The notes under the pieces: model-generated
What the model was told of the DNA's origin: nothing
What the model saw: only the letters and a program-made list of their open reading frames with translations
The model's database searches: none
Assembly (NCBI RefSeq): GCF_006717075.1
Contig: NZ_VFQC01000001.1
Location: forward strand, 2,217,501-2,281,500
From: Haloactinospora alba
Lineage (GTDB): Bacteria; Actinomycetota; Actinomycetes; Streptosporangiales; Streptosporangiaceae
Reading direction: 5' to 3'
Length of the DNA stretch: 64,000 nt
Shown: positions 1-64,000 of the stretch, one piece after another
Layout: every line of letters starts with the position of its first letter
Position numbering within the stretch: the stretch's first letter is position 1
Made by a program: the position numbers and the translations under genes

Positions 1-332
1 TGCAGCACGAGCTGCACCCGCCTCCGGTAGCGGCGCAGCGCACGAGCGGTGTAGTCCAACCGCGCCCCGTCGAACACCACACGTCCGGCCGCGGGGCGCT
101 CCAACCCGAGCAGGGCGCGGGCGAGCGTGGTCTTGCCGCACCCGGACTCGCCCACGAGCGCGACGATCTCACCCGCGTGCACGTCCAGGTCGACCCCGTC
201 GACAGCACGGGCGGGCGCGCCTCCCCCGCCCCTCCCGGCGAACTCCACCCGCAGTCCGGCCGCGCTGAGCAGTGGTGCCCGCGCGCTCCCGGCGGGCGCC
301 GCGACGTCGTCTCGTGCGGGGTGGGTGGTCAC
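1..332 (-). CDS. Oligopeptide/dipeptide ABC importer, second ATP-binding subunit (OppF/DppF type), partial
   Basis: This is the N-terminal 110 residues of an ABC ATPase; the rest lies beyond the left edge. The Walker A motif GESGCGKT is present and the visible part ends in the Q-loop region (RVQLVLQ). The GTG start overlaps the stop of the upstream ATPase gene as GTGA, so the two are translationally coupled. It is the last visible gene of a five-gene operon, and with the OppD-type subunit it should form the ATPase pair that drives peptide uptake. Signature and Walker B motifs cannot be checked here. Confidence 0.88.
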   Translation of the reverse strand, partial: MTTHPARDDVAAPAGSARAPLLSAAGLRVEFAGRGGGGAPARAVDGVDLDVHAGEIVALVGESGCGKTTLARALLGLERPAAGRVVFDGARLDYTARALRRYRRRVQLVL

Positions 333-1315
333 CGGGTCTCCTCGAATTCGGCGTCGGCGGAGTACACGCGCACGCAGGCCGAGCTGCGGTCCGGCGCCGC
401 GGGCCACAGCACCGGATCCACGGTGGAGCAGCGGTCCTCGGCCACCGGGCAGCGCGGCCGGAAGGCGCAGCCGCTGGGCAGTGCCGCCGGGTCGGGCGGG
501 TCGCCCGGCAGCCCCTGCGGGTTGCGGCGGGACCGGGGGTCTCCGATCCGCGGGAAGGCCGCGCTGAGCGCAGCCGCGTAGGGGTGGCGGGCGTCGCCGA
601 ACACCTCCTGGGAGGGCCCCTCCTCCACGACCCGTCCGGCGTACATCACGGCGAGGCGGTCGCACGTGTCGGCCAGCACCGTGAGGTCGTGGCTGATCAT
701 GAGCATGCTGATGCCGTGCTCCCCCACCAGTTGGCCGAGGAGCCGCAGGATCTGCGCCTGGATCATGACGTCCAGCGCCGTGGTGGGCTCGTCCGCGATG
801 ATCAGGCGCGGCCGGCACGCCAGCGCCATGGCGATCATGACGCGCTGGCGCTGCCCGCCGGAGAGCTCGTGCGGGTAGGAGGAGGAGCGCCAAGGCGGCA
901 GACCCACCTGTTCCAGCAGGGCCCCGACGCGCCGGGACGCCTCGGCCGGTGTGGTGTTCTCGTGCAGCAGGATCGGTTCGGCGATCTGGTCCCCGACCCG
1001 CTGCACCGCGTTCAGCGCGTGCATCGCGCCCTGGAAGACGACGGAGGCTCCGGCCCAGCGGACCGCGCGCAACCGTCCCCACCGCATGGCCAGGACGTCC
1101 TCGCCGTCGAGGCGGACCTGGCCCTCCAACCGCGCCGAGGCCGGCAGCAGCCGCAGCAGCGCCAGCGCGACCGTCGACTTCCCGCAGCCCGACTCCCCGG
1201 CCACTCCGAGGGTGTTTCCGGGTTCGAGCGCGAGGGAGACGCCACGCACCGCGGGGAGCTCACCCGAGGCCGTGCGGTAGGTGACGTGCAGGTCGTCCAC
1301 GTTGAGGTACGTCAC
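329..1315 (-). CDS. Oligopeptide/dipeptide ABC importer, ATP-binding subunit (OppD/DppD type)
   Basis: A 328-residue ABC ATPase. Visible motifs in order are Walker [10 protein letters not shown], signature LSGGQ, Walker [10 protein letters not shown], the switch histidine in MISHDLT, and the C-terminal oligopeptide-transporter extension with clustered cysteines ([14 protein letters not shown]). Such extensions are typical of the OppD/OppF class, and the length is normal for it. The GTG start at 1315 overlaps the stop of the permease gene by four bases. It energises the two permeases encoded just upstream. Peptide, dipeptide or nickel specificity cannot be decided from this subunit. Confidence 0.92.
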
Positions 1316-2244
1316 TGGCGCTCCCGCAGTCGGGGGTTGAGCACACCTTCGATCGCGCGCCCGCACAGGGTGAAGGACAGGGCGACCAGTGCGATGGCCA
1401 GACCGGGCGGGATCATGTACCACCACACTCCGGAGCTGACCGCTCCGGCGTTGCGGGCGTCCTGCAGCACCCCGCCCCACGAGATCGTGCCCGGGTCGCC
1501 CAGCCCGAGGAAGGCCAGGGTCGACTCCATGATGATGGACTCGGCGACCAGCAGGGTGGTCTGTGCCAGCACGACCGGCAGCACGTTCGGGAGGACGTGG
1601 CGCTTCATCACGTGCCGGTGGCCCCCGCCGAGGGCACGCGCGCGCTCGATGTAGGGGCGGGCTTCCACCGCTATGGTCTGGGCCCGCACGAGGCGGGCGG
1701 TGGTGGGCCAGGCGGTCACGCCGATGGCGATGATGATGGTGAGCGTGCTGCGGCTCATGACCGCCGCCAGCGCCACCGCCATCACCAGGGCGGGCAGGAC
1801 GAGGAACCAGTCGGTGACGCGCATCAGGACGGCGGAGCTCCACCCCCCGAAGTGCCCGGCGAGGATACCGACCAGTGTTCCCAGGGTCACCGACATGAAC
1901 GTGGCGAGGAAACCGACGGTGAGGGAGATGCGGGCTCCCCAGATGACAAGGTCCAGCACGGAGCGGCCGAAGTTGTCGGTTCCCAGCGGGTACTCGGCGC
2001 TGGGGGGCTCGTAGGCCCCTCCGGGAGCGCCGGTGACGCTCAGCCCCTCCGGCTCCACCAGGAGCGGTGCGGCGAGAGCGAGCAGCACGAACAGCAGCAG
2101 GCCCGCCAGACCGACCACCCCGGCGCGGTTGCGCGCGTAGACGCGCCAGAAGTCGGCGACGGCGCGCTTGCGCCGTTCCCACGCCAGCGCACGCGGGGTC
2201 AGTCGTTCGGCGGGGTACCCGGAGTCACGCGGCGGCCGTGTCAT
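1312..2244 (-). CDS. Oligopeptide/dipeptide ABC importer, permease (DppC/OppC type)
   Basis: A 310-residue membrane permease. An N-terminal cytoplasmic stretch leads into a first membrane helix near residues 40-60, then the OppC/DppC hallmark YPLGTDNFGRS and several more helices. The EAA-type loop that contacts the ATPase is visible as ERARALGGGHRHVMKRHVLP. The ATG start overlaps the stop of the DppB-type permease as ATGA. It forms the heterodimeric channel with that protein. It lies third in the order binding protein, DppB, DppC, OppD, OppF, which is standard for this transporter class. Confidence 0.92.
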   Translation of the reverse strand: MTRPPRDSGYPAERLTPRALAWERRKRAVADFWRVYARNRAGVVGLAGLLLFVLLALAAPLLVEPEGLSVTGAPGGAYEPPSAEYPLGTDNFGRSVLDLVIWGARISLTVGFLATFMSVTLGTLVGILAGHFGGWSSAVLMRVTDWFLVLPALVMAVALAAVMSRSTLTIIIAIGVTAWPTTARLVRAQTIAVEARPYIERARALGGGHRHVMKRHVLPNVLPVVLAQTTLLVAESIIMESTLAFLGLGDPGTISWGGVLQDARNAGAVSSGVWWYMIPPGLAIALVALSFTLCGRAIEGVLNPRLRERQ

Positions 2245-3290
2245 ACGCGCACCCGGGGGTCCAGGAGGGGGTACATCAGCTCGGCGAGCAGGTTCATGAT
2301 GATCACCGCACCCGCGAAGAGGACGAACAGGGCCTGCACCACCGGCAGGTCGGACACTTCCAGCCCTTCGTAGAACAGGGACCCCAACCCGGGCCAGGCG
2401 AACACGGTCTCGACCAGGATGAGCCCGGAGACCACCCGGCCGATGTTGAGGAAGATCAGGGTGACGGTGGGCAGCAGGGCGTTCGGTACCGCGTGCCTGC
2501 GCAGCACCAAGGCGTCGCGCAGCCCCTTGGCGCGCGCGGTCGTGAGGTAGTCCCCACCCTTCTCGTCCAGCAGGGAGGAGCGCATGATCATCAGGTACTG
2601 GGCGTAGGCCACAGCGACGATCGTGGTGACCGGCAGCACCATGTGGTGCGCCACGTCCAGCGTGACGTCGACGACGCCGCTCGTTCCCGGGCTCATCATG
2701 CCCCCGGTGGGGAACAGGCCGGGTACGGGACCGATGCCGGAGGCGAGTACCACGATCAGCAGCAGCCCGAGCCAGAACGAGGGGACCGACCACAGGGTCA
2801 GCGCCACGCCGGTGTGCGCCCGGTCGGTGGCCGACCCGCGCCGCCAGCCGGCGCGGGTCCCCAGCACCAGTCCCAACAGCGCCGCCACCAGGGTTCCGGT
2901 GCCGAACAGCAGCACTGTGGGGCCGATGCGTTCCCCGATCAGCTCGACGACCGGGGTGCGGTACTTGTAGGAGTTGCCGAAGTCGAGACTGAGCAGGCCG
3001 AGGCAGTAGTCCAGGAACTGCTGCGAGATCGGCTGGTCCAGGCCGAACTCCCGGCGCATGGCGACGAGCTGTTCCTCGGTGACGGCGCGCCCCTGGGTCA
3101 TCGCCTGCACCGGGTCGGCGGGCAGGAGCCGGAACAGGAAGAAACTGGTGAGCATCACCGCCAGCAGCGAGAACGCGGCTGTCGCCAGTTTCCCCCCGAC
3201 GTAACGCAGCAGCCGCGTCGGGTCGCGACGCGCGCGGGTTCCCCCATCCGGGGCGGCCGTGGCACCGCCCGCGGTCGAGGCCCCGCTCAC
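2241..3290 (-). CDS. Oligopeptide/dipeptide ABC importer, permease (DppB/OppB type)
   Basis: A 349-residue permease with a first helix near residues 35-55 (KLATAAFSLLAVMLTSFFLF), then the DppB signature region (RLLPADPV and a periplasmic segment with GLDQPISQQF), then five further helices. The EAA loop reads LTTARAKGLRDALVLRRHAVP. The start is GTG at 3290 and overlaps the stop of the binding-protein gene as GTGA. It pairs with the DppC-type permease. The N-terminal extension of about 25 residues rich in Gly, Ala and Arg is slightly longer than usual. Confidence 0.92.
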   Translation of the reverse strand: MSGASTAGGATAAPDGGTRARRDPTRLLRYVGGKLATAAFSLLAVMLTSFFLFRLLPADPVQAMTQGRAVTEEQLVAMRREFGLDQPISQQFLDYCLGLLSLDFGNSYKYRTPVVELIGERIGPTVLLFGTGTLVAALLGLVLGTRAGWRRGSATDRAHTGVALTLWSVPSFWLGLLLIVVLASGIGPVPGLFPTGGMMSPGTSGVVDVTLDVAHHMVLPVTTIVAVAYAQYLMIMRSSLLDEKGGDYLTTARAKGLRDALVLRRHAVPNALLPTVTLIFLNIGRVVSGLILVETVFAWPGLGSLFYEGLEVSDLPVVQALFVLFAGAVIIMNLLAELMYPLLDPRVRV

Positions 3291-5128
3291 TCCCGGTCCT
3301 CCACGGTCGCGGCTCGCCTGCGCCAGATGACCACGGCCGCACCGGCCACCACGAGCACCACTACCGCGGCGATCCCGGCAGCGGCGGCGGTGGAGATCCC
3401 GGACCGCGACTCGTCATCCGCGGGAGTGGCCGACGTCCAGCTCCAGTGGCCGTCCTGCCCCCAGATGTTCCCGTCCGGTTCCGGTTGCACCTGGATGGAG
3501 CCGATCTGGTCGGAGCGGTAGGCCTCGATCGCGTCCGGGTAGGCGAGGGTGTTGACGACCGCCTCGTCGTAGAGGATGCGTTGCATGTCAGCCACGTACT
3601 CGGCGCGCTGCTCCTCGTCCTCGTACTCGCGCAGCTGCTTCTCGTAGAGCTCGTCGTACTCCTCGTCGCAGAAGTAGGCGTCCCCCCGCATCGTGCCCGG
3701 AGTCTCGGGAAGCGCGTCACAGGTGTGGATGCCCAGCACGAAGTCCGGGTCGGGGTTGACGCTCCATCCGGTGAAGATCAGGTCGTACTCCCCCTCGTGC
3801 AGGGCGTCGCTGAGAACACCGGGGTCCACGGCGCGGTTGTCCACCTCGATCCCGATGTCCCCGAGGCGTTCCGCCATGATCTTCGCAGCGTTGATGTTCG
3901 CCGGCTGGTCGTTGTGCGCGTGCAGGCGCAGTTCCATCCGCTCGCCGTCGGGGGACACCCGCACACCGTCGGATCCCTTCTCGTAACCGGCCTCCTCGAG
4001 CATCTCCTCCGCCGCCTGCGGGTCGAAGCCCAGCCGTTGCTCCTCCGGCTGCCAGGAGTACTTGTCGTAACGGGACGGGATGTATCCCCCGGCGGCCTCC
4101 GCGTAGCCGCCGTGGGCCTTGTCGACGATCTCCTCCCTGTCGATGGCGCGCATGATGGCCTGGCGCACCGTCTTGTCCTGCAGAGCGGGGTGGCCGTCAC
4201 CGAACTCGGTGCCGTCCTTGGTCCGCGCCCCGGGATTGATGGTGAACGCCTGGAACCGCTTGCCGGCGGCGTTGTTGACGGTGATGTTCTCCTCGTCGCG
4301 CAGCGAGTCCGCCTGTGCCGGTGTCAGCCCGCTGGCGAACGAGACCTCGCCCTTGCGGAGCGCCTCGATCTCGGCGTCCTTGTCGGAGTAGTAGCGAAAG
4401 ACCAGCCGGTCGAAGTTGGGCGGGTCGCGCCAGTAGTCCTCGTTGGCCTCGAGGGTGACCGACTGGTTGGGCTGGTAGTCCGTGATCTGGAACGGCCCGC
4501 TGCCGACGATCGGGAAGTCGTCGTCGTTGTTGAACTGGGCGTAGTCGTCGACGTCCTTCCAGACGTGTTTCGGGACGATCGGGATGTCCAGCGCGAGCAT
4601 GGTGGACTGGGGCTGCTCCAGCTCGATCCGGACGGTGCGCTCGTCCGGCGCCGTCACCTCGGTGAAGTTCTCCACGAAGTTGCCGTTGGCGGTGGCCGCG
4701 CCGTCATCGGACATCATCGTGCTGTAGGTCCAGGCGACGTCCTCGGCGGTGAGCGGCTCGCCGTCGCTCCACTCCACACCGTCCCTGATAGTGAAAGTCC
4801 AGGTCAGGCCGTCGTCGGAGGTTTCCCAGGACTCCGCCAGGCCGGGTATGGGCTCGTTGTTCTCCGGGGAGTAGTTGGTCAGGTAGTCGTATGCCAACCG
4901 GTGGATACTGGTACTGATCAGGAACTGCGCGAGGAACGGGCTCAGGGAGTCCACCGGCTGTGAGGAGGCGATGGTGAGTGTCTCACCCTCGCCCGCGGTT
5001 CCGTCGTCCGCGTGGGCGGCGGGGACGCCGGCGCTCGGCAGCGTTCCGGCGAAGAGCGTCAGGGCCGCGGTGGCGGCCGCCAGCCATCGGGGGGTTTGTC
5101 GTCCGGGGGGATCCTGCGGAGTGACCAT
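3287..5128 (-). CDS. Peptide ABC transporter substrate-binding protein (SBP family 5) with C-terminal membrane anchor
   Basis: First gene of the importer operon, about 613 residues. I prefer ATG at 5128 to GTG at 5161 because an AGAGG-like site precedes it and the protein then opens with a normal Sec signal peptide (RWLAAATAALTLFAGTLP, cleavage near AAHA). The body is family 5, with LTWTFTIRDGVEWSDG and a C-terminal DGHWSWTSA. There is no lipobox cysteine. Instead the last 40 residues contain a hydrophobic helix (AAAGIAAVVVLVVAGAAVVI) followed by RRR, so the protein appears anchored by its C terminus. It should capture peptides outside the membrane and deliver them to the two permeases. Confidence 0.9.
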   Translation of the reverse strand: MVTPQDPPGRQTPRWLAAATAALTLFAGTLPSAGVPAAHADDGTAGEGETLTIASSQPVDSLSPFLAQFLISTSIHRLAYDYLTNYSPENNEPIPGLAESWETSDDGLTWTFTIRDGVEWSDGEPLTAEDVAWTYSTMMSDDGAATANGNFVENFTEVTAPDERTVRIELEQPQSTMLALDIPIVPKHVWKDVDDYAQFNNDDDFPIVGSGPFQITDYQPNQSVTLEANEDYWRDPPNFDRLVFRYYSDKDAEIEALRKGEVSFASGLTPAQADSLRDEENITVNNAAGKRFQAFTINPGARTKDGTEFGDGHPALQDKTVRQAIMRAIDREEIVDKAHGGYAEAAGGYIPSRYDKYSWQPEEQRLGFDPQAAEEMLEEAGYEKGSDGVRVSPDGERMELRLHAHNDQPANINAAKIMAERLGDIGIEVDNRAVDPGVLSDALHEGEYDLIFTGWSVNPDPDFVLGIHTCDALPETPGTMRGDAYFCDEEYDELYEKQLREYEDEEQRAEYVADMQRILYDEAVVNTLAYPDAIEAYRSDQIGSIQVQPEPDGNIWGQDGHWSWTSATPADDESRSGISTAAAAGIAAVVVLVVAGAAVVIWRRRAATVEDRE

Positions 5129-5269
5129 GGCTGCCTCTGGAGCGTAGGGACGGGGTTGCACCGTCGGTTAGGGGTTATCTACCAGCGGCCGCAGAAAGGC
5201 GTCAACGGTACACCGCGGGTCACCACGGTAATTCGCCAGAAGTGCCGGTGAGCGCTACTGTCGTGCCCC

Positions 5270-6001
5270 ATGATGGGGCACTCTCACGCGCTCAGCGGCG
5301 TGGCCGGTTGGATGGCGATGGTTCCGCTGCTCCAGGGGACCCAGGCGCTCGGCGTACAGTTCGACCTGGGTCCGGGAGAGATCATCGCCGGTTCTCTCGT
5401 CTCCGCCGGGGCGGCCCTCGTCCCGGACCTGGACCACAAGAGCTCCACCATCACCCAGACCTACGGCGTGTTCACCAAGGCCCTCAGCTCCCTGTTCAAC
5501 TGGTTGTTCGGAGGGCACCGCAACGGTACGCACTCGCTGCTGTTCGCCGTGCTCATGGGCGCCCTGGCGCAGGGGCTTGCCCTGTGGTCGGAACTGGCCG
5601 TGCAGATCTACATCTTCCTGCTGGTCGGTATCGCGTTCAACGGCCTGGGCTTCGGCATGGACAAGAACCGCACCGCCTCGGGCGTCATCAACGCGCTGGC
5701 GACGGCGGGCATCACCCTGGCCCTCTACGCCTCCGGAGTCGACTACACCTGGGTGGGAGCAGCGGTGGCCTTCGGGTGCCTGCTGCACTTCCTCGGCGAC
5801 GTCGCCACCGACATGGGGGTACCCCTGCTGTGGCCCCTCACCGACTACCGGTTCGGCCAGGACATCGGCTTCACCACGGACGGCACCGTGGAGCGCCACA
5901 TCGTCACCCCCGTGCTCACCACGGCCATCGTCCTGTACGCGTTCTACCTGTTCCCCTGGCCCGAGCTCCTACCGGAGCCGGGCATGGCCGGTCTAGGGTG
6001 A
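5270..6001 (+). CDS. Membrane-bound metal-dependent hydrolase, YdjM/DUF457 family
   Basis: A 243-residue multi-helix membrane protein. The family's conserved polar motifs are present: HSHALSG near the N terminus, DLDHKSST, GGHRNGTHSLLF, and a late DVATDMGVPLLWP. The family, related to E. coli YdjM, is annotated as membrane-bound metal-dependent hydrolase; the His/Asp residues are presumed metal ligands and the substrate is unknown. Two ATG codons are adjacent at the start. It is divergent from the peptide importer, and the methyltransferase gene begins four bases after its stop, so those two are probably co-transcribed. Confidence 0.82.
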   Translation: MMGHSHALSGVAGWMAMVPLLQGTQALGVQFDLGPGEIIAGSLVSAGAALVPDLDHKSSTITQTYGVFTKALSSLFNWLFGGHRNGTHSLLFAVLMGALAQGLALWSELAVQIYIFLLVGIAFNGLGFGMDKNRTASGVINALATAGITLALYASGVDYTWVGAAVAFGCLLHFLGDVATDMGVPLLWPLTDYRFGQDIGFTTDGTVERHIVTPVLTTAIVLYAFYLFPWPELLPEPGMAGLG

Positions 6002-6005
6002 CCGT

Positions 6006-6674
6006 GTGACACCTGCGACAGAGATCATCAACCCGCACCTGCACGCCTACCTCACGGCGCACAGCACCCCGCCCGACGGGCTGCTCGAGGACCTCGCCTC
6101 GGAGACCGCACGGCTCTACCCCGACTCGACCGGCCTGCAGATCTCCCCGGAGCAGGGGACCCTCATGACGCTGCTGGCGCAGCTGTCCTCCGCGCGGGAC
6201 GCGGTCGAGATCGGCACGTTCACCGGTTACTCCTCGGTCTGCATCGCCCGGGGCCTGCTGCCGGGCGGGACGCTGCTGACGTGCGACGTCAGCGAGGAGT
6301 GGGTATCCGTCGCCCAGCGTTACTGGGAACGGGCCGGCCTCTCCGACACGGTCACCCCCCGCCTCGGTCCGGCGCTCGACACGCTGGCGGAGCTTCCCGA
6401 GGAGCCACGGTTCGACCTGGCGTTCGTCGACGCCGACAAGGAACGCTACGTCGACTACTGGGAGGCTCTCCTCCCCCGTCTGCGGCCGGGCGGCGCGCTG
6501 CTCGTGGACAACGCCCTGGCGGTGTCGCAGGGGAGTGTCACCGACGACCCCCTCCCCACCCCCGCGCTCCGGTACATCCGCGACTTCAACGACCACGCGG
6601 CGGCCGACGGGCGCGTGGACGTGGTCGTGGTACCCATCGGTGACGGGCTCACCCTGGCGCGTAAACGCCCCTAG
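6006..6674 (+). CDS. Class I SAM-dependent O-methyltransferase (caffeoyl-CoA/catechol type)
   Basis: A 222-residue soluble methyltransferase. It has the O-methyltransferase family 3 motifs: SPEQGTLMTLLAQL, the SAM-binding glycine region VEIGTFTGYSS, LLTCDVSEEWV, DLAFVDADKE (the DADK metal/substrate region) and LLVDNAL. Proteins of this family methylate catechol-like hydroxyls using a divalent cation; the substrate here is unknown. The GTG start lies four bases after the upstream stop. Its TAG stop codon is the left CTAG target of the IS630 insertion, so the transposon landed inside the stop codon but left it functional. Confidence 0.88.
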   Translation: MTPATEIINPHLHAYLTAHSTPPDGLLEDLASETARLYPDSTGLQISPEQGTLMTLLAQLSSARDAVEIGTFTGYSSVCIARGLLPGGTLLTCDVSEEWVSVAQRYWERAGLSDTVTPRLGPALDTLAELPEEPRFDLAFVDADKERYVDYWEALLPRLRPGGALLVDNALAVSQGSVTDDPLPTPALRYIRDFNDHAAADGRVDVVVVPIGDGLTLARKRP

Positions 6675-7710
6675 TGTGTTGATTGGTTAGTCCGTTTATG
6701 GTTGAGGGCTGAATTTTCCTGGGCCGAAGTTGCCACCGCTGGAGCCGACCGAACAGGAACGAGCTGAGCTTCGGCGGTGGGTCAGACGCCGCAAGTCCGC
6801 CCAGGACCTGGCTTTGCGGGCCCGGATCGTGCTTGCCTGCGTCGAGGGCGCCTCCAACGCGGAGGTTGGCCGCGCACGATCACCGATGACCAGGTCGAGG
6901 CCGGTAGTGACCGCGCCCCTGGAGAGCAAGCCGGCCACGGGTACGCACTGGTCCACCCGCTCCATGGCCGAGCGCACCGGCCTGGCCCAGAACGCGGTGT
7001 GGCGGATCTGGAACACCTTCGGTCTGCAACCCCACCGGCAGGAGCCGTTCAAGCTGTCCACCGACCCGTTCTTCATCGACAAGGCGCACGACGTGGTCGG
7101 GTTGTAGCTGGATCCGCCCGAGCAGGCGTTGGTGCTGTGCGTGGACGAGAAATCCCGGCTCCAGGCGCTCAACCGGGCCCAGCCGGTGCTGCCGATGATG
7201 CCCGGCACCCCCGAGCGGGCCACGCACGACTACATGCGCGCGGGAGTGAGCAGCCTGTTCGCGGCTCTGGACACCGCGACGGGGCAGGTGATCACCTCGC
7301 TGCACCGGCGCCATCGCGCAGCCGAGTTCACAAAGTTCCTGGCCAAGATCGACAGGCAGGTGCCGGCTGGGATGGACGTGCACCTGGTCCTGGACAACTA
7401 CGCCACCCATAAAACGCCCGAGATCAAGCGGTGACTGGTGTGCCACCCGCGTTTCCACCTGCACTTCATCCCGACCGCTACGTCCTGGTTGAACCTGGTC
7501 GAGCGGTGGTCCACCGAGATCACCACCAAGCTAATCCGTCGCAGCAGCCACCGAAGCATCCAGGCGCTGGAGAAGGACATCCGCAACTGGGCGGCAGCGT
7601 GGAACGAGGATCCCCGACCGTATGTGTGGACCAAAACGGCCGAGGAGATCCTCGACAGTATAGCTGCGTACTGCGAACGCATCCCAAAACCAACTAACCA
7701 ATCAGGACAC
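6674..7710 (+). mobile_element. IS630-family insertion sequence, decayed, with terminal inverted repeats
   Basis: The ends are imperfect inverted repeats. The left reads GTGTGTTGATTGGTTAGT and the right, reverse-complemented, reads GTGTCCTGATTGGTTAGT. Each is bounded by a CTAG tetranucleotide (6671-6674 and 7710-7713), so the duplicated TA sits at 6672-6673 and 7711-7712. Insertion into CTAG with TA duplication is the known habit of IS630. The element is about 1.04 kb and carries one broken transposase gene. It separates the O-methyltransferase gene from the low-GC islet on its right. Confidence 0.88.
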
Positions 7711-7713
7711 TAG
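6730..7713 (+). pseudogene. IS630-family transposase, multiply broken
   Basis: The DDE regions are readable: LCVDEKS near 7140, LVLDNYATHKT near 7390, NLVERW near 7495. The reading frame is destroyed. After AEVGR (about 6868) part of the helix-turn-helix region is missing, and the following RTITDDQVE lies in another frame before VTAPLESKPA returns to the first. A TAG at 7105-7107 replaces the tyrosine expected after VVGL. A TGA at about 7432-7434 replaces the tryptophan expected after EIKR. The probable TTG start is at 6730. The element cannot move by itself. Confidence 0.9.
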
Positions 7714-7978
7714 TGGATGTCGGGAGCTCGCTCGCCTTCTACCGGAGGGCTCCACGTCTATGCCCGGCGCACGGACACTCCTTCCGCCGCACCCATTTCA
7801 AGGTTTTCATCTTCGGGTGTCCGATTCCAAGCCACTAGGATCACCGCAGTGAGCTGGATCATCACGGAACCCCCTTTTGTTCGCCTGGATCCTAGTATGC
7901 GACTTTGTCGCTGAGGATTACTGCATTGGGTGCATATGATCAGCTATCCTCCCATCAGATCCGAGAACGGGAGCGCTT

Positions 7979-8551
7979 ATGAGCGGGCAGGTTGACTGGT
8001 CGATCGCTTGGGGTGCGATAGGAGCCATAGCCGGAACCCTGGCACTTGTCATAACATTCGTAAGCAAAATTAAAAGCGGAGCCACAGAGAGGGACGCGGA
8101 ACCGGATTTCGAAACCCTATTTATCATGGAGGCCCTCCAAGAGCGACACAAGGCAGGAACCTCCTGGAGTATGGAGTATGCAAGATCCATCTCCAAGGCG
8201 AGCGGCGAGGCCAGTGATCGACATGAGAGGAGAACGATACCCTGGGCTATCTTGCAAGCCGGAGCTACAATCATAATTGTTATATATGGCGGTTATGGAC
8301 TGTTTGCATTGGTCGCCTTAACCGCAGGGGCTCCTGTTGCGGATGAAGATGTGATATTTACATTCCTTCTGGTGGCGGCTATGGGTCTTATTCTTTATCG
8401 GATCACTTCCTGGCGAGTGACCGCCAATGCAACAAAGAGCTCAAACCTCTACTATCGAATGGTTATATTCGAGCGCATCGGGGAAAGTAAACTTGAGTTC
8501 GAAAACGTGGAGATGTATGCGAGCATGCTGGGATGGCCCGGTGATGACTAG
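7979..8551 (+). CDS. Low-GC orphan membrane protein, unknown function
   Basis: I do not recognise this 190-residue protein. It has an N-terminal helix (residues about 8-28), a cytoplasmic-looking charged stretch (residues 30-85, with many Glu, Arg and Lys), then two close hydrophobic segments (near residues 88-112 and 123-145) and a polar C-terminal tail. A GGGAG site lies six bases before the ATG. Base use differs clearly from the neighbours: many ATA, AAT, AAA and TAT codons and far lower GC. It lies between IS630 and ISAs1 debris. Recent horizontal acquisition is the simplest reading. No partner gene is nearby, so a toxin, immunity or defence role would be speculation. Confidence 0.7.
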   Translation: MSGQVDWSIAWGAIGAIAGTLALVITFVSKIKSGATERDAEPDFETLFIMEALQERHKAGTSWSMEYARSISKASGEASDRHERRTIPWAILQAGATIIIVIYGGYGLFALVALTAGAPVADEDVIFTFLLVAAMGLILYRITSWRVTANATKSSNLYYRMVIFERIGESKLEFENVEMYASMLGWPGDD

Positions 8552-8652
8552 AGTCAAGCAATCTACTCTTCAGCCAGCCCTCCAGCCCAAGCAGGGCGTG
8601 CGCAAAGTTGATCTGGGGCTGCGGTGGTTCGTTGGCCAGTCGGGACACAAGG

Positions 8653-8725
8653 CGAGGGCACGGCTTTGATGGGAGATCATCAGGTTGCTGAAGCCTTGAC
8701 GGTCTACCCGAGAGCCGTGCCCTCG
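8653..8725. repeat. Perfect 13-bp inverted repeat, possibly abutted IS ends
   Basis: CGAGGGCACGGCT at 8653-8665 is exactly repeated in inverse orientation at 8713-8725, with 47 bases between. It lies between the low-GC membrane gene and the ISAs1 remnant. The two arms could be transposon termini brought together, or the stem of a transcriptional terminator for the upstream gene. Confidence 0.55.
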
Positions 8726-8774
8726 TTTCTGTATCTTCCCCCATTCCCGCCGCACTGCACCAGCCCCCCTTATC

Positions 8775-9232
8775 CTTGAGTCCCTACGAAGCCGCATCGA
8801 CGGCCTCTGGCAGACCCTGGAAACGGCCACCGACCCCCGCACCCCCGTGGCGTGCGGTATCCGTTGCCATTACTGTTGATCCTGGCGCTGCTGGCCGCGA
8901 CCGGCGGCGCGAAGACGTTCCTGGAGACCGCCGAGCATGCCGCGGACCTGCCGGCCTGGCTGCTGAGCGAGCTCGGGGCGTGTTCCTGCGCGGTTACCCC
9001 GTCGGGCTGGACCTTCTCCCGGATGCTGGGCAGGGTCGATCACGACGAGCCCGACCAGGCCTTCTCCGGTTGGACGGCCCAGGGTGCAGAGTCGGCCGAG
9101 ACCGTCACCGTCGATGGCAAGACGATGCAGGCGGCACACACTGGCCAGACCGACATGCCGCAAACCCAGGTAGTAGCCGCGATGAACTCCCACGGCGAGG
9201 TGCTGGGCCAGTCCGCCGTGGCCGCCGGTGAC
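8775..9232 (+). pseudogene. ISAs1-family transposase remnant
   Basis: This holds the N-terminal half of an ISAs1-type (H-repeat-associated) transposase. Recognisable pieces are TATDPRTPV, then after a frameshift near 8850 RYPLPLLLILALL, KTFLETAEHAADLP, and the first catalytic region VTVDGKT at about 9109. The stretch around CSCAVTPSGWTF does not match the family and suggests an internal deletion. The sequence stops being ISAs1-like near AVAAGDE and continues in frame into an IS3-like fragment. Confidence 0.78.
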
Positions 9233-9334
9233 GAGAACGCCGCGGCCGAGGCCTTCCACGCCACCCTGAAACGTGAAACCCTCCACGGCCGCGGCCTGAA
9301 ACGCTGGCCTAGATCGGTGGAGGCCACCCGGTGA
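9233..9334 (+). pseudogene. IS3-family transposase (OrfB) fragment fused to the ISAs1 remnant
   Basis: The reading frame of the ISAs1 remnant continues into AAAEAFHATLKRETLHGRG and ends at a TGA at 9332-9334. The AEAFHATLKRE phrase is characteristic of the C-terminal integrase region of IS3-family OrfB, just before the usual NTRRRHS motif, which is absent here. It is therefore a short internal scrap of a second insertion sequence joined to the first. Confidence 0.62.
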
Positions 9335-9493
9335 CGGGGATACCGTCGGCGCGGGACCGGACGGCACGCGGTGGGACAGGGCGCGTCGCACGGCTCCACC
9401 CGCGCCGGAACGGCCCGCCCGGACCAGTGGACGCGGCTCCGGTTCCCGTTTCCGGCCGCGAACGCCACCGCCACGTACTACCTTCGGGAAACC

Positions 9494-10645
9494 ATGCGAC
9501 TGCTGCACACCTCGGACTGGCACCTGGGAAGGTCCTTCCACCGCGAGAGCCTGCTCGACGCGCAGGCGGCCTTCCTCGACCACCTGATCACCACTGTCCG
9601 GTCGGAACGCGTCGACGTGGTGCTGGTCTCCGGTGACCTCTACGACCGCGCCCTGCCCCCCGTGGAGGCGGTGCGGCTGTTCGACGAGGCGCTGCACCGG
9701 ATCCACGCCACGGGCGCGCGGGCCGTGCTCATCGGCGGCAACCACGACTCCCTGGGGCGGATCGACTACGCCTCCGGACTCATCGACACCGCGGGTATCC
9801 ACGTGCGCGGCTCCCCCGACCACCTCGCCGACCCGGTGGTGATCGAGGACGGACACGGCCCGGTCGCCTTCTACCCGGTCCCCTACCTGGAACCCGACCT
9901 CCTCCGGCACCGGTGGGAACTCACCGAACGCAGCCACGAGGCGGCCATGGAACACGCCATGCGCCGCATCCGCGCCGACCTGGCACGGCGCCCCGCGCAC
10001 ACCCGCTCGGTGGTGTTGTCGCACGCGTTCGTGACCGGCGGGTCCGCCTCCGACAGTGAACGCGACATCTCGGTGGGGGGCGCGACACACGTCCCCGCGT
10101 CGCTGTTCGACGGGGTCGACTACGCGGCCCTGGGGCACCTGCACGGTAGCCAGCTCATGCGGCCGCACGTGCGCTACTCCGGTTCCCCCCTGGCCTACTC
10201 CTTCTCGGAGGAGAACCACACCAAGGGGTCCTGGCTCGTCGACCTGGGGCCCGGCGGGGTGACAGCGGCCGAGTTCGTTCCGGCCCCGGTGTGGCGTCCG
10301 ATCGCGCGCATCAGCGGCCGGATCGGGGACCTCCTCTCCGAACCGGGCTGGGAGCGCTACACCGACCACTGGCTGCAGGTCACGGTGACCGACCCCGTGC
10401 GTCCCACCTTCCCCATGGACCGGCTGCGGGAGCGCTTCCCGCACACGCTCCATCTGGACTTCGCCCCCGACGGGGACGGGGAACCCGCCGACCGGTCATG
10501 GGCCCAACGCGTCACCAACCGTTCGGAGCGCGAACTGGCACTGGACTTCGTGTCGTGGGCCCGGGGCGCGGACCCCACCGAGGAGGAGCAGCGGCTGCTG
10601 CGCACCGCGTTCGACGACATCAACAGGCGGGAGGTCACACGCTGA
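9494..10645 (+). CDS. sbcD: Exonuclease subunit SbcD (Mre11 homologue)
   Basis: A 383-residue calcineurin-like phosphoesterase. The metal-binding motifs appear in order: TSDWHLG, SGDLYD, GGNHDSLG, SHAFVTGG, GHLHG. With SbcC it forms the ATP-dependent complex that cuts DNA hairpins and processes blocked double-strand ends. I chose ATG at 9494 because the family starts MRLLHTSDWH; the longer in-frame extension (from 9371) overlaps insertion-sequence debris. The stop shares one base with the sbcC start. The upstream IS debris may have displaced the original promoter. Confidence 0.94.
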   Translation: MRLLHTSDWHLGRSFHRESLLDAQAAFLDHLITTVRSERVDVVLVSGDLYDRALPPVEAVRLFDEALHRIHATGARAVLIGGNHDSLGRIDYASGLIDTAGIHVRGSPDHLADPVVIEDGHGPVAFYPVPYLEPDLLRHRWELTERSHEAAMEHAMRRIRADLARRPAHTRSVVLSHAFVTGGSASDSERDISVGGATHVPASLFDGVDYAALGHLHGSQLMRPHVRYSGSPLAYSFSEENHTKGSWLVDLGPGGVTAAEFVPAPVWRPIARISGRIGDLLSEPGWERYTDHWLQVTVTDPVRPTFPMDRLRERFPHTLHLDFAPDGDGEPADRSWAQRVTNRSERELALDFVSWARGADPTEEEQRLLRTAFDDINRREVTR

Positions 10646-13632
10646 TGCGCCTGCACACCCTGACAGTCCAGGCGTTCGGGCCGTTCGCGGGCACGGAGAC
10701 GGTGGACTTCGACAGGTTGGCCCAGGGCGGCCTGTTCCTCATCCACGGCCCCACCGGCGCGGGGAAGACCTCCGTTCTGGACGCGGTGTGCTTCGCCCTG
10801 TACGGGCGGGTTCCGGGCGTGCGGGACGCGGCGCGGTCGCCGCACAGCAACCACGCGCCGCCCGACCGGCGCCCCGAGGTGCGGCTGGAGGTGACGCTGC
10901 GCGGCAGACGGCTGTCCGTCACCCGCTCCCCGGCATGGCAGCGGCCCAAGAAACGCGGGACGGGCACCACGGAGGAGAAGGCCTCGGTGACCGTCTCGGA
11001 GTACGCCCACGGCGCGTGGCACGGTCTGACCAACCGCCCCGACGAGGCCGGGCAGATCGTCAACGACGTGCTGGGCCTCTCCCTGCCCCAGTTCTGCCAG
11101 GTCGTGCTGCTTCCCCAGGGGGAGTTCGCGCGCTTCCTCCGCGCCGACGCGCGGGAACGGCGCGAGTCCCTGGAACGGATATTCAGCACCGGCGTGTTCA
11201 CCAGCGTGGAGGAGTGGCTGGTCGACCACGCCCGCTCGCTCGGTCGCACGGCGACCGACGCCGACTCCGCGGTCGGGGCGGTCGCCGACCTGGTCGCCGA
11301 GGTGGGCCGCACCTCCCGCCCGGAGGGCAACGACAGCCGGGTACTCGTGCCGTGGGCGGCCGAGACGGCCCGCGTCGTGGCCGCCGACGCCAGCGACAGC
11401 GCGAGCGTGGCCGCCGAGGCGGGTGAGGAACGCGACCGTGCCCACGCCGAGCTCGCCAGCGCCCGGACGCTGGACGAGCGGCAGCAGCGCCACGCCAGCG
11501 CCCGCCAGCGCCAGGCCGAACTGATGGACCAGGCCGCGTTTCGGGAGGACATCGACACCCAGCTCGCCGAAGCCGAACGCGCGGCCGCCGTGGTTCCGGT
11601 GCTGCGCGGTGAGGAGTACCGGCGCGCCCAGCGGGACAAGGCGGAGCTGGCCGCCGGCGAACGCTTGGAGCTCGTCGACGGGATGGTGGAGGGCGCGGGA
11701 ACCGGCCCTCCCTCGTCGGTGGGGGCCGAGCCCCTACGCGCGGCCGAGCGTTCCCGCCGGGACGAGCTCGCCCGACTGGAACACCTGCAAGCCGACCTCG
11801 ATCGCCACGCGGAGATCACCGCGGAGCTGGCGGAGATCGAGGGGAAGGCCGAGGGCATCTACCGTTCGCTGGAACAGTGGCGCCTGCGCAGCCGGGAGCT
11901 TCCCGTCCTACGGCAGCGGTGCTCCGACGAACTGGACGCGGCGCGGCAACAGGTCGGAGGGCGCGAGGCGGCCTCGGAGGGGCTGGAGACCGCCCGCCGG
12001 GCGCGCGAGGCCGTGCACACGCGGGAACGGTTGCGGTCCGAACTGGCCGAGGCGGAGCAGCGTCGGGTCGATGCCGTGGACACCGCCCAACGGGCGCGCG
12101 ACGCCCTGTTGGAGGTGCGCCGTGGCCGGATCGACGGTATGGCCGCCGAACTGGCCTCCGAACTGGACGCCGGCACGGCGTGTCCGGTGTGTGGCGCGGT
12201 GGAGCACCCCCGTCCCGCCTCGGGGGGCGGGGACCGCCCCACCGCCGAGGAGGAGGAGCGCGCCCAGCGGGCGGCCGACGCCGCCGCGGAGGAGCGCGCC
12301 CGGGCGGAGAGCACGGCCGTGTCCCTGGCCGAGCGGTACGCGGCGGCGGAGACCGCCGCGGACGGGATGAGTGTGGAGGCGGCCGAGGAGCTCGTGGGGC
12401 TTCGGGAGCGGGAACTGGCGGCGGCGGAGGCCGCGACCGGGCACGTGGACAGGCTCGCCGCGCGGCTCGCGGACATCGACACCGCCCTGACCGACGCGGT
12501 TCCGCGGGAGGAGGCCCTCTCCCGCGAGGCCACGGAACTCACCGAACGCCGCGCCACCCTCGCCCGGGAGGCCGAGCGGATCACCCAGCGGTTGGAGGCC
12601 GCGCGCGGTTCCGATCCCGACCTGGCGAGCAGGATCGCGCGACTCACCGGGGAGGCGGACCTGCTCGCCTCGGCGGCGGAGGCGGTGCACCACTACGGGA
12701 CGGAAGTGGCCGAGCTGCGCGCCGCGGAACGGGAGACCGCCCGTGCCCTGGCCGAGTCCGGTTTCGCCAGCACCGCGGAGGTGTGGGCGGCCGAGCTGGG
12801 CGAGGAACAGCGGGAACGGCTGCAGGAGCAGGCGCGCGCCCACGACGACGCGCTGGCGGCGGCGCGGGCGGAGCTGGCCGACCCGGAGCTCGCGGCGGCC
12901 GCCGACCGGCCGGCACCCGACCTGGCGGGATCCGGTGCCGCCGCGGCCGCCGCCCAGCGTTGGGCCGAGTACACCGCAAGCTGGCGGGACCGGTTGGCCG
13001 AACGCGCCAACCGGCTGTCCGAGCTGCGCCTGGAGCTCGACCAGCGGCTGGCGGAGGCGGGTCCGGTACGGCAGCAGCACACGGTCGCCGACGGCCTGGC
13101 CCGGCTGGCGGCGGGGACCGGGGCGGACAACCGGCACAACGTGCGCCTGTCCGCCTATGTGCTGGCCGCCCGGCTGGAACGTGTGGTCGCGGCCGCCAAC
13201 GACCGGCTGGCGACGATGTCGGGGAGCCGGTACGAGCTGCGGCACACGGTCGCCGCCGCGGCCGGGGACCGTTCACGTTCCGGCGGCGGTCTGGGGCTGC
13301 GGGTGCTGGACGCGTGGACGGGGCAGGAACGCGACCCGGCCACCCTGTCCGGCGGGGAGACGTTCGTGAGCTCGTTGGCCCTGGCGCTGGGTCTGGGGGA
13401 TGTGGCCTGCGCGGAGGCCGGCGGGATCGGCGTCGACACGCTGTTCATCGACGAGGGGTTCGGCACGCTGGACGCGGAGACCCTGGAGGACGTGCTCGAG
13501 GTCCTCGACGGGCTGCGCGACGGTGGCCGCACGGTGGGCGTGGTGAGCCACGTGGCCGACCTGAGCGCGCGCGTCGGCACCCGGCTCCGTGTCACCAAGT
13601 CGCACGGGGGTTCCCGGCTGGAACAGACCTGA
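10645..13632 (+). CDS. sbcC: Exonuclease subunit SbcC (Rad50 homologue, SMC-like ATPase)
   Basis: A 995-residue SMC-type ATPase. The N-terminal Walker A reads GPTGAGKTS, followed by the Q-loop region (LLPQGEFARFL). Long Ala/Glu/Arg-rich coiled coils run from about residue 220 to 870, with the zinc-hook CPVC at residues 513-516. The C-terminal half of the ATPase has LSGGETF and Walker B DTLFIDEGFGTLD. It tethers DNA and powers the SbcD nuclease. The ATG overlaps the sbcD stop by one base, so the pair is an operon. Length and domain order are normal for the family. Confidence 0.94.
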   Translation: MRLHTLTVQAFGPFAGTETVDFDRLAQGGLFLIHGPTGAGKTSVLDAVCFALYGRVPGVRDAARSPHSNHAPPDRRPEVRLEVTLRGRRLSVTRSPAWQRPKKRGTGTTEEKASVTVSEYAHGAWHGLTNRPDEAGQIVNDVLGLSLPQFCQVVLLPQGEFARFLRADARERRESLERIFSTGVFTSVEEWLVDHARSLGRTATDADSAVGAVADLVAEVGRTSRPEGNDSRVLVPWAAETARVVAADASDSASVAAEAGEERDRAHAELASARTLDERQQRHASARQRQAELMDQAAFREDIDTQLAEAERAAAVVPVLRGEEYRRAQRDKAELAAGERLELVDGMVEGAGTGPPSSVGAEPLRAAERSRRDELARLEHLQADLDRHAEITAELAEIEGKAEGIYRSLEQWRLRSRELPVLRQRCSDELDAARQQVGGREAASEGLETARRAREAVHTRERLRSELAEAEQRRVDAVDTAQRARDALLEVRRGRIDGMAAELASELDAGTACPVCGAVEHPRPASGGGDRPTAEEEERAQRAADAAAEERARAESTAVSLAERYAAAETAADGMSVEAAEELVGLRERELAAAEAATGHVDRLAARLADIDTALTDAVPREEALSREATELTERRATLAREAERITQRLEAARGSDPDLASRIARLTGEADLLASAAEAVHHYGTEVAELRAAERETARALAESGFASTAEVWAAELGEEQRERLQEQARAHDDALAAARAELADPELAAAADRPAPDLAGSGAAAAAAQRWAEYTASWRDRLAERANRLSELRLELDQRLAEAGPVRQQHTVADGLARLAAGTGADNRHNVRLSAYVLAARLERVVAAANDRLATMSGSRYELRHTVAAAAGDRSRSGGGLGLRVLDAWTGQERDPATLSGGETFVSSLALALGLGDVACAEAGGIGVDTLFIDEGFGTLDAETLEDVLEVLDGLRDGGRTVGVVSHVADLSARVGTRLRVTKSHGGSRLEQT

Positions 13633-13694
13633 CCGGGGCCCTCTGGGTGGCTGTCGGTGCGGGTGACACGAGAGCCGGCGCGGCACTGTGGCTA

Positions 13695-13728
13695 CCTGCG
13701 TGTGACCAGCGGGGTCACCGCACGCAGG
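13695..13728. terminator. Hairpin between convergent sbcC and aldo/keto reductase genes
   Basis: CCTGCGTG pairs with CACGCAGG, and an inner GTGACC/GGTCAC pairing is also possible. The hairpin lies in the 111-base gap between two convergent genes, so it could end transcription from both sides. There is no clear T-run, as is common in high-GC actinobacteria. Confidence 0.45.
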
Positions 13729-13743
13729 CGACCTGTTCTCCGG

Positions 13744-14604
13744 TCAGACGATGTCCAGTGGCTGCTTCCGTTCCGGCGGCGGGAAGGCGGCGTCCAGCCG
13801 CGTCAGTTCCTCGGCGGTGAGCGCGATCCCGGCCGCGGCCGCGTTCTCCGCGACGTGCTCCTGCCGTGCGGCCTTCGGGATGGCCACGGTCCTCCCGTCG
13901 CGGATGGTCCAGGCCAGGGCTATCTGGGCGGGTGTGGCGTCGCGTTCGGCGGCGATGCCGGTCACGGCGGGGTTGCTCAGCAGGTCCCGCCGGAACCGGC
14001 CGCCCTGGGCCAGGGGGCAGTAGGCCATGACGGGAAGGTCGCGCTCCCGGCACCAGTCGAGGAGGTCGTACTCGATCCCGCGCGATCCCGCGTGGTACAG
14101 CACCTGGTCGGTCGCGCACTCCGGGCCGCCGGGCACCTCCCACAGGTCCCGCATGTCCGCGGTGTCGAGGTTGGACACTCCCCAGCGCCGGATCTTCCCC
14201 TCCTGCTGCAGCTCCTGCATCGCCGCCACCGTCTCGGACAGCGGCACGGACCCGCGCCAGTGCAACAGGTACAGGTCGAGGTAGTCGGTTCCGATCCGGC
14301 CGAGGCTGCGCTCGCACGCCTCCTTGGCCGCGCGTTTCCCGGCGTTGTTCGGCAGGACCTTGGACACCAGGACGGCCTCGTCCCGGCGGCCGGCCACGGC
14401 CTCGCCCACGACCTTCTCGGCGCCGCCGTTCCCGTACATCTCCGCCGTGTCGATCAGGGAAAGCCCCAGGTCGAGCCCGTGGCGCAGGGCGCGCACCTCG
14501 GTCTCCCGGTCGCTGGACCGCTCCCCCATGTACCAGGTGCCCTGGCCGATCGGCGGGACCGCAGCGTCGCCGAGGGTGACCGTCGGGGTGTTGGGTGTTG
14601 CCAC
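13744..14604 (-). CDS. Aldo/keto reductase
   Basis: A 286-residue NADPH-dependent oxidoreductase of the aldo/keto reductase superfamily. The catalytic tetrad is visible: Asp and Tyr in LIDTAEMYGNGGAE, Lys in LVSKVLP, and His in YLLHWRG. The TIM-barrel N-terminal strand (PPIGQGTWYMGE) and the C-terminal cofactor loop (AIPKAARQEHVAENA) are normal. I chose the GTG at 14604 because a GGGAG site precedes it by about ten bases and the upstream extension is atypical. The substrate is unknown. It is convergent with sbcC and monocistronic. Confidence 0.9.
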   Translation of the reverse strand: MATPNTPTVTLGDAAVPPIGQGTWYMGERSSDRETEVRALRHGLDLGLSLIDTAEMYGNGGAEKVVGEAVAGRRDEAVLVSKVLPNNAGKRAAKEACERSLGRIGTDYLDLYLLHWRGSVPLSETVAAMQELQQEGKIRRWGVSNLDTADMRDLWEVPGGPECATDQVLYHAGSRGIEYDLLDWCRERDLPVMAYCPLAQGGRFRRDLLSNPAVTGIAAERDATPAQIALAWTIRDGRTVAIPKAARQEHVAENAAAAGIALTAEELTRLDAAFPPPERKQPLDIV

Positions 14605-14729
14605 GTGTGGAGACTCCCTAGCTCTCTCGGCACCGGGGTGGCCCCGGTGGTGGTCGTCACATTCGGGGACAAGGTTACGAGCCGGCCTCGGGGATCGGGT
14701 CACCCGGTCTGGGGTGGGACAATGCCGGG

Positions 14730-15149
14730 GTGAGTGCGTTGATCAACATTGCCGTGTTCGGAGTCGTCGGGGCCGTCATGATGGCGGCGCTCATCGGGTT
14801 GCTGCTGGCGACCACCGCGCGCCGTTCCGGGGCGTGGGTGGCGTCCGTGTTCAGCACGGTCTCGGTGGTGCTGCTGATCGCCGTTCCCGCTCTGGCCGTG
14901 GTCAACGTGCGCGCCACCGTGACCGGAACGGGACTCGGCCAGGCGTGGCTGGTCGCGTTCGCCGTGGTGGCGATCGTCTACGCCGCCAACCTGTTCCTCC
15001 TGCCCCTGGTGCGACGGCGTTTCGCCGCGGTGCGGGACGACCGGGGGGCACGGGAGTTGCGGGTCTCGTGGTCCATGCTGGCCGGTGGTGTCGTGCTGTG
15101 CGCCCTGCTGGCGGTGTGCGCGACAGCGGTGGCGTTCCCGTTCACCTGA
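14730..15149 (+). CDS. Small four-helix membrane protein, unknown function
   Basis: A 139-residue integral membrane protein starting with GTG. Four hydrophobic segments are evident: residues about 5-28, 36-58, 70-95 and 112-136, separated by Arg-rich loops (TARRSGAW, LVRRRFAAVRDDRGAR). I recognise no family motif. It is divergent from the aldo/keto reductase gene, and its last eight bases overlap the end of the convergent F420-type oxidoreductase gene. Confidence 0.72.
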   Translation: MSALINIAVFGVVGAVMMAALIGLLLATTARRSGAWVASVFSTVSVVLLIAVPALAVVNVRATVTGTGLGQAWLVAFAVVAIVYAANLFLLPLVRRRFAAVRDDRGARELRVSWSMLAGGVVLCALLAVCATAVAFPFT

Positions 15150-16068
15150 GACCTCCCGGGGTCTCGTTCTCACGCTCCCGGAGCCTCGGGATGACCTCGG
15201 CGAGCGCGTCCCGGAAGGGACCGTGCGTGGTGACGTAGCTGAACCCGAACCGTTCACGGTTGGCACGCAGCTCCGCGGCGACCTCGTCGGCCGTGCCCAC
15301 CAGGACGAAGGGGTTCTCCAGGACGTCTGCGGCGATGTCGATGCCGGGGGCGCCGTACTGCTGGGCCAGCTCGGCGGCCCGTTTCTCCGCGTCGTCGGTG
15401 ATACCGACGTGCTGGACGAGGACATTGGACTCGATCCGCTCCGCGCGGGCTCCGGCCTGCCGGTGCACGAACTCCACCCGCCGTCGTGTCTCCTCCGGGC
15501 CGGCGACCCGGAATGTTCCCATCCGCTCGCCCCTGATCTGGCTCAGCCCCGCGTAGCCGACGATGTCGGCGTGCTGGGCCGCGAGGGCGAGGGTGCGTTC
15601 CCCGTGCGCTCCGACCAGCACGGGAGGGCGCGGTGTCTGCGTCGGCAGGGGCTCCTGGCCGCCGGCGAACAGCCGGTCCAGCTCGGCGATACTGTCCCGC
15701 AGGCGCCGCACTCGTTGGGCGTGGGGCTGCCAGGGTATGCCGGCGTCGTCGAACTCGGACCTCATGTGCCCGCACCCCAGACCGAGTTCGAGCCTGCCGC
15801 CGGACAGCCGGTCGATGGTGGCGGCCTCGCGCGCCAGGACGGCGGGGTTCCAGAACTCGTTGTTGACGACCAGGGTGCCCAGCCGGATCCGGGTGGTCGC
15901 GGCGGCCGCGGCTCCCAGGGAGGCGAACGGTGACGCCTGGCCGAGATGGTCACTGGTGTGGACGACGTCGAACCCCATGCTCTCCGCCTCGCGCGCGTAC
16001 TCCGCCGTGTCCGCGGGGTCCACGCCCTGGAGGTTGACGCCGAACCGGAAGTCTCGCGTGGTTGTCAT
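15142..16068 (-). CDS. F420-dependent LLM-class oxidoreductase
   Basis: A 308-residue bacterial luciferase-like (LLM) TIM-barrel protein. Characteristic stretches are RFGVNLQGVD, VVHTSDHLG, RIRLGTLVVNNEFWNPAVLA, LSGGRLELGLGCGHM and PVLVGAHGERTL. Actinobacterial members with this pattern use reduced F420 for hydride transfer to diverse substrates. It resembles the MSMEG_2516-type subgroup, by eye only. The ATG at 16068 begins the conserved sequence. The gene lies 97 bases downstream of the CopD-CtaG gene on the same strand, and its stop overlaps the end of the convergent membrane-protein gene. Confidence 0.87.
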   Translation of the reverse strand: MTTTRDFRFGVNLQGVDPADTAEYAREAESMGFDVVHTSDHLGQASPFASLGAAAAATTRIRLGTLVVNNEFWNPAVLAREAATIDRLSGGRLELGLGCGHMRSEFDDAGIPWQPHAQRVRRLRDSIAELDRLFAGGQEPLPTQTPRPPVLVGAHGERTLALAAQHADIVGYAGLSQIRGERMGTFRVAGPEETRRRVEFVHRQAGARAERIESNVLVQHVGITDDAEKRAAELAQQYGAPGIDIAADVLENPFVLVGTADEVAAELRANRERFGFSYVTTHGPFRDALAEVIPRLRERENETPGGLR

Positions 16069-16165
16069 GCCCCGATTCCACCCGAAAGGACCTCCTCCGT
16101 CACGGGAGTTCTCTCTGGGCGATGGCCCCGGCCGTCCCGGCCACCGCCCGGAGGCGGCCGGGCTC

Positions 16166-18196
16166 CTACCGGCGCCCCTCCCTGGCCCGACGGTCGAGTT
16201 CCTGCAGGTAGGCGTTGTAGGCGTCCATGTCGGCGTCGTCCGAGCCGCCGCGTTTGCTGTGCCGCTCACGGCGGCGCTCGATGCGTTCCTCGTCCCGCGA
16301 CCACTGGACGACCAGCGCGGTCAGCACGACCGAGGTCGGGATCTCCCCGATGGCCCAGGCGATACCGCCGCCGGAGTACTGGTCCTCGGCGAGGCCGTCG
16401 TTCCACGGCACCTCGAACTGGCCGTAGTACTCCATCGCCAACGGGGCGGACTGCATCATGATCGTGATGCCGAAGAAGGCGTGCATCCCCATCGCCAGCA
16501 GGAGCAGCACCACACGCAGCAGGTAGGGGAGTTTCCGCGGACCGGGGTCCACCCCGATGATGACCCAGTAGAACAGGAAACCGGTCACCAGGAAGTGGAC
16601 GTTCATCGCCAGATGCCCGAAGTGGTTGTCCATCAGGGTCGGGAACAGCGACGTGAAGTACAGCGCGTAGGGGCTGACCACGAACAGCGGAGCGGCGATG
16701 ACGGGGTGGGTGACCCACTGGGAGAACCTGCTCTGCAGCAGGATGTTCAGCCACTCCCGCGGCCCCCGGTCCCCGCGCACGGCGGCGGGCCGCAGCGCGC
16801 GCAGCGCCAGGGTCACCGGGGCTCCCAGCACCAGCAGGATCGGCGTGAGCATGGACAGCACCATGTGCTGGATCATGTGGGTGCTGAACAGCACCATGGA
16901 ATAGGTACCGAAGCCGCTGAGCAGCATGGCGACCAGGGTCAGCAGCCCCAGCGCCCAGGACAGGGCCCGTCCCCACGGCCAGCGGTCACCGCGGCGCACC
17001 AACCGCGCTATCCCGGCGGCGTACAGCCCGCCGAGAAGCAGCACGGCGACGATGAAGAACAGGTCCGGGCGCCACAGGGTCAGCAGCGTGTGCGCGCTGA
17101 TCGGGGGCGGCATCGGGAAACCGAGCGTGGCGGTCACCCGGTCCGGGGTGCCTTCGGGCGTGGGCGGCGCGGTTCGGGCGAGGGCGGTGGCCAGCCCCAT
17201 CACCGCCGCCATGAGGGTGAGTTCGACGCCGGCCAGCCGGACGAACCCGCCCCTGCCCCCGTCCGCGAGGATTCGTGTGACCGTCCATCGGCGGTGCGCC
17301 CACCCGATGGCGCCCAGTCCGACGAAAACCGCGATCTTGGCCAGCAGGATCCGCCCGTAGCCGGTGGTGACGAGCTCCTCGGGGCCGAACAGGCGCGTCG
17401 CGGCGCTGGCCGTCCCTCCGACGGCGACACCGGCGTAGGCCCACAGGGCCAACCGGCTGAACCGCTCCACCGCTGTCGGCGCGTGTTCGCCACCGCCCCG
17501 CAGGCCGTGGAAGGTGACGGCGGCGAGCCCTCCGACCCAGACGCAGACCGCCACGACGTGCAGCGCGACTCCGGTCACGGCGAGCTCGTGGTTGAGCGCC
17601 GAGGCCGCGTGCCCGGTCAGCGCGGGGGGAAGGATCCCGCCCAGCGCCATCGCGGCAGCGGCGACGGCGCCGTTGGCGGAGTGCGCCACGCGGCTCACGA
17701 ACGCGGTGCCCGTGGCCAGGAGAACCACCGCCACCAGCCCCACCCCCTGGTCGGAGGCGCTCGCATGGGCCGTGATGTCCTCCCCGAGGACCTGCGTCGG
17801 CGGGAGGCCGGTCAGATCGGACACCTGGAAGACGAGTGTCGCCGCGGCCGCCGCCGCCCACAGCAGTGCGCTCCAGGAGGCCCCGCGCGCGTAGCCGCGC
17901 GCTTGGGCGGCCAGTCCTCCGCGGTCCGACGGCAGCAGGAACGCCGCCAGCAGCAGGAGACCGACGGTGAACGCGCCCAGGAGGTGGGTCGCTGTCGTCG
18001 CGACGGGCAGTCCCCACCGGGTCACCGGCCCCGGGTCGGGCAGCCCGGGAATGGCTCGGGAGGCCACCGCGCCTCCCCCCAACAGGGCGATGATGAGGGC
18101 GATGAGGCAGGAGGCCAGGGCGGAGACGGCGATCACGACAACCGTGTCGGTTCCGCTACCGCGCTTCGGGGCCTGTGGGGTGACCGGGGACGTCAC
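16166..18196 (-). CDS. CopD-CtaG fusion: copper resistance D domain plus cytochrome c oxidase assembly domain
   Basis: A 676-residue polytopic membrane protein. The N-terminal half (about residues 20-360) is CopD-like, with HVVAVCVWVGGLAAVTFHG and a series of helices. The C-terminal half (about residues 400-660) is CtaG-like (caa3_CtaG), with FSTHMIQHMVLSMLTPILL, NVHFLVTGFLFYWVIIGVDP and ITIMMQ. Such fusions are common in actinobacteria and are associated with copper supply to heme-copper oxidase. The start is GTG at 18196 behind GGAG. The C terminus is charged and cytoplasmic. A 44-codon membrane-protein gene precedes it by 28 bases. Confidence 0.9.
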   Translation of the reverse strand: MTSPVTPQAPKRGSGTDTVVVIAVSALASCLIALIIALLGGGAVASRAIPGLPDPGPVTRWGLPVATTATHLLGAFTVGLLLLAAFLLPSDRGGLAAQARGYARGASWSALLWAAAAAATLVFQVSDLTGLPPTQVLGEDITAHASASDQGVGLVAVVLLATGTAFVSRVAHSANGAVAAAAMALGGILPPALTGHAASALNHELAVTGVALHVVAVCVWVGGLAAVTFHGLRGGGEHAPTAVERFSRLALWAYAGVAVGGTASAATRLFGPEELVTTGYGRILLAKIAVFVGLGAIGWAHRRWTVTRILADGGRGGFVRLAGVELTLMAAVMGLATALARTAPPTPEGTPDRVTATLGFPMPPPISAHTLLTLWRPDLFFIVAVLLLGGLYAAGIARLVRRGDRWPWGRALSWALGLLTLVAMLLSGFGTYSMVLFSTHMIQHMVLSMLTPILLVLGAPVTLALRALRPAAVRGDRGPREWLNILLQSRFSQWVTHPVIAAPLFVVSPYALYFTSLFPTLMDNHFGHLAMNVHFLVTGFLFYWVIIGVDPGPRKLPYLLRVVLLLLAMGMHAFFGITIMMQSAPLAMEYYGQFEVPWNDGLAEDQYSGGGIAWAIGEIPTSVVLTALVVQWSRDEERIERRRERHSKRGGSDDADMDAYNAYLQELDRRAREGRR

Positions 18197-18224
18197 GTGT
18201 GCTACTCCGTCGGAGTCGTCGACA

Positions 18225-18359
18225 CTAGTTGTCTCGGTGGTGGCTGACCACCACGGCGGCGATGGCCGCACCGACCAGCAGCCCGAGAACCCCCCAGATC
18301 CAGGGGGTGACGGACGTTCCTCCGCCGGCGAGCGCGAGAGCGGCAACTGCGGGGTTCAC
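18225..18359 (-). CDS. 44-residue single-span membrane protein upstream of copD-ctaG
   Basis: This GTG-started 44-codon reading frame ends 28 bases before the CopD-CtaG gene on the same strand. It encodes a short N terminus, a WIWGVLGLLVGAAIAAVVV helix and a polar tail ending HHRDN. A purine-rich GAGG stretch precedes the start by about a dozen bases. The size and helix suit a small accessory subunit or assembly factor, but no family is recognised. The His-His-Arg-Asp tail could bind metal, which is conjecture. Confidence 0.5.
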   Translation of the reverse strand: MNPAVAALALAGGGTSVTPWIWGVLGLLVGAAIAAVVVSHHRDN

Positions 18360-18695
18360 GTACGGACCACCACCTCGGGCCAGGGTAGACCTATTACTAC
18401 AGGGCGTCGGCCCCGGGCCGTCGCGAACGGGAAGCGGCACGCCGGCGCGACGACCGGAACGGTACGGAAACAGCGACACAGCCACGTGCGGAGGTACCAG
18501 CGTGCCACACTGCGGTGACACACATCTCACACGCCGCGACCGCCCGACGACCGGGTTTCCCGAGGAGTGCGGCCGTGTCCCGCGAAACCGGCGTTCCGCG
18601 CCCCGGGAGGAAACGCTCGCGGGGAGAGGCTGCCGACGGAGCGGCCCCGGGAACGGGAACCGCCCGAAACGTACCGAGTCATGGAAGGAGCGGCG
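18360..18695. other. Divergent intergenic region (336 bases)
   Basis: This lies between the small membrane-protein gene and the allantoinase-like gene. It must hold the promoters for both directions. A TAGTAAT hexamer region on the minus strand near 18390-18397 could be the -10 of the copD-ctaG transcript. A GGAAGGAG ribosome site at 18683-18690 serves the rightward gene. I see no further gene. Confidence 0.5.
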
Positions 18696-20000
18696 ATGCC
18701 GCACGCCGACCGTGTTATCCGTTCCCAGCGCGTCGTGACCCCGACCGGCGTGGTTCCGGCCGCCGTCAGTGTCAGCGCGGGCAGGATCACCGGCGTTCAC
18801 GAGCGTGCCGCCGCGCTCAGCGCCGACGAGGAGACCGACCTCGGTCGGGTGGCGCTTCTTCCGGGAGGTGTGGATATCGACGTCGCCGCGCACGCCCCCG
18901 GCGGATCGCTCCGGGAGTGCTACACGCACACGGCCGGCGCCGCGCTCCGCGGCGGTGTCACGACCCTGGTGGCAGCACCCGGTCCCGCCGAGCCCGCCAT
19001 CGTCGACGCGGCAGCGCTCGAATGGCACCGGCGAGCGGCTTCCGCCGCCCCCGCGCACCTGGCGTTCCTCGCCGGAGTCACCGGTGACACCACCCCGGCC
19101 GGGATCGCCGAGCTGCACGCGGCCGGCGCCGCGGGGTTCTACTGCTCCCTGTCGGACGGGGGCGGGCCGGACCTCCCCGCCATACCCGAGGGGCAGCTGC
19201 GGTCGGTGATGGCCGAGCTCGCCGCCATACCCGCCCCGCTGCTGGTCCACCCCGAGGACGGCGGGGAGATGGCTGCCCACCGTGACGGGGACTCGTCCGA
19301 CCCCGCCGGGTCCCGGCCGCAGCGTGCGGAACGGCGGGGGCTGGAACGGGTCATGGCGGCCGTACGCGCGACCGGTGCGCCCACGCACGTCTGCCCGTTC
19401 ACCGCGGCCGACTCCGCCGCCCTGCTGGAAGCGGCACGAGCCGCCAGCCTACCGGTCAGCGCCCAGACCTGTCCGCACTACCTCTGCCTGCCGGTCGGCA
19501 GCGCCCCGGAAGGCGGAACGTCCCCGCGGGGACGCCCGCCGCTGCGTTCCGAGGCGAACCGGCAGGCCCTGTGGAGCGCCCTGCTCGCGCGTACCGATCC
19601 GGCGCTCACCGCCGTCGGGTCCGGCCACTGTCCCGCCGCCGGAATGGCGACGCTCCCCTGGGCGCTTCCGGCGCTGTGGACCGAAGCCGCACAGCGCGGC
19701 CGCGGCCTGGCCGATGTCGCCCGGTGGACCGCGACGAACCCCGCCACGCTCCTCGGGCTGCGCGCCAAGGGCAGGATCGCCGCCGGCCACGACGCCGACC
19801 TGGTCGCTTTCGACACCGCCGGCCGGCAGCCCGTCCCGGCGGAGTCGGAGGGTCCGTACGCGGCGCGCCGGCTCTCGGGGCGGGTCACCCGGACCTGGGT
19901 AGCGGGACGCAGGGTCCATCCCGCACCGGACCGGGAGCCCGGTCGGGAACGCGCCGGCTCCCCGGCTCAGGGGCCGAACCCCACCGCCGGGGTTACATAG
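18696..20000 (+). CDS. Allantoinase/dihydroorotase-like amidohydrolase lacking canonical metal ligands
   Basis: A 434-residue protein with the overall layout of cyclic amidohydrolases: a beta-rich N terminus (VIRSQRVVTPTG), a TIM barrel, and a C-terminal TNPATLLGLRAKGRIAAGHDADLV block typical of allantoinase and dihydroorotase. The usual DxHxH is IDVAAH here, so the first histidine is lost. The usual SDHAP is SGHCP, so the catalytic aspartate is lost. The TCPHYL histidine and a VHPED motif remain. The start at 18696 is set by GGAAGGAG. It is probably inactive as a normal hydrolase, or altered in chemistry. It precedes alanine dehydrogenase on the same strand after 104 bases. Confidence 0.78.
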   Translation: MPHADRVIRSQRVVTPTGVVPAAVSVSAGRITGVHERAAALSADEETDLGRVALLPGGVDIDVAAHAPGGSLRECYTHTAGAALRGGVTTLVAAPGPAEPAIVDAAALEWHRRAASAAPAHLAFLAGVTGDTTPAGIAELHAAGAAGFYCSLSDGGGPDLPAIPEGQLRSVMAELAAIPAPLLVHPEDGGEMAAHRDGDSSDPAGSRPQRAERRGLERVMAAVRATGAPTHVCPFTAADSAALLEAARAASLPVSAQTCPHYLCLPVGSAPEGGTSPRGRPPLRSEANRQALWSALLARTDPALTAVGSGHCPAAGMATLPWALPALWTEAAQRGRGLADVARWTATNPATLLGLRAKGRIAAGHDADLVAFDTAGRQPVPAESEGPYAARRLSGRVTRTWVAGRRVHPAPDREPGRERAGSPAQGPNPTAGVT

Positions 20001-20104
20001 TGTAAAGAAGAAGTGGTATCAGCATTCACGCCGGAGGTTGGCGGGCCGGGCCCGGACACGACACAGTGAATACGTGTCAACGGTGATACGTGAAGGAGAA
20101 CTAC

Positions 20105-21229
20105 GTGCGCATCGGCGTCCCCCGCGAAATCAAGAACCACGAGTACCGCGTCGCCATCGCTCCGGCCGGCGTCCACGAGCTGGTCATGCGCGGCCACTCG
20201 GTCGCCGTCGAACGTGACGCCGGCATCGGGTCCTCCATCTCCAACGAGGAGTTCACCGCCGCCGGCGCGCGCATCCTCGACAGCGCCGACGACGTGTGGG
20301 CCGAAGGCGACCTCATCCTGAAGGTCAAAGAGCCCGTTCCGGAGGAGCACCACCGGATGCGGGAGGGGCAGATCCTGTTCACCTACCTGCACCTGGCGGC
20401 GTCCCAGCCGTGCACCGACGCGCTCCTGGAGCGCGGGGTGACCGGTATCGCCTACGAGACCGTGCAGCTCCCCGACGGCTCGCTGCCGCTGCTGGCGCCG
20501 ATGTCCGAGGTCGCCGGACGGCTGGCCCCGCAGGTCGGCGCGACGACGCTGCAACGCCCCAACGGGGGGCGGGGAACGCTGATGGGCGGGGTTCCCGGGG
20601 TGCGCCCCACGCGGGTCACCGTCGTCGGAGCCGGGGTGTCCGGGATGAACGCGACCCAGATCGCTGTGGGCATGGGCGCCGACGTCACCCTGCTCGACCT
20701 GGACGTGGCCAAGCTGCGGCACGCGGAGGAACTGTACCGCGGCCGGGTGAGGACGGTGGTGTCCAACGCCTTCGAGCTGGAGCGCACCGCCCTCGAGTCG
20801 GACCTGCTCATCGGCGCGGTGCTCGTCCCCGGCGCGAAAGCCCCCAAACTGGTCAGCAACGAGCTGGTCTCCCGGATGAAACCCGGTGCGGTGCTGGTGG
20901 ACATCGCGATCGACCAGGGAGGGTGCTTCGCCGACTCTCGCCCCACCACGCACGACGCGCCCACGTTCGAGGTGCACGACACGGTCTTCTACTGCGTCGC
21001 GAACATGCCGGGGGCGGTACCCAACACCTCGACCCACGCGCTGACCAAGGACACGCTGCGTTACACGGTCGCCCTGGCGGACAAGGGGTGGAACCGCGCG
21101 CTCAACGACGACCCGGTGCTCGCCGGCGGTCTCAACACCCACGCCGGGGAGCTCACCAACGAGGCCGTGGCCCGGGCGCACGGGCGCACGTACCGCACCG
21201 TCGCCGAGACACTCGCCGAGACGGCGTGA
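20105..21229 (+). CDS. ald: Alanine dehydrogenase
   Basis: A 374-residue NAD-dependent L-alanine dehydrogenase, which interconverts alanine and pyruvate plus ammonia. Substrate residues are visible in NHEYRVAIAP (Arg), LILKVKEP (Lys), FTYLHLAAS (His) and DIAIDQGG (Asp). The nucleotide-binding loop is VVGAGVSGMNA. The GTG at 20105 is chosen because AAGGAG lies six bases upstream. The length is normal. A strong hairpin follows the stop, so the gene probably ends its own transcript. Confidence 0.95.
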   Translation: MRIGVPREIKNHEYRVAIAPAGVHELVMRGHSVAVERDAGIGSSISNEEFTAAGARILDSADDVWAEGDLILKVKEPVPEEHHRMREGQILFTYLHLAASQPCTDALLERGVTGIAYETVQLPDGSLPLLAPMSEVAGRLAPQVGATTLQRPNGGRGTLMGGVPGVRPTRVTVVGAGVSGMNATQIAVGMGADVTLLDLDVAKLRHAEELYRGRVRTVVSNAFELERTALESDLLIGAVLVPGAKAPKLVSNELVSRMKPGAVLVDIAIDQGGCFADSRPTTHDAPTFEVHDTVFYCVANMPGAVPNTSTHALTKDTLRYTVALADKGWNRALNDDPVLAGGLNTHAGELTNEAVARAHGRTYRTVAETLAETA

Positions 21230-21236
21230 CCCCGCA

Positions 21237-21270
21237 GGGAGCGGCCGCGGTCCCCACCCCGGCCGCTCCC
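21237..21270 (+). terminator. Hairpin after ald
   Basis: GGGAGCGGCC at 21237-21246 pairs perfectly with GGCCGCTCCC at 21261-21270 across a 14-base loop, seven bases after the ald stop codon. There is no U-tract, which is usual for this GC range. Confidence 0.65.
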
Positions 21271-21367
21271 CCGCCAGCCTCCCGTCCGTCGGCGCCGCGG
21301 TCACGCTGGGGGACACACCCGTGTCCCTCCCAGTCAGCGCGGTCCGGTCCGGCTAGGGTGAGGCGCG

Positions 21368-21997
21368 ATGGCGCGACGCGAACTGTGGACGGGATCGGTT
21401 CCGCGCCGGAGCCCGTTCGCGTTTCCCCGCGGATTCTCGGGGCGTCTCGCCGGCCGGATCATGGCCCGCACCAACCGCGCCCGCAACACCGAGGTCAGCG
21501 AGGCCCTGGAGATCGGGCCCCAGGAACTCGTCCTGGAGGTGGGACACGGCCCGGGGCTCCTCCTGCGCGACCTGGCGCGGCGGACCGGGGAGCCCGTGAC
21601 CGGGGTGGACCCTTCCCCGGAGATGGTCGCGATGGCCCGGGAGCGCAACGCCGACCTGGTACGTGAGGGTCGGCTCCGCCTCCGCACCGGTAGCGCCTGT
21701 GCCACCGGTGCGGCCACCGACTCCGTGGACCTCGTCCTGTCGATGAACACCATCGCGATGTGGCCCCGCCTCGACGACGGGTTCGCCGAGTTCCTGCGGG
21801 TGTTGCGGCCGGGTGGCCGGGTCGTGGTCACCTGGCACCGCCGCCCGCGCCGGTTCGCCCTCACACCGGAGGAACTCGGGACGATCGCGGCGGCGATGCG
21901 GCGCAGGTTCTGTTCGCTCGAACGGGTCGTCCTGCGCGAGTCGGTCATGTTCCGCGCCGTCGCGCCACCGGGAACAACGGCCGCCGGTAACGGTTAG
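21368..21997 (+). CDS. Class I SAM-dependent methyltransferase
   Basis: A 209-residue methyltransferase of the Methyltransf_11 type. Motif I is VLEVGHGPGLLL, the acidic end of strand 2 is VTGVDPSPEMV, and the post-motif strand is VDLVLSMNTIAMWP followed by LRPGGRVVVTWH. The N-terminal Arg-rich stretch with GFSGRLAGRIMART is common to small methyltransferases of unknown substrate. The ATG at 21368 lies closely after GGTGAGGCGCG. The next gene on the same strand begins 61 bases after its stop. Confidence 0.85.
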   Translation: MARRELWTGSVPRRSPFAFPRGFSGRLAGRIMARTNRARNTEVSEALEIGPQELVLEVGHGPGLLLRDLARRTGEPVTGVDPSPEMVAMARERNADLVREGRLRLRTGSACATGAATDSVDLVLSMNTIAMWPRLDDGFAEFLRVLRPGGRVVVTWHRRPRRFALTPEELGTIAAAMRRRFCSLERVVLRESVMFRAVAPPGTTAAGNG

Positions 21998-22058
21998 GTT
22001 CGAGGGCAGGCATTTCACCTGTTCTCTCGTGTTCGTCGACGTAGGGAGGCGGATCCGC

Positions 22059-23195
22059 GTGTCACGCACGGAACCGGCGGCAACCACCCGGATCGTGGGC
22101 ATCGAGGCCTTCCTGGTGCGGCTTCCCCTGGTCCACGCCCGGGCCCGGAAGAGCGCGTCCAGGGACCGGCCGCGTTTCGCCCGGCACGCTCTGGTCCGGG
22201 TGACCGACCGGGACGGCGCGGCCGGCTGGGGGGAGGTTCCCGACGTCGACACCGCGCTGTGGCAGGCGCTCGTGGAGGAGCACGGCCCCGCCCTGCTCCG
22301 GCACTCCTGGAAGCGTCCCACGGAGGTCGAGGACGCGTTCACCGGCCTCGGTGACCTTCCCGCCGTTCGCGCGGGACTGGACACCGCCTGCTGGGACCTG
22401 TGGAGCGGGAAGCGCGGAACACCGCTCTCCCACGCCCTGGGGGGAAACCGCACCGCCGTCACGGCGGGGGTGACCCTCGCCCGCCAGCCCTCCGAGGAGT
22501 CCCTGGTCAGGGAGGTCAACCGGCACGTCGGCAGCGGGTTCCAGCGGGTCAGGTTGGACGTCGAACCGGGATGGGACGTGGAACCGGTACGCGCGGTGCA
22601 GGAACGCTTCCCGTTCCTCGTGCTCCAGGCCAACGCCGAGGGACGCTACACGGAGGAGACGGCGGATCTGGAGGCGTTGCGGGCGCTGGACAGCTACGGC
22701 CTGCTCGCCATCGAACAGCCCTTCCCCGCGCCGGATCTGGCGGCGCACGCCCGGCTTCGCCGCGAACTCCGCACACCGGTGGCGCTGAACACCTCGGTCG
22801 CCTCCCTCGCGGACCTGGACGAAGCGATCCGCCAGGAAGCCGGCGGCGCGTTGAACGTCCGGATGTCGCGGCTGGGGGGCCTGACCCAGGCCCGGCGCGC
22901 GCACGACCGCGCTGTGGACGCCGGATGGGACGTGTGGTGCGGTTCGGACGGGGAGTCCGGCCTCGGGCGGGCGAGCCTGGTCGCGTTGGCCTCGCTGCCC
23001 GGCGTCACCCTGCCCAGCGAGATGCCCGGAGCGGGCGGACGGTTCAGCCGGGAGACCGCGCAACCGCCGGTCCGCGCGCAGGACGGTGTCGTTCCCGTTC
23101 CGCTGACTCGGCCGGGGGCGGGGCACGACGTGGACCGGAAGGCACTGGACGCACTCACGGAGCGTTCCGCCACGGTGGGCAGTCCCGCCGGTTGA
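22059..23195 (+). CDS. Enolase-superfamily protein (OSBS/NSAR-like) that has lost its catalytic residues
   Basis: A 378-residue protein that aligns along its length with o-succinylbenzoate synthase/N-succinylamino acid racemase (MenC-like) enzymes: PGWDVEPVRAVQERFP, LLAIEQPFPAPDLAAHARL, CGSDGESGLGRASLVALASL, and a final PVPLTRPGAGHDVD. The catalytic set is gone. The KxK lysines are replaced (RVRLDVEPG). The first metal aspartate is Gln (VLQANAEG). The third metal position is Asn (VALNTSV). The second-half lysine is Arg (LNVRMSRLGG). Only the glutamate of IEQP remains. The frame is intact and normal in length. Start GTG at 22059 follows AGGGAGG. It is probably a pseudoenzyme. Confidence 0.82.
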   Translation: MSRTEPAATTRIVGIEAFLVRLPLVHARARKSASRDRPRFARHALVRVTDRDGAAGWGEVPDVDTALWQALVEEHGPALLRHSWKRPTEVEDAFTGLGDLPAVRAGLDTACWDLWSGKRGTPLSHALGGNRTAVTAGVTLARQPSEESLVREVNRHVGSGFQRVRLDVEPGWDVEPVRAVQERFPFLVLQANAEGRYTEETADLEALRALDSYGLLAIEQPFPAPDLAAHARLRRELRTPVALNTSVASLADLDEAIRQEAGGALNVRMSRLGGLTQARRAHDRAVDAGWDVWCGSDGESGLGRASLVALASLPGVTLPSEMPGAGGRFSRETAQPPVRAQDGVVPVPLTRPGAGHDVDRKALDALTERSATVGSPAG

Positions 23196-23365
23196 CGGCG
23201 CCGGGGTCCACCGGTGCCCGGGTCGGCGGTGCCGGTCCCTCCGGGCCCATGGCGCGGAGGGAGCCGGAACGGCGCCGCCGCGCGTTCGTGCCGCACCTCC
23301 CGCGCGCGGGAGTGGGCGCGGACCCTTACCCGTACGGGCCGGGAGCGGGTAGCCTAGCCCCGACC

Positions 23366-23387
23366 ACAAACCGGTTGGTCGGTTTGT
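23366..23387. promoter_or_regulatory. TetR-type operator-like palindrome before the MaoC gene
   Basis: ACAAACCG at 23366-23373 is inverted as CGGTTTGT at 23380-23387 with six bases between. It lies 29 bases before the MaoC start. AAACCGGTTGG-like palindromes are typical TetR-family targets in actinobacterial acyl-CoA genes. No TetR gene is adjacent. Confidence 0.6.
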
Positions 23388-23416
23388 CGCCAGCTACCCG
23401 TAAGGAACCGACGAGT

Positions 23417-23872
23417 ATGCGGACGTTCGCTGACGTATCAGAGCTCGTGGCCGCCCAGGGCGAACACCTGGGCCACAGCGACTGGTTGACCGTGACCCAG
23501 GAGCGCATCGACCAGTTCGCGGAGGCCACCGGCGACCACCAGTGGATCCATGTGGACCGGGAACGGGCCGCAAGCGGACCCTTCGGCACGACGATCGCGC
23601 ACGGCTACCTCTCCCTCTCCCTGCTCCCCCTCCTCGCCTCCCAGGTCTACACCCTGCGTAGGCAACCGAGCATGGGCATCAACTACGGCCTGAACAAGGT
23701 CCGTTTCCTGCAGCCGGTGGTGTGCGGGGCCAGTGTCCGGGACGGCATAGAGCTCACGGGGGTGGAGGAGACCTCCCAGGGGCAGCTGTTGACGATGAAG
23801 CACCACCTCGAGATCTCCGGTGAGGAACGCCCCGCTCTGGTAGCCGAGTCCCTCTCCCTCGTCGTCCCCTGA
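23417..23872 (+). CDS. MaoC-family (R)-specific enoyl-CoA hydratase
   Basis: A 151-residue hot-dog-fold protein. The hydratase-2 motif is complete: Asp in ATGDHQWIHVD, then SGPFGTTIAHGYLSLSL containing the catalytic His. MaoC hydratases add water to trans-2-enoyl-CoA in fatty acid or branched-chain acyl-CoA metabolism. The substrate is not determined. An AAGGA lies about nine bases before ATG 23417. The gene stands alone, with a palindromic operator at its promoter. Confidence 0.9.
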   Translation: MRTFADVSELVAAQGEHLGHSDWLTVTQERIDQFAEATGDHQWIHVDRERAASGPFGTTIAHGYLSLSLLPLLASQVYTLRRQPSMGINYGLNKVRFLQPVVCGASVRDGIELTGVEETSQGQLLTMKHHLEISGEERPALVAESLSLVVP

Positions 23873-24081
23873 GACCGGCCCTCCCGCGCGGTTTCCCCGG
23901 TACCGGCACGCCCACACACGGCGCGGATCCCGTCCGGCGGACGCTGATCGTGACGAGCGGCGCGCACGCGTCCGTTCGGACGGGAGCTAACACGCCTCTG
24001 GCTCAGGAATGCCGGAGCACGGCAGGACAACGGTCTATGCTCGCCTGGTCACCGTACGTAGTGTGATGACCAGGAGGCGAC

Positions 24082-26079
24082 ATGGTCCGCGATCGGCGTG
24101 ACTCCGGCTCCAGTGACCGGGAACTCGGGATGGACGCCCGGATCGACCGGCGTGACTTCTTCGACGGGGTCGCGGCCCTCGCCGTCGGAGGCGCCGCGAC
24201 GGCCGCCTTCTCCGGTTGCGCCCCCGAGAAGCGGGACTTCTCGATCAGCCCCAGCCGCCCCGACCCCTACCCGACCAGTGACTATCCGCCCGGTATGACC
24301 GGACTGCGCGGCAACACCGACGCCGCCCTGAGTATCCCGCACACCCTCCGGGACGGGAGGCTCGGCAACGTCACCAACACCGAGTCGGTCACCGACACGG
24401 GGGAGCACTACGACCTCGTGGTCGTGGGCGCGGGGATCAGCGGCCTCGCGGCGGCGTACTTCTACCGCAAGCGCAATCCCGGCGCCACCGTCCTCATCCT
24501 GGACAACCACAACGAGTTCGGCGGACACGCCCGGCGAAACGAGTTCCACCCGCAGGGAAGGGACCAGGTCCTCATCGGGTACGGCGGCACGCAGGCCATC
24601 GACACCCCGTCCATCTACAGCGACGTGGCCATGGGACTGCTACGGGAGCTGGGGATCGACGTCTCCCGGTTCAACGAGTACTTCGACCGGGAGTTCTACG
24701 GTTCGTTCGGGCTCGCCGAGGAGGGCGACGCGGTGTTCTTCACCGCCGAGGACTTCGACCGCGACCACCTGGCCGTACGGGCCCCGCACATGTCCACCCG
24801 GGAGTGGCTCGCCGACGCGCCGATCAGCCAGGCGGGGCTGGAGGACCTGGCCGCGCTGCTGGAGGAGCCCCGGGACTGGATGCCCGGCCTGAGCGACAGC
24901 GAGAAGAAGGAACGGCTCGCCGGGATGACCTACACCGAGTACCTCAGCGACGTCGCCGGGCTGGGTCCCGAAGCGGTCGCGTTCTGCGGGACGCTCACCA
25001 GCGACGAGTGGGCCGTTCCCGCCTCGGACTGGAGCGCGCTGGACGCGTGGGGCGACGACCTCCCCGGATTCGAGGGCCTGGGGCTCGACGCGTCCGAGGC
25101 CTACCCCCTCAACTCGTACTCGATCCGGCGGTTCTGGCACTACGAGGACCCCTACATCCACCACTTCCCGGACGGGAACGCGAGCATCGCCCGGTTGCTG
25201 GTGCACCGGCTCGTCCCCAACGCCGTACCCGACGCGGACACCCTGGACATGGACAGTGTCGTCCTCGCCGAGTTCGACTACTCCGAACTGGACAGGCAGG
25301 ACAACGAGGTACGGATCCGTCTGGAGGCGCCCTGTACCGAGCTGCGGCACGACGGCATGCCGGACAGCGCCGAGCGGGTGAACGTCACCTACTACCAGGA
25401 CGGGGAGCTGCGCCGGGCGAGCGGCTCGCATGTCGTCATGGCGGCCTGGCACGTGATGGGACAGTACATCCTGCCGGAGGCTCCCAGCCCGCAGCGGGAG
25501 GCGATGAAGGACGCGTCCAAGCAGCCGCTGCTCTACGGCAACGTCGTGGTGCGGAACTGGCGCCCCTGGGTCGAGCTGGGTATACGCCACATCCGGTTCA
25601 CCAGCGGCGACTGGGCGGTGGCCCAGTTGGACTTCCCGGTGAGCATGGGCGGCTACGAGCACTCGCAGTCCCCGGACGAACCGATCGTCATCCAGATGAT
25701 CAGCGCGCCCTCACCACCGGACAGCGCACCGGCCAAGGCCGCCATCTCCGCCCGGCACGACCTCCTCAACCGCCCGTTCGACAGTTACGAGCGCAGTATC
25801 CGCGAGACGCTGAACCGGGCGCTGGGCGACGGCGGGTTCGACGCCAAGCGCGACATCGAGGCGATCACGGTCAACCGGTGGGCGCACGGCTACGCACGCG
25901 AGTACGCTCGCCCCTACGACCGGTTCTGGCCCTATGAGCGGACCCCGGCGGAGGTCGCGCGGCGCCCGTTCGGCAGGATCAGCATCGCGAACTCCGACGC
26001 CGCCCCCAATGCCTACACCGACATCGCCATCGACGAGGCGCACCGTGCCGTCACCGAGCTGCTGGACGGGCAGCGGTAG
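24082..26079 (+). CDS. Tat-exported FAD-dependent oxidoreductase, spermidine-dehydrogenase-like
   Basis: A 665-residue flavoprotein. The N terminus has a twin-arginine signal (DRRDFFDGVAALAVGG) followed by AFSGC, a possible lipidation cysteine. The dinucleotide-binding motif is VVVGAGISGLAAAYFY near residue 113, with ILDNHNEFGGHAR after it. The C terminus has NRWAHGYAREYARPYDR, like spermidine dehydrogenase of Pseudomonas. The role is therefore likely oxidation of an amine or related substrate outside the membrane. The start is well fixed by CAGGAGG. The gene is monocistronic, with about 200 bases on each side. Confidence 0.8.
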   Translation: MVRDRRDSGSSDRELGMDARIDRRDFFDGVAALAVGGAATAAFSGCAPEKRDFSISPSRPDPYPTSDYPPGMTGLRGNTDAALSIPHTLRDGRLGNVTNTESVTDTGEHYDLVVVGAGISGLAAAYFYRKRNPGATVLILDNHNEFGGHARRNEFHPQGRDQVLIGYGGTQAIDTPSIYSDVAMGLLRELGIDVSRFNEYFDREFYGSFGLAEEGDAVFFTAEDFDRDHLAVRAPHMSTREWLADAPISQAGLEDLAALLEEPRDWMPGLSDSEKKERLAGMTYTEYLSDVAGLGPEAVAFCGTLTSDEWAVPASDWSALDAWGDDLPGFEGLGLDASEAYPLNSYSIRRFWHYEDPYIHHFPDGNASIARLLVHRLVPNAVPDADTLDMDSVVLAEFDYSELDRQDNEVRIRLEAPCTELRHDGMPDSAERVNVTYYQDGELRRASGSHVVMAAWHVMGQYILPEAPSPQREAMKDASKQPLLYGNVVVRNWRPWVELGIRHIRFTSGDWAVAQLDFPVSMGGYEHSQSPDEPIVIQMISAPSPPDSAPAKAAISARHDLLNRPFDSYERSIRETLNRALGDGGFDAKRDIEAITVNRWAHGYAREYARPYDRFWPYERTPAEVARRPFGRISIANSDAAPNAYTDIAIDEAHRAVTELLDGQR

Positions 26080-26273
26080 GCGGGGAGCCCCGCCGCGAGG
26101 GAGCGGGAGAGCCTGGCACAGGGGCAGTTCGCTGGGAGTGGGAACAGATTTTATTCCACAACGGAACTGTCGGATAGGTGACACCGGGATATCCCGGCGG
26201 CTGCTGATAGTTTTCTACCAGAGAGCAAGATCGCTCGATCCATCGCACAACCGCGTCAGAGGAAGGTGCGTAC

Positions 26274-26888
26274 ATGCCCGCGCCATATTCGCTTCCGGAA
26301 CTGCCGTACGACTACTCGGCGCTCGAGCCGCACATCTCCGGCAAGATCATGGAGCTGCACCACGACAAGCACCACCTCGCCTACGTCAACGGGGCCAACA
26401 CCGCCCTGGAGAAGCTGGCCGAGGCGCGCGAGAGCGGCGAGTTGAGCACGGTGAACATGCTGGAGAAGAATCTGGCGTTCAACCTGGCCGGCCACGTCAA
26501 CCACAGCGTGTTCTGGCCCAACATGTCGCCCGACGGCGGCGACAAGCCCGAGGGTGAGCTGGCCGCCGCCATCGACGACCAGTTCGGGTCCTTCGACGCC
26601 TTCCGCGCGCACTTCAGCGCCGTCGCCACCGGCGTGCAGGGCTCCGGCTGGGCCATCCTCGCCTGGGACATCCTCGGGCAGCGCCTGATCATCGAGCAGC
26701 TCTACGACCACCAGGGCAACCTGGCGGCCGGCTCCTACCCGCTGCTCATGCTGGACATGTGGGAGCACGCCTTCTACCTGGACTACCACAACGTCAAGGC
26801 GGACTACGTCAAAGCGTTCTGGAACGTCGTCAACTGGGCGGACGTGCAGCGCCGCTTCGACGACGCCCGCAAGGTCCAGTTGGCCTGA
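26274..26888 (+). CDS. Superoxide dismutase, Fe/Mn family
   Basis: A 204-residue enzyme that dismutates superoxide in the cytoplasm. It starts [19 protein letters not shown], and the four metal ligands are present: His in MELHHDKHH, His in [12 protein letters not shown], and Asp and His in [15 protein letters not shown]. Fe versus Mn cannot be told reliably here. An AGGAAGG site precedes the ATG. The 190-base upstream region contains an AT-rich stretch (AGATTTTATTCC) unlike its surroundings and presumably carries the promoter. A hairpin follows the stop. Confidence 0.95.
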
Positions 26889-26906
26889 CCCGCGTGTCGG
26901 GCGGGT

Positions 26907-26932
26907 CGGGCGGTGCCGCACGGCGCCGCCCG
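26907..26932. terminator. Hairpin between sod and the DUF2630 gene
   Basis: CGGGCGGTGCC at 26907-26917 pairs with GGCGCCGCCCG at 26922-26932 across a short loop, with one G-T pair. It sits between convergent genes and could serve both. Confidence 0.6.
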
Positions 26933-26996
26933 TCACCGTCCCGCCTCCGTTGCCGTTTCCGCGCCGGTTCGGCGCCCCTCGGCACCGCCCCGACGC

Positions 26997-27248
26997 TCAG
27001 CGCCAGTGCTCGGCCTCCGTCGGGGGAGGGGGCGCCTCCCCGGCGCTGTCCCGCCCGTACTCCGCACGGGCACGTCTGCGGCGCAGCAGGTCCCAGCACT
27101 GGTCGAGGGACTCCTCGAGCTCCCGCATCCGTTGCCGTTCCTCCGGTGTCAGACGGTGTTCGCTCTGCTGGCGGAGGTCGTGCTCCTCGGTGACGAGTTC
27201 GTTGATCCTACGCAGAATGTCGCCCTCGTAGCTGCCCGTCTCGCTCAT
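26997..27248 (-). CDS. DUF2630 family protein
   Basis: An 83-residue soluble protein, mostly helical and highly charged. The family pattern is evident: ILRRINELVTEEHDLRQ near the N terminus, then LTPEERQRMRELEESLDQCWDLLRRRRAR, then an acidic Pro-rich tail. The function of DUF2630 is unknown. It is common as a single gene in actinobacteria. It is convergent with the superoxide dismutase gene and divergent from csoR. Confidence 0.88.
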   Translation of the reverse strand: MSETGSYEGDILRRINELVTEEHDLRQQSEHRLTPEERQRMRELEESLDQCWDLLRRRRARAEYGRDSAGEAPPPPTEAEHWR

Positions 27249-27455
27249 GCGGCCATACTGCGTCCCCCGTCCCGGTGAAACAAGCGCCCGGTGTGCGCGT
27301 CGCCGCAGCGCACAGCAAATACCGCCCCTCCCGCGGCAGACGCGTTGCCCCGTGGAGGCCCGCCCGACCGCTCCGGCCCTCGCCGCGGGGGCAGCGACAC
27401 CACTCCGGGAAACACCGATACTCGGGAGAGCGTTGTTCCGGGAACAGACACCCTA

Positions 27456-27471
27456 ATACCGTAAGGGGTAT
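27456..27471 (+). promoter_or_regulatory. Probable CsoR operator
   Basis: ATACCGTAAGGGGTAT is an inverted repeat (ATACC/GGTAT) with a G-rich centre, similar to the pseudo-palindromes bound by CsoR repressors. It ends five bases before the csoR ATG and overlaps the ribosome site (AAGGGG), so apo-CsoR would block its own expression. Confidence 0.6.
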
Positions 27472-27475
27472 ATTT

Positions 27476-27799
27476 ATGGCGGAGCGGAACGAGGGCCAGA
27501 CGAGCGAGACAATGGCGACCTACGGGTATCACGACAACAAACAGAGCCACCTCAACCGGCTGCGCCGGATCGAGGGACAGATCCGCGGACTGCAGCGCAT
27601 GGTTGAGGAGGACGAGTACTGCATCGACGTCCTGACCCAGTCCGCGGCGGTGAACAAGGCGCTTAGGTCCTTCGCCCTGTCCATGCTGGACGAACACCTC
27701 AAGAGCTGTGTCGGACAGGCCGTGGCTGACGGCGGGGACGAGGCGGACGAGAAGGTGCGGGAAGCCTCCGAGGCCATCGCGCGCCTCGTGCGTTCCTGA
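27476..27799 (+). CDS. csoR: CsoR-family copper-sensing transcriptional repressor
   Basis: A 107-residue all-helical DUF156/CsoR protein. The family core is HLNRLRRIEGQIRGLQRM. The Cu(I)-binding set Cys-His-Cys is visible: EYCIDVLTQ, then LDEHLKSC. This supports copper sensing over the nickel- or sulfur-responding relatives. The ATG at 27476 starts the conserved region and a G-rich inverted repeat covers its ribosome site, suggesting autoregulation. No copper ATPase or chaperone gene lies beside it; the copper-related copD-ctaG gene is about 9 kb away. Confidence 0.9.
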   Translation: MAERNEGQTSETMATYGYHDNKQSHLNRLRRIEGQIRGLQRMVEEDEYCIDVLTQSAAVNKALRSFALSMLDEHLKSCVGQAVADGGDEADEKVREASEAIARLVRS

Positions 27800-27845
27800 C
27801 ACAGGCGCGCTCCCGCACCGGCGGCGACCACCGCGACGCCCCCGG

Positions 27846-29207
27846 TCACGTCTGCGGCATGTCCCGCAACCGGGCGCTCTCCTCACGCGCCTGGGCGGGA
27901 TCCAGGTAGCGGTGCGCCTCGGAGTCGACGAACGTGGAGGGTTTCCCCTGGGTGAATCCCAGGCGGGAGACCTCTCCCCCGGTCAACGCTCGGATCGTCC
28001 AGTTCGCCAGCACCCGGGCGCGTGCGGGTACCGAGGGCACGTCCCAGAGGTGGTAGGCGCGGGTCACCACGAAGGCCGGGAGCCCGGACAGGTCGTAGCC
28101 AAGGGGGCGGGCCACCGCGTCGCGGCCGCCGAGGTCCACCACCAGCCCCATGTCCTCGTGCAGGAACGTGTATCCCGGTTGGCCCAGCAGGGAAGCGATG
28201 ACGTTGTCCGCGACCGTCCTCCCCTGGCGCTCGGCGTACTGGGCGGTGGGTGGGCAGAGCGCGCCCTCCTCGTCGGTGGAGAGATCGGGTACGGCAGCGG
28301 CGTCGCCGACCGCGAATACCCGGTCCAGCTCCGGGACCGCGAGGTCGGAACCGACCTCCAGCTTTCCGCGGTTGGTGGATGCCCCCAGGGACTCCATCAG
28401 CGGGCTCGGTGACGTGCCGGCGGTCCAGATCAGCGTGCGGCACGGCAGGGTGCGGCCGTCGGTCAGGGCCACCTTGTTCTCGGTCACCTCGCGGATGGAG
28501 ACCTCGAGCTTCACCTCGATCCCCAGCCCGCGCAGCAGGTCCAGCGCCTTCTCCCCCAGCCTGGTACCCAACTCGGGCAACAGGCGGGGAGCTATGTCGA
28601 CCAGGTGCCAGCTGATCGCCGAGCGCAGCTCCGGGTAGCGCTGCGCGGCCTCCTCGGTGAGCCGCCGCAGCGAGGCTGCCGTCTCCACCCCGGTGTAACC
28701 GCCCCCGACAACGATGAACCGGCAGCGTTCCTCCCGTTCCACGGGATCGCGGCTCGCGTTGGCGAGCTCGAGCTGGGCCAGCACGTGGTCCCGCAGGACC
28801 ACCGCTTCGGCGAGGTTCTTGTTCCCGAACCCGTGCTCGGTGAGACCGGGTATGTCGAACACGCGGGTGAGACTCCCCGGGGCGAGGATCAGCCGGTCGT
28901 AGCGTTCGTAGGTGACCTCGTCGGAGATCTTGCGCACGATCACGCACTGGCTCTCGGTGTCCACACCGATGGCCGAGCCGGGCACCAGGCGGGTGTTGTT
29001 CAGCATCCGGTGCAGTGACACCGCCAGGGACTGCGGGGTGAGCAGCCCGGACGACACCTGTGGCAGCAGCGGGCTGTAGAGCATGTAGTCGTTCGGCGTG
29101 ACGAGCACGAGCTCCGCGTAACCCTTCGGAATCCTGCTCTCGAGTCGACGAAGCGCGTGCACTCCGGCGAATCCGGCGCCGATCACGACGATACGCGGCC
29201 GTGACAT
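27846..29207 (-). CDS. ndh: Type II NADH dehydrogenase (NDH-2)
   Basis: A 453-residue FAD-dependent pyridine nucleotide oxidoreductase. The FAD-binding motif [16 protein letters not shown] is at the N terminus. The NADH-binding motif [15 protein letters not shown] is near residue 160, and [11 protein letters not shown] near residue 305. A quinone-reaction region follows ([13 protein letters not shown]). It passes electrons from NADH to menaquinone at the membrane without proton pumping. The C terminus is slightly extended and polar. It is convergent with csoR, with 46 bases between stops. Confidence 0.9.
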
Positions 29208-29432
29208 CGTGGACCACTCCCCCTTACGCTAGCGCGTGCCGAGTCGGCAGGTCCGGCCGAGCGCAGCCGCCCTTGGCGGACAGACGGTTTCGCTGGCGCA
29301 CTGCCCCCACCACCCGCTATCAAACGTACGCCCGCCGGGACCAAGAGTCACCGGGCAACGCCCGGTCACGGCCATCGGTGCCGTGGCGGGCGGTCGGACC
29401 GGACGCTCCGGGGCGTCGTGGCCCGGCCGGTG

Positions 29433-30029
29433 TCACCGTTCGGCGCCGGCCGATCCCCCGCACGGGGTGCGCAGCGCCGCTTCCCCCATCCGCAGCAGCA
29501 TCGTCGACATCCGTTCCGCGGAAAGGGTCCCCGCGCTGTGGGGGGTGGAGTTGAGCAGGCCGAAGGTCGCGTGCACGGCGGCCCGCAGCACCGGAGTCGG
29601 CTCCGCCGGACGCAGCTGCGCCAGCACCCCCACCCACACTTCGACGTAGCCGCGTTGCAGCTGCCGGATCCGCCGCCGCTCGGGGTCGGGAACGTTGTCC
29701 AGCTCGCGGTCGTGCACGGTGATCAGCGCTGGTTCCTCCAGTGCGAAGGCGATGTGGCCCCGCAACAGGTTCTCCAGCGCCCGCTCGGGGCTGCTGGCAG
29801 CGGCGACGCGTTCCGTTCCTCCGGTGGCCAGGCGCTCGCTGATGTCCAGCAGCATGGCGGCGAGCAGGGCCTCCTTGCCCGGGAAGTGCCGGTAGAGAGC
29901 GGGACCGCTCGTGCCCATCGCGCGGCCGAGATCCTCGATGGAGACGCCGTGGAACCCGCGCGCGGCGAACAGTTCCGCCGCGGTTCGCAGGATCTCCGTT
30001 CGGCGCGTCTCCCCGGTCACGCGCGCCAT
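29433..30029 (-). CDS. TetR-family repressor of the acyl-CoA carboxylase operon
   Basis: A 198-residue TetR regulator. The helix-turn-helix is at residues about 10-55 ([20 protein letters not shown], then [16 protein letters not shown]). The C-terminal domain is variable, as expected for ligand binding. It is transcribed away from the carboxylase operon, and the shared 102-base gap contains two palindromes of the TTAATG(N)CATTAA type. It is probably a repressor released by a branched-chain acyl-CoA or a related intermediate, by analogy with LiuR/AcrR-like regulators. Confidence 0.88.
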
Positions 30030-30060
30030 TGTTCCTCCCGGGGTCGTATCCTCTGGACAC

Positions 30061-30084
30061 CGATGTTAATGGTCATTAACATCG
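30061..30084. promoter_or_regulatory. Primary TetR operator between regulator and acyl-CoA carboxylase operon
   Basis: CGATGTTAATG and CATTAACATCG form perfect 11-base arms around a GT centre. The sequence is far more AT-rich than its surroundings and lies in the divergent promoter. It is the obvious binding site for the adjacent TetR protein. Confidence 0.82.
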
Positions 30085-30093
30085 GGTGCCAGC

Positions 30094-30112
30094 CGTTAGC
30101 GATCATTAACAT
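30094..30112. promoter_or_regulatory. Secondary, degenerate TetR operator
   Basis: CGTTAGCGATCATTAACAT repeats the right half of the primary operator exactly (CATTAACAT) and the left half imperfectly. It is nine bases from the primary site and 20 bases before the carboxylase start, so two dimers could bind together. Confidence 0.65.
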
Positions 30113-30131
30113 CACTGGCCGGAGGGACAGC

Positions 30132-31757
30132 ATGAGCAGCGCCCCGGTACTCACCTCGGCGGTCGACACCAGCAGCGCCGCCTTCGCGACCAACGCCGAG
30201 GAGAACCGCGCTCTCGCCGCCGAGTTGCGGGAACGCGTCACCGCCGCGGCACGGGGCGGACCGGAGAAGGCCCGCAACCGACACGTGGAACGCGGCAAGC
30301 TACTCGCCCGGGACCGGGTGGACGCCCTGCTGGACGCGGGCTCGCCCTTCCTGGAGCTCTCCCCCCTCGCCGGTCACGGTCTCTACGGCGAGGACGGACA
30401 GGACGCCCCCGCGGCCGGGCTGATCACCGGAGTGGGGCGAGTGTGCGGCAGGGAGGCGGTCGTCGTCGCCAACGATCCCACGGTCAAGGGCGGCAGCTAC
30501 TACCCGATGACCGTCAAGAAGCACCTGCGCGCCCAGGAAGTCGCCCTGCACAACCGGTTGCCGTGCATCTACCTGGCTGACTCCGGCGGCGCGTTCCTGC
30601 CGATGCAGGACGACGTCTTCCCCGACCGGGAGCACTTCGGCCGGATCTTCTACAACCAGGCCACCATGTCACGGTTGGGAATCCCCCAGCTCTCGGCGGT
30701 ACTGGGCTCGTGCACCGCCGGCGGCGCCTACGTTCCGGCCATGAGCGACGAGGCGGTGATCGTGCGCGACCAGGGGACGATCTTCCTCGGAGGGCCTCCC
30801 CTGGTCAAAGCCGCCACCGGGGAGGACGTCACCGCGGAGGAGCTGGGCGGCGGGGACGTGCACACCCGCGTTTCCGGGGTCGCCGACCACCTCGCGGACG
30901 ACGACGCCCACGCCCTGTCCATCCTCCGCAACGCCGCGGGGACACTGGGACAGCCGCCGGAGGCGGCCTGGCAGCTGCGGGAGCCGCGCCCGCCCGCCCT
31001 GGACCCCGGGGAACTGTACGGCGTCATTCCCACCGACACCCGCACCCCCTACGACGTGCGGGAGGTCATCGGCCGCGTCGTCGACGCGAGCGAGTTCACC
31101 GAGTTCAAGGCCGAGTACGGCACGACGCTGGTCACCGGGTTCGCGCACCTGCACGGCCATCCGGTCGGCATCGTCGCCAACAACGGCATCCTGTTCGGCG
31201 AGTCGGCCCTGAAGGGAGCGCACTTCGTCGAACTGTGCGACCGACGCGGCATCCCCCTCGTGTTCCTGCAGAACATCTCCGGGTTCATGGTCGGCCGCGA
31301 CTACGAGGCGGGCGGCATCGCAAAGCACGGCGCCAAGATGGTCACGGCTGTGGCCTGCGCACGGGTGCCGAAGTTCACCGTCGTCATCGGCGGCTCCTTC
31401 GGGGCGGGGAACTACAGCATGTGCGGGCGCGCCTACTCCCCCCGCTTCCTGTGGATGTGGCCCAACGCCCGGATATCGGTGATGGGAGGGGAGCAGGCCG
31501 CCTCGGTGCTGGCCACGGTCCGCCGGGACCAGTTGGCCGCGCAGGGGCAGGAGTGGTCCTCCCAGGCCGAGGAGGAGTTCAAGGACCCCATCCGGGAGCA
31601 GTACGAGCGCCAGGGTAGCCCGTACTACTCGACCGCGCGGTTGTGGGACGACGGAGTGATCGACCCCACCGACACGCGCACCGTGCTCGCCCTGGCGCTG
31701 GCAGCCGCCCGTCACTCGCCCCTCGAACCCGTGGGCTACGGCGTCTTTCGGATGTGA
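30132..31757 (+). CDS. Acyl-CoA carboxylase beta subunit (carboxyltransferase), methylcrotonoyl-CoA type
   Basis: A 541-residue biotin-dependent carboxyltransferase. Stretches typical of the methylcrotonyl-CoA carboxylase beta chain are present: [60 protein letters not shown] and [20 protein letters not shown]. It transfers CO2 from carboxybiotin to an acyl-CoA, most likely 3-methylcrotonyl-CoA in leucine breakdown. GGAGGG precedes the ATG. The alpha-subunit gene begins eight bases after its stop. Geranyl-CoA as substrate cannot be excluded. Confidence 0.9.
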
Positions 31758-31765
31758 GGTTGGTA

Positions 31766-33952
31766 ATGGCACAGTCACACACCCGCGGCACTCCCCTCGA
31801 GGGCCGCACGCTCCTGGTGGCCAACCGGGGCGAGATCGCCGTTCGGATCGCACGCACCGCGCGCCGCCTCGGGATGCGCACGGTCGCGGTCTACAGCGAC
31901 GGCGACCCCGACGCGCGCCACACCCGCGCCGCCGACGCCGCGGTACGCCTGGGGGGAGCCGACCTCGCCGAGAGCTACCTCAGCAGCGCGGCCGTCGTCG
32001 ATGCCGCCCAGCGGAGCGGTGCCACCATGGTGCATCCCGGCTACGGCTTCCTGGCGGAAAGCGCCGAACTCGCCCGTGCCTGCTCCCGGGCGGGCCTCGT
32101 GTTCGTCGGCCCCCCTGCCTCGGCCATCGAGACGATGGGGGACAAGATCCGGGCCAAGACCGCCATCGCCGACGCCGGTGTCCCCCTCCTCCCGGGGTTC
32201 GCCGAAGAGGCGCGGCAACCGTTGGACGACTCCGAACTCCACCGTGCGGCCGAGGAGGTCGGTTATCCGCTGCTGATCAAGCCCGCCGCCGGAGGCGGCG
32301 GCAAGGGGATGAAGAGGGTCGCCGAACCGGCGGAACTCACCGCCGCGGCCGCGGCGGCCCGGCGCGAGGCCCGCTCCTCGTTCGGGGACGACACGCTGCT
32401 CGTGGAGCGGCTCGTACAGCACCCGCGGCACATCGAGATCCAGGTGCTGGCCGACCGGGAAGGCAACACCGTCCATCTGGGCGAACGCGAGTGCAGCCTG
32501 CAGCGCCGGCACCAGAAGATCGTCGAGGAGGCGCCCTCCCCGCTGCTGACCGGCGAGCAACGCGCCGCGATGGGCGAGGCCGCCGTGGCCGCCGCCAGAG
32601 CCTGCGGTTACTCGGGGGCGGGAACGGTCGAGTTCGTCGCCTCCGTCCCGGAACACGACGGCCCCACCACCGCGAGCGAGGCGCCACCGGAGGTGGAGTA
32701 CTTCTTCCTGGAGATGAACACCCGGCTGCAGGTCGAGCACCCGGTCACCGAGGAGGTCGTCACGGTGGCCGGGCGAAAGCTCGACCTCGTCGAGTGGCAG
32801 CTGCTCATCGCCGCCGGCGGGGAACTGCCGTTCTCACAGGACGACGTCGGCCTGACCGGACACGCGGTCGAGTCCCGCGTCTACGCCGAGGCCCCCGACC
32901 GCGACTTCCTCCCCACCGGCGGGCGGGTGCTGCTGCTCAGCGAACCCGCCGGCGACGGGGTCCGCGTCGATTCCGGGATCGGTTCCGGAACCGACATCAC
33001 CTCCGCCTACGACCCGATGCTGGCGAAGGTCATCACCCGCGGGCCGGACCGCGACGGGGCGCTCGCCCTGATGGACAGCGCGCTGGCGGACTACACCCTG
33101 CTCGGCTGCGGCACCAACGTCGCTTTCCTCCGCCGCTTGCTGCGCCACCCCGAGGTGGTGGCGGGAGAGCTCAGCACCGAGCTCACCGAGCGGGTACGGG
33201 CGGAGCTCACCGCGCAAGACGCCGACGTTCCACCGGGGATCCACGCGGCCGTCGCCATGGACCGCCAACTCGACCTGGAACCGGCGGGGCCCGTACCCGA
33301 CCGGTTCGACGTACCCGACGGGTGGCGTCCCGGCGGAACCGCCTGGACCACATGGCGGCTGAGCGCCTCCCGGGGCGCCCCGGTGCCCGTGGCGCTGCGG
33401 CGCCTCGCCGCCCCGGAGGCACCGCCCGCCACCGCCACCGGCACCGGGCCGGTGGACTACGAGGTGAGTGTCGGCAGCGCCGAGCCCGTGACCGCCCGCG
33501 CCTGGCGCTCCGCCGACGGCCGCACGCTCGCCGTGCACTACGACGGCTGGTCCGTGCGCTACACCCGCGCCGCGGACGGGGGCACGCTGTGGCTGGGTTA
33601 CCGGGGGCGGACGTGGTCCCTGCGCGAGGAGCCCGCGCTCGCCCCGATCCGCACCGTCCGGACCACGCGGGACGGGGCGGTGCGCAGCCCCATGCCGGGC
33701 ACGGTGCTCTCGGTCCCCGTGTCCCAGGGGGAGAACGTCGCGGCGGGCTCCCCCGTGGTGATCGTCGAGGCGATGAAGATGGAGCACACGGTCACCGCGC
33801 CCATCGCGGGGGTGGTCTCCCGTGTGGACGTCGTACCGGGCCGCTCCGTGTCCATGGATGCGGAGATGGCCACGATCACTCCGCCGGAAACGAGCGGGAC
33901 CGGCGAAACGCAGGACGGCCCCGAAACATCCACCACGACCCGCGAGGAGTGA
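31766..33952 (+). CDS. Acyl-CoA carboxylase alpha subunit (biotin carboxylase plus biotin carrier), methylcrotonoyl-CoA type
   Basis: A 728-residue protein. Residues about 10-460 are biotin carboxylase: LLVANRGEIAVRIARTARRL, then the ATP-grasp KPAAGGGGKGM, then EMNTRLQVEHPVTEEV. A linker (BT-like) domain follows. The C-terminal biotinyl domain has the lysine in VEAMKMEHTV near residue 675. It carboxylates its own biotin with bicarbonate and ATP for the beta subunit encoded just upstream. ATG 31766 is preferred over upstream in-frame starts that overlap the beta gene. The stop overlaps a possible GTG start of the next gene. Confidence 0.92.
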   Translation: MAQSHTRGTPLEGRTLLVANRGEIAVRIARTARRLGMRTVAVYSDGDPDARHTRAADAAVRLGGADLAESYLSSAAVVDAAQRSGATMVHPGYGFLAESAELARACSRAGLVFVGPPASAIETMGDKIRAKTAIADAGVPLLPGFAEEARQPLDDSELHRAAEEVGYPLLIKPAAGGGGKGMKRVAEPAELTAAAAAARREARSSFGDDTLLVERLVQHPRHIEIQVLADREGNTVHLGERECSLQRRHQKIVEEAPSPLLTGEQRAAMGEAAVAAARACGYSGAGTVEFVASVPEHDGPTTASEAPPEVEYFFLEMNTRLQVEHPVTEEVVTVAGRKLDLVEWQLLIAAGGELPFSQDDVGLTGHAVESRVYAEAPDRDFLPTGGRVLLLSEPAGDGVRVDSGIGSGTDITSAYDPMLAKVITRGPDRDGALALMDSALADYTLLGCGTNVAFLRRLLRHPEVVAGELSTELTERVRAELTAQDADVPPGIHAAVAMDRQLDLEPAGPVPDRFDVPDGWRPGGTAWTTWRLSASRGAPVPVALRRLAAPEAPPATATGTGPVDYEVSVGSAEPVTARAWRSADGRTLAVHYDGWSVRYTRAADGGTLWLGYRGRTWSLREEPALAPIRTVRTTRDGAVRSPMPGTVLSVPVSQGENVAAGSPVVIVEAMKMEHTVTAPIAGVVSRVDVVPGRSVSMDAEMATITPPETSGTGETQDGPETSTTTREE

Positions 33953-33957
33953 GCGCG

Positions 33958-35112
33958 TTGACGCACGGACTCTCGGCAGAGCACGAGGAGCTGCGCCGCA
34001 CAGTGGAGACGTTCGCCCGGGAGGAGGTGGCGCCGGTCATCGGTGACTTCTACGAGCGTGGCGCCTTCCCCTACGGGATCGTCGCGGCCATGGGACGCAT
34101 GGGCCTGTTCGGCCTGCCGTTCGACGAGGAGCACGGTGGAATGGGCGGGGATTACTTCGCTCTCTGCCTGGCGCTGGAGGAACTCGCCCGCGTCGACTCG
34201 TCGGTGGCGATCACCCTGGAGGCGGGTGTCTCCCTGGGGGCCATGCCGATCCACCGGTTCGGCACGGAGGAGCAGAGGAACCGGTGGCTGCCACGGCTGT
34301 GCTCCGGGGAGATCCTCGGGGCCTTCGGGCTCACCGAGCCAGGGGGCGGTTCCGATGCCGGCGCCATCCGCACGACCGCCGAGCTGGTCGGCGGTTCGTG
34401 GGTGATCAACGGGACGAAGTCGTTCATCACCAACTCCGGGACGGACATCACCGGACTGGTGACGGTGACCGCCGTGACGGGTGAACGCCCGGACGGGCGT
34501 CCGGAGATATCGGCGATCCTCGTTCCGGCGGGAACGCCGGGGTTCTCCGTCGGCCAGAAGTACTCCAAGGTCGGCTGGAACGCCTCGGACACCAGCGAGT
34601 TGGTGTTCGACGACTGCCGCGTCCCGGAGGCCAACCTGCTCGGGAAGCGCGGCCGCGGCTACGCCCAGTTCCTGGGGATCCTGGACGAGGGCCGCATCGC
34701 CATCGCGGCGCTGGCGACGGGCCTGGCGCAGGGGTGCGTGGACGAGAGCCTGCGCTACGCGGGCCAGCGGGAGGCGTTCGGCAGCCCCATCGGGGACTAC
34801 CAGGCCATCCAGTTCAAGATCGCCGACATGGAAGCACGGGCACACACCGCCCGTCTCGCCTACCACGACGCCGCTTCCCGCATGCTGGCCGGCGAACCGT
34901 TCAAACGCCAGGCCGCCATCGCCAAACTCACCTCGTCCAACGCCGCCATGGACAACGCCCGGGACGCCACCCAGATCTTCGGCGGGTACGGGTTCATGAA
35001 CGAGTACCCGGTGGGGCGGTTCTACCGGGACGCCAAGATCCTCGAGGTCGGGGAGGGCACCTCGGAGGTACAGCGCATGCTGATCGCCCGCGACCTGGGG
35101 CTTCCCGCCTGA
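33958..35112 (+). CDS. Acyl-CoA dehydrogenase, probably isovaleryl-CoA or related short-branched-chain type
   Basis: A 384-residue flavin-dependent dehydrogenase. Motifs include FGLTEPGGGSDAGAIRTTAE, WVINGTKSFITNSG, the substrate-proximal REAFGSPIGDYQAIQFKIAD, and IFGGYGFMNEYPVGRFYRDAKI followed by EGTSEVQRMLIARDLGLP. I place the start at TTG 33958 because GAGGAG lies eight bases before it; a GTG at 33949 overlapping the previous stop is the alternative. Its place after the carboxylase genes suits the leucine pathway, in which isovaleryl-CoA is oxidised to methylcrotonyl-CoA. Confidence 0.88.
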   Translation: MTHGLSAEHEELRRTVETFAREEVAPVIGDFYERGAFPYGIVAAMGRMGLFGLPFDEEHGGMGGDYFALCLALEELARVDSSVAITLEAGVSLGAMPIHRFGTEEQRNRWLPRLCSGEILGAFGLTEPGGGSDAGAIRTTAELVGGSWVINGTKSFITNSGTDITGLVTVTAVTGERPDGRPEISAILVPAGTPGFSVGQKYSKVGWNASDTSELVFDDCRVPEANLLGKRGRGYAQFLGILDEGRIAIAALATGLAQGCVDESLRYAGQREAFGSPIGDYQAIQFKIADMEARAHTARLAYHDAASRMLAGEPFKRQAAIAKLTSSNAAMDNARDATQIFGGYGFMNEYPVGRFYRDAKILEVGEGTSEVQRMLIARDLGLPA

Positions 35113-35166
35113 ACCCGGCGGTGCCCGGCTCGGGCGCCGTCCGCGCGCAACCGGCGGAGGAGCCCG

Positions 35167-35640
35167 TTACCCGCGCCTTGTCGGGGCCGGGACGTTCAAC
35201 CGGCTGGTGATCTCACCGAGCAGGCGGACCTGTTCGTCCGACAGCCGGTCGAAGACGCGCTCCCGGACCTTGGTGGCGTGGCCGGGTGCCGCCGTGCGCA
35301 ACGCGTCCAGCCCGTGCTCGGTGAGGACGGCCCAGTTGCCGCGCCGGTCGCCCTCGCAGTGCTCGCGGCGGACGTATCCCGCGTTCTCCAGCCGGGCGAT
35401 CTGGTGGGACAGCCGGCTCTTGGACACGATCACGGCGTCGGCGAGCTCCCGCATCCGCATCCGCTGGTCGTCCGCCTCGGAGAGGCTGACCAGGATCCCG
35501 TACTCGACCAGTGTGAGACCGCTGCGCTCCTGCAGGTCGCGGTCCAGCTCCTGTTCGATCTGGGACTGGGCGCGGAGGAAATCGCGCCAGATCCGCTGTT
35601 CGTCACCGTCGAGCCACCTGACCGCGTCCATGTGTGCCAT
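35167..35640 (-). CDS. MarR-family regulator, MhqR-like
   Basis: A 157-residue winged-helix regulator. The recognition region is MRELADAVIVSKSRLSHQIA followed by the wing ENAGYVRREHCEGDRRGNWAVLT. The N-terminal helix has WRDFLRAQSQIEQELDRDL, typical of actinobacterial MarR proteins. It follows a ring-cleaving dioxygenase and an esterase on the same strand, the content of the Bacillus MhqR regulon that answers quinones. It is probably the repressor of both sides of the 37.3-kb divergent promoter. It lacks an obvious redox cysteine pair. Confidence 0.85.
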   Translation of the reverse strand: MAHMDAVRWLDGDEQRIWRDFLRAQSQIEQELDRDLQERSGLTLVEYGILVSLSEADDQRMRMRELADAVIVSKSRLSHQIARLENAGYVRREHCEGDRRGNWAVLTEHGLDALRTAAPGHATKVRERVFDRLSDEQVRLLGEITSRLNVPAPTRRG

Positions 35641-35708
35641 CGTATTCCGTTCCAGGTGGGCGGGTTGACAACGGCCCCGCCCGTCCGGAACGGGACGCCG
35701 TCGCCGGG

Positions 35709-36338
35709 TCATACCTTCCGGAGCCAGCTCCGGGCCTCGTCGACCACGTTCGGCGGTAGGGCGTGTCCGCCGGGGTGTTGGGTGACGGTGACGTCGGCCC
35801 CGCGTTCGGTGAGCTGCTCCGCCAGCAGGTGCGCCTGGTCGATCGGGGTGATGGGGTCGGCCGTGCCCGCACCCAGGAACACCGATGTTCCGGAGAGGTC
35901 GACCATGTCCGGCTGCCGGTCCTGGAGCGGGGCGGCTGCCGCCAGCAGCACGGCGCCGCGCAACAGTCCCGGGTGCAACAGCAGCGCGGCCGCGGCGATG
36001 TTCGCGCCGTTGGAGAAACCGACGGCGAGGATCCGCCGCGTGTCCAGCTCGTGCTTCGCCGCCACCGCGTTCACGAAGTCCGCGAGGTCGTCGGTGCGCG
36101 CGACCACGTCGTCCACGTCGAAGACGCCCTCGCGCAGCCTCCGGAACCACCGGTTGGCGCCGTTCTCGTTGACCTGACCGCGGGGGGACAGCAGGGCGGC
36201 CCCCGGATACAGGGTCCGTCCCAGCCCGAGCAGGTCGTGCTCGTCGGCGCCGGTGCCGTGCAGCAGCAACAGCGTCGGCGCTCCCGGTTCGGTGGCCGGG
36301 TGGAACACGTAGGGCACGTCCGTGCTGGTCATGATCAT
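35709..36338 (-). CDS. Alpha/beta hydrolase, MhqD-like carboxylesterase
   Basis: A 209-residue alpha/beta hydrolase of the phospholipase/carboxylesterase family. The oxyanion region is LLLLHGTGADEHDLL, the nucleophile elbow is VGFSNGANIA, the acid lies near FLGAGTADPITPI, and the histidine is in TQHPGGHALPP. The ATG overlaps the stop of the dioxygenase gene as ATGA. MhqD of Bacillus is the esterase co-expressed with ring-cleaving dioxygenases on quinone stress. The context here is the same, but the substrate is unknown. Confidence 0.86.
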   Translation of the reverse strand: MIMTSTDVPYVFHPATEPGAPTLLLLHGTGADEHDLLGLGRTLYPGAALLSPRGQVNENGANRWFRRLREGVFDVDDVVARTDDLADFVNAVAAKHELDTRRILAVGFSNGANIAAAALLLHPGLLRGAVLLAAAAPLQDRQPDMVDLSGTSVFLGAGTADPITPIDQAHLLAEQLTERGADVTVTQHPGGHALPPNVVDEARSWLRKV

Positions 36339-37285
36339 TCCTCTGCTTTCAGCTCGGGAAGGGCGTTCTCGATCTGGGCGCGGTTGGGCTCCAGCCAGGG
36401 CGGGAGTTTGAGTTTCCGGCCCAGTTGGAGCAGCGGTTCGTCGTAGTCGAACCCGGGGCCGTCGGTCGCGATCTCCAGCAGTACACCTCCCGGCTCGCGG
36501 AAGTAGATCGAGGTGAAGTAGGACCGGTCGCGCACCTCGGTCACCCCCACCCCGTCGTTGGCCAACTGCTGTTGCCAGGCGACCTGCGCCTGTTGGTCCG
36601 GGGCGCGGTAGGCGACGTGGTGCACGGTTCCGGCGGCCACCAGGCCGCGTTGGACGGCCGAGTCGGCGAGCACGTCGACCACGGTTCCCACACCCTGGGC
36701 CGCCTCCCTGGTGTGGAACCGGTAGCGGTTGCCCTCCTCAGCGGCGAGCTGGAAGCCCAGTTTCCCGTTGAGCATGCCCGCGGTGCGGTCGAGGTCGTGC
36801 TCGGTCAGGGTGACGCCGCGAATACCGCGGATGGCGTGCTCGGTGGGGACCTCGCCGCCGTCCCACGGGTCGGTGTCGTGGTGGTCGGCGCTGGCCACCA
36901 GCTCGATCGCCAGACCGTCGGGATCCTTGAGGCTGAGTACGTCCTCGTCGAGCCGCTCGGTGGGGCGGGTGGTGGCCACACCGAGCGAGTCCAGGTGGTG
37001 CTCCCACCAGCCGATGGATCCCTCCGGCACCGAGAAGGACGTCGTCGTCGCCTGGCCCGCGCCGACACGGCCCCGGGGGGCCTCCGGCCACGGGAAGAAG
37101 GTGAGCACCGTGCCGGGGTTGCCCGCCCGGTCCCCGTAGTACAGGTGGTAAGTGTCCGGGGCGTCGAAGTTCACCGTCCTCTTGACCAACCGCATCCCCA
37201 GAGCGTTGCGGTAGAAGTCCGCGTTGGCCTGCGGGTCGCTCGCGATCGCCGTGACGTGGTGGATTCCCGCGGGACGCTGTGTCAT
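36335..37285 (-). CDS. Ring-cleaving dioxygenase (VOC superfamily), MhqO/LinE-like
   Basis: A 316-residue extradiol-type dioxygenase built of two vicinal-oxygen-chelate modules. The first begins GIHHVTAIASDPQANADFYR and the second IRGVTLTEHDLDRTAGML. Fe(II) ligands are suggested by the His of GIHHVTA, the His of VHHVAYRAP and the Glu of VLLEIATDGPG. It should open hydroquinone-like rings. I chose ATG 37285 because AGGAGGG precedes it; an upstream ATG overlaps that site. It heads the minus-strand operon and faces the maleylacetate reductase gene across a shared promoter. Confidence 0.88.
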   Translation of the reverse strand: MTQRPAGIHHVTAIASDPQANADFYRNALGMRLVKRTVNFDAPDTYHLYYGDRAGNPGTVLTFFPWPEAPRGRVGAGQATTTSFSVPEGSIGWWEHHLDSLGVATTRPTERLDEDVLSLKDPDGLAIELVASADHHDTDPWDGGEVPTEHAIRGIRGVTLTEHDLDRTAGMLNGKLGFQLAAEEGNRYRFHTREAAQGVGTVVDVLADSAVQRGLVAAGTVHHVAYRAPDQQAQVAWQQQLANDGVGVTEVRDRSYFTSIYFREPGGVLLEIATDGPGFDYDEPLLQLGRKLKLPPWLEPNRAQIENALPELKAEE

Positions 37286-37331
37286 GGCCACTGCCCTCCT
37301 CATCTCTAAGCCAGTTTCATCCTAGGAAACA

Positions 37332-37345
37332 GTTGAAATTTGAAC
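37332..37345. promoter_or_regulatory. MarR operator-like repeat, dioxygenase side
   Basis: GTTGAAATTTGAAC is a near-palindrome and also a tandem TTGAA repeat. It lies 46 bases before the dioxygenase start. An almost identical element stands before the opposite gene at 37388-37401. Confidence 0.68.
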
Positions 37346-37387
37346 AACATTCCCGCCGGCCCTCCCCTCGGAGGTTACGCTCATATA

Positions 37388-37401
37388 GTTGAAGATTGAA
37401 T
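37388..37401. promoter_or_regulatory. MarR operator-like repeat, maleylacetate reductase side
   Basis: GTTGAAGATTGAAT shares the TTGAA-NN-TTGAA layout with the element at 37332-37345. The shared motif on both sides of the divergent promoter suggests that one regulator, probably the MarR protein of the operon, controls both transcripts. Confidence 0.66.
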
Positions 37402-37455
37402 AAAATGGGAACCGTTTCCCAGTCACACGGCGCCGCCGAGACGAAAGAGCACCAC

Positions 37456-38517
37456 ATGGCCAGCTGGAACCCGGAGTTCACCCACGAGGGGTTGCCGATG
37501 CGGGTCCGCATGCGCCCGGGCGCGCTCGCCGACCTGCCCGGTGAGACACGGTCGCTGGGCCTCGACCGCCCGCTCGTCCTCTCCACCCCCGGCCAGGAGA
37601 GGACCGCCCGCGCGGCCGCCGACGCGCTGGGCGAACGCACGGCCGGTGTCCACCCGCACGCCGCCGCCCACGTCCCCACCGCCTCCGCCGACGCCGCCAA
37701 CGCCGCGGTCCGCGCCGCCGGCGCGGACGGATGCGTCGCGATCGGTGGCGGCAGCGCGATCGGCCTGGGCAAGGCGGTGGCCCTACGACAGCGGCTTCCC
37801 GTCGTCGCCGTCCCCACCACCTACGCGGGTTCGGAGATGACTCCCGTGTGGGGTATCACCGGCGAGGACGGCAAGCACACCGGCCGCGACCGGGGCGTCC
37901 TCCCCGCCAGTGTCATCTACGACCCCGAGTTGACCACCACGCTGTCGCCACACACCTCCACGATGAGCGGGATCAACGCCATCGCCCACGCCGTCGAGGC
38001 GCTCTACGCCCCCGACTCCTCACCCCTGACCGCCCTGATGGCGGAGGAGGGCGTACGCGCACTGGCCGAGGCCCTACCCGCCGTGACCGCCGACCCGAGT
38101 GACACGGCAGCGCGCGGGCGCGCACAGTACGGCGCCTGGCTGTGCGGCTCCTGCCTGGGAACGGCCACCATGGGGCTGCACCACAAGCTCTGCCACGCAC
38201 TGGGAGGCATGCTCGACCTGCCGCACGCGGACACGCACGCGACCGTGCTGCCCCACGTACTCGCCCACAACGCGCCGGCCGCTCCCCGCGCCCACGCAGC
38301 GCTGCGGCGCGCCCTCGGCAGCGACGACCCCGTATCGGCGCTGCGCGCGCTGGCCTCCACGGCCTCCGCGCCCACGACCCTGGCCGAGCTCGGCATGACA
38401 CGCGCCGACGTCGAACCGGTCACCGAGCGGGTGCTGGCGGCCCCCTACGCCAACCCCCGGCCGGTGACCGCCGAGGGAGTGCGCGGGATCCTGCGCTCCG
38501 CCATGGGCACGCCCTGA
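37456..38517 (+). CDS. Maleylacetate reductase (iron-type alcohol dehydrogenase superfamily)
   Basis: A 353-residue NAD(P)H-dependent reductase converting maleylacetate to 3-oxoadipate, the step after ring cleavage of hydroquinone or hydroxyquinol. Cofactor motif: AIGGGSAIGLGKAVAL. Family motifs: PTTYAGSEMTPVWGI, MSGINAIAHAVEALY, LHHKLCHALGGM and LPHADTHATVLPH, whose histidines are the metal or active-site set of this clade. I start at ATG 37456; in-frame codons upstream (TTG 37396, ATG 37405) overlap the operator. It is divergent from the dioxygenase operon and probably co-regulated with it. Confidence 0.88.
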   Translation: MASWNPEFTHEGLPMRVRMRPGALADLPGETRSLGLDRPLVLSTPGQERTARAAADALGERTAGVHPHAAAHVPTASADAANAAVRAAGADGCVAIGGGSAIGLGKAVALRQRLPVVAVPTTYAGSEMTPVWGITGEDGKHTGRDRGVLPASVIYDPELTTTLSPHTSTMSGINAIAHAVEALYAPDSSPLTALMAEEGVRALAEALPAVTADPSDTAARGRAQYGAWLCGSCLGTATMGLHHKLCHALGGMLDLPHADTHATVLPHVLAHNAPAAPRAHAALRRALGSDDPVSALRALASTASAPTTLAELGMTRADVEPVTERVLAAPYANPRPVTAEGVRGILRSAMGTP

Positions 38518-38546
38518 CCCGCCCCTGGCCCTCCGGAGGAGCACGG

Positions 38547-38576
38547 CCGGCACCGGGCTGCACGGGCCGGTGCCGG
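38547..38576. terminator. Hairpin between convergent maleylacetate reductase and amidohydrolase genes
   Basis: CCGGCACCGG at 38547-38556 pairs perfectly with CCGGTGCCGG at 38567-38576 across ten bases. It lies in the 60-base gap between two convergent stops, so it may work on both strands. Confidence 0.65.
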
Positions 38577-38577
38577 G

Positions 38578-40182
38578 TCACGACACCCGCTCGCCACCCA
38601 ACCAGGTGCCGCGCTCGGCGACCGCGCCGATACGCGTCTCGTCGACCGAACGCGGGTCGTTATCCAGCCACACGAGGTCGGCGTTGGCTCCGGGTGTCAC
38701 CGTTCCCCAACCGTGCTCCGCACCGGCCTGGTACGCGGAACCCGCCGTGTATGCCTCCAGCGCCTCCTCCACCCCGATCCGCTCGTGCGGCAGCCACCCA
38801 CCGGGCGGGTAGCCGGCGGGCGTACGGCGGGACACCCCCACCTGGATCCCGTCCAGCGGCCGGTGGCTGCTGACCGGCCAGTCACTGCCGAAGCTCAACC
38901 GCGCCCCGCTGTCGCGCAGGGATGCCGCCGGGTACTGCCTGCAGGAGCGTTCCTCCCCCAGACGCGGGATGGTGAGTTCGCGTTGGATGCCGTTGTACTG
39001 GGCCCACAGCGGTTCCAGGTTGGCGACCACCCCGAGCTCGGCGAACCTGTCCAGGTCCCGGGGATCGACGAGCTGCGTGTGCGCGATGACGGGGCGCCGG
39101 TCCCACGCGGGGTTCTCCCGGCGGGCGTGTTCCACCGCGTCCAGCGCGCTGCGCACGGCGGCGTCCCCGATCGCGTGGAGGTGCACCCGGAAGCCGCGCC
39201 GGTCGAACGCGGCCACCCCGGCGGCGAGCTCCGCGGGGGACCACGTCGGCGTCCCGCACTCCCCGGGCGTGTCCTGGTAGGGCGCGAGCAGGGCCGCGGT
39301 GCCGCCCTCCACCACCCCGTCCACGACGAACTTCACCGTGCGGGCCGTGAGCATCCCCGCGGCGGCGGGCTCCTCCGCGACGCCGGCGCGCACCCGGGCG
39401 AAGGCGTCCAGCTGGTCGTGCCAGGCCCCCGGAACGGCGCGCAGCGCCAGGTCGGCGCGGGTGCGCAGCAGCCCGCGCCGCAGGGCAGCGCGGTACACCT
39501 CGACGTCCTCCGGGTCGACCCAGGCGTCCTGGACCCAGGTGACGCCGGTGACGGTGTAGCGCCGCCCCGCCTCGCTGAGCGCCCGCACCCGGTCCTCCAG
39601 CGTCACCGGCGGCGCGAGGTCCAGCACCGGTAGGAGAGCACCCCACTCGCGCAGTGTTCCCAGCGGCGCCCCGTCGCCGCGGCGCACGATCACGCCGTCG
39701 GAGGGCTCCGGTGTGTCGGCCGTGATTCCCGCGCGGCGCAGCGTCTCGGTGTTCACCCAGGCCGTGTGGTAGTCGGAGGCGCGCAGGACCACGGGACGGT
39801 CCGGTACCCGGGCGTCCAACCAGCGCGCGTCCAGCTCTCCGCCGGGGGCGATGGTGGGGTCGTAGCCGCCGCCCACGATCCACTCGGCCTCGGGGTGCTC
39901 CCGCGCCCACCGGCCCACCGCGTCAGCCACCCGTCCGGGGGTGTCCAGGCCGCGCACCCGCGGCCCCTGCAGTTCCAGACCTCCGACCACGGGGTGGGCG
40001 TGGCCGTCCCCGAAGGACGGCATGAGGAAGCCGCCCTCCAGGTCGACCACCTCACCCGCTCTGGGGGCCAGCGCGGCGGCCTCCGCCCCGAGGGCGACGA
40101 TCCGCCCGCCCCGTGCCGCGAGGGAGTGCGTCCGCGTGCGGCCGCGGCCGGACCACACCGTCCCGTTGGTCCACACGGTCAT
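38578..40182 (-). CDS. Amidohydrolase family protein, YtcJ-like
   Basis: A 534-residue member of the amidohydrolase-3 group. The metal-binding entry motif is MPSFGDGHAHPV. Further metal residues fit HLHAIGDAAVRSAL, VIAHTQLVDP and FGSDWPVSSHRPL, all conserved in YtcJ-like proteins. The family hydrolyses C-N bonds of diverse, often unidentified, substrates. ATG 40182 follows GCGAAGG and begins the conserved region (TVWTNGTVWSG). There is no signal peptide. The upstream transport operon is separated by a strong hairpin, so the gene likely has its own promoter. Confidence 0.87.
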   Translation of the reverse strand: MTVWTNGTVWSGRGRTRTHSLAARGGRIVALGAEAAALAPRAGEVVDLEGGFLMPSFGDGHAHPVVGGLELQGPRVRGLDTPGRVADAVGRWAREHPEAEWIVGGGYDPTIAPGGELDARWLDARVPDRPVVLRASDYHTAWVNTETLRRAGITADTPEPSDGVIVRRGDGAPLGTLREWGALLPVLDLAPPVTLEDRVRALSEAGRRYTVTGVTWVQDAWVDPEDVEVYRAALRRGLLRTRADLALRAVPGAWHDQLDAFARVRAGVAEEPAAAGMLTARTVKFVVDGVVEGGTAALLAPYQDTPGECGTPTWSPAELAAGVAAFDRRGFRVHLHAIGDAAVRSALDAVEHARRENPAWDRRPVIAHTQLVDPRDLDRFAELGVVANLEPLWAQYNGIQRELTIPRLGEERSCRQYPAASLRDSGARLSFGSDWPVSSHRPLDGIQVGVSRRTPAGYPPGGWLPHERIGVEEALEAYTAGSAYQAGAEHGWGTVTPGANADLVWLDNDPRSVDETRIGAVAERGTWLGGERVS

Positions 40183-40256
40183 GTCGCCTTCGCGCACTCG
40201 TGAGCTCCGTTACCTGCCCGGCTGCCTGACACCACGGATGGTAGACGCAGAGAGCG

Positions 40257-40298
40257 ACCGCTCCCTCCCACCGGACGGACGGGGCGGGAGGGAGCGGT
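40257..40298 (-). terminator. Strong hairpin after the YtrA-type ABC operon
   Basis: ACCGCTCCCTCCC at 40257-40269 and GGGAGGGAGCGGT at 40286-40298 form a perfect 13-base stem with a 16-base loop, about 27 bases after the permease stop codon on the minus strand. Confidence 0.75.
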
Positions 40299-40324
40299 GT
40301 GTACGCGACGACCGGGACCGTTTC

Positions 40325-41203
40325 CTAGTCCATACGCCGCACGCGCCGCCACGCGAACACCATGACGGCGGCCGCCGCGGCCAGGCAGAGCGCGGCCTCC
40401 GCCCCCTGCGCGATCCAGAACCACTCCCGGGCGGGAAGGAACTCCGTACCTGTGCCCCGCAGCCCGTCTACTCCGCCCCCTTCCGCGGCCGTGTCCACCT
40501 TGCGGGAGAGTTCCCCGTCCGTGGTGATCGCCAGGGCCAGGGCCTGGGGACGCACGTAGTCGGCCAGGGCGTAGCACGCACCGCAGACGAGCAGGGTGAG
40601 CGCCATCGCGGGCACGGTCCGGCGCAGTACCACCCCGGCAGCCACCCCGACGGCCAGGAACAGCAGCGCGTAGCCCAGGGCCACCGGCGGATAGATGCTG
40701 TAGTTGGACCCCAGCTCAACCGCCGGTAGGTACGAGTCCGCCAGCCGCTCCCCCCATCCTGCGGCGATACCGGGCAGGGCCGGCACCGAGCCGAGCCGCT
40801 CCCAGGAAACCCAGTATCCCCCCTGTAACAGGTTGACGGACCACGCGTGCCACACGAGCAGGGAACTGGCCACAGCGGCGACCACGGCCGCCACCACGGC
40901 CGCCAGGCCCACCTGGGCGGTGAACCACCGCCGCCGGGAGACCGACTGGGTGAACACCATCCGGTGCGTCCCCTCCTGGAACTGCCTGGCGAGCAGTGGC
41001 GCTCCCCAGAAGACACCGACCAGTAACAGGACCGCACGGACCAGGAGGTCCGACGTTTCGGGCATCTTCAGATAAAGCGACCCCAGGAACGGCCACAGGT
41101 CGTCGAACACCTGAACGTACACCGCGCCGGCGACCGCCAGCACTACCGCGGCGGCGACACCCAGGCGCTGCTGGCGCCACGTGAGCCACAACACACCGTT
41201 CAC
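40325..41203 (-). CDS. ABC-2 type membrane permease
   Basis: A 292-residue membrane protein with about six hydrophobic segments: AAAVVLAVAGAVYVQVF near the N terminus, LLVRAVLLLVGVFWGAPLL, GLAAVVAAVVAAVASSLLV, YALLFLAVGVAAGVVL, ALTLLVCGACYAL and LCLAAAAAVMVFA. The EGTHRMVFTQSVSRRRWFTA loop is typical of actinobacterial permeases partnered with YtrA-regulated ATPases. Its GTG start overlaps the ATPase stop as GTGA. With that ATPase it should make an exporter of unknown cargo, perhaps an antimicrobial peptide or lipid. Confidence 0.85.
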   Translation of the reverse strand: MNGVLWLTWRQQRLGVAAAVVLAVAGAVYVQVFDDLWPFLGSLYLKMPETSDLLVRAVLLLVGVFWGAPLLARQFQEGTHRMVFTQSVSRRRWFTAQVGLAAVVAAVVAAVASSLLVWHAWSVNLLQGGYWVSWERLGSVPALPGIAAGWGERLADSYLPAVELGSNYSIYPPVALGYALLFLAVGVAAGVVLRRTVPAMALTLLVCGACYALADYVRPQALALAITTDGELSRKVDTAAEGGGVDGLRGTGTEFLPAREWFWIAQGAEAALCLAAAAAVMVFAWRRVRRMD

Positions 41204-42147
41204 GACAGCACCTCGGCTTCCTGCGTCACGGTCTCCCCCAGCGCCGCGGCCGTGTACAGCTCCGCGACCTCCGGATTGCGCATGTGGGCGAGCACGACCT
41301 CCTCGGCGGTGACCCGCTCGGGGTACCAGTCCGGCGGCAACTCCCCGTCGGAACGCACCAGAGCGCCCGACCCGCGGCCGGTCTGCCACGAATCGACAAC
41401 CGTGTGTCCGGACTCCGTGCCCGTGTCGGCGCTTTCGGCGTCCTCCGCGCCGGGGACCGTGGTGACGCGCCGGTGGGCCCGGGCGATCTCCTCGGGTTCC
41501 CCCGCGAGCTGGACGCGCCCCTGGTTGAGCAGGAGCAGGTAGTCGCACACTCCGTCCATGTCGGGGAGGGTGTGTGAGGAGATCACCACGGTCAGCTCCC
41601 GCTCCGCGGCCTCGGCCAGTACCAGTCCCAGCACCTCGTGCCTGGCCACCGGATCCAGTTCGGCCAGTGGCTCGTCGAGCAGGACGAGGTCAGCGCTCTT
41701 GCCCAGGGTGAGCGCCAGCGCCACCAGGCCGCGGTGTCCTCCCGACAGGGTGTTGACCCGGGCCGATCCCGGTATGTCGCCCACGGCCAGTACCCGGCGG
41801 GCCAGACTCGCGTCCCACGAGGGATTGAGTTCCCGCCCGGTGCGCATCATCTCGTCGACGGTGAAGCTGCGGAACAGGGGTTTGTTCTGGTCGAGGAAGG
41901 AGACCCGCCGGCTGCCTTCCCCCCTTGCCACGGGGGAACCGAGCACGTCCACCGTTCCCGTCGTCGGTTCGGCGATCCCGCACACCAGGTCCAGCAGGGT
42001 GCTCTTGCCCGCTCCGTTGGTTCCGACCAGGAAGCAGATCCGCCCCCGGGGAACCGACACGGAGCAGTCGCGTAACGCCCACGTCCCTCCGTAACGCTTG
42101 CCGAGACCACTGGTACGCAGAGCCGGCGTCGCGGCCGGTCCGGTCAT
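41200..42147 (-). CDS. ABC transporter ATP-binding protein of a GntR(YtrA)-linked exporter
   Basis: A 315-residue ABC ATPase. Walker A is VGTNGAGKSTLL, Walker B LVLLDEPLAELD, and the switch region VISSHTLPDMD. The signature is LSGGHRG rather than LSGGQ, a substitution also tolerated in other exporters. The C-terminal 80 residues (after about residue 235) are acidic and variable. ATG 42147 is preceded by GAGGAGGA and overlaps the regulator stop as ATGA. It is encoded between its regulator and its permease, as in YtrA-type operons. Confidence 0.88.
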   Translation of the reverse strand: MTGPAATPALRTSGLGKRYGGTWALRDCSVSVPRGRICFLVGTNGAGKSTLLDLVCGIAEPTTGTVDVLGSPVARGEGSRRVSFLDQNKPLFRSFTVDEMMRTGRELNPSWDASLARRVLAVGDIPGSARVNTLSGGHRGLVALALTLGKSADLVLLDEPLAELDPVARHEVLGLVLAEAAERELTVVISSHTLPDMDGVCDYLLLLNQGRVQLAGEPEEIARAHRRVTTVPGAEDAESADTGTESGHTVVDSWQTGRGSGALVRSDGELPPDWYPERVTAEEVVLAHMRNPEVAELYTAAALGETVTQEAEVLS

Positions 42148-42578
42148 TCCTCCTCCTCGCTCGTGTCGGCAGTGTCGGTTTCCGGCCGCGCGAAGCACTC
42201 GCCGGCGACGGAGTCGACCAGGGCGGCCACATCCTCGGCTCCGAGGCCCGAATCGCGGGCACGCCGCATCCAGGCGACGAGGTCGGCACGCAACCGGGAG
42301 TCCGCCGAGGCCTCCGAACGCGCCAGTGATCCGGTCACGAACGTTCCCCGCCCGCGTACGGCCTCGACCAGCCCCTCGCGTTCCAGCTCCCGGTAGGCCC
42401 GCAGCACGGTGTTGGGATTGATCGCTGTCGCGTTCACCACCTGTTTCGCCGTGGGCAGCCGGTCACCGGGCAACAGAGCGCCCAACCGCATGGCGCGCTT
42501 GGTCTGTTGCACAAGCTGCATATAGGTGTCGACGCCTGAGTTGCGGTCGATGCGGTACTCGATCACACCCACCACCAT
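42144..42578 (-). CDS. GntR-family regulator, YtrA subfamily
   Basis: A 144-residue regulator. The winged helix is at residues about 8-80 (YMQLVQQTKRAMRLGALLPG, then NPNTVLRAYRELEREGLVEA and RGRGTFVTG). Only a short helical dimerisation tail follows, which defines the YtrA subfamily. These repressors autoregulate operons encoding an ABC exporter, often induced by cell-wall-active antibiotics. The palindrome ACTAATTGATTAGT lies just upstream of its start. The tail ends in an acidic run (TSEEEE). It is the first gene of the three-gene operon. Confidence 0.88.
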   Translation of the reverse strand: MVVGVIEYRIDRNSGVDTYMQLVQQTKRAMRLGALLPGDRLPTAKQVVNATAINPNTVLRAYRELEREGLVEAVRGRGTFVTGSLARSEASADSRLRADLVAWMRRARDSGLGAEDVAALVDSVAGECFARPETDTADTSEEEE

Positions 42579-42581
42579 TTC

Positions 42582-42595
42582 ACTAATTGATTAGT
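42582..42595. promoter_or_regulatory. YtrA-type operator
   Basis: ACTAATTGATTAGT is palindromic (six-base arms around TG) and begins three bases before the regulator's ATG on the minus strand. AT-rich palindromes at this place are the usual autoregulatory sites of YtrA-type GntR proteins. Confidence 0.7.
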
Positions 42596-42905
42596 TCAAT
42601 GATGGTATACGTAGCCCCTGGAAGGAATCAACCTGTGCGCGCACGCCCCTGGGCCCGCCCGCCGAGCGCACGCTGGACGGGCGGTGGTCGCTGGCACTCC
42701 GCTGGAGCGCCCTGTGGCTCGCCGGCCCCTCCGGTCGCAGGAGAGCGGGTCCGTACGGACCAGCCCCAGCGGCGGACACGGGTAGGACGCGTGGAGCTGT
42801 CCCGGGCCACAGGCCGGCCCGTCCTGCCGGAGCGGCCGGCCCACAGCACCCGTCAGGCCCCGCGGGGCCTGACGGGATCACCGGACGCGGGACCTGGAGC
42901 GCCCC
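42596..42905. other. Intergenic region (310 bases), promoter only
   Basis: It lies between the YtrA-type operon promoter and the end of the broken membrane gene. The part next to 42596 (GATGGTATACGTAG) is AT-rich and likely contains the operon promoter. The remainder is plain high-GC sequence in which I see no gene. Confidence 0.45.
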
Positions 42906-43640
42906 CTACGCGGGTTCGGTCCGCGGACCACGGAAGCCGCGGCGCAGGAGGGCGACCCCGACGCCCAGCACCCAGACCGTGGCAAGTCCGACGAAGGGCA
43001 GGAGGATCTCGAACGAGACGCCGGGAAGCCGCAGGAACAGCGCCGCACCACCAGCGAACCATCCGAGGGTTCCGACGATGCCGACCGAGCACAGTACGCG
43101 TGAGTGCTCCCCGCTGCGCAGCATCGCCAGGGCGTAGAGAGCCAGCGCCAATCCGAGGAGCGTCTGGGACAGGATGGAGGTACCGCCGACGAGCCCTTCC
43201 GTGACCCGGCTGTCGACCAGAGCGGCGGCGGCGCCGCGCTCGCCGGACGACCACTGCTGGGCGACCACACCGCTGCTGAATCCGTCGTGGGCGTAGTTGA
43301 CCGCGAACACGGCGGCCGCCGCCACCAGCACGGGGTCGGCCATCCGCGCGATCGCCCCGCTTATCGGATCTGTCAGGGTGCGACCAGCCGTCGTGAACGC
43401 CACGGCCCAGCACAGTACCCCGAGCACGCCGGCCAGGGCCGCGGCGAACCACCACGGATTCCCGGCGATGTAGTCGAGAGTCCCGAGCGGATCGCCGCGC
43501 GGGATGTCCTGCCGCTACTGGAGGAGGTTGCTGACGATCGTCAGGACACCACCGACCAGAGCCAGGATTCCCGACGACGCCATCCGGAACCGCTGCGTTC
43601 CGCCATCCTGTGTCGCCCGCCCCTGCACGGGTTCTGACAT
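42906..43640 (-). pseudogene. Multi-span membrane protein gene interrupted by an in-frame TAG
   Basis: From ATG 43640, preceded by GAGG, the frame encodes about 41 residues ending in the membrane-like ILALVGGVLTIVSNLLQ. It then meets TAG at 43515-43517. The same frame continues without shift for about 200 residues (RQDIPRGDPLGTLDY, then AGNPWWFAAALAGVLGVLCW) to TAG at 42906, with six or seven hydrophobic segments and an FAVNYAHDGFSSG stretch. The parts clearly belong together. A single base change (CAG or TAC to TAG) would explain the stop. The distal part could still be made from an internal GTG at 43427. The family is not recognised. Confidence 0.7.
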
Positions 43641-44166
43641 GGCCCTCATCCACCCTTCCGCATGTGTCACGTGCGGCCGCGATCGGTACTCACCGGAGAG
43701 GATCCCGCGGGCGGGGCCTGTCGCCATCCGGCCTGTCCCCTGGATCTCGGCCCGGGGATCCCGGACATCACCCCCAGGACACCCGTGCGCGGGACCACTC
43801 GGTGAAGGTGGTCGGTCCGGTCACCGCAGTGAACCAGCGGGAAGGGCGGTACTGTCCACCACACCGAATCGGGGTCAGCCGTCGGATGTCCGTGCGTCCG
43901 TGGACATCCCCGCCACGACCATCGACCTCAGCCAGCTCACCACCCGCGAAGCCACCGGCCCCGGCACCGTCCGGAACCGCTCCGGGAATCTCACCCCTGG
44001 TGGGATCGGTACCCCGGAGCTGTACGGGTGGCGGCGCCGAGGCGAGACGAGCACTGTCCTCCTCCCGCTGCCCATGGAGGCGTGGGACGAATCACGGCAC
44101 CACCGTTGCCACCCGCCGGGAAACCACGGGGCCAGCGGCGGGGCGGCGTCGGGAATAGTGGACACA
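43641..44166. other. Intergenic region (about 526 bases) without a supported gene
   Basis: It lies between the promoter of the broken membrane gene and the thrS terminator. Open frames here are rich in Arg, Pro, Ser and Thr and resemble nothing I know. A stretch near 43900-44080 (reading VDIPATTIDLSQLTTRE on the plus strand) has slightly more protein-like composition and could be a gene remnant, but I cannot support it. Confidence 0.4.
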
Positions 44167-44211
44167 CGCAGGCGGGGCAGCCGGAGGAGGTCCCCGGCCG
44201 CCCCGCCTGCG
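44167..44211 (-). terminator. Long hairpin after thrS
   Basis: GCAGGCGGGGCAGCC at 44168-44182 pairs with GGCCGCCCCGCCTGC at 44196-44210 with one mismatch, about 30 bases after the thrS stop. No T-run follows. It is a likely intrinsic-type terminator of the actinobacterial form. Confidence 0.65.
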
Positions 44212-44240
44212 ACTAGTGTCCGGCTCCGCTCCCGCGGAAC

Positions 44241-46220
44241 TCAGACCTGCTTGCCCTCGCGCACCGCGGCGACGATCTCGGCGACGGCGTCGTCCACGGG
44301 GACGGCGTTGTTCTGCGAACCGTCCCGGTAGCGGAAGGAGACCGCGCCCTTGCTGACGTCGTCGTCGCCGGCCAGCAGCATGAACGGCACCTTCTGCTTC
44401 TGGGCGTTGCGGATCTTCTTCTGCATCCGGTCGTCGCCGGAGTCCACCTCCACCCGGATCCCCTGGGAACGCAGTTTCCCGGCCGCGTCCTCCAGGTGGG
44501 CGACGTGCTCGTCCGCGATCGGGACCCCGACGACCTGCACGGGTGCCAGCCACGCCGGGAACGCCCCGGCGTAGTGCTCCAGCAGCACACCGAAGAACCG
44601 CTCGATCGACCCGAACAGGGCCCGGTGGATCATCACCGGCCGCTGACGGGAACCGTCGGCGGCGGTGTACTCCAGGTCGAAGAGCTTGGGCTGCTGGAGG
44701 TCCACCTGGATCGTGGACATCTGCCAGGTCCGGCCGATGGCGTCCTTCGCCTGCACCGAGATCTTGGGGCCGTAGTACGCGGCTCCGCCCGGGTCCAGCA
44801 CCAGATCCAGTTCCTGCTTGTCCGCGGCCCGACGCAGCGCCTCCGTGGCGCTCTCCCACTCCTGCGGACCGCCGAGGAACTTGTCGGAGTCGCCCCGGGT
44901 GGAGAGTTCGAGGTAGAAGTCGCTCAGCCCGTAGTCACGCAGCAGGTCGAGCACGAACGTCAGCAGGGTGTCCAGCTCGTCGGGCATCTGCTCGATGGCG
45001 CAGTAGATGTGCGCGTCGTCCTGGGTGAAGCCCCGGGCCCGGGTGAGACCGTGCACGACACCGGACTTCTCGTACCGGTACACCGTGCCGAACTCGAACA
45101 TCCGCAGCGGAAGTTCCCGGTAGGACCGCCCGCGCGCCTTGAAGACCAGGTTGTGCATCGGGCAGTTCATGGCCTTGAGGTAGTAGTCCTGACCGTCGAA
45201 CTCCATCGGCGGGAACATCGCCTCCGCGTAGTTCGGCAGGTGCCCGGACGTCTCGAACAGTTTCGCCTTGGACAGGTGGGGCGTGTTGACGAACTCGTAG
45301 CCGGCCTCCTCGTGCCGGCGTCGCGAGTACCGTTCCATCTCGGTACGCACCACCCCGCCCTTGGGGTGGAACACCGCCAGGCCGGGCCCGAGCTCGTCGG
45401 GGAAGGAGAACAGGTCCAGCTCCGCGCCGAGCTTGCGGTGGTCCCGCTTCTCGGCCTCCTCCAGGAAGGTCAGGTACTCCTGGAGCGCCTCCTTGCTCTC
45501 CCACGCCGTGCCGTAGATGCGCTGCAGCTGGGGATTGAGCTCACTGCCGCGCCAGTAGGCCGCCGCGGAGCGCATCAGTTTGAAGGCCGGGACGACCTTG
45601 GTGGTGGGAAGGTGCGGACCGCGGCAGAGGTCCTTCCAGCACAGTTCCCCGGTCCGGGGGTGGATGTTGTCGTAGACCGTGAGTTCGCCCGAACCGACCT
45701 CCACGTCGGCTCCGTCCGCGGAGTCCCCGGGCCCGCCCTTCAGGCCGATGAGCTCGAGTTTGTAGGGCTCGGTCGACAGCTCCGCGCGGGCGTCGTCCTC
45801 GGTGACCGCGCGGCGGTCGAAACGCTGCCCCTGCTTGATGATCTCGGTCATCTTCTTCTCGATGCGCTTGAGGTCCTGCGGGGTGAAGGGCGTCGTCACG
45901 TCGAAGTCGTAGTAGAAGCCGTTGTCCACCGGCGGGCCGATGCCCAGCTTCGCCTCCGGGAAGAGTTCCTGTACCGCCTGCGCCAGTACGTGGGCGGTGG
46001 AGTGCCGCAGGATCGCGCGGCCGTCGTCGGAGTCGATGGCTACTGGTTCCACGGAGTCACCGTCGCTCAACTCCGTGGCGAGGTCGTGCAGTTCGCCGTT
46101 CACGCGGGCGGCGATCACGGTCCGACCGTCGGCTTCCAGTGCCTGCCCGGCCGTAGTGCCGGCCGCTACCGAACGCTCGGTTCCGGCGAGGGTGATACGC
46201 GGCTCAGATACGGCGGACAC
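44241..46220 (-). CDS. thrS: Threonyl-tRNA synthetase
   Basis: A 659-residue class II synthetase. The N-terminal TGS domain (residues 1-65) is followed by the editing domain with HSTAHVLAQ and [10 protein letters not shown], which supply the His/Cys editing residues. The catalytic core has the zinc cysteine in [10 protein letters not shown], motif 2 around [13 protein letters not shown], and motif 3 near [15 protein letters not shown]-terminal anticodon-binding domain ends in AAVREGKQV. The start is GTG 46220 with GAGGAG upstream. The length is normal. The leader contains a strong hairpin. Confidence 0.96.
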
Positions 46221-46555
46221 GGTAGCTCCTCAGTCGTTGGGGAAGAGAACGTCGTTGGCTGGCGCCGCACGCCGGCCAGGACTGGGTTCCGGGCCGTCTG
46301 GCCTGGAACCAGGTTCGGGTGTGATGCTATCTCCTCACCGGCGACTGATCATCCGACATTGCCCTTGCCGAGAGCCCTCACACGTCCGGTCAGCGGTGTC
46401 GGCCCGCCCCGCTCCCGGCCTCGCCCGGGAGGTTTCCGCGCTTCCGGGACGTCCGTCGTCCGCTTGCGGACACCCGACGGGCCACGGGACCTCCGGGCCC
46501 CATGTGCCCGAGGTCGCTCTGGCCCCCGCGTGCTAGCGTCGGTACCGTATCCCCC
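46221..46555. other. Divergent intergenic region (335 bases) of thrS and the TIGR02611 gene
   Basis: It contains the thrS leader, with a hairpin at 46282-46312, and presumably promoters for both directions. I looked for the T-box TGGNACCGCG-type motif and its specifier loop on the thrS strand and do not see them. No gene is supported. Confidence 0.45.
46282..46312 (-). promoter_or_regulatory. Hairpin in the thrS leader
   Basis: On the thrS strand CTGGTTCCAGGCC is followed after AGAC by GGCCCGGAACCCAG, giving a stem of about 13 pairs with one bulge and a four-base loop. It lies 62-92 bases before the thrS start. It may act as an attenuator or protein-binding leader element, but it has no T-run and no accompanying T-box consensus. 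Confidence 0.4.
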
Positions 46556-46981
46556 ATGTCTCCGATGCCACCGACCGGAACAGGCTCGCGACCGGTGACA
46601 CCTCGACTCTCTTCCGCGACGTTGTCCCAACGGTGGCGGAAAGCACGTGTCCGTCTGCGTCTCTGGCGCCGACGCATGCACTCCCATCCTGTCCTGCACT
46701 GGACGTGGCGCGTGGCGGTGGTGCTGGTCGGCGGCCCCATCCTGTTGGCGGGGATCGTCATGTGCGTGACCCCCGGCCCGGGGATCGGCGGCATCGTCCT
46801 GGGACTGGCCGTGCTGGCGACCGAGTTCGCCTGGGCAGGCAAGCCCCTGCGGCTCGCCCGACGGTGGGGGCACTACGCGAAGGAGAACGCTGTCCAGGCC
46901 CAGCACCGGCACCAGGCGCGCAAGGAGGTTCGGCGCGCCCGCAAGGAGGGCTCCCGAGCGCGCAGTTCCTCGCTGCGGTAG
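46556..46981 (+). CDS. TIGR02611 family small membrane protein (PGPGW-like)
   Basis: A 141-residue protein. Its core is a pair of close helices (WRVAVVLVGGPILLAGIVMC, then TPGPGIGGIVLGLAVLATEFAWA) that holds the family's PGPG turn. An Arg-rich cytoplasmic N terminus and a Lys/Arg-rich C-terminal tail flank them. The function of the family is unknown. ATG 46556 is the likely start; an ATG three codons later is also possible. The gene is divergent from thrS. Confidence 0.82.
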   Translation: MSPMPPTGTGSRPVTPRLSSATLSQRWRKARVRLRLWRRRMHSHPVLHWTWRVAVVLVGGPILLAGIVMCVTPGPGIGGIVLGLAVLATEFAWAGKPLRLARRWGHYAKENAVQAQHRHQARKEVRRARKEGSRARSSSLR

Positions 46982-47155
46982 GGCGAGCGCGGCAGTCGGT
47001 ACCAGGCGGAGAGCCACCCGTCGGTTCACGATACGGGCCTGCCCCACAATCAGGACACTTCAGGCGTGTATTGGACAGCTCCCCCATCCGTGGACATCCC
47101 GGATTGGAACACGCCCGCACACTGTCAGGTGCGTGGCGCGGCAGACCAAAAATCC

Positions 47156-47196
47156 AATAAAACGGGCCGGCCCCGTGAGGTTGGGACCGGCCTGTG
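47156..47196 (-). terminator. Rho-independent terminator after tRNA-Val
   Basis: On the minus strand a GGCCGGTCCC/GGGGCCGGCC stem is followed by TTTTATTGGATTTTT. This is a classical hairpin plus T-rich tract, rare in the window, starting about eight bases beyond the tRNA 3' end. Confidence 0.75.
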
Positions 47197-47203
47197 CGGT
47201 GTG

Positions 47204-47277
47204 TGGGCGATACTGGACTCGAACCAGTGACCTCGTCGGTGTGAACGACGCGCTCTAGCCAACTGAGCTAACCGCCC
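47204..47277 (-). tRNA. tRNA-Val (anticodon CAC)
   Basis: The minus strand folds as a complete tRNA of 74 bases. The acceptor is GGGCGGT/ATCGCCC (one G-T pair), the D-arm contains GCTCAGTTGGCTAGAGC, the anticodon stem CGTCG/CGACG encloses the loop TTCACAC (anticodon CAC, codon GUG), and the T-arm is CTGGTTCGAGTCCAG. The discriminator is A. The CCA end is not encoded. A T-rich terminator follows. Confidence 0.96.
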
Positions 47278-47716
47278 TCGGGGTTCCGTCCGCCGTGCGA
47301 ACCGAACAATTAAAACTCTAGCGCATCCACAGGGGTGGATCGTGCATTCACCCCCGCTACAGCGGCCCACAGGAGGGGTGATGGACGTCACATTTTCGCG
47401 AACACGATGTTTGGTCAACAGCACGCAAATCCCGGAACCCCGCCGTGGAGGGAGCTTCGGGAAGAGGAAACGGCATGTGAGCAGCGGTTTCGTCTCCGCT
47501 CGTGACGCGGGACACACAAAAATTCGGAAATTCCTGGTTTCCGCAGCTCATTACAGTGACGGAGGATCGGAGAGGCCGCGAGGCGCTCCCCATCCACGAT
47601 CCGAGAGAAAAAGTCTCCTGGTCACGCGTCATAGCACGCGGCCGGCCGCGTTGGAGCGGGCGAGACGAGAACAGCCCGCTCACAGCGGGACCGGATGAGG
47701 AAAAGGTTTGGCGAAC
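47278..47716. other. Long intergenic region (439 bases) upstream of ssgB
   Basis: It separates tRNA-Val (minus) from ssgB (plus). The first 45 bases are AT-rich (ACAATTAAAACTCTAG) and probably hold the tRNA promoter on the minus strand. ATCCAC/GTGGAT forms a small palindrome at 47325-47340. Mixed AT-rich patches near 47515-47560 are candidates for a developmental ssgB promoter. The open frames lack protein character, and I support no gene. Confidence 0.5.
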
Positions 47717-48136
47717 ATGAACAGTAGTGACACCACTGCCAGCGCCGAGCTGGGTCTTCGGCTCGTGGTTCCCGACCGCACAGCGGTCCCGTTGGTCGCG
47801 CAGGTGGACTACACGGCCGATGACCCCTACGCCATCAAGGTCGCGTTCCACACCGGCGAGGACGAGCCGGTGGAGTGGATCTTCGCGCGTGAGCTTCTCA
47901 CCGTGGGAATCGTGCGCCCCGTCGGCGAAGGGGACGTGCGCGTCTGGCCCTCCACGGACGACGAGGAGCGTACGATCAACATCGCTCTCTCCTCGCCCTT
48001 CGGCCAGGCGCAGTTCGACGCCCCGGTGTCGCCGCTCGCCGAGTTCCTGCACCGCACGTACGAGATCGTTCCCGCCGGCCAGGAAGCGGACTACGTCGAC
48101 CTCGACTCCGAGATCCAGCAGCACCTGCACACCTGA
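47717..48136 (+). CDS. ssgB: SsgB-type sporulation/cell division regulator (SsgA-like protein)
   Basis: A 139-residue SsgA-like protein. Diagnostic stretches are LGLRLVVPDRTAVPLVAQ, DDPYAIKVAFHTGEDEPVEW, FARELLTVGIVRPVGEGDVR and a final DLDSEIQQHL. In streptomycetes SsgB recruits FtsZ to the sites of sporulation septa. The presence of this gene indicates a sporulating filamentous actinomycete. I choose ATG 47717, with AAGG about ten bases upstream; an upstream TTG at 47708 is the alternative. Its long leader fits complex developmental control. Confidence 0.9.
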   Translation: MNSSDTTASAELGLRLVVPDRTAVPLVAQVDYTADDPYAIKVAFHTGEDEPVEWIFARELLTVGIVRPVGEGDVRVWPSTDDEERTINIALSSPFGQAQFDAPVSPLAEFLHRTYEIVPAGQEADYVDLDSEIQQHLHT

Positions 48137-48308
48137 GGCAGCCGCTTCCCGGCCGAACCGGCGCCATTTACCGCGCTGCTGTATCCGGGCATGTCCGATA
48201 CAGGGTGAAATGTAGCCACACTTGCGGCTTTTGGTTACCCATCTTCCATAAGGCACAAACGTGCCGTACCATCCCGCCGCCGACAGCACCGCGATACCGG
48301 CGCCCGGA

Positions 48309-49151
48309 TCACGGATCCATGTCAGCGGCGCTGCGCCGCGTGAACACCTCCATCGCTTCGCGCGTCACCGGACCGGGGGCGTTGGCGAGGTTCTTCCGGT
48401 CGACACTACGTATGGGTTGCACGTCGCGTCCGGTGGACACCAGAAACGCCTCGGATGCGGTGGAAAGCGCCGGAAGCGGGATATCCGCCTCCGTCCCACC
48501 AGCCCACTCCAGCACGAGCTCACGAGTGATTCCCGCCAGCGGACCGGCGGAAAGAGGCGGAGTGAGCAGTTCACCGTCGGAGACGACGAAGACGTTACTG
48601 CCCGTACCCTCACACAGGTTTCCCGCCGTGTTGGCGAACAGCGCCTCACTCGCGCCCCGCTCCATCGCGTAGTTCAGCGCCAGGACGTTGTCCGCGTAAG
48701 AGGTGGACTTCACTCCGGTCAACGCCCCGTTCTCGTTACGGCTCCACGGGACGACGGTGACGTCCGCTGCGGGGGCGGGGTGCGCCAGTGGCCCTATCGC
48801 CACCACGTAGGTGGGTTCGGCACCGGTGCGTTCCGAGCCGAGCGGAGCGGGACCGCCCGTCATCGTGATGCGTACCCGTGCCGGTGAGACGTCCGGGTTG
48901 GCTTCCAGCGCCTGGCGCACGCCGTGCGCCAGGCGGGAGAGGTCGGGCTCCGGCAGTCCCAACGCGCCCGCGGAGCGCGCCAGCCTGCGGAGGTGGCGGC
49001 TCAGCGCGAACGGCTCCCCCGAGACCGCCTTGATCGTCTCGAAGACACCGTCCCCCACCGTGATCCCGTGGTCCAACACGGACACCCGGGCCTCGTCCGC
49101 GTCGAGCACCTGTCCGCTCCCGTGTCCAGCGCCCGCGATCCACACCCGCAT
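48309..49151 (-). CDS. pabC: Class IV aminotransferase, aminodeoxychorismate lyase-like
   Basis: A 280-residue PLP enzyme of fold type IV. It has the conserved N-terminal VLDHGITVGDGVFETIKAV. The PLP lysine is in TGVKSTSYADNVLALNYA. The C-terminal region ASEALFANTAGNLCEGTGSN and PLSAGPLAGITRELVLEWA follow the family pattern. The size and lack of branched-chain-aminotransferase features favour PabC, which forms 4-aminobenzoate for folate, but a D-amino acid or branched-chain activity is possible. GGAG precedes ATG 49151. Confidence 0.82.
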   Translation of the reverse strand: MRVWIAGAGHGSGQVLDADEARVSVLDHGITVGDGVFETIKAVSGEPFALSRHLRRLARSAGALGLPEPDLSRLAHGVRQALEANPDVSPARVRITMTGGPAPLGSERTGAEPTYVVAIGPLAHPAPAADVTVVPWSRNENGALTGVKSTSYADNVLALNYAMERGASEALFANTAGNLCEGTGSNVFVVSDGELLTPPLSAGPLAGITRELVLEWAGGTEADIPLPALSTASEAFLVSTGRDVQPIRSVDRKNLANAPGPVTREAMEVFTRRSAADMDP

Positions 49152-50080
49152 CGTTACCGTCTCCTCGATATCTCGGTTTCTCGATCTCTCCCAGGGGCAC
49201 GGCACGCCTCCGTAGCGGCCCCTATACGCCATCCGTGCTCGACGCAACCCATTGACCAGCATCGGCCGCACCCATTTACGGGATAGGACTGATGGGTAAC
49301 GTGACGAAATGTCCCACTATCCCGGCACAGATCGTGGCCCTCGACACTCGGATACCCCTCCACCTAACGAATGCATCGGTCACAGATGACTATCATCTAA
49401 GCAACTCTTGCAGAACCGTCTCCGTCCTGCCCGTGCCCTCCGGAGTCCACTCCCGCACACGGCCGCACCACAGCGTGGCTGACGCGAGGGAGAGAGCCGT
49501 ACCGACTCCTCGGGCCGGCGGCGACGTTCTCCAACGACACATCCGCCGTTACCGGACCGGCACTGTTGCGGGAGGTGAGACCGTGGCTCCCCACCACTCG
49601 AGCCGTCGTCCGTTCCTGTGTGCGCCTTTGCGCCTCCGGCTCCCGTCGGCCCCTCCCCCACGGCCCGAAACGGGTGAGGGCTGCGGCAGAAGGACCACAA
49701 CGGCACGGACTCCCTCCCCCACGGCGTTCCGCAGCGCCTTTCCGTCCCTTCCCCTCGAACACCGCGGGATGGGAACCCCCACCACCCCCTGCCGCGGCGG
49801 CCGGGAGCACGGCGCCCCTGTTGTGTCACGCACGTTCGGAACCGGTTCTGTCACGGCCGCCCCCGCCCGACCCCCAGGTACACGACCGCATCTTCGGCAC
49901 GCCTCCCCTGTTCGGGACCACCGACGAAGCACGCCCCGCACCCGCGGGGTTCGGAATCCGGTTCACTCCCACCGGACCGGGTTCCACCCGCCGCCCCCAC
50001 GTTTCCCAGCGTGAACCGTCGCCCCTACATCACCAGAAAGGAGACGGGCGTCGCCTCCCGCGCCGTGTAGCGGAGAAGGC
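49152..50080. other. Large intergenic region (929 bases) without a supported gene
   Basis: It lies between the divergent pabC-like and Roadblock genes. All open frames are dominated by Arg, Pro, Thr, Ser and His and show no motif. A 15-base palindrome AGATGACTATCATCT sits at 49384-49398 in an AT-rich patch that looks like a promoter or operator. The 700 bases after it could be a long leader or a decayed gene, for example a lost conservon sensor, but I see no readable remnant. Confidence 0.5.
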
Positions 50081-50527
50081 GTGCCCAACATCTCGATGAC
50101 CCCACGCAGCACCACAACCGGTGAACTGAGCTGGCTGCTCGATGAGCTCATCACTCGCGCGACGGGCGCGCAGCACGCCATCGTCCTGTCGACCGACGGG
50201 CTACTGATGGCATCGTCCAACGGGATCAGCCGCTCCACCGCCGAGCATCTCGCCGCCATTTCCTCGGGGCTGCAGAGTCTCGCGGGCGGTGCCAGCAAAC
50301 AGTTCGGCGCCGGGAGCATCCGGCAGAGCATCATCGAGATGGACGAGGCCTTCCTGTTCGTCGCTGCCGCCGGGGAGGGCGCGTGCATGGCGCTGCTTGC
50401 CGACTCCGACTGCGACGTGGGTCTGGTCGCCTACGAGATGAACCAGGTCATCCAGCGCGTGGGCACCTACCTCTCCGCCCCGCCCCGTCCGGACACCCCC
50501 ACTTCCTCCAGTCTCCTGGAACCGTGA
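50081..50527 (+). CDS. Roadblock/LC7 domain protein
   Basis: A 148-residue protein of the MglB-like Roadblock fold. Typical stretches are LSWLLDELITRATGAQHAIV, LSTDGLLMASSNGIS, AEHLAAISSGLQSLAGGAS and FLFVAAAGEGACMALLAD, then a disordered Pro/Ser tail. In actinobacteria this protein normally sits in a conservon with a sensor kinase, a DUF742 protein and an MglA-like GTPase. None of these partners is adjacent here; tRNA genes follow. GTG 50081, with GGAG upstream, is preferred; ATG five codons later is possible. Confidence 0.88.
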   Translation: MPNISMTPRSTTTGELSWLLDELITRATGAQHAIVLSTDGLLMASSNGISRSTAEHLAAISSGLQSLAGGASKQFGAGSIRQSIIEMDEAFLFVAAAGEGACMALLADSDCDVGLVAYEMNQVIQRVGTYLSAPPRPDTPTSSSLLEP

Positions 50528-50677
50528 GACCCCCGGTGCGGGGCACCGCGTGGGGATACTGGCCCCTCGCATCCGTGGTTTCACAAGCCCGCGTTTTCCT
50601 CCAGCCGCTGACATCCGTTAGAGTGCGTAACGCAGCGGAGCGGAGCCCGACCCCGTCGGGCCGACCGCGAGCACTGC

Positions 50678-50749
50678 GCGGACGTAGCTCAGTGGTAGAG
50701 CATCACCTTGCCAAGGTGAGGGTCGCGGGTTCGAATCCCGTCGTCCGCT
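50678..50749 (+). tRNA. tRNA-Gly (anticodon GCC), first copy
   Basis: The acceptor is GCGGACG/CGTCCGC, the D-arm has GCTCAGTGGTAGAGC, and the anticodon stem TCACC/GGTGA encloses TTGCCAA (anticodon GCC). The T-arm is GCGGGTTCGAATCCCGT. The discriminator is T. CCA is not encoded. A TTAGAGT box some 50 bases upstream is a likely promoter element. Confidence 0.96.
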
Positions 50750-50779
50750 CTGCGGGGAGAACGAGCATCCCCACACCAC

Positions 50780-50851
50780 GCGGACGTGGCTCAGTGGTAG
50801 AGCATCACCTTGCCAAGGTGAGGGTCGCGGGTTCGAATCCCGTCGTCCGCT
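50780..50851 (+). tRNA. tRNA-Gly (anticodon GCC), second copy
   Basis: A second tRNA-Gly starting 102 bases after the first. It is identical except for G instead of A in the linker after the acceptor stem (GTGGCTC versus GTAGCTC). The anticodon is GCC. It is part of a tandem tRNA cluster, probably one transcript. Confidence 0.96.
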
Positions 50852-50893
50852 CTGGGTTCCCGGAGAGGCCACTCGGTCCCTCCGGGAGTGTGC

Positions 50894-50968
50894 GGCGGAG
50901 TGGCCGAGTGGCTTAGGCAAGGGACTGCAAATCCCTGTACACGGGTTCGATTCCCGTCTCCGCCTCCA
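50894..50968 (+). tRNA. tRNA-Cys (anticodon GCA)
   Basis: The acceptor is GGCGGAG/CTCCGCC, and the anticodon stem GGGA/TCCC surrounds the loop containing GCA. The T-arm is ACGGGTTCGATTCCCGT. The discriminator T is followed by an encoded CCA at 50966-50968. It is last in the Gly-Gly-Cys cluster, and a hairpin terminator follows. Confidence 0.95.
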
Positions 50969-50976
50969 GAACGGGT

Positions 50977-51026
50977 AAGGCCGTTGTGGTTCCGCTCCGG
51001 CGGGCCGCAGCGGCCTTTCTCTTTGG
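50977..51026 (+). terminator. Terminator after the tRNA-Gly-Gly-Cys cluster
   Basis: AAGGCCGTTG and CAGCGGCCTT form a ten-base stem with one G-T pair, followed by TCTCTTTGG. It ends just before the IS607-like element. Confidence 0.65.
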
Positions 51027-51166
51027 TTACCCGGAAGGGCCCCGCCCGTCGGGTGGTGTGCGCCCCGCGCCGCGGACGACGGGCCCCGTGCGAGTGGACG
51101 TCGAGGGGTCGGCGACTGTTCGTTTGAATGTGTAAGAACAAGTAATTCCATGGCAAAGTCTTCCCC

Positions 51167-51738
51167 ATGAAGTTGACGGAGTGGGCGCACACAGGGCGTC
51201 TCGTACCGAAGTGCGCTGAACTGGTTCCACGCGGGAACGCTGCCCGTTCCCGCCCGCCAATCGGCCACCGGCACCATCCTCGTCGAGGAGCCGGTGCGCA
51301 CCGGCGGCCGTACCGTCGCCTACTGCCGTGTTTCCAGCGCTGACCAGAAGCCCGACCTGGAACGCCAGGCGGGACGGGTCGCCACCGAATGCACCCGGCG
51401 CAGCATCGCCCTGGATGGCACCATCACCGAAACCGGCTCCGCCCTCAACGGCAACCGGCCCAAACTGCGCGCTGCTGCGTGATGCGTCGGTCGCGGTAAT
51501 CGTGGTCGAGCACCGCGACCGGCTGGCCCGCTTCAGGGTCGAACACGTGGAAGCGGCCCTGGCCGCATCGGGCCGGTCGCTGGTCGTGCTCGACGACACC
51601 GAAGTCGAGGACAACCTGGTGCGCGACGTCACCGAGGTACTGACGTCGCTGTGCGCCCGGCTGTATGGGCGACGATCAGCCCGGCGCCGCGCCCGCGCCG
51701 CCGTGGACACCGCCCGCGCGGAGGAAGGGTCGACGTGA
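51167..51738 (+). pseudogene. IS607-family serine recombinase (TnpA), two frameshifts
   Basis: ATG 51167 opens with KLTEWAHT, the MerR-like DNA-binding start of IS607 recombinases. The expected continuation (GVSYRSALNWFHAGTLPVPA) is in another frame after about 51190, consistent with a two-base loss. The catalytic region with AYCRVSSADQKPDLERQ (serine in RVSS) is then readable to KLR near 51472. There a second apparent two-base loss shifts LRDASVAVIVVEHRDRLARF into a third frame. The remainder runs to TGA at 51738. The enzyme cannot be made as one protein. Confidence 0.88.
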
Positions 51739-53123
51739 ACACCGGCGCCACCCACCACCAGGCGTACCTGTTCGCGCTGGAGCCCACCCCCGAACAGGCC
51801 CAAGCACTGTCCTCGCACTGCGGGGCAGCCCGGTTCGCCTACAACTGGGGTTTGGCCGCCGTCAAAGCCAACCTGGACCAGCGCACCGCCGAGCGTACCT
51901 ACGGGCTGACCGAAACGGAGTTGACCCCCGCGCTGAACTGGTCGGCCTACGGGTTGCGCAAACAGTGGAACGCCGCCAAACACGAGGCGGCGCCCTGGTG
52001 GGGCGAGAACTCCAAGGAGGCCTACGCCAGCGGATTGGCGAACCTGTCGGCGGCACTGAAGAACTGGAACGCCTCGCGCACCGGCAAGCGCGCCGGGAAG
52101 AAGGCGGGGTTCCCCCGGTTCAAGTCCAAGCGGTCCCGCAAGTCGTTCCGCATCACCACCGGCACCTTCGGGTTGGATGAGGCCGACAACCGGCACGTGA
52201 AGCTGCCCCGTATCGGTCGGGTGCGTACCGGCGAGTCCACCCGCAAACTCGCCCGCCACCTGGAGCGCGGATCCGCCCGCGTCCTGTCGGCCACCGTCAG
52301 TTTCCAGCGGGGCCGCTGGCACGTGTCCTTCACCGTCGAGAAAACCACCGCCGCACCGGCTCCGGCCTCCGTTGGCGGCGCCGTCGGCGTGGACCTGGGT
52401 ATCAAGCACCTGGCGGTACTGTCCACCGGCGCAACCGTGCCCAACCCCAAACACCTCGACAAGGCGCAGCGCAAGTTGCGGCGCGCCCAGCGGCGGGTCT
52501 CCCGCCGCCGCGGCCCCGACCGGCGCACCGGCCAGGCCTCGTCGGCCCGGTGGCGCAAAGCCCGCGCCGCCGCCGACCGCCTCCACACCCGGGCGGCCAA
52601 CGCTCGCCGCGACCACCTGCACAAGCTCACCACTCGCCTGGTAGCCGGGTTCGACACCATCGTCATCGAGGACCTGAACATCTCCGGGATGGTCGCCAAC
52701 CGGCGCCTGGCCCGCGCGGTGGCCGACACCGGCATGGGCGAGGTGCGCCGCCAGCTCGACTACAAGACCGCCTGGTCCGGACGCCGCCTGGTGGTGGCTG
52801 ACCGGTGGTTCCCCTCCTCCAAGACCTGCAACGACTGCGGCGCGGTGAAAGCCAAACTGCGCCTGTCGGAGCGGGCGTTCGCCTGCGAGACGTGCGGGGT
52901 GGTCGCCGACCGCGACGCCAACGCCGCGGCCAACCTCGCCGACCTCGCCGAGGTCGCCTCCTCCCCGAGTTGCGGGGCGAGGATAAACGAGCCCGCTGGA
53001 AACCCGCGTAAGACCAGCTTCGCTGGCGACGGGTATCGCCACGGGAAGACCCCGCCCAGCCGGGCGGGGTCAAGGCCGCGCCGCAAGGCGACGGCTCAGG
53101 ACACGTTTTCACACGTTTCCTGA
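51735..53123 (+). CDS. tnpB: TnpB, RNA-guided nuclease of the IS607 element
   Basis: A 462-residue, uninterrupted TnpB. The N terminus (QAYLFALEPTPEQAQALSSH) and the basic wedge region are normal. The RuvC catalytic residues are Asp in VGVDLGIKHLAV (about residue 218), Glu in TIVIEDLNISGM (about 312) and Asp in VADRDANAAANLADLA. The zinc ribbon is CNDCGAVKAKL followed by CETC. TnpB proteins of IS200/605 and IS607 are known to cut DNA next to a short TAM, guided by an omega RNA from the element's right end. GTG 51735 overlaps the recombinase stop. The partner recombinase is dead, yet this gene is intact. Confidence 0.9.
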   Translation: MNTGATHHQAYLFALEPTPEQAQALSSHCGAARFAYNWGLAAVKANLDQRTAERTYGLTETELTPALNWSAYGLRKQWNAAKHEAAPWWGENSKEAYASGLANLSAALKNWNASRTGKRAGKKAGFPRFKSKRSRKSFRITTGTFGLDEADNRHVKLPRIGRVRTGESTRKLARHLERGSARVLSATVSFQRGRWHVSFTVEKTTAAPAPASVGGAVGVDLGIKHLAVLSTGATVPNPKHLDKAQRKLRRAQRRVSRRRGPDRRTGQASSARWRKARAAADRLHTRAANARRDHLHKLTTRLVAGFDTIVIEDLNISGMVANRRLARAVADTGMGEVRRQLDYKTAWSGRRLVVADRWFPSSKTCNDCGAVKAKLRLSERAFACETCGVVADRDANAAANLADLAEVASSPSCGARINEPAGNPRKTSFAGDGYRHGKTPPSRAGSRPRRKATAQDTFSHVS

Positions 53124-53237
53124 ACGGCACGGGAGCGGACGCACCGGCAGTTGACCTCAACCTGACTTGAGGCAACAGGATCTCCGTGACCCACAACCGG
53201 AACGGGCCGTGCACCGGCCCGTTGGGAACGGAGAACC

Positions 53238-53682
53238 ATGACCGCCGACAGGCCGACGACCCAGCACGCCTCCAGTAACCATGACGACCGTCGGCAGGTC
53301 ACCGACGTCGTGGCTCACTACGAGAACGCGTTCAACACCAACGACGCCGCGGCCATGAACGCGTTGTTCACCGAGGACACGATTTTCGTGAACATCGCGG
53401 GCACCCTCGTGGACGGTGCTGAGGCCCTGTACCGCTCCCAGGCGTTCGTGTTCGGGAACGGCGGACCGTTGGAAGAAATCAGGGTCAACTACGAAATCGA
53501 GAACCTGGCCTTCCTGGCCCCCCGACGTCGCCGTCGTCCACGCACGGCAGCACCCGGTCGACGACCAGGGGCGCCCCACAGCCACCGACACGGCGCGGAA
53601 GGAGAGCATCGTGGTGTTCGTCCTCGTCCGCGACGCGCAGGGCTGGCGCATCCGCGTCGGCCAGAACACGGCGGTGGCGTGA
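53238..53682 (+). pseudogene. SgcJ/EcaC-type SnoaL-like protein, one frameshift
   Basis: From ATG 53238, with GGAG upstream, the frame encodes VVAHYENAFNTNDAAAMNAL and FGNGGPLEEIRVNYEIENLA, the SnoaL-like fold start. It loses frame in a C6 run near 53520. The missing second half (DVAVVHARQHPVD, then VVFVLVRDAQGWRIRVGQ) is in the next frame and ends at 53682. One extra C would explain it. Members of this DUF4440-like family have varied or unknown small-molecule roles. A partial second copy lies at 56129-56356. A sequencing error cannot be excluded. Confidence 0.78.
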
Positions 53683-53755
53683 CACCGACCCCGGTCCGGA
53701 GCCGCCGACAGCAGACACCCCCGCGCCGCGCGGCACGCGGCCGGGACGGCGGGCC

Positions 53756-53970
53756 TCAGCCGCCCCCCGGGCTCCCCAGTTCGTACACCGCTGCCGGGCG
53801 GGCCAGCTCGACGGGTCCGGCGAACGCGCTCCGTGCTTCGGTGAGGGTGCAGGCGTCGTCGTTCCACGGGACCAGACGGGTGAGCAGGAGCCTGCGCGCT
53901 CCGGCCCGGCGCGCGTGCTCCCCCGCCTCACTTCCCGCCAGGTGCATGTGCTTGGGGTGATCCCAGTGGT
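53756..53970 (-). pseudogene. C-terminal remnant of an MBL-fold metallo-hydrolase
   Basis: About 70 residues are readable on the minus strand: DHWDHPKHMHLAGSEAGEHA, then RRLLLTRLVPWNDDACTLTE, then ARPAAVYELGSPG and a stop at 53756. The block beginning HLAGSEAGEHA and ending in a VYEL tail is typical of the C-terminal end of actinobacterial MBL-fold hydrolases. The N-terminal HxHxDH half is absent upstream, so the gene was cut by rearrangement. Confidence 0.58.
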
Positions 53971-54137
53971 CGTGGCCTCACCACCGGCAGTCTCGGACCG
54001 CCTGCCAGGGGCAACCGCCATGTGGTGCTGCCGCGTATCGGGGGCGGTGCGCACCCACGAGCCCTTCCCGTGCCGCCCGCCACATGGCCGGCACGGGAAA
54101 GGCGGACCACGCGGCCGCGTAACGGTACGATAGCTCG

Positions 54138-54163
54138 GGACACGCTGCTACACGTTTCCCGAA
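54138..54163. repeat. Solitary copy of the IS607 right-end-like sequence
   Basis: GGACACG, five different bases, then ACACGTTTCCCGAACGG closely repeats the right tip of the IS607 element at 53098-53123 (GGACACG, five bases, ACACGTTTCCTGAACGG). No transposase or tnpB remnant accompanies it. It may be a solo transposon end or a shared regulatory sequence. Confidence 0.55.
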
Positions 54164-54273
54164 CGGTTCCCGCTGAGGACAGGAGCATCCGGTCGGTGAC
54201 ACGGCGCGACCGCGGGTCCGGGCCCGAGAGCCGGTGATACTCCTCCGGCGGAAAAGCGCTCCCCCCGCCAGTG

Positions 54274-54983
54274 TCAGCAGCCAAGTTGGTCGGCGAGATC
54301 GAGGAAGTCAACGGCGTTGATGCCGAACTCCTCCTCATAGCGCACGTCGACGCCCCCGCAGGTCCGAACTCCAGGGGGCGCGCGACGAAAGCGGTCCGGA
54401 AACCCAGCGAGGCCGCAGCCCGCAGGTCGTACTTGTGACAGGCGACCATCATGACCTCGGCGGGAACCAAGCCGAGGTAGGTCGTGGCCATTCGGTAAGT
54501 CGACGGGTGGGGTTTGAACGCTCCGGCCATTTCCACGTTGAAGATCGCGTCCCAGGGCAAACCGGCGCGTTTGGAAAGGTGCACGACCGCCGCGACGTCG
54601 GTGTTGGAGAGGGTGGCCAGCGTGAAGCGCGCCCTGAGCCGGTTCAGTCCTTCGACCGTGTCGGGCCAGGGTGCGAGCTTCTGCCAGGCCAGCGTCAGTT
54701 CCTCGCGCTCGGCGTCGGAGAAGACGGTGATGCCGTCCTCCCCGAGGAGCCGATCGAGCGCCTGACGGTACGTCGAATGCACCGTGACCCAGTTCCCCCG
54801 GTCGGGCTCGGCTGATCCCGTCGCCGCGAAATAAGCCGCACGCCACCGGTCGACGAAACGCGCCCAGTCCGTGTCCGGGCAGCGTCCCGCACTGATCCGG
54901 CGGGCCTCTCCGCACACAGTGGAGTGGAAATCAACGGCGGTGCCCTGCACATCGAACAGCAGCGCTTTGAGTGGGCGTTGCAT
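54274..54983 (-). pseudogene. Haloacid dehalogenase-type hydrolase, C-terminal frameshift
   Basis: From ATG 54983 the frame encodes a type II HAD protein: nucleophile Asp in ALLFDVQGTAVDF, ATLSNTDVAAVVHLS (motif II), GAFKPHPSTYRM (motif III lysine) and VMMVACHKYDLRAA (motif IV). Near 54352 a G-run appears one base short, and the expected C terminus (VDVRYEEEFGINAVDFLDLA) is in the neighbouring frame, ending at 54274. Only the last 30 residues are affected, so a longer altered protein could still be made. Type II HADs act on haloacids or small phosphates; the substrate is unknown. Confidence 0.76.
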
Positions 54984-55155
54984 CGGGGCTTTCTCTTCCC
55001 GTCGAACTGCACGCATCCTCTCAAGGCCGTGTGCGGACCCGCTGTGCGCGTCGTGCGGGCCCGGTTTCGCCCTTGGAGGAAAGGAGAGCCGTCGTCCCGC
55101 CGGACTGCCTACGGTGGCGTCGCAGACTGTGAACCGTCGGGGAGGGCAGGGGAGC

Positions 55156-55986
55156 GTGGAAACCGTTACCGGCACAGCGGCGGGTGTCCCGTTCACGGCG
55201 TTGCCACCAAGCGGTGCCACCGGCGCCTCAGCGCCGTTGATCGTGAGCTGGCACATGCTGGACGCGCCCCGCACGGACGCGGCCTTCGCTGCCGCATTGC
55301 CCATGGCCGGGGTACCCGCCTGGCGGGTCCACCTCGGTATGCCGATGTGCGGCGCGCGGATGGTCGACGGCCGTGTTGACGCCGTCATCGAACTCATACG
55401 TAAGGACCCGTTGATGGCGTACCTGGCCCCGTTCTTCCACCAGGCCGTCGACGAGTTCCCGGCCGCGCTGGCCGAGCTGCGCGACCAGCTGCCGGTCGAC
55501 GACGGGCCGATCGGTATCCTCGGCGGTTCGCTCGGTGGAGCCGTGGCGCTGGAAGTGCTGGCCGCCGGGCGGATTCCGGTCAAGGCGGCCGCACTGGTCA
55601 ATCCGGTCGTGCGGATGCGATCCGCTGTTGAGCTCATCGGGGCCGAGTCCGGACGGGCCTACCCGTGGGCTGAGGAGTCCCGCAGGACCGCCGACGAGCT
55701 GGACTTCGTCGCCCGCCTCTCCGCAGGCGCCGCGGCGCAGCCGCCGTTGCTCCTCGTCAGCGGCGAGCGGGACCACCCGGCGTTTCGGACGGACGCGACC
55801 GCTCTGGTGGGCACCCTGCGTGGGCAGTACGCGCGCCCCGGCGACGTCGAGCTGGCGACCGTGCCGGACCTGCCCCACCCGTTGGCCGAGGAGCCCGGGC
55901 TCGAACCCGCCCCGCAGCTGCCCACGGCCAGGGCCGTCGACGAGACCCTGGAACGGTGGTTCCTCCAGCAGCTCACGGCGGAGTGA
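55156..55986 (+). CDS. Alpha/beta hydrolase
   Basis: A 276-residue alpha/beta-hydrolase-fold protein. The nucleophile elbow is GILGGSLGGAVAL, the oxyanion strand VSWHMLDAP, the acid region LLLVSGERDHPAF, and a histidine candidate is in VPDLPHPLAEE. It has a C-terminal helix (VDETLERWFLQQLTAE). The GTG start follows GGGGAG closely. It is divergent from the HAD gene and enclosed, with it, between a SnoaL-like gene and its partial duplicate, which suggests the whole block was rearranged. The substrate is unknown. Confidence 0.8.
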   Translation: METVTGTAAGVPFTALPPSGATGASAPLIVSWHMLDAPRTDAAFAAALPMAGVPAWRVHLGMPMCGARMVDGRVDAVIELIRKDPLMAYLAPFFHQAVDEFPAALAELRDQLPVDDGPIGILGGSLGGAVALEVLAAGRIPVKAAALVNPVVRMRSAVELIGAESGRAYPWAEESRRTADELDFVARLSAGAAAQPPLLLVSGERDHPAFRTDATALVGTLRGQYARPGDVELATVPDLPHPLAEEPGLEPAPQLPTARAVDETLERWFLQQLTAE

Positions 55987-56128
55987 ACGACGACGGGCGG
56001 GCTCGGGGGTGCCCGACGCTATGGCAGGATCACGGTCGCTGGCCACGGCGCTCCCTCCCCGCACCGGGGCAGGGAAGGTGCCCGGAGAGCGGGTTGTACG
56101 GGGGTGAGGCGCGACGTCCAGGTGTTCG

Positions 56129-56356
56129 CTGTTCGGGCACGGCGGACCACTGGCGGATGTCAGGGGCAACTACGACGTCGAAAGCCTGACTCTCCTGCCC
56201 TCCGACGTCGCTGTCGTCCACGCGCGGCAGCACCCCGCCGACGTCCGGGGGCTCCCCACGTCCACCGACACGGTCCGCAGGGAGAGCGTCGCGGTGTTCG
56301 TCCTCGTCCGCGACGCGCAGGGCTGGCGCATCCGCGCCGGCCGGAACACGGCGGTG
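56129..56356 (+). pseudogene. Partial duplicate of the SgcJ/EcaC-type SnoaL-like gene
   Basis: In one frame the sequence reads LFGHGGPLADVRGNYDVES, DVAVVHARQHPADVRG and VAVFVLVRDAQGWRIRAGRN. It matches the second half of the gene at 53238-53682 at roughly two thirds of 76 positions by eye. The first half is missing, and the match ends at NTAV without the original stop. It lies antisense inside the extended 3' end of the thermonuclease gene, so this is a breakpoint. Confidence 0.82.
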
Positions 56357-56963
56357 ACATGGCGTCGGGCGCGGCGCCGGTCCCGCGTTCCCGTGCTCCC
56401 GCGGACGCGCACTCTCCCCACAATCCTCGCCCCATGGTTCTCGCGCGGTTCTCCGCGTGTCCGACCGTGGCGGCGCGGGCATCGTTGGGCCCAACCGGCA
56501 GCGCTTCGGCGTGCCCGGTGGCCACGAGGTCACGGTTGACCCAGGTGCCGTCCGCGTTCCACACCTGGAGCAGGTAGCGGCCGTACTCGTCCTTCGGTTC
56601 CGTTTCCGGGACGACGTGGGCGGTGCTGTCCGGCGGGAGCAACTCCGCGAGGCGCCCGCGGGCCTCCGCCGCGTAGCACGTTCCCGGTTCCGGGGTGTCG
56701 ACCGCCAGCAGTCGCACCCGAAACCGCCCCTCCGGCGCTCCCCGGGCAGGGCTTTCGGACGCTCGCCCGACGAAGGTGTCCCCGTCGACGATCCGCGCCA
56801 CGGTCACCGGCCAGGCAGTGGTCGGCCTGCCGGGTTCGGGATCCGGAGCCCGAACCCCGGGCTGCTGGGCGCAGGCGGCCAGGGCGAGGGCGAGCCCCGT
56901 GGCCGCCGTGGGAGAGCGCGCGCCCCACCGCCTGCCGGAGGGGCGGGTACCGGGACGGTTCAC
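56160..56963 (-). CDS. Thermonuclease-family (SNase) lipoprotein with an extended C terminus
   Basis: From GTG 56963 the protein starts with a lipoprotein signal (TAATGLALALAACAQQ, lipobox LAAC). It continues with the SNase domain: VARIVDGDTFVG, RVRLLAVDTPEPG, PKDEYGRYLLQVWNADG, LVATGHAEAL and ENRARTMGRGLWGEC. Family members end soon after the last motif. Here the frame runs on for about 80 Arg/Pro-rich residues, antisense to the SnoaL duplicate, to a stop at 56160. The natural stop seems to have been lost by rearrangement. The start overlaps the TetR stop as GTGA. Confidence 0.8.
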   Translation of the reverse strand: MNRPGTRPSGRRWGARSPTAATGLALALAACAQQPGVRAPDPEPGRPTTAWPVTVARIVDGDTFVGRASESPARGAPEGRFRVRLLAVDTPEPGTCYAAEARGRLAELLPPDSTAHVVPETEPKDEYGRYLLQVWNADGTWVNRDLVATGHAEALPVGPNDARAATVGHAENRARTMGRGLWGECASAGARERGTGAAPDAMSPPCSGRRGCASPARRGRGRTPRRSPCGPCRWTWGAPGRRRGAAARGRQRRRRAGESGFRRRSCP

Positions 56964-57631
56964 TCCCCCTCCTCGGGGGAGCCCGGCGGCTGGGCGTGCC
57001 CTCCCGGCACGAGAGAGGCGTACAGCTGGGTGAGGCCGTCCAGGAAGGCGGAGAGGGCCAGTTCGAAACTCTCGTGGTCGATCGCCGCGGCGTGTTCGGA
57101 CAGGCGGTGGGCCTGGGAGAGGTTGGGGTAGCGGTCGCGGTACACGCGCACGTCGTCGTCGAAGCCCCGGGCGAACGAGTTGGTGGCGGCTCCCACCACC
57201 AGGTACTTGGTGGATGCGCCGATCATGGTGGCGTGCCGCGCGGGCCAGCCCGCCGCGATCAGTCCGCCGTGCACGGCGTCGGCACGGCGGAGGGCTTCCG
57301 TACGGCGCCCGGGGCCCGCGGCGATGAACGGGACCAGGTTGGGGTGGGCCGCCAGAGCCGAGCGGTACGAGCGGGCCCACACGGTGAGCCCGTGCCGCCA
57401 GTCGCCCGTGTCGAAACCGGAGACGTCGACGCCGGACATGATCTCGTCGGCTATGTCCGCGAGCAGGTCCTCCTTGGTGCGGTAGTGGCTGTAGAGGGAG
57501 GCGGCCTGGACGTCCAGCTCGTGGGCGAGTTTCCGCATGGAGAAGCCCTCCAGACCCACGCGGTCGACCAGTGCCAGCGCGGTCGCGCGGATCCGCTGGG
57601 CGTTGAGTATCGGCGCTTTCGGTCGGGCCAC
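56960..57631 (-). CDS. TetR-family regulator (TetR C-terminal-domain type)
   Basis: A 223-residue regulator. The helix-turn-helix covers residues about 12-58 (RIRATALALVDRVGLEGFSM, then DVQAASLYSHYRTKEDLLAD). The C-terminal domain with WRHGLTVWARSYRSALAAHP resembles the TetR_C group. GTG 57631, with GGAGGG upstream, is preferred over an upstream start that lacks a site. It is divergent from an acyl-CoA dehydrogenase gene, whose promoter has an imperfect palindrome and is the likely target. The thermonuclease gene follows it with a four-base overlap. Confidence 0.86.
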   Translation of the reverse strand: MARPKAPILNAQRIRATALALVDRVGLEGFSMRKLAHELDVQAASLYSHYRTKEDLLADIADEIMSGVDVSGFDTGDWRHGLTVWARSYRSALAAHPNLVPFIAAGPGRRTEALRRADAVHGGLIAAGWPARHATMIGASTKYLVVGAATNSFARGFDDDVRVYRDRYPNLSQAHRLSEHAAAIDHESFELALSAFLDGLTQLYASLVPGGHAQPPGSPEEGE

Positions 57632-57822
57632 CGGCGTTCCCCTCCGCTCCGGTCGTGGGTGGCCGGCACTCTCCGCCACCGCATCGGGAACCTAGCAGGC
57701 GGCGGCCGCGAGCGAAACGCTCTCCCCCGATGTCCACAGGCTGCCCTCCTGCCACGCCGTTTCCGTGGCAGCGGCGCTGTTCTCCTCCCTTGCCACACGG
57801 ACGCGCGGCTCCTACGCTCAAA

Positions 57823-57837
57823 ACCAAACAGCGTTAG
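57823..57837. promoter_or_regulatory. Imperfect palindrome in the TetR/acyl-CoA dehydrogenase promoter
   Basis: CCAAACAGCGTTAGG matches its own reverse complement at 10 of 15 positions and resembles known TetR operators (TAACG-type half-sites). It is 26 bases before the dehydrogenase start and in the same intergenic region as the divergent regulator's promoter. Confidence 0.5.
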
Positions 57838-57863
57838 GTTTGTTTGTCACGAAAGAGCGAGAG

Positions 57864-59045
57864 ATGGTCGATTTCGCGCTGTCCGACGAGCAGCGAGAGA
57901 TCCGCGACTGGGTACGCACGTTCGTCGAACGTGAGCTCATGCCGCTGGAGAACGAGGTCCTGCGCCGGGAACGGGAAGGCGCCGAGCCCGGACTGAACGC
58001 CGAGGAGCGGGACAGGTTGCAACACACCGCCCGCAAGGCCGACTTCTGGGGGGTGCAGACCCCCACGGAGTACGGGGGGATGGGGCTGGACGCCGTCACG
58101 GCGGCACTCATCGAGATCGAGCTGGGCCGGACGTTCCTGTCGTTCCGCTTCGGCGGTGAGGCGGACAACATCCTGTACTACGCCAACGAGGAGCAGAGAG
58201 AGCGCTACCTCCTCCCCACGATCAACGGGGACCGCCGCTCCTGCTTCGCCATAACCGAACCCGGGGCCGGATCGGACGCCAAAGCCATCCGCACGCGGGC
58301 GCGAAAGGAGGGGAGCCAGTGGGTCATCAACGGGGAGAAGACCTTCATCACGCACGGCCACGAAGCCGACTTCGCCATGGTGTTCGCGGTCACTGACCCC
58401 CAGCTGGGTGCCAACGGCGGGGTCACCTGCTTTCTCGTCGACCGGGAGGCGGGGTGGACCTCCGAACCCATCGACACCATGGGAGAGCGCCGACCCGCGT
58501 CACTGATCTTCGACGAGGTGCGGGTCCCGGAGGAGAACGTGCTCGGCGAGGTCGGCCAGGGGTTCGCGCTCGCCATGCGCTGGATCGGTAAGGGGCGCTA
58601 CCTGCTTCCCGCACGCGCCCTGGGAGGGTGCGAACGGCTGCTCGGCAAGAGCATCGAGTACGCCAACACACGCGAGACGTTCGGCTCCCCCATCGCCGAC
58701 CGGCAGGCGATCCAGTGGATGATCGCCGACTCCGAGACGGAGATCGAGGCCCTGCGGCTGCTCGTCCTGCACGCCGCGTGGCGGGCGGACCAGAGCGACG
58801 ACCGCGGGTCCAGGCACTCGCAGTCCATCGCCAAGCTCTACGGCGGGGTCAAGGCCAACGAGATCGTCGACCGGGTCATGCAGATCCACGGCGGCATGGG
58901 TTACACCCGTGAGCTCCCCATCGAGCGCTGGTACCGCGACCTGCGGCTGTTGCGGATATTCGAGGGAACCGACGAGATCCAGCGCCGCACCATCGCCCGT
59001 GACCTGCTCACCGGCAACGTGGCGATCGGCTCCTCCCTGGGGTGA
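57864..59045 (+). CDS. Acyl-CoA dehydrogenase
   Basis: A 393-residue flavin-dependent acyl-CoA dehydrogenase. It contains FAITEPGAGSDAKAIRTRAR, WVINGEKTFITHGHEADFAM, ETFGSPIADRQAIQWMIADS, and MQIHGGMGYTRELPIERWYR followed by IFEGTDEIQRRTIARDLL. The order and spacing fit the long- or branched-chain group. The chain-length preference is not evident. ATG 57864 begins the conserved DFALSDEQREIRDWVRTF. It is convergent with manA, only four bases separating the stop codons. It is probably under the control of the divergent TetR protein. Confidence 0.9.
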   Translation: MVDFALSDEQREIRDWVRTFVERELMPLENEVLRREREGAEPGLNAEERDRLQHTARKADFWGVQTPTEYGGMGLDAVTAALIEIELGRTFLSFRFGGEADNILYYANEEQRERYLLPTINGDRRSCFAITEPGAGSDAKAIRTRARKEGSQWVINGEKTFITHGHEADFAMVFAVTDPQLGANGGVTCFLVDREAGWTSEPIDTMGERRPASLIFDEVRVPEENVLGEVGQGFALAMRWIGKGRYLLPARALGGCERLLGKSIEYANTRETFGSPIADRQAIQWMIADSETEIEALRLLVLHAAWRADQSDDRGSRHSQSIAKLYGGVKANEIVDRVMQIHGGMGYTRELPIERWYRDLRLLRIFEGTDEIQRRTIARDLLTGNVAIGSSLG

Positions 59046-59049
59046 GGGG

Positions 59050-60300
59050 TCACGAGCCGAACCCGCTGGCTTCCCGACCGCTGGCCTCCCGCCCCTCCGC
59101 CGGCGCGGCCTGGCCGGCGGGTTCGGTCTCGCACACCGTGGCCGCGACCAGATAGCCCTCTCCCGCGACCCGCACCTCCCCCTCGTGGGCGGGAACGAAC
59201 GCCGACCCGCCGCCACCGAGCCGCACACCGCCCGCGCGGGAGCGCAGCTCCACGTTTCCCTCCAGCACGAGAACACCCCAGGGTGTGCCGCCGGTGAGGC
59301 GGCCGTCGACAGTTCCCGGCCCCATGGCCGACAGCGCCACCTCCGGCGCCGGTGTCCGGTACTCCAGGATCCCGTCCCCCCGGGAGGGCGGAACGTAGGG
59401 AACGGGCCGTGCGGAGAAGTCCACGACACGCAGCAGTTCGGAAGGGTCGACGTGCTTCCCGGTGAGTCCGGCCCGCAGCACGTTGTCCGAGTTGGCCATC
59501 ACCTCGACCGCGGTCCCTCCGAGGTAGGAGTGCACGTTTCCGGCCGGCAGGTAGAGCGCCTGGCCGCGTTCCAGTGTCACCCGCCGGAGCAGCAGGGCGG
59601 CCGCCGCACCCGCGTCACCCGGGTACCGACGCGCGAGCTCGGGGATGACGTCGGCGTGGGTTCCCCTCCCCCGCCGCTGCCATTCCCTCGTGAACGCGGT
59701 GACGAGCTCGTTCCGGTGGCCGGGCGACAGCGTCAGGAGCCGTGTCAGGGCGGCGCGGAGCCCCGAGGGAGCGTCCCCGGAAGCGAGGTCGCTTCGCAGG
59801 ACCCGTGCGAGCTCACACTGGAATCCCCGCAGGTCCCCCAACACCTCCTCAGGGGCGCGGAAGCCGCACAGGGCCTCGAACCGCCCCAGCGCGAGCAGCA
59901 TCTCGGGCTTGTGGCGCGGGTCCGGATAGTTGCGGTGCTCAGCGTCCGCCGGGACCCCGGCGGCCTCCTCGGCGGCGTATCCCGTACGCGCCTGCCCGGC
60001 CGTGGGGTGCGCCTGGAGGGACAGCGGCGCCTCCGCGGCGAGGACCTTCAACAGGAACGGAAGACGGCCCTCGAAGGAGCGGGCGGCCCGCTTTCCCAGC
60101 ATCCGCTCCGGTTGGGCCGCGATGACACGGTCGAGGGGGACGGGACCGTCCGGGGTCCGTGCGGAGCTGGGCGCGCTGGGGTGGGCACCGACCCACAGTT
60201 CGGCCTGGGGCGTGCCGTCCGGGGGTTCACCGAGCAGCCGTGGGAGCACGGTCGTGGAACCCCACGCGTACCGGCGCACGTAGTTGTTCAACCTGTACAT
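59050..60300 (-). CDS. manA: Mannose-6-phosphate isomerase, class I
   Basis: A 416-residue cupin-type isomerase that interconverts mannose 6-phosphate and fructose 6-phosphate. Zinc ligands are visible: Gln and His in APLSLQAHPTAGQA, Glu in HKPEMLLAL, and His in YLPAGNVHSYLGG. The first strand (YRLNNYVRRYAWGSTTVLP) is typical and fixes the ATG at 60300. The C-terminal cupin end has a short Ala/Gly/Glu tail. It opens the sugar-acid gene group on its right but is transcribed away from gntP. Confidence 0.93.
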   Translation of the reverse strand: MYRLNNYVRRYAWGSTTVLPRLLGEPPDGTPQAELWVGAHPSAPSSARTPDGPVPLDRVIAAQPERMLGKRAARSFEGRLPFLLKVLAAEAPLSLQAHPTAGQARTGYAAEEAAGVPADAEHRNYPDPRHKPEMLLALGRFEALCGFRAPEEVLGDLRGFQCELARVLRSDLASGDAPSGLRAALTRLLTLSPGHRNELVTAFTREWQRRGRGTHADVIPELARRYPGDAGAAAALLLRRVTLERGQALYLPAGNVHSYLGGTAVEVMANSDNVLRAGLTGKHVDPSELLRVVDFSARPVPYVPPSRGDGILEYRTPAPEVALSAMGPGTVDGRLTGGTPWGVLVLEGNVELRSRAGGVRLGGGGSAFVPAHEGEVRVAGEGYLVAATVCETEPAGQAAPAEGREASGREASGFGS

Positions 60301-60839
60301 TCGTCCGCTTTCTCGAAAACCCCGCTCCGGGACGTCGGCTGGCACGGTCGCGACAGACGGCCTCCGGGCTTGCCGCGGACTCTCCGTGCCGGCTGCCCCC
60401 ACCCACCGGTTACGCGGCTCGCCCGGCGGAGGCGGCCGCCCGGCCCCGCTCTCCACGGGCCCGGCGGCACCCCACCTCCGCCGACCGGGGGCTGACCGCA
60501 GGTGTCGTCACCAGCCCGTGCGAGGGTACTCCCGTACCCGCCGGCCCCGCGATCAAGGACCGCGTCCGCGGACCGTCCGGGTGTCTTTTCCGGTCCGGAC
60601 GCACCGGTCCCACACCCGGCGGTACGACGGGGGAGCGCCATGCGGCCGCCGTTCGGCGTTCGCGGCCAGCGCGGCCCGTTGGCACACACCAGCGCCGCCG
60701 AAACGCCCTTTCTCTATATAACCGGCATAACGATCACGGCCGCCGTGTGCCACAACTACCGTTCAATGGTATTACCATTGGGTCGGTTTATGGCTCAGGT
60801 CACATTCCCCTCTCCCCGTCCTATACGCCGGAGGATCGT
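60301..60839. other. Long divergent intergenic region (539 bases) of manA and gntP
   Basis: The left part holds the manA promoter. The right part has a TATATAACC -10-like box near 60714, a perfect palindrome at 60764-60780 and the gntP ribosome site GGAGG at 60830-60834, implying a gntP leader of roughly 120 bases. Open frames between are Arg/Pro/Gly-rich and show no motif. I support no gene. Confidence 0.5.
60764..60780. promoter_or_regulatory. Operator of the gluconate regulator before gntP
   Basis: CAATGGTATTACCATTG is a perfect 17-base palindrome (eight-base arms around T), 60 bases before gntP and AT-rich in a GC-rich setting. It matches a second element between the FadR-type regulator and gntK at 13 of 17 positions. 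FadR-subfamily GntR proteins bind such TGGTN(A/T)ACCA-like sites. Confidence 0.75.
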
Positions 60840-62213
60840 GTGGAACCCATGGAACCCGCCTACAGCACGGGACCGCTGCTCGCCATCACGGCAGCCGCGA
60901 TCGCCCTTCTCCTCGTACTGGTGATGAAGGTCCGACTACATGCCTTCGTCTCCCTCACCCTGGTGAGCCTCCTGGTCGCCCTGGCGACCAGGGTCCCGCT
61001 GGAGGACATCGCCGACACCCTCCTCAGCGGGTTCGGAGAGACCCTGGCCAACGTCGGACTGCTCGTCGGGCTCGGGGTGATGATCGGCAGGATGCTGGAG
61101 ATCACCGGCGGTGCGGCGGTCCTCTCCCAGCGGCTGATCAGCACCTTCGGCCAGCGGAGGGCGCCGCTGGCGTTGGGAGTGGCCTCCCTCGTCTTCGGGC
61201 TCCCGATATTCTTCGACGCCGGTTTCATCGTCATGCTCCCGATCGTGTTCACCGTGGCACGGCGCGTCGGCGGTTCCGTACTGCTCTACGCGCTGCCAGT
61301 GGCGGGGGCGTTCGCCATCATGCACGCCTTCGTCCCACCGCACCCCGGTCCGGTGGCAGCTGCCGGCCTCATCGGCGCGGACATGGGGACCACGATGCTC
61401 GTCGGTCTGGTCCTGGCCGTACCCACCTGGTACCTGGGCAGCTACCTCTACTCCCGCTACGCGGGGCACCGTTTCCGGATCGACCCGCCCGAGGAGGTCC
61501 CGGACGAGCAGTTCGACGCGCACCGGCCGCCGCGGCTGCTGACGGTCGTGTCCGTCCTGGTGCTTCCGATGCTGCTGATCCTCTGCAACACCGGCACCAC
61601 CACCCTGGTCGAGGCCGGGACCCTCGACGGAGGAAGCCCGTGGGTCCAGGCGCTCACGCTCGTCGGCGAGACGCCGGTGGCCCTGCTCATCACGGCGATC
61701 ACGGCGATGGCGATTCTGGGGTACGGACGTTACTCGCGCGGAAACGTCGAGAGGATCGTCAACGACGCCCTGGGGCCGGTGTGCGCGCTCCTGCTGATCA
61801 CCGGCGCCGGCGGGATGTTCGGGGGCGTGCTGCAGGCCAGCGGCATCGGGACGGCACTCGCCACGGCCCTGGAGTCGACCGGTCTGCCCGTCATCGTGGC
61901 GGCGTTCGTGATCGCCGCCGCGCTACGGGTGGCCCAGGGGTCGGCGACGGTCGCCCTGACGACCTCGGCGGGGCTCGTCGCCCCCGCGGTGGAGGCCGCA
62001 CCGGACACCTCGAGCGTCGAGCTGTCGCTCATCGTCATCGCCATCGCGTGCGGGTCCACCGTCCTCTCCCACGTCAACGACTCGGGGTTCTGGCTGGTGG
62101 GCCGCTTCCTGCGGATGGACGCCTCGACCACACTGCGCACCTGGACCGTGATGGAGACGCTGGTCGGAACGGTGGGCTTCACCCTCGCCTTCGCGGTGAG
62201 TCTGCTGGTCTGA
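60840..62213 (+). CDS. Gluconate:H+ symporter (GntP family)
   Basis: A 457-residue inner-membrane permease with about 12-14 hydrophobic segments. The GntP family marks are VGLGVMIGRMLEITGGAAVL, FGLPIFFDAGFIVMLPIVF, MHAFVPPHPGPVAAAGLIGA and CGSTVLSHVNDSGFWLVGRF. It imports gluconate or a related sugar acid with protons. GTG 60840 is chosen because GGAGG lies five bases before it; ATG 60849 is the alternative. It is controlled presumably by the FadR-type regulator encoded convergently next to it. Confidence 0.92.
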   Translation: MEPMEPAYSTGPLLAITAAAIALLLVLVMKVRLHAFVSLTLVSLLVALATRVPLEDIADTLLSGFGETLANVGLLVGLGVMIGRMLEITGGAAVLSQRLISTFGQRRAPLALGVASLVFGLPIFFDAGFIVMLPIVFTVARRVGGSVLLYALPVAGAFAIMHAFVPPHPGPVAAAGLIGADMGTTMLVGLVLAVPTWYLGSYLYSRYAGHRFRIDPPEEVPDEQFDAHRPPRLLTVVSVLVLPMLLILCNTGTTTLVEAGTLDGGSPWVQALTLVGETPVALLITAITAMAILGYGRYSRGNVERIVNDALGPVCALLLITGAGGMFGGVLQASGIGTALATALESTGLPVIVAAFVIAAALRVAQGSATVALTTSAGLVAPAVEAAPDTSSVELSLIVIAIACGSTVLSHVNDSGFWLVGRFLRMDASTTLRTWTVMETLVGTVGFTLAFAVSLLV

Positions 62214-62238
62214 CCGCCCCGACAGGGCCCGCGCCGTG

Positions 62239-62961
62239 TCACTCCCCCGCGTCGTCCAGGGCCGTGACGACCTCCTCGACGATCGCGCGCATGGACGCCT
62301 CCGCCACGGCGGGGAGGCCGTCACGGACCGCGTTGACGACGTGAGTGTGCAGGGACAGGGCTTCCGGCCTGGGAGGGTGCGGCATGAGTTCGTAGTTGGT
62401 GCGCCCGGCGAGGACCTCGGCGACGACACCGGACAGTCCCGCGAACATCTCGTTACCGGACAGTTCCAGGATCCGACGGTGGAACTCGATGTCGCACTCC
62501 AGGAACGCGGCGGGGTCGCCGCCGGTGCCGGACCCGGCCTCCAGCATCCGCTGGTTGGTCTCCACGAGCCGTTCGCACTGGTGCGGCGAGGCGCGCCGCG
62601 CCGCCGCGGCCGCCGCCGGGGGCTCGACGGCCGCCCGGAGTTCGGTGAGCGAACGCAGTTGTTCTATCCGGCCGGGGCCGGCCAGCCGCCAGCGGATGAG
62701 CTGGGGGTCGTAGACGCTCCACTCCGCGGCCGGACGAACACGTACGCCGGTGCGGGGGCGGCTGACCACCATCCGCATGGATTCCAGTACCCGCACCGCC
62801 TCCCGGGCCACGGTCCGGGAGACGTCGTAGTCGCGTTCCAGCCGGTCGAGGGTGAAGACGTGGCCGGGCGCGTACTCGCCCGCGGCGATCGCGGGGCCGA
62901 TGTCGGCGAGTACCCGGTTGTGCAGGGTGCGTGGGTCGGCTTCGGCGGCCATGGGTGCCAT
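62239..62961 (-). CDS. GntR-family regulator, FadR subfamily (gluconate repressor)
   Basis: A regulator of about 240 residues. The winged helix is at residues about 10-70 (LERDYDVSRTVAREAVRVLE, then RPRTGVRVRP). The C-terminal FCD domain has the metal-type residues around ECDIEFHRRILELSGNEMF and HTHVVNAVRDG. It is placed between gntP and gntK, with related operator sequences before both, so it is likely the sugar-acid-responsive repressor of the module. ATG 62961 is my choice; ATG 62952 and 63015 are possible, the last overlapping the operator. Confidence 0.86.
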   Translation of the reverse strand: MAPMAAEADPRTLHNRVLADIGPAIAAGEYAPGHVFTLDRLERDYDVSRTVAREAVRVLESMRMVVSRPRTGVRVRPAAEWSVYDPQLIRWRLAGPGRIEQLRSLTELRAAVEPPAAAAAARRASPHQCERLVETNQRMLEAGSGTGGDPAAFLECDIEFHRRILELSGNEMFAGLSGVVAEVLAGRTNYELMPHPPRPEALSLHTHVVNAVRDGLPAVAEASMRAIVEEVVTALDDAGE

Positions 62962-63012
62962 GGTCCCAGAGGGCGGGCCGGGTGCGGGTGGCGCGCACTG
63001 CGTTTCGGGATT

Positions 63013-63029
63013 CATTGATATCACCATTA
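63013..63029. promoter_or_regulatory. Second gluconate-regulator operator, between regulator and gntK
   Basis: CATTGATATCACCATTA resembles the perfect palindrome before gntP at 13 of 17 positions and retains the CACCATT half. It lies between the divergent regulator and gntK starts and could control both. Confidence 0.62.
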
Positions 63030-63079
63030 TGGGTAGGGTGCTTCCCATCCACGCGCGTCGCGAGAAGGAGCACGGGGGC

Positions 63080-63586
63080 ATGCATTTCGTCTTCATGGGA
63101 GTGTCCGGCAGCGGCAAGAGCAGGGTCGCGCAGTGTGTCGCGCAACGGTTGGAGCTGCCCTGCGCGGAGGCCGACCGGTTCCACCCCGCGGCCAACATCA
63201 CCAAGATGGCGGCGGGGGAACCACTGACCGACGCGGACCGCCACCCCTGGCTGACGGCACTGGCGGAGTGGATCGCCGACCACGAGCGCCGCGGTCAGGA
63301 CACGCTCATGGCGTGCTCCGCCCTGAAACGCAGTTACCGTGATACTCTCCGTAGTGGATCCGCAGAGACGTGCTTCCTGCACTTGGACGGCCCCACGCCG
63401 GTCATCGCCCAACGGTTGGAACAGCGTTCGGACCATTTCATGCCGGCCGGGCTACTGCCCTCCCAGCAGGAGGAATTGGAGCCGCTCGAGAGTGACGAGG
63501 CTGGTGTCACACTCGACGTCTCCCCGAGTGTCGGGAAGATCGCCGAGCATGCGGTCCGGTTCATCACCACGGCCCGGGGCGCGTGA
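63080..63586 (+). CDS. gntK: Gluconokinase
   Basis: A 168-residue P-loop kinase that phosphorylates D-gluconate to 6-phosphogluconate, feeding the pentose phosphate pathway. The P-loop is FMGVSGSGKSRVA. Further family motifs are EADRFHPAANITKMAAGEPL, DADRHPWL, ACSALKRSYRDTLR and HFMPAGLLPSQ. AAGGAG lies nine bases before ATG 63080. It is encoded next to its regulator and one gene away from the gluconate permease, a complete uptake and entry unit. Confidence 0.93.
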   Translation: MHFVFMGVSGSGKSRVAQCVAQRLELPCAEADRFHPAANITKMAAGEPLTDADRHPWLTALAEWIADHERRGQDTLMACSALKRSYRDTLRSGSAETCFLHLDGPTPVIAQRLEQRSDHFMPAGLLPSQQEELEPLESDEAGVTLDVSPSVGKIAEHAVRFITTARGA

Positions 63587-63606
63587 GTCCGGCGCCCCAC
63601 GGACGT

Positions 63607-64000
63607 TCAGGAAGCCACTTCCATGTGTCCCATACGAGTGGAGATCTCGACGGCGGCTTTCACAACAGCCTCACCGAGCGGCAACAGTTTGTCCTCCGTC
63701 ATCCGGTACGAGGGTCCGGACGCGCTGACAGCGGCGATCACCTCGCCGGTGATACCGCGGACGGGGGCGGCGACAGCGTTCAGGCCGTACTCGAGCTCCT
63801 CCACCGCAGTGGCGAATCCGCGTTCCAGGATGTCGTCGAGTTCGGCGCGTAGCGCATCGGGGTCGGTAATGGTGCTAGGGGTAAGAGCTTCCAGATGTCC
63901 TCGCAGCACCCGTCGTTGATCGGATTGGCGCATGAACGCCAGCAGCACCTTGCCGCTGGAGGTGGAGTGCGGAGGGTTCTGTCGACCGATCCAGTTCTGT
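63607..64000 (-). CDS. IclR-family regulator, partial (C-terminal effector domain)
   Basis: Only the C-terminal 130 residues are inside the window; the N-terminal helix-turn-helix lies beyond the right edge. The visible part is the IclR effector domain: WIGRQNPPHSTSSGKVLLA, then LDDILERGFATAVEELEYGL and APVRGITGEVIAAVSASGPS. The stop is 20 bases after the convergent gntK stop. IclR proteins often control sugar-acid or aromatic catabolism; a link to the gluconate module is possible but not shown. Confidence 0.88.
   Translation of the reverse strand, partial: QNWIGRQNPPHSTSSGKVLLAFMRQSDQRRVLRGHLEALTPSTITDPDALRAELDDILERGFATAVEELEYGLNAVAAPVRGITGEVIAAVSASGPSYRMTEDKLLPLGEAVVKAAVEISTRMGHMEVAS

Follow-up and report, generated by a model that had tools for sequence, protein, structure and literature searches.

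How should an open gene be read when its product has the fold of an enzyme and almost none of that enzyme's catalytic residues? The question is raised by a gene of Haloactinospora alba found in a stretch of 64,000 nucleotides (positions 2,217,501 to 2,281,500 of contig NZ_VFQC01000001.1, assembly GCF_006717075.1; hereafter, the window). It belongs to the enolase superfamily and resembles enzymes of the NSAR/OSBS type. It could be a decaying gene, an enzyme working through other residues, or a pseudoenzyme retained for another task.

The gene and its catalytic positions

The gene was delimited from its frame, its Pfam, NCBIfam and PDB matches and its predicted fold. It lies at 22059-23195 (+ strand) and codes for 378 amino acids, from a GTG codon at 22059 to a stop codon at 23193-23195. 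Direct reading of the DNA places a putative ribosome site, AGGGAGG, at 22043-22049 (+ strand), 9 bases 5' of the start. In all these respects the gene is as a first, sequence-only reading of the window had described it. That reading had also proposed an alignment with OSBS/NSAR enzymes over the whole length, and this was borne out: the top PDB matches are N-acylamino acid racemases (E values down to 8.6e-66) and the predicted fold is the same. The Pfam domain MR_MLE_C (PF13378) was matched above its cut-off (E = 3.5e-36), while MR_MLE_N fell below (15.1 versus 22 bits). Structure prediction, which had been suggested as a check, gave a confident model (mean pLDDT 92.2, pTM 0.90) that matches the NSAR/OSBS structures over the whole fold (Z 47-49, about 2 A over 350-361 residues) and enolase-superfamily structures overall at Z 40-49. 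The protein is thus predicted to have the capping domain and modified TIM barrel typical of the superfamily.

The six catalytic and metal positions of NSAR/OSBS enzymes (K163, D189 and so on, in what we take to be the Amycolatopsis numbering) were located by alignment to the PDB racemases. Where these have K, K, D, E, D and K, the window protein has R165, D167, N192, E219, N244 and R268. The two lysines of the KxK motif (22551-22559, + strand) have become R165 (22551-22553) and D167 (22557-22559), the first metal Asp N192 (22632-22634, + strand), the third metal Asp N244 (22788-22790, + strand) and the second-half catalytic Lys R268 (22860-22862, + strand). The second metal Glu, E219 (22713-22715, + strand), is the sole survivor. 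The protein therefore has neither part of the acid/base pair (KxK motif plus second-half Lys), and only one of the three metal ligands that enolase-superfamily enzymes carry on three strand ends. The losses listed by the sequence-only reading were right in substance; one detail needs correcting, since the metal Asp position within its VLQAN block is held by N (N192), not by Q. The Q was considered and rejected, as its counterpart in the Deinococcus enzyme is a Thr.

That reading had named, as an outcome that would overturn it, another alignment restoring active-site residues. For the lysines, none can exist: they occur only at 31, 85, 118 and 361, with none between 119 and 360, i.e. none in the barrel, and 14 intact NSAR-type proteins align unambiguously with the window protein. 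Nor is the loss an alignment artefact, because these 14 rows and 12 further ones (L227-L238), which come from two other families of the class and were among the best 30 loci of a 296-genome search, all read K, K, D, E, D, K.

These observations make it extremely improbable that the protein is still an NSAR/OSBS enzyme acting through its substituted residues. Its fold and best matches are indeed NSAR/OSBS, but all three lysines and two of the three metal ligands are gone, the score with the NCBIfam OSBS model TIGR01928 is 179.1 bits (cut-off 200.65) against 295.4 bits for an intact relative from genome G025, and the window genome has a MenC of its own, encoded separately (416.3 bits, cut-off 288). 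We infer from the residues that the protein is without catalytic activity.

Residue loss, descent and selection among the relatives

A pattern scan of reference genomes yielded 114 relatives, and the 80 best loci were retained. Within the GTDB family of the window, 286 of the 297 genomes searched gave matches of any strength. The best 80 loci bear the titles of Nocardiopsidaceae or Thermomonosporaceae genera, save Glycomyces fuscus (L045) and a MAG (L031); the remaining relatives come from genomes of that GTDB family. Loci from the wider search were then joined to these. With duplicates excluded, along with proteins no longer than 300 amino acids, 115 distinct pseudo rows (window included), nearly all from Streptosporangiales, were aligned with the 14 intact rows. 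Fifty-nine distinct rows, window included, with more than 54% identity make up the Nocardiopsidaceae-type set.

The three lysines were absent from all 115 pseudo rows, none of which had Lys at any catalytic position; all six residues were present in each of the 14 intact rows. The search for homologues with the same substitutions, which had been proposed as a check, was thus positive as regards the lysines. L105, a fragment of 261 amino acids that lies at the end of a contig and stands outside the 115 rows, carries Lys at position 167. Among the best 30 loci of the 296-genome search, the intact rows suggest that the dead form is absent outside the order. The metal ligands fared better than the lysines, D192 being retained in 104 and E219 in 109 of the 115 rows: most relatives have two ligands and the window protein, one of the 11 rows that lack D192 as well, has one. 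Counting all six residues, one is left in 13 pseudo rows, two in 80 and three in 22.

At position 165, 58 of the 115 rows have R and 57 have T, the residue being invariant inside each half of the clade; R165 and E219 are each present in 59 of 59 Nocardiopsidaceae-type rows. Within the same 59 rows, the third-metal position is less conserved than 375 of the 378 positions and the second-half lysine position is D in 29, R in 23 and another residue in 7. Positions 167, 244, 245, 268 and 299 vary between or inside lineages of the dead clade; an R245/D268 charge swap, found in 27 rows of one subclade, may be a single event. Much of the old pocket has also drifted: the residues that all 14 intact rows share (F/T/S of the 20s loop; S/G/I at 139-142; M297, N307 and S325) survive in no more than a quarter of the 115. 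Conservation is found elsewhere: 42 positions, D192 and E219 among them, are at least 90% conserved with the identical residue in the pseudo and intact sets, and 84 positions are at least 97% conserved in the 59 Nocardiopsidaceae-type rows. The dead clade conserves H125 (96%) and N154 (100%), residues that no more than 15% of intact rows share; the two are candidates for an interface. An N-terminal truncation in the Streptosporangiaceae-type members, whose matches start at residue 42, was considered and dropped, as the alignment has 9-56 residues there.

The fixation of residue 165 in each lineage and the frequent retention of D192 and E219 would suit a new chemistry, in which the barrel would catalyse another reaction through Arg or Thr, Glu and Asp, perhaps with a bound metal where D192 and E219 remain. 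Enolase-superfamily members with other acid/base residues do exist, mannonate dehydratase using Tyr/Arg/His. However, the five variable positions listed above leave no clade-wide catalytic set, the window protein is itself without D192, and no pathway common to the whole dead clade was seen among the neighbouring genes. We regard a new chemistry as quite unlikely.

The pseudo rows group together in the sampled trees. In a 71-row tree, 57 of them stood on one side of a branch with a support of 100/98; in a tree where 18 catalytic columns (the six sites and their neighbours) were masked, 29 were united at 100/99. The intact NSAR-type protein of G025 (L145), which is the best-scoring intact relative (51-53% identical to the window protein), joined the pseudo clade in the masked tree at 92/85, a support that is not decisive; by identity it is nearer to other intact proteins (71% to L156). 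Among the genomes read, G007, G090, G184, G295, G187 and G063 have dead and intact forms together. The simplest account is a single loss of the acid/base lysines and the third metal ligand from an NSAR/OSBS-type racemase, in an ancestor of the sampled Streptosporangiales lineages; the protein would then have been inherited with frame and fold kept and much of the old pocket drifting. The window protein would have lost a further metal ligand, D192, in addition.

Across 110 loci (95 distinct proteins, with two intact-type loci counted in), 109 carry the gene in one open frame. The exception, L108, has a split frame that could be a sequencing error; L089 shows no more than a premature stop, opposite residue 374 of 378. 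The dN/dS ratios were calculated by the Nei-Gojobori method for the 834 pairs, out of 861 from 42 Nocardiopsidaceae-type loci (the window not among them), in which dS was 0.15-1.2 in all three genes compared. For the pseudo-NSAR/OSBS gene the median was 0.39 and the maximum 0.84, so that the ratio was below 1 in each of the 834 pairs, which are not independent of one another. On the same pair set, the median was 0.22 for the neighbouring alanine dehydrogenase gene and 0.43 for the allantoinase-like gene described below, the latter including pairs with L032 (dN about 2) that are likely a codon-mapping artefact. Nei-Gojobori ratios are prone to come out too high in genes rich in G+C, and the safe reading is therefore purifying selection on the pseudo-NSAR/OSBS gene, weaker than that on a working enzyme.

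Slow decay under relaxed selection, without any function, would account for a dN/dS above that of alanine dehydrogenase, for the drift of several active-site columns and for the one split frame among 110 loci. It is hard to reconcile with the 109 unbroken frames, with a ratio below 1 in all 834 pairs and with the 84 positions kept at 97% or more among 59 rows; we consider it very unlikely. The argument of the sequence-only reading against simple decay therefore stands on broader ground, and the situation by which it would have conceded decay (no conserved homologues, relaxed selection) is not the one observed, even if the constraint is below that on alanine dehydrogenase.

Gene neighbourhood and the allantoinase-like protein

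The comparison of neighbourhoods used crude gene calls and crude clusters; for each cluster that was given a name, a single member was tested by Pfam. Genes for M20 peptidases and GNAT acyltransferases fit the known N-succinylamino acid racemase pathway. Of the 14 intact NSAR-type loci, 10 have an M20 gene, 8 a GNAT gene and 12 either of them. Near the dead clade gene, M20 or GNAT was found in none of 106 pseudo loci (103 distinct ends; 78 with flanks of up to 6 kb and 28 with flanks of up to about 10 kb). The 28 longer-flank loci, all negative, have flanks comparable with those of most intact loci. The NSAR pathway neighbours are thus missing from the dead clade within these flanks.

The window gene lies instead in another conserved block. 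It is marked by a CopD/CtaG-type membrane protein gene (16166-18346, - strand), followed by the gene of an allantoinase-like protein (18681-20000, + strand) and by an alanine dehydrogenase gene (20090-21229, + strand; TIGR00518, 546.5 bits, cut-off 391.85), which stands between the two pseudoenzyme genes. Among the best 80 loci, 44 of Nocardiopsidaceae type have the order ctaG(-), allantoinase-like(+), alanine dehydrogenase(+), pseudo-NSAR/OSBS gene(+), the allantoinase-like gene being present in 44, ctaG in 43 and alanine dehydrogenase in 42; in the 36 other loci, none of the three was found nearby. Where alanine dehydrogenase is missing (L031 and L037), the two pseudoenzyme genes still adjoin, and one of the wider loci (L182, from G062) has ctaG and alanine dehydrogenase with no allantoinase-like gene there. 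The neighbours differ from family to family, and none was seen to accompany the gene across the whole dead clade. In the other families (L072-L109 and L147-L177), a LCP (LytR-CpsA-Psr) gene occurs in 53 of 59 dead loci (57 distinct) and an IMPDH-family gene in 44 of 59; DUF5682, VWA_CoxE and MFS genes lie near several copies in L166-L177 (e.g. L168).

The allantoinase-like protein (439 amino acids, AllB-like) appears from profile, alignment and model to be a pseudoenzyme too. D67, A69, Y154, P239 and G315 replace metal ligands, which we take to be H59, H61, K146, H242 and D315 in E. coli numbering, and H190 is kept. All 46 rows, among them the window and two loci counted twice (L005/L031 and L026/L037), have five of the six ligands replaced, the exception being H186 (E. 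coli numbering). The TIGR03178 score of the protein is 233.6 bits, below the cut-off of 357.85; its model (pLDDT 82) matches the allantoinase structure 3hm7 at Z 46. Thirty loci from 30 wider genomes, 29 of which had a match, comprise 24 intact forms (H, H, K, H, H, D) and six dead ones, namely the window's own, four of Nocardiopsidaceae type and that of G059.

Elsewhere, the window genome codes for an allantoinase above the cut-off (565 bits) and for an allantoicase. A role of the pseudoenzymes in allantoin use is nevertheless unlikely, because genome G039, which has exactly the protein of Thermobifida fusca L035, keeps both pseudoenzymes with neither allantoinase nor allantoicase over cut-off.

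An intact counterpart of this arrangement was found in G025, where one contig carries a xanthine dehydrogenase subunit, an intact allantoinase (555.5 bits), an allantoicase, an alanine dehydrogenase and the intact NSAR-type gene, the last about 8.5 kb beyond alanine dehydrogenase with other genes in between. On the other side, past xanthine dehydrogenase, the CopD/CtaG protein of the window has a counterpart at 56% identity, with SbcC beyond it. Once strand is taken into account, the genes in common (L217 4879-18482, and L218) follow the window's order, and we take this order, seen in one genome, to be the ancestral state, which would have preceded the disarming of both window genes. This could mean that two enzymes of one purine/amino-acid breakdown locus, both stripped of catalysis, now form a non-catalytic complex or regulator, the racemase half being older and order-wide and the allantoinase half having joined in Nocardiopsidaceae-type bacteria; we hold this to be rather unlikely. 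In a mirror-tree test on 40 loci, the partial r between the pseudo-NSAR/OSBS and pseudo-allantoinase proteins was 0.49 and that with the unrelated neighbour ctaG 0.53, hence there was no specific signal.

The same block bears on the possibility of a ligand sensor: a barrel mouth rebuilt around R165 (or T165) and E219 would bind a metabolite, without turnover, and signal to a partner such as alanine dehydrogenase. The fixation of R or T at 165 in each half of the clade (58 and 57 rows), the persistence of E219 and D192, and the intact alanine dehydrogenase in the block of 42 of 44 Nocardiopsidaceae-type loci are in its favour. But many substrate-side pocket positions are gone, alanine dehydrogenase is missing from two of the 44 blocks and from the vicinity of the gene in the 36 other loci, and the protein shows no co-variation with it beyond that with other genes (mirror-tree partial r 0.07). 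A sensor therefore looks doubtful to us.

On balance we find it probable, if by no means assured, that the protein is a maintained pseudoenzyme whose likeliest work is to bind a macromolecule, as a scaffold or subunit, rather than to catalyse. Macromolecule binding is placed first because the pocket has much drifted while the body is kept. Selection would then keep the folded capping-plus-barrel body, in Nocardiopsidaceae-type genomes beside a second disarmed TIM-barrel protein, a relative of allantoinase. The pseudoenzyme part of this reading, already put forward by the sequence-only reading, gains from what comparison of the sequences establishes: the residue loss, its restriction to a single clade in the sampled trees, the open frames and dN/dS below 1, the conserved block, the predicted intact fold and the vanished NSAR neighbourhood. 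The protein accordingly has what defines a pseudoenzyme: its catalytic residues are lost, while orthologues keep frame and fold, apparently through purifying selection. A scaffold role, like any partner, is our guess. A point against a pure scaffold is that D192, E219 and residue 165 seem still constrained, which a scaffold would not require.

Relation to known systems

An open-access literature search, with most subscription papers outside its scope, turned up no paper that we recognised as dealing with the dead clade or the pseudo-allantoinase, which is weak evidence of novelty. Pseudoenzymes as such are already known. Since enolase-superfamily proteins are readily annotated as enzymes, the catalytic residues of OSBS-like matches from Nocardiopsis, Thermobifida and Actinomadura should be inspected before the label racemase or OSBS is applied. 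An order-wide clade that has kept the fold and dropped the catalytic lysines also offers a natural experiment on the passage of a TIM-barrel enzyme to a non-enzyme, for which the intact relative found in the same gene order is a starting point; the two adjoining pseudoenzymes are a concrete pair on which to pose the question of complex formation.

The closest known system is the NSAR/OSBS family itself (TIGR01928; PDB 1sja, 2zc8, 1r0m and 1wuf), with which the window protein shares whole-length homology and both the capping and barrel domains. It differs from that family in having no catalytic lysines and one of three metal ligands, in the loss of the 20s-loop residues and, for the dead clade, in the absence of M20/GNAT neighbours. 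As to the pseudo-allantoinase, the collapsin response mediator proteins (CRMP/DPYSL) are non-enzymatic relatives of dihydropyrimidinase; it is similar to them in predicted fold (Z 38-40) and in apparently being a disarmed amidohydrolase, but in structure and sequence it is nearest to bacterial allantoinase (Z 45-46). A working model for the window protein can be borrowed from the inactive dihydroorotase of Pseudomonas aspartate transcarbamoylase and the fungal pseudo-DHOase domains, described as TIM-barrel relatives of enzymes that lack activity and aid the assembly of another enzyme (PMC4581275). The inactive dihydroorotase belongs to a superfamily other than that of the enolase-type protein, and is related to the neighbouring pseudo-allantoinase.
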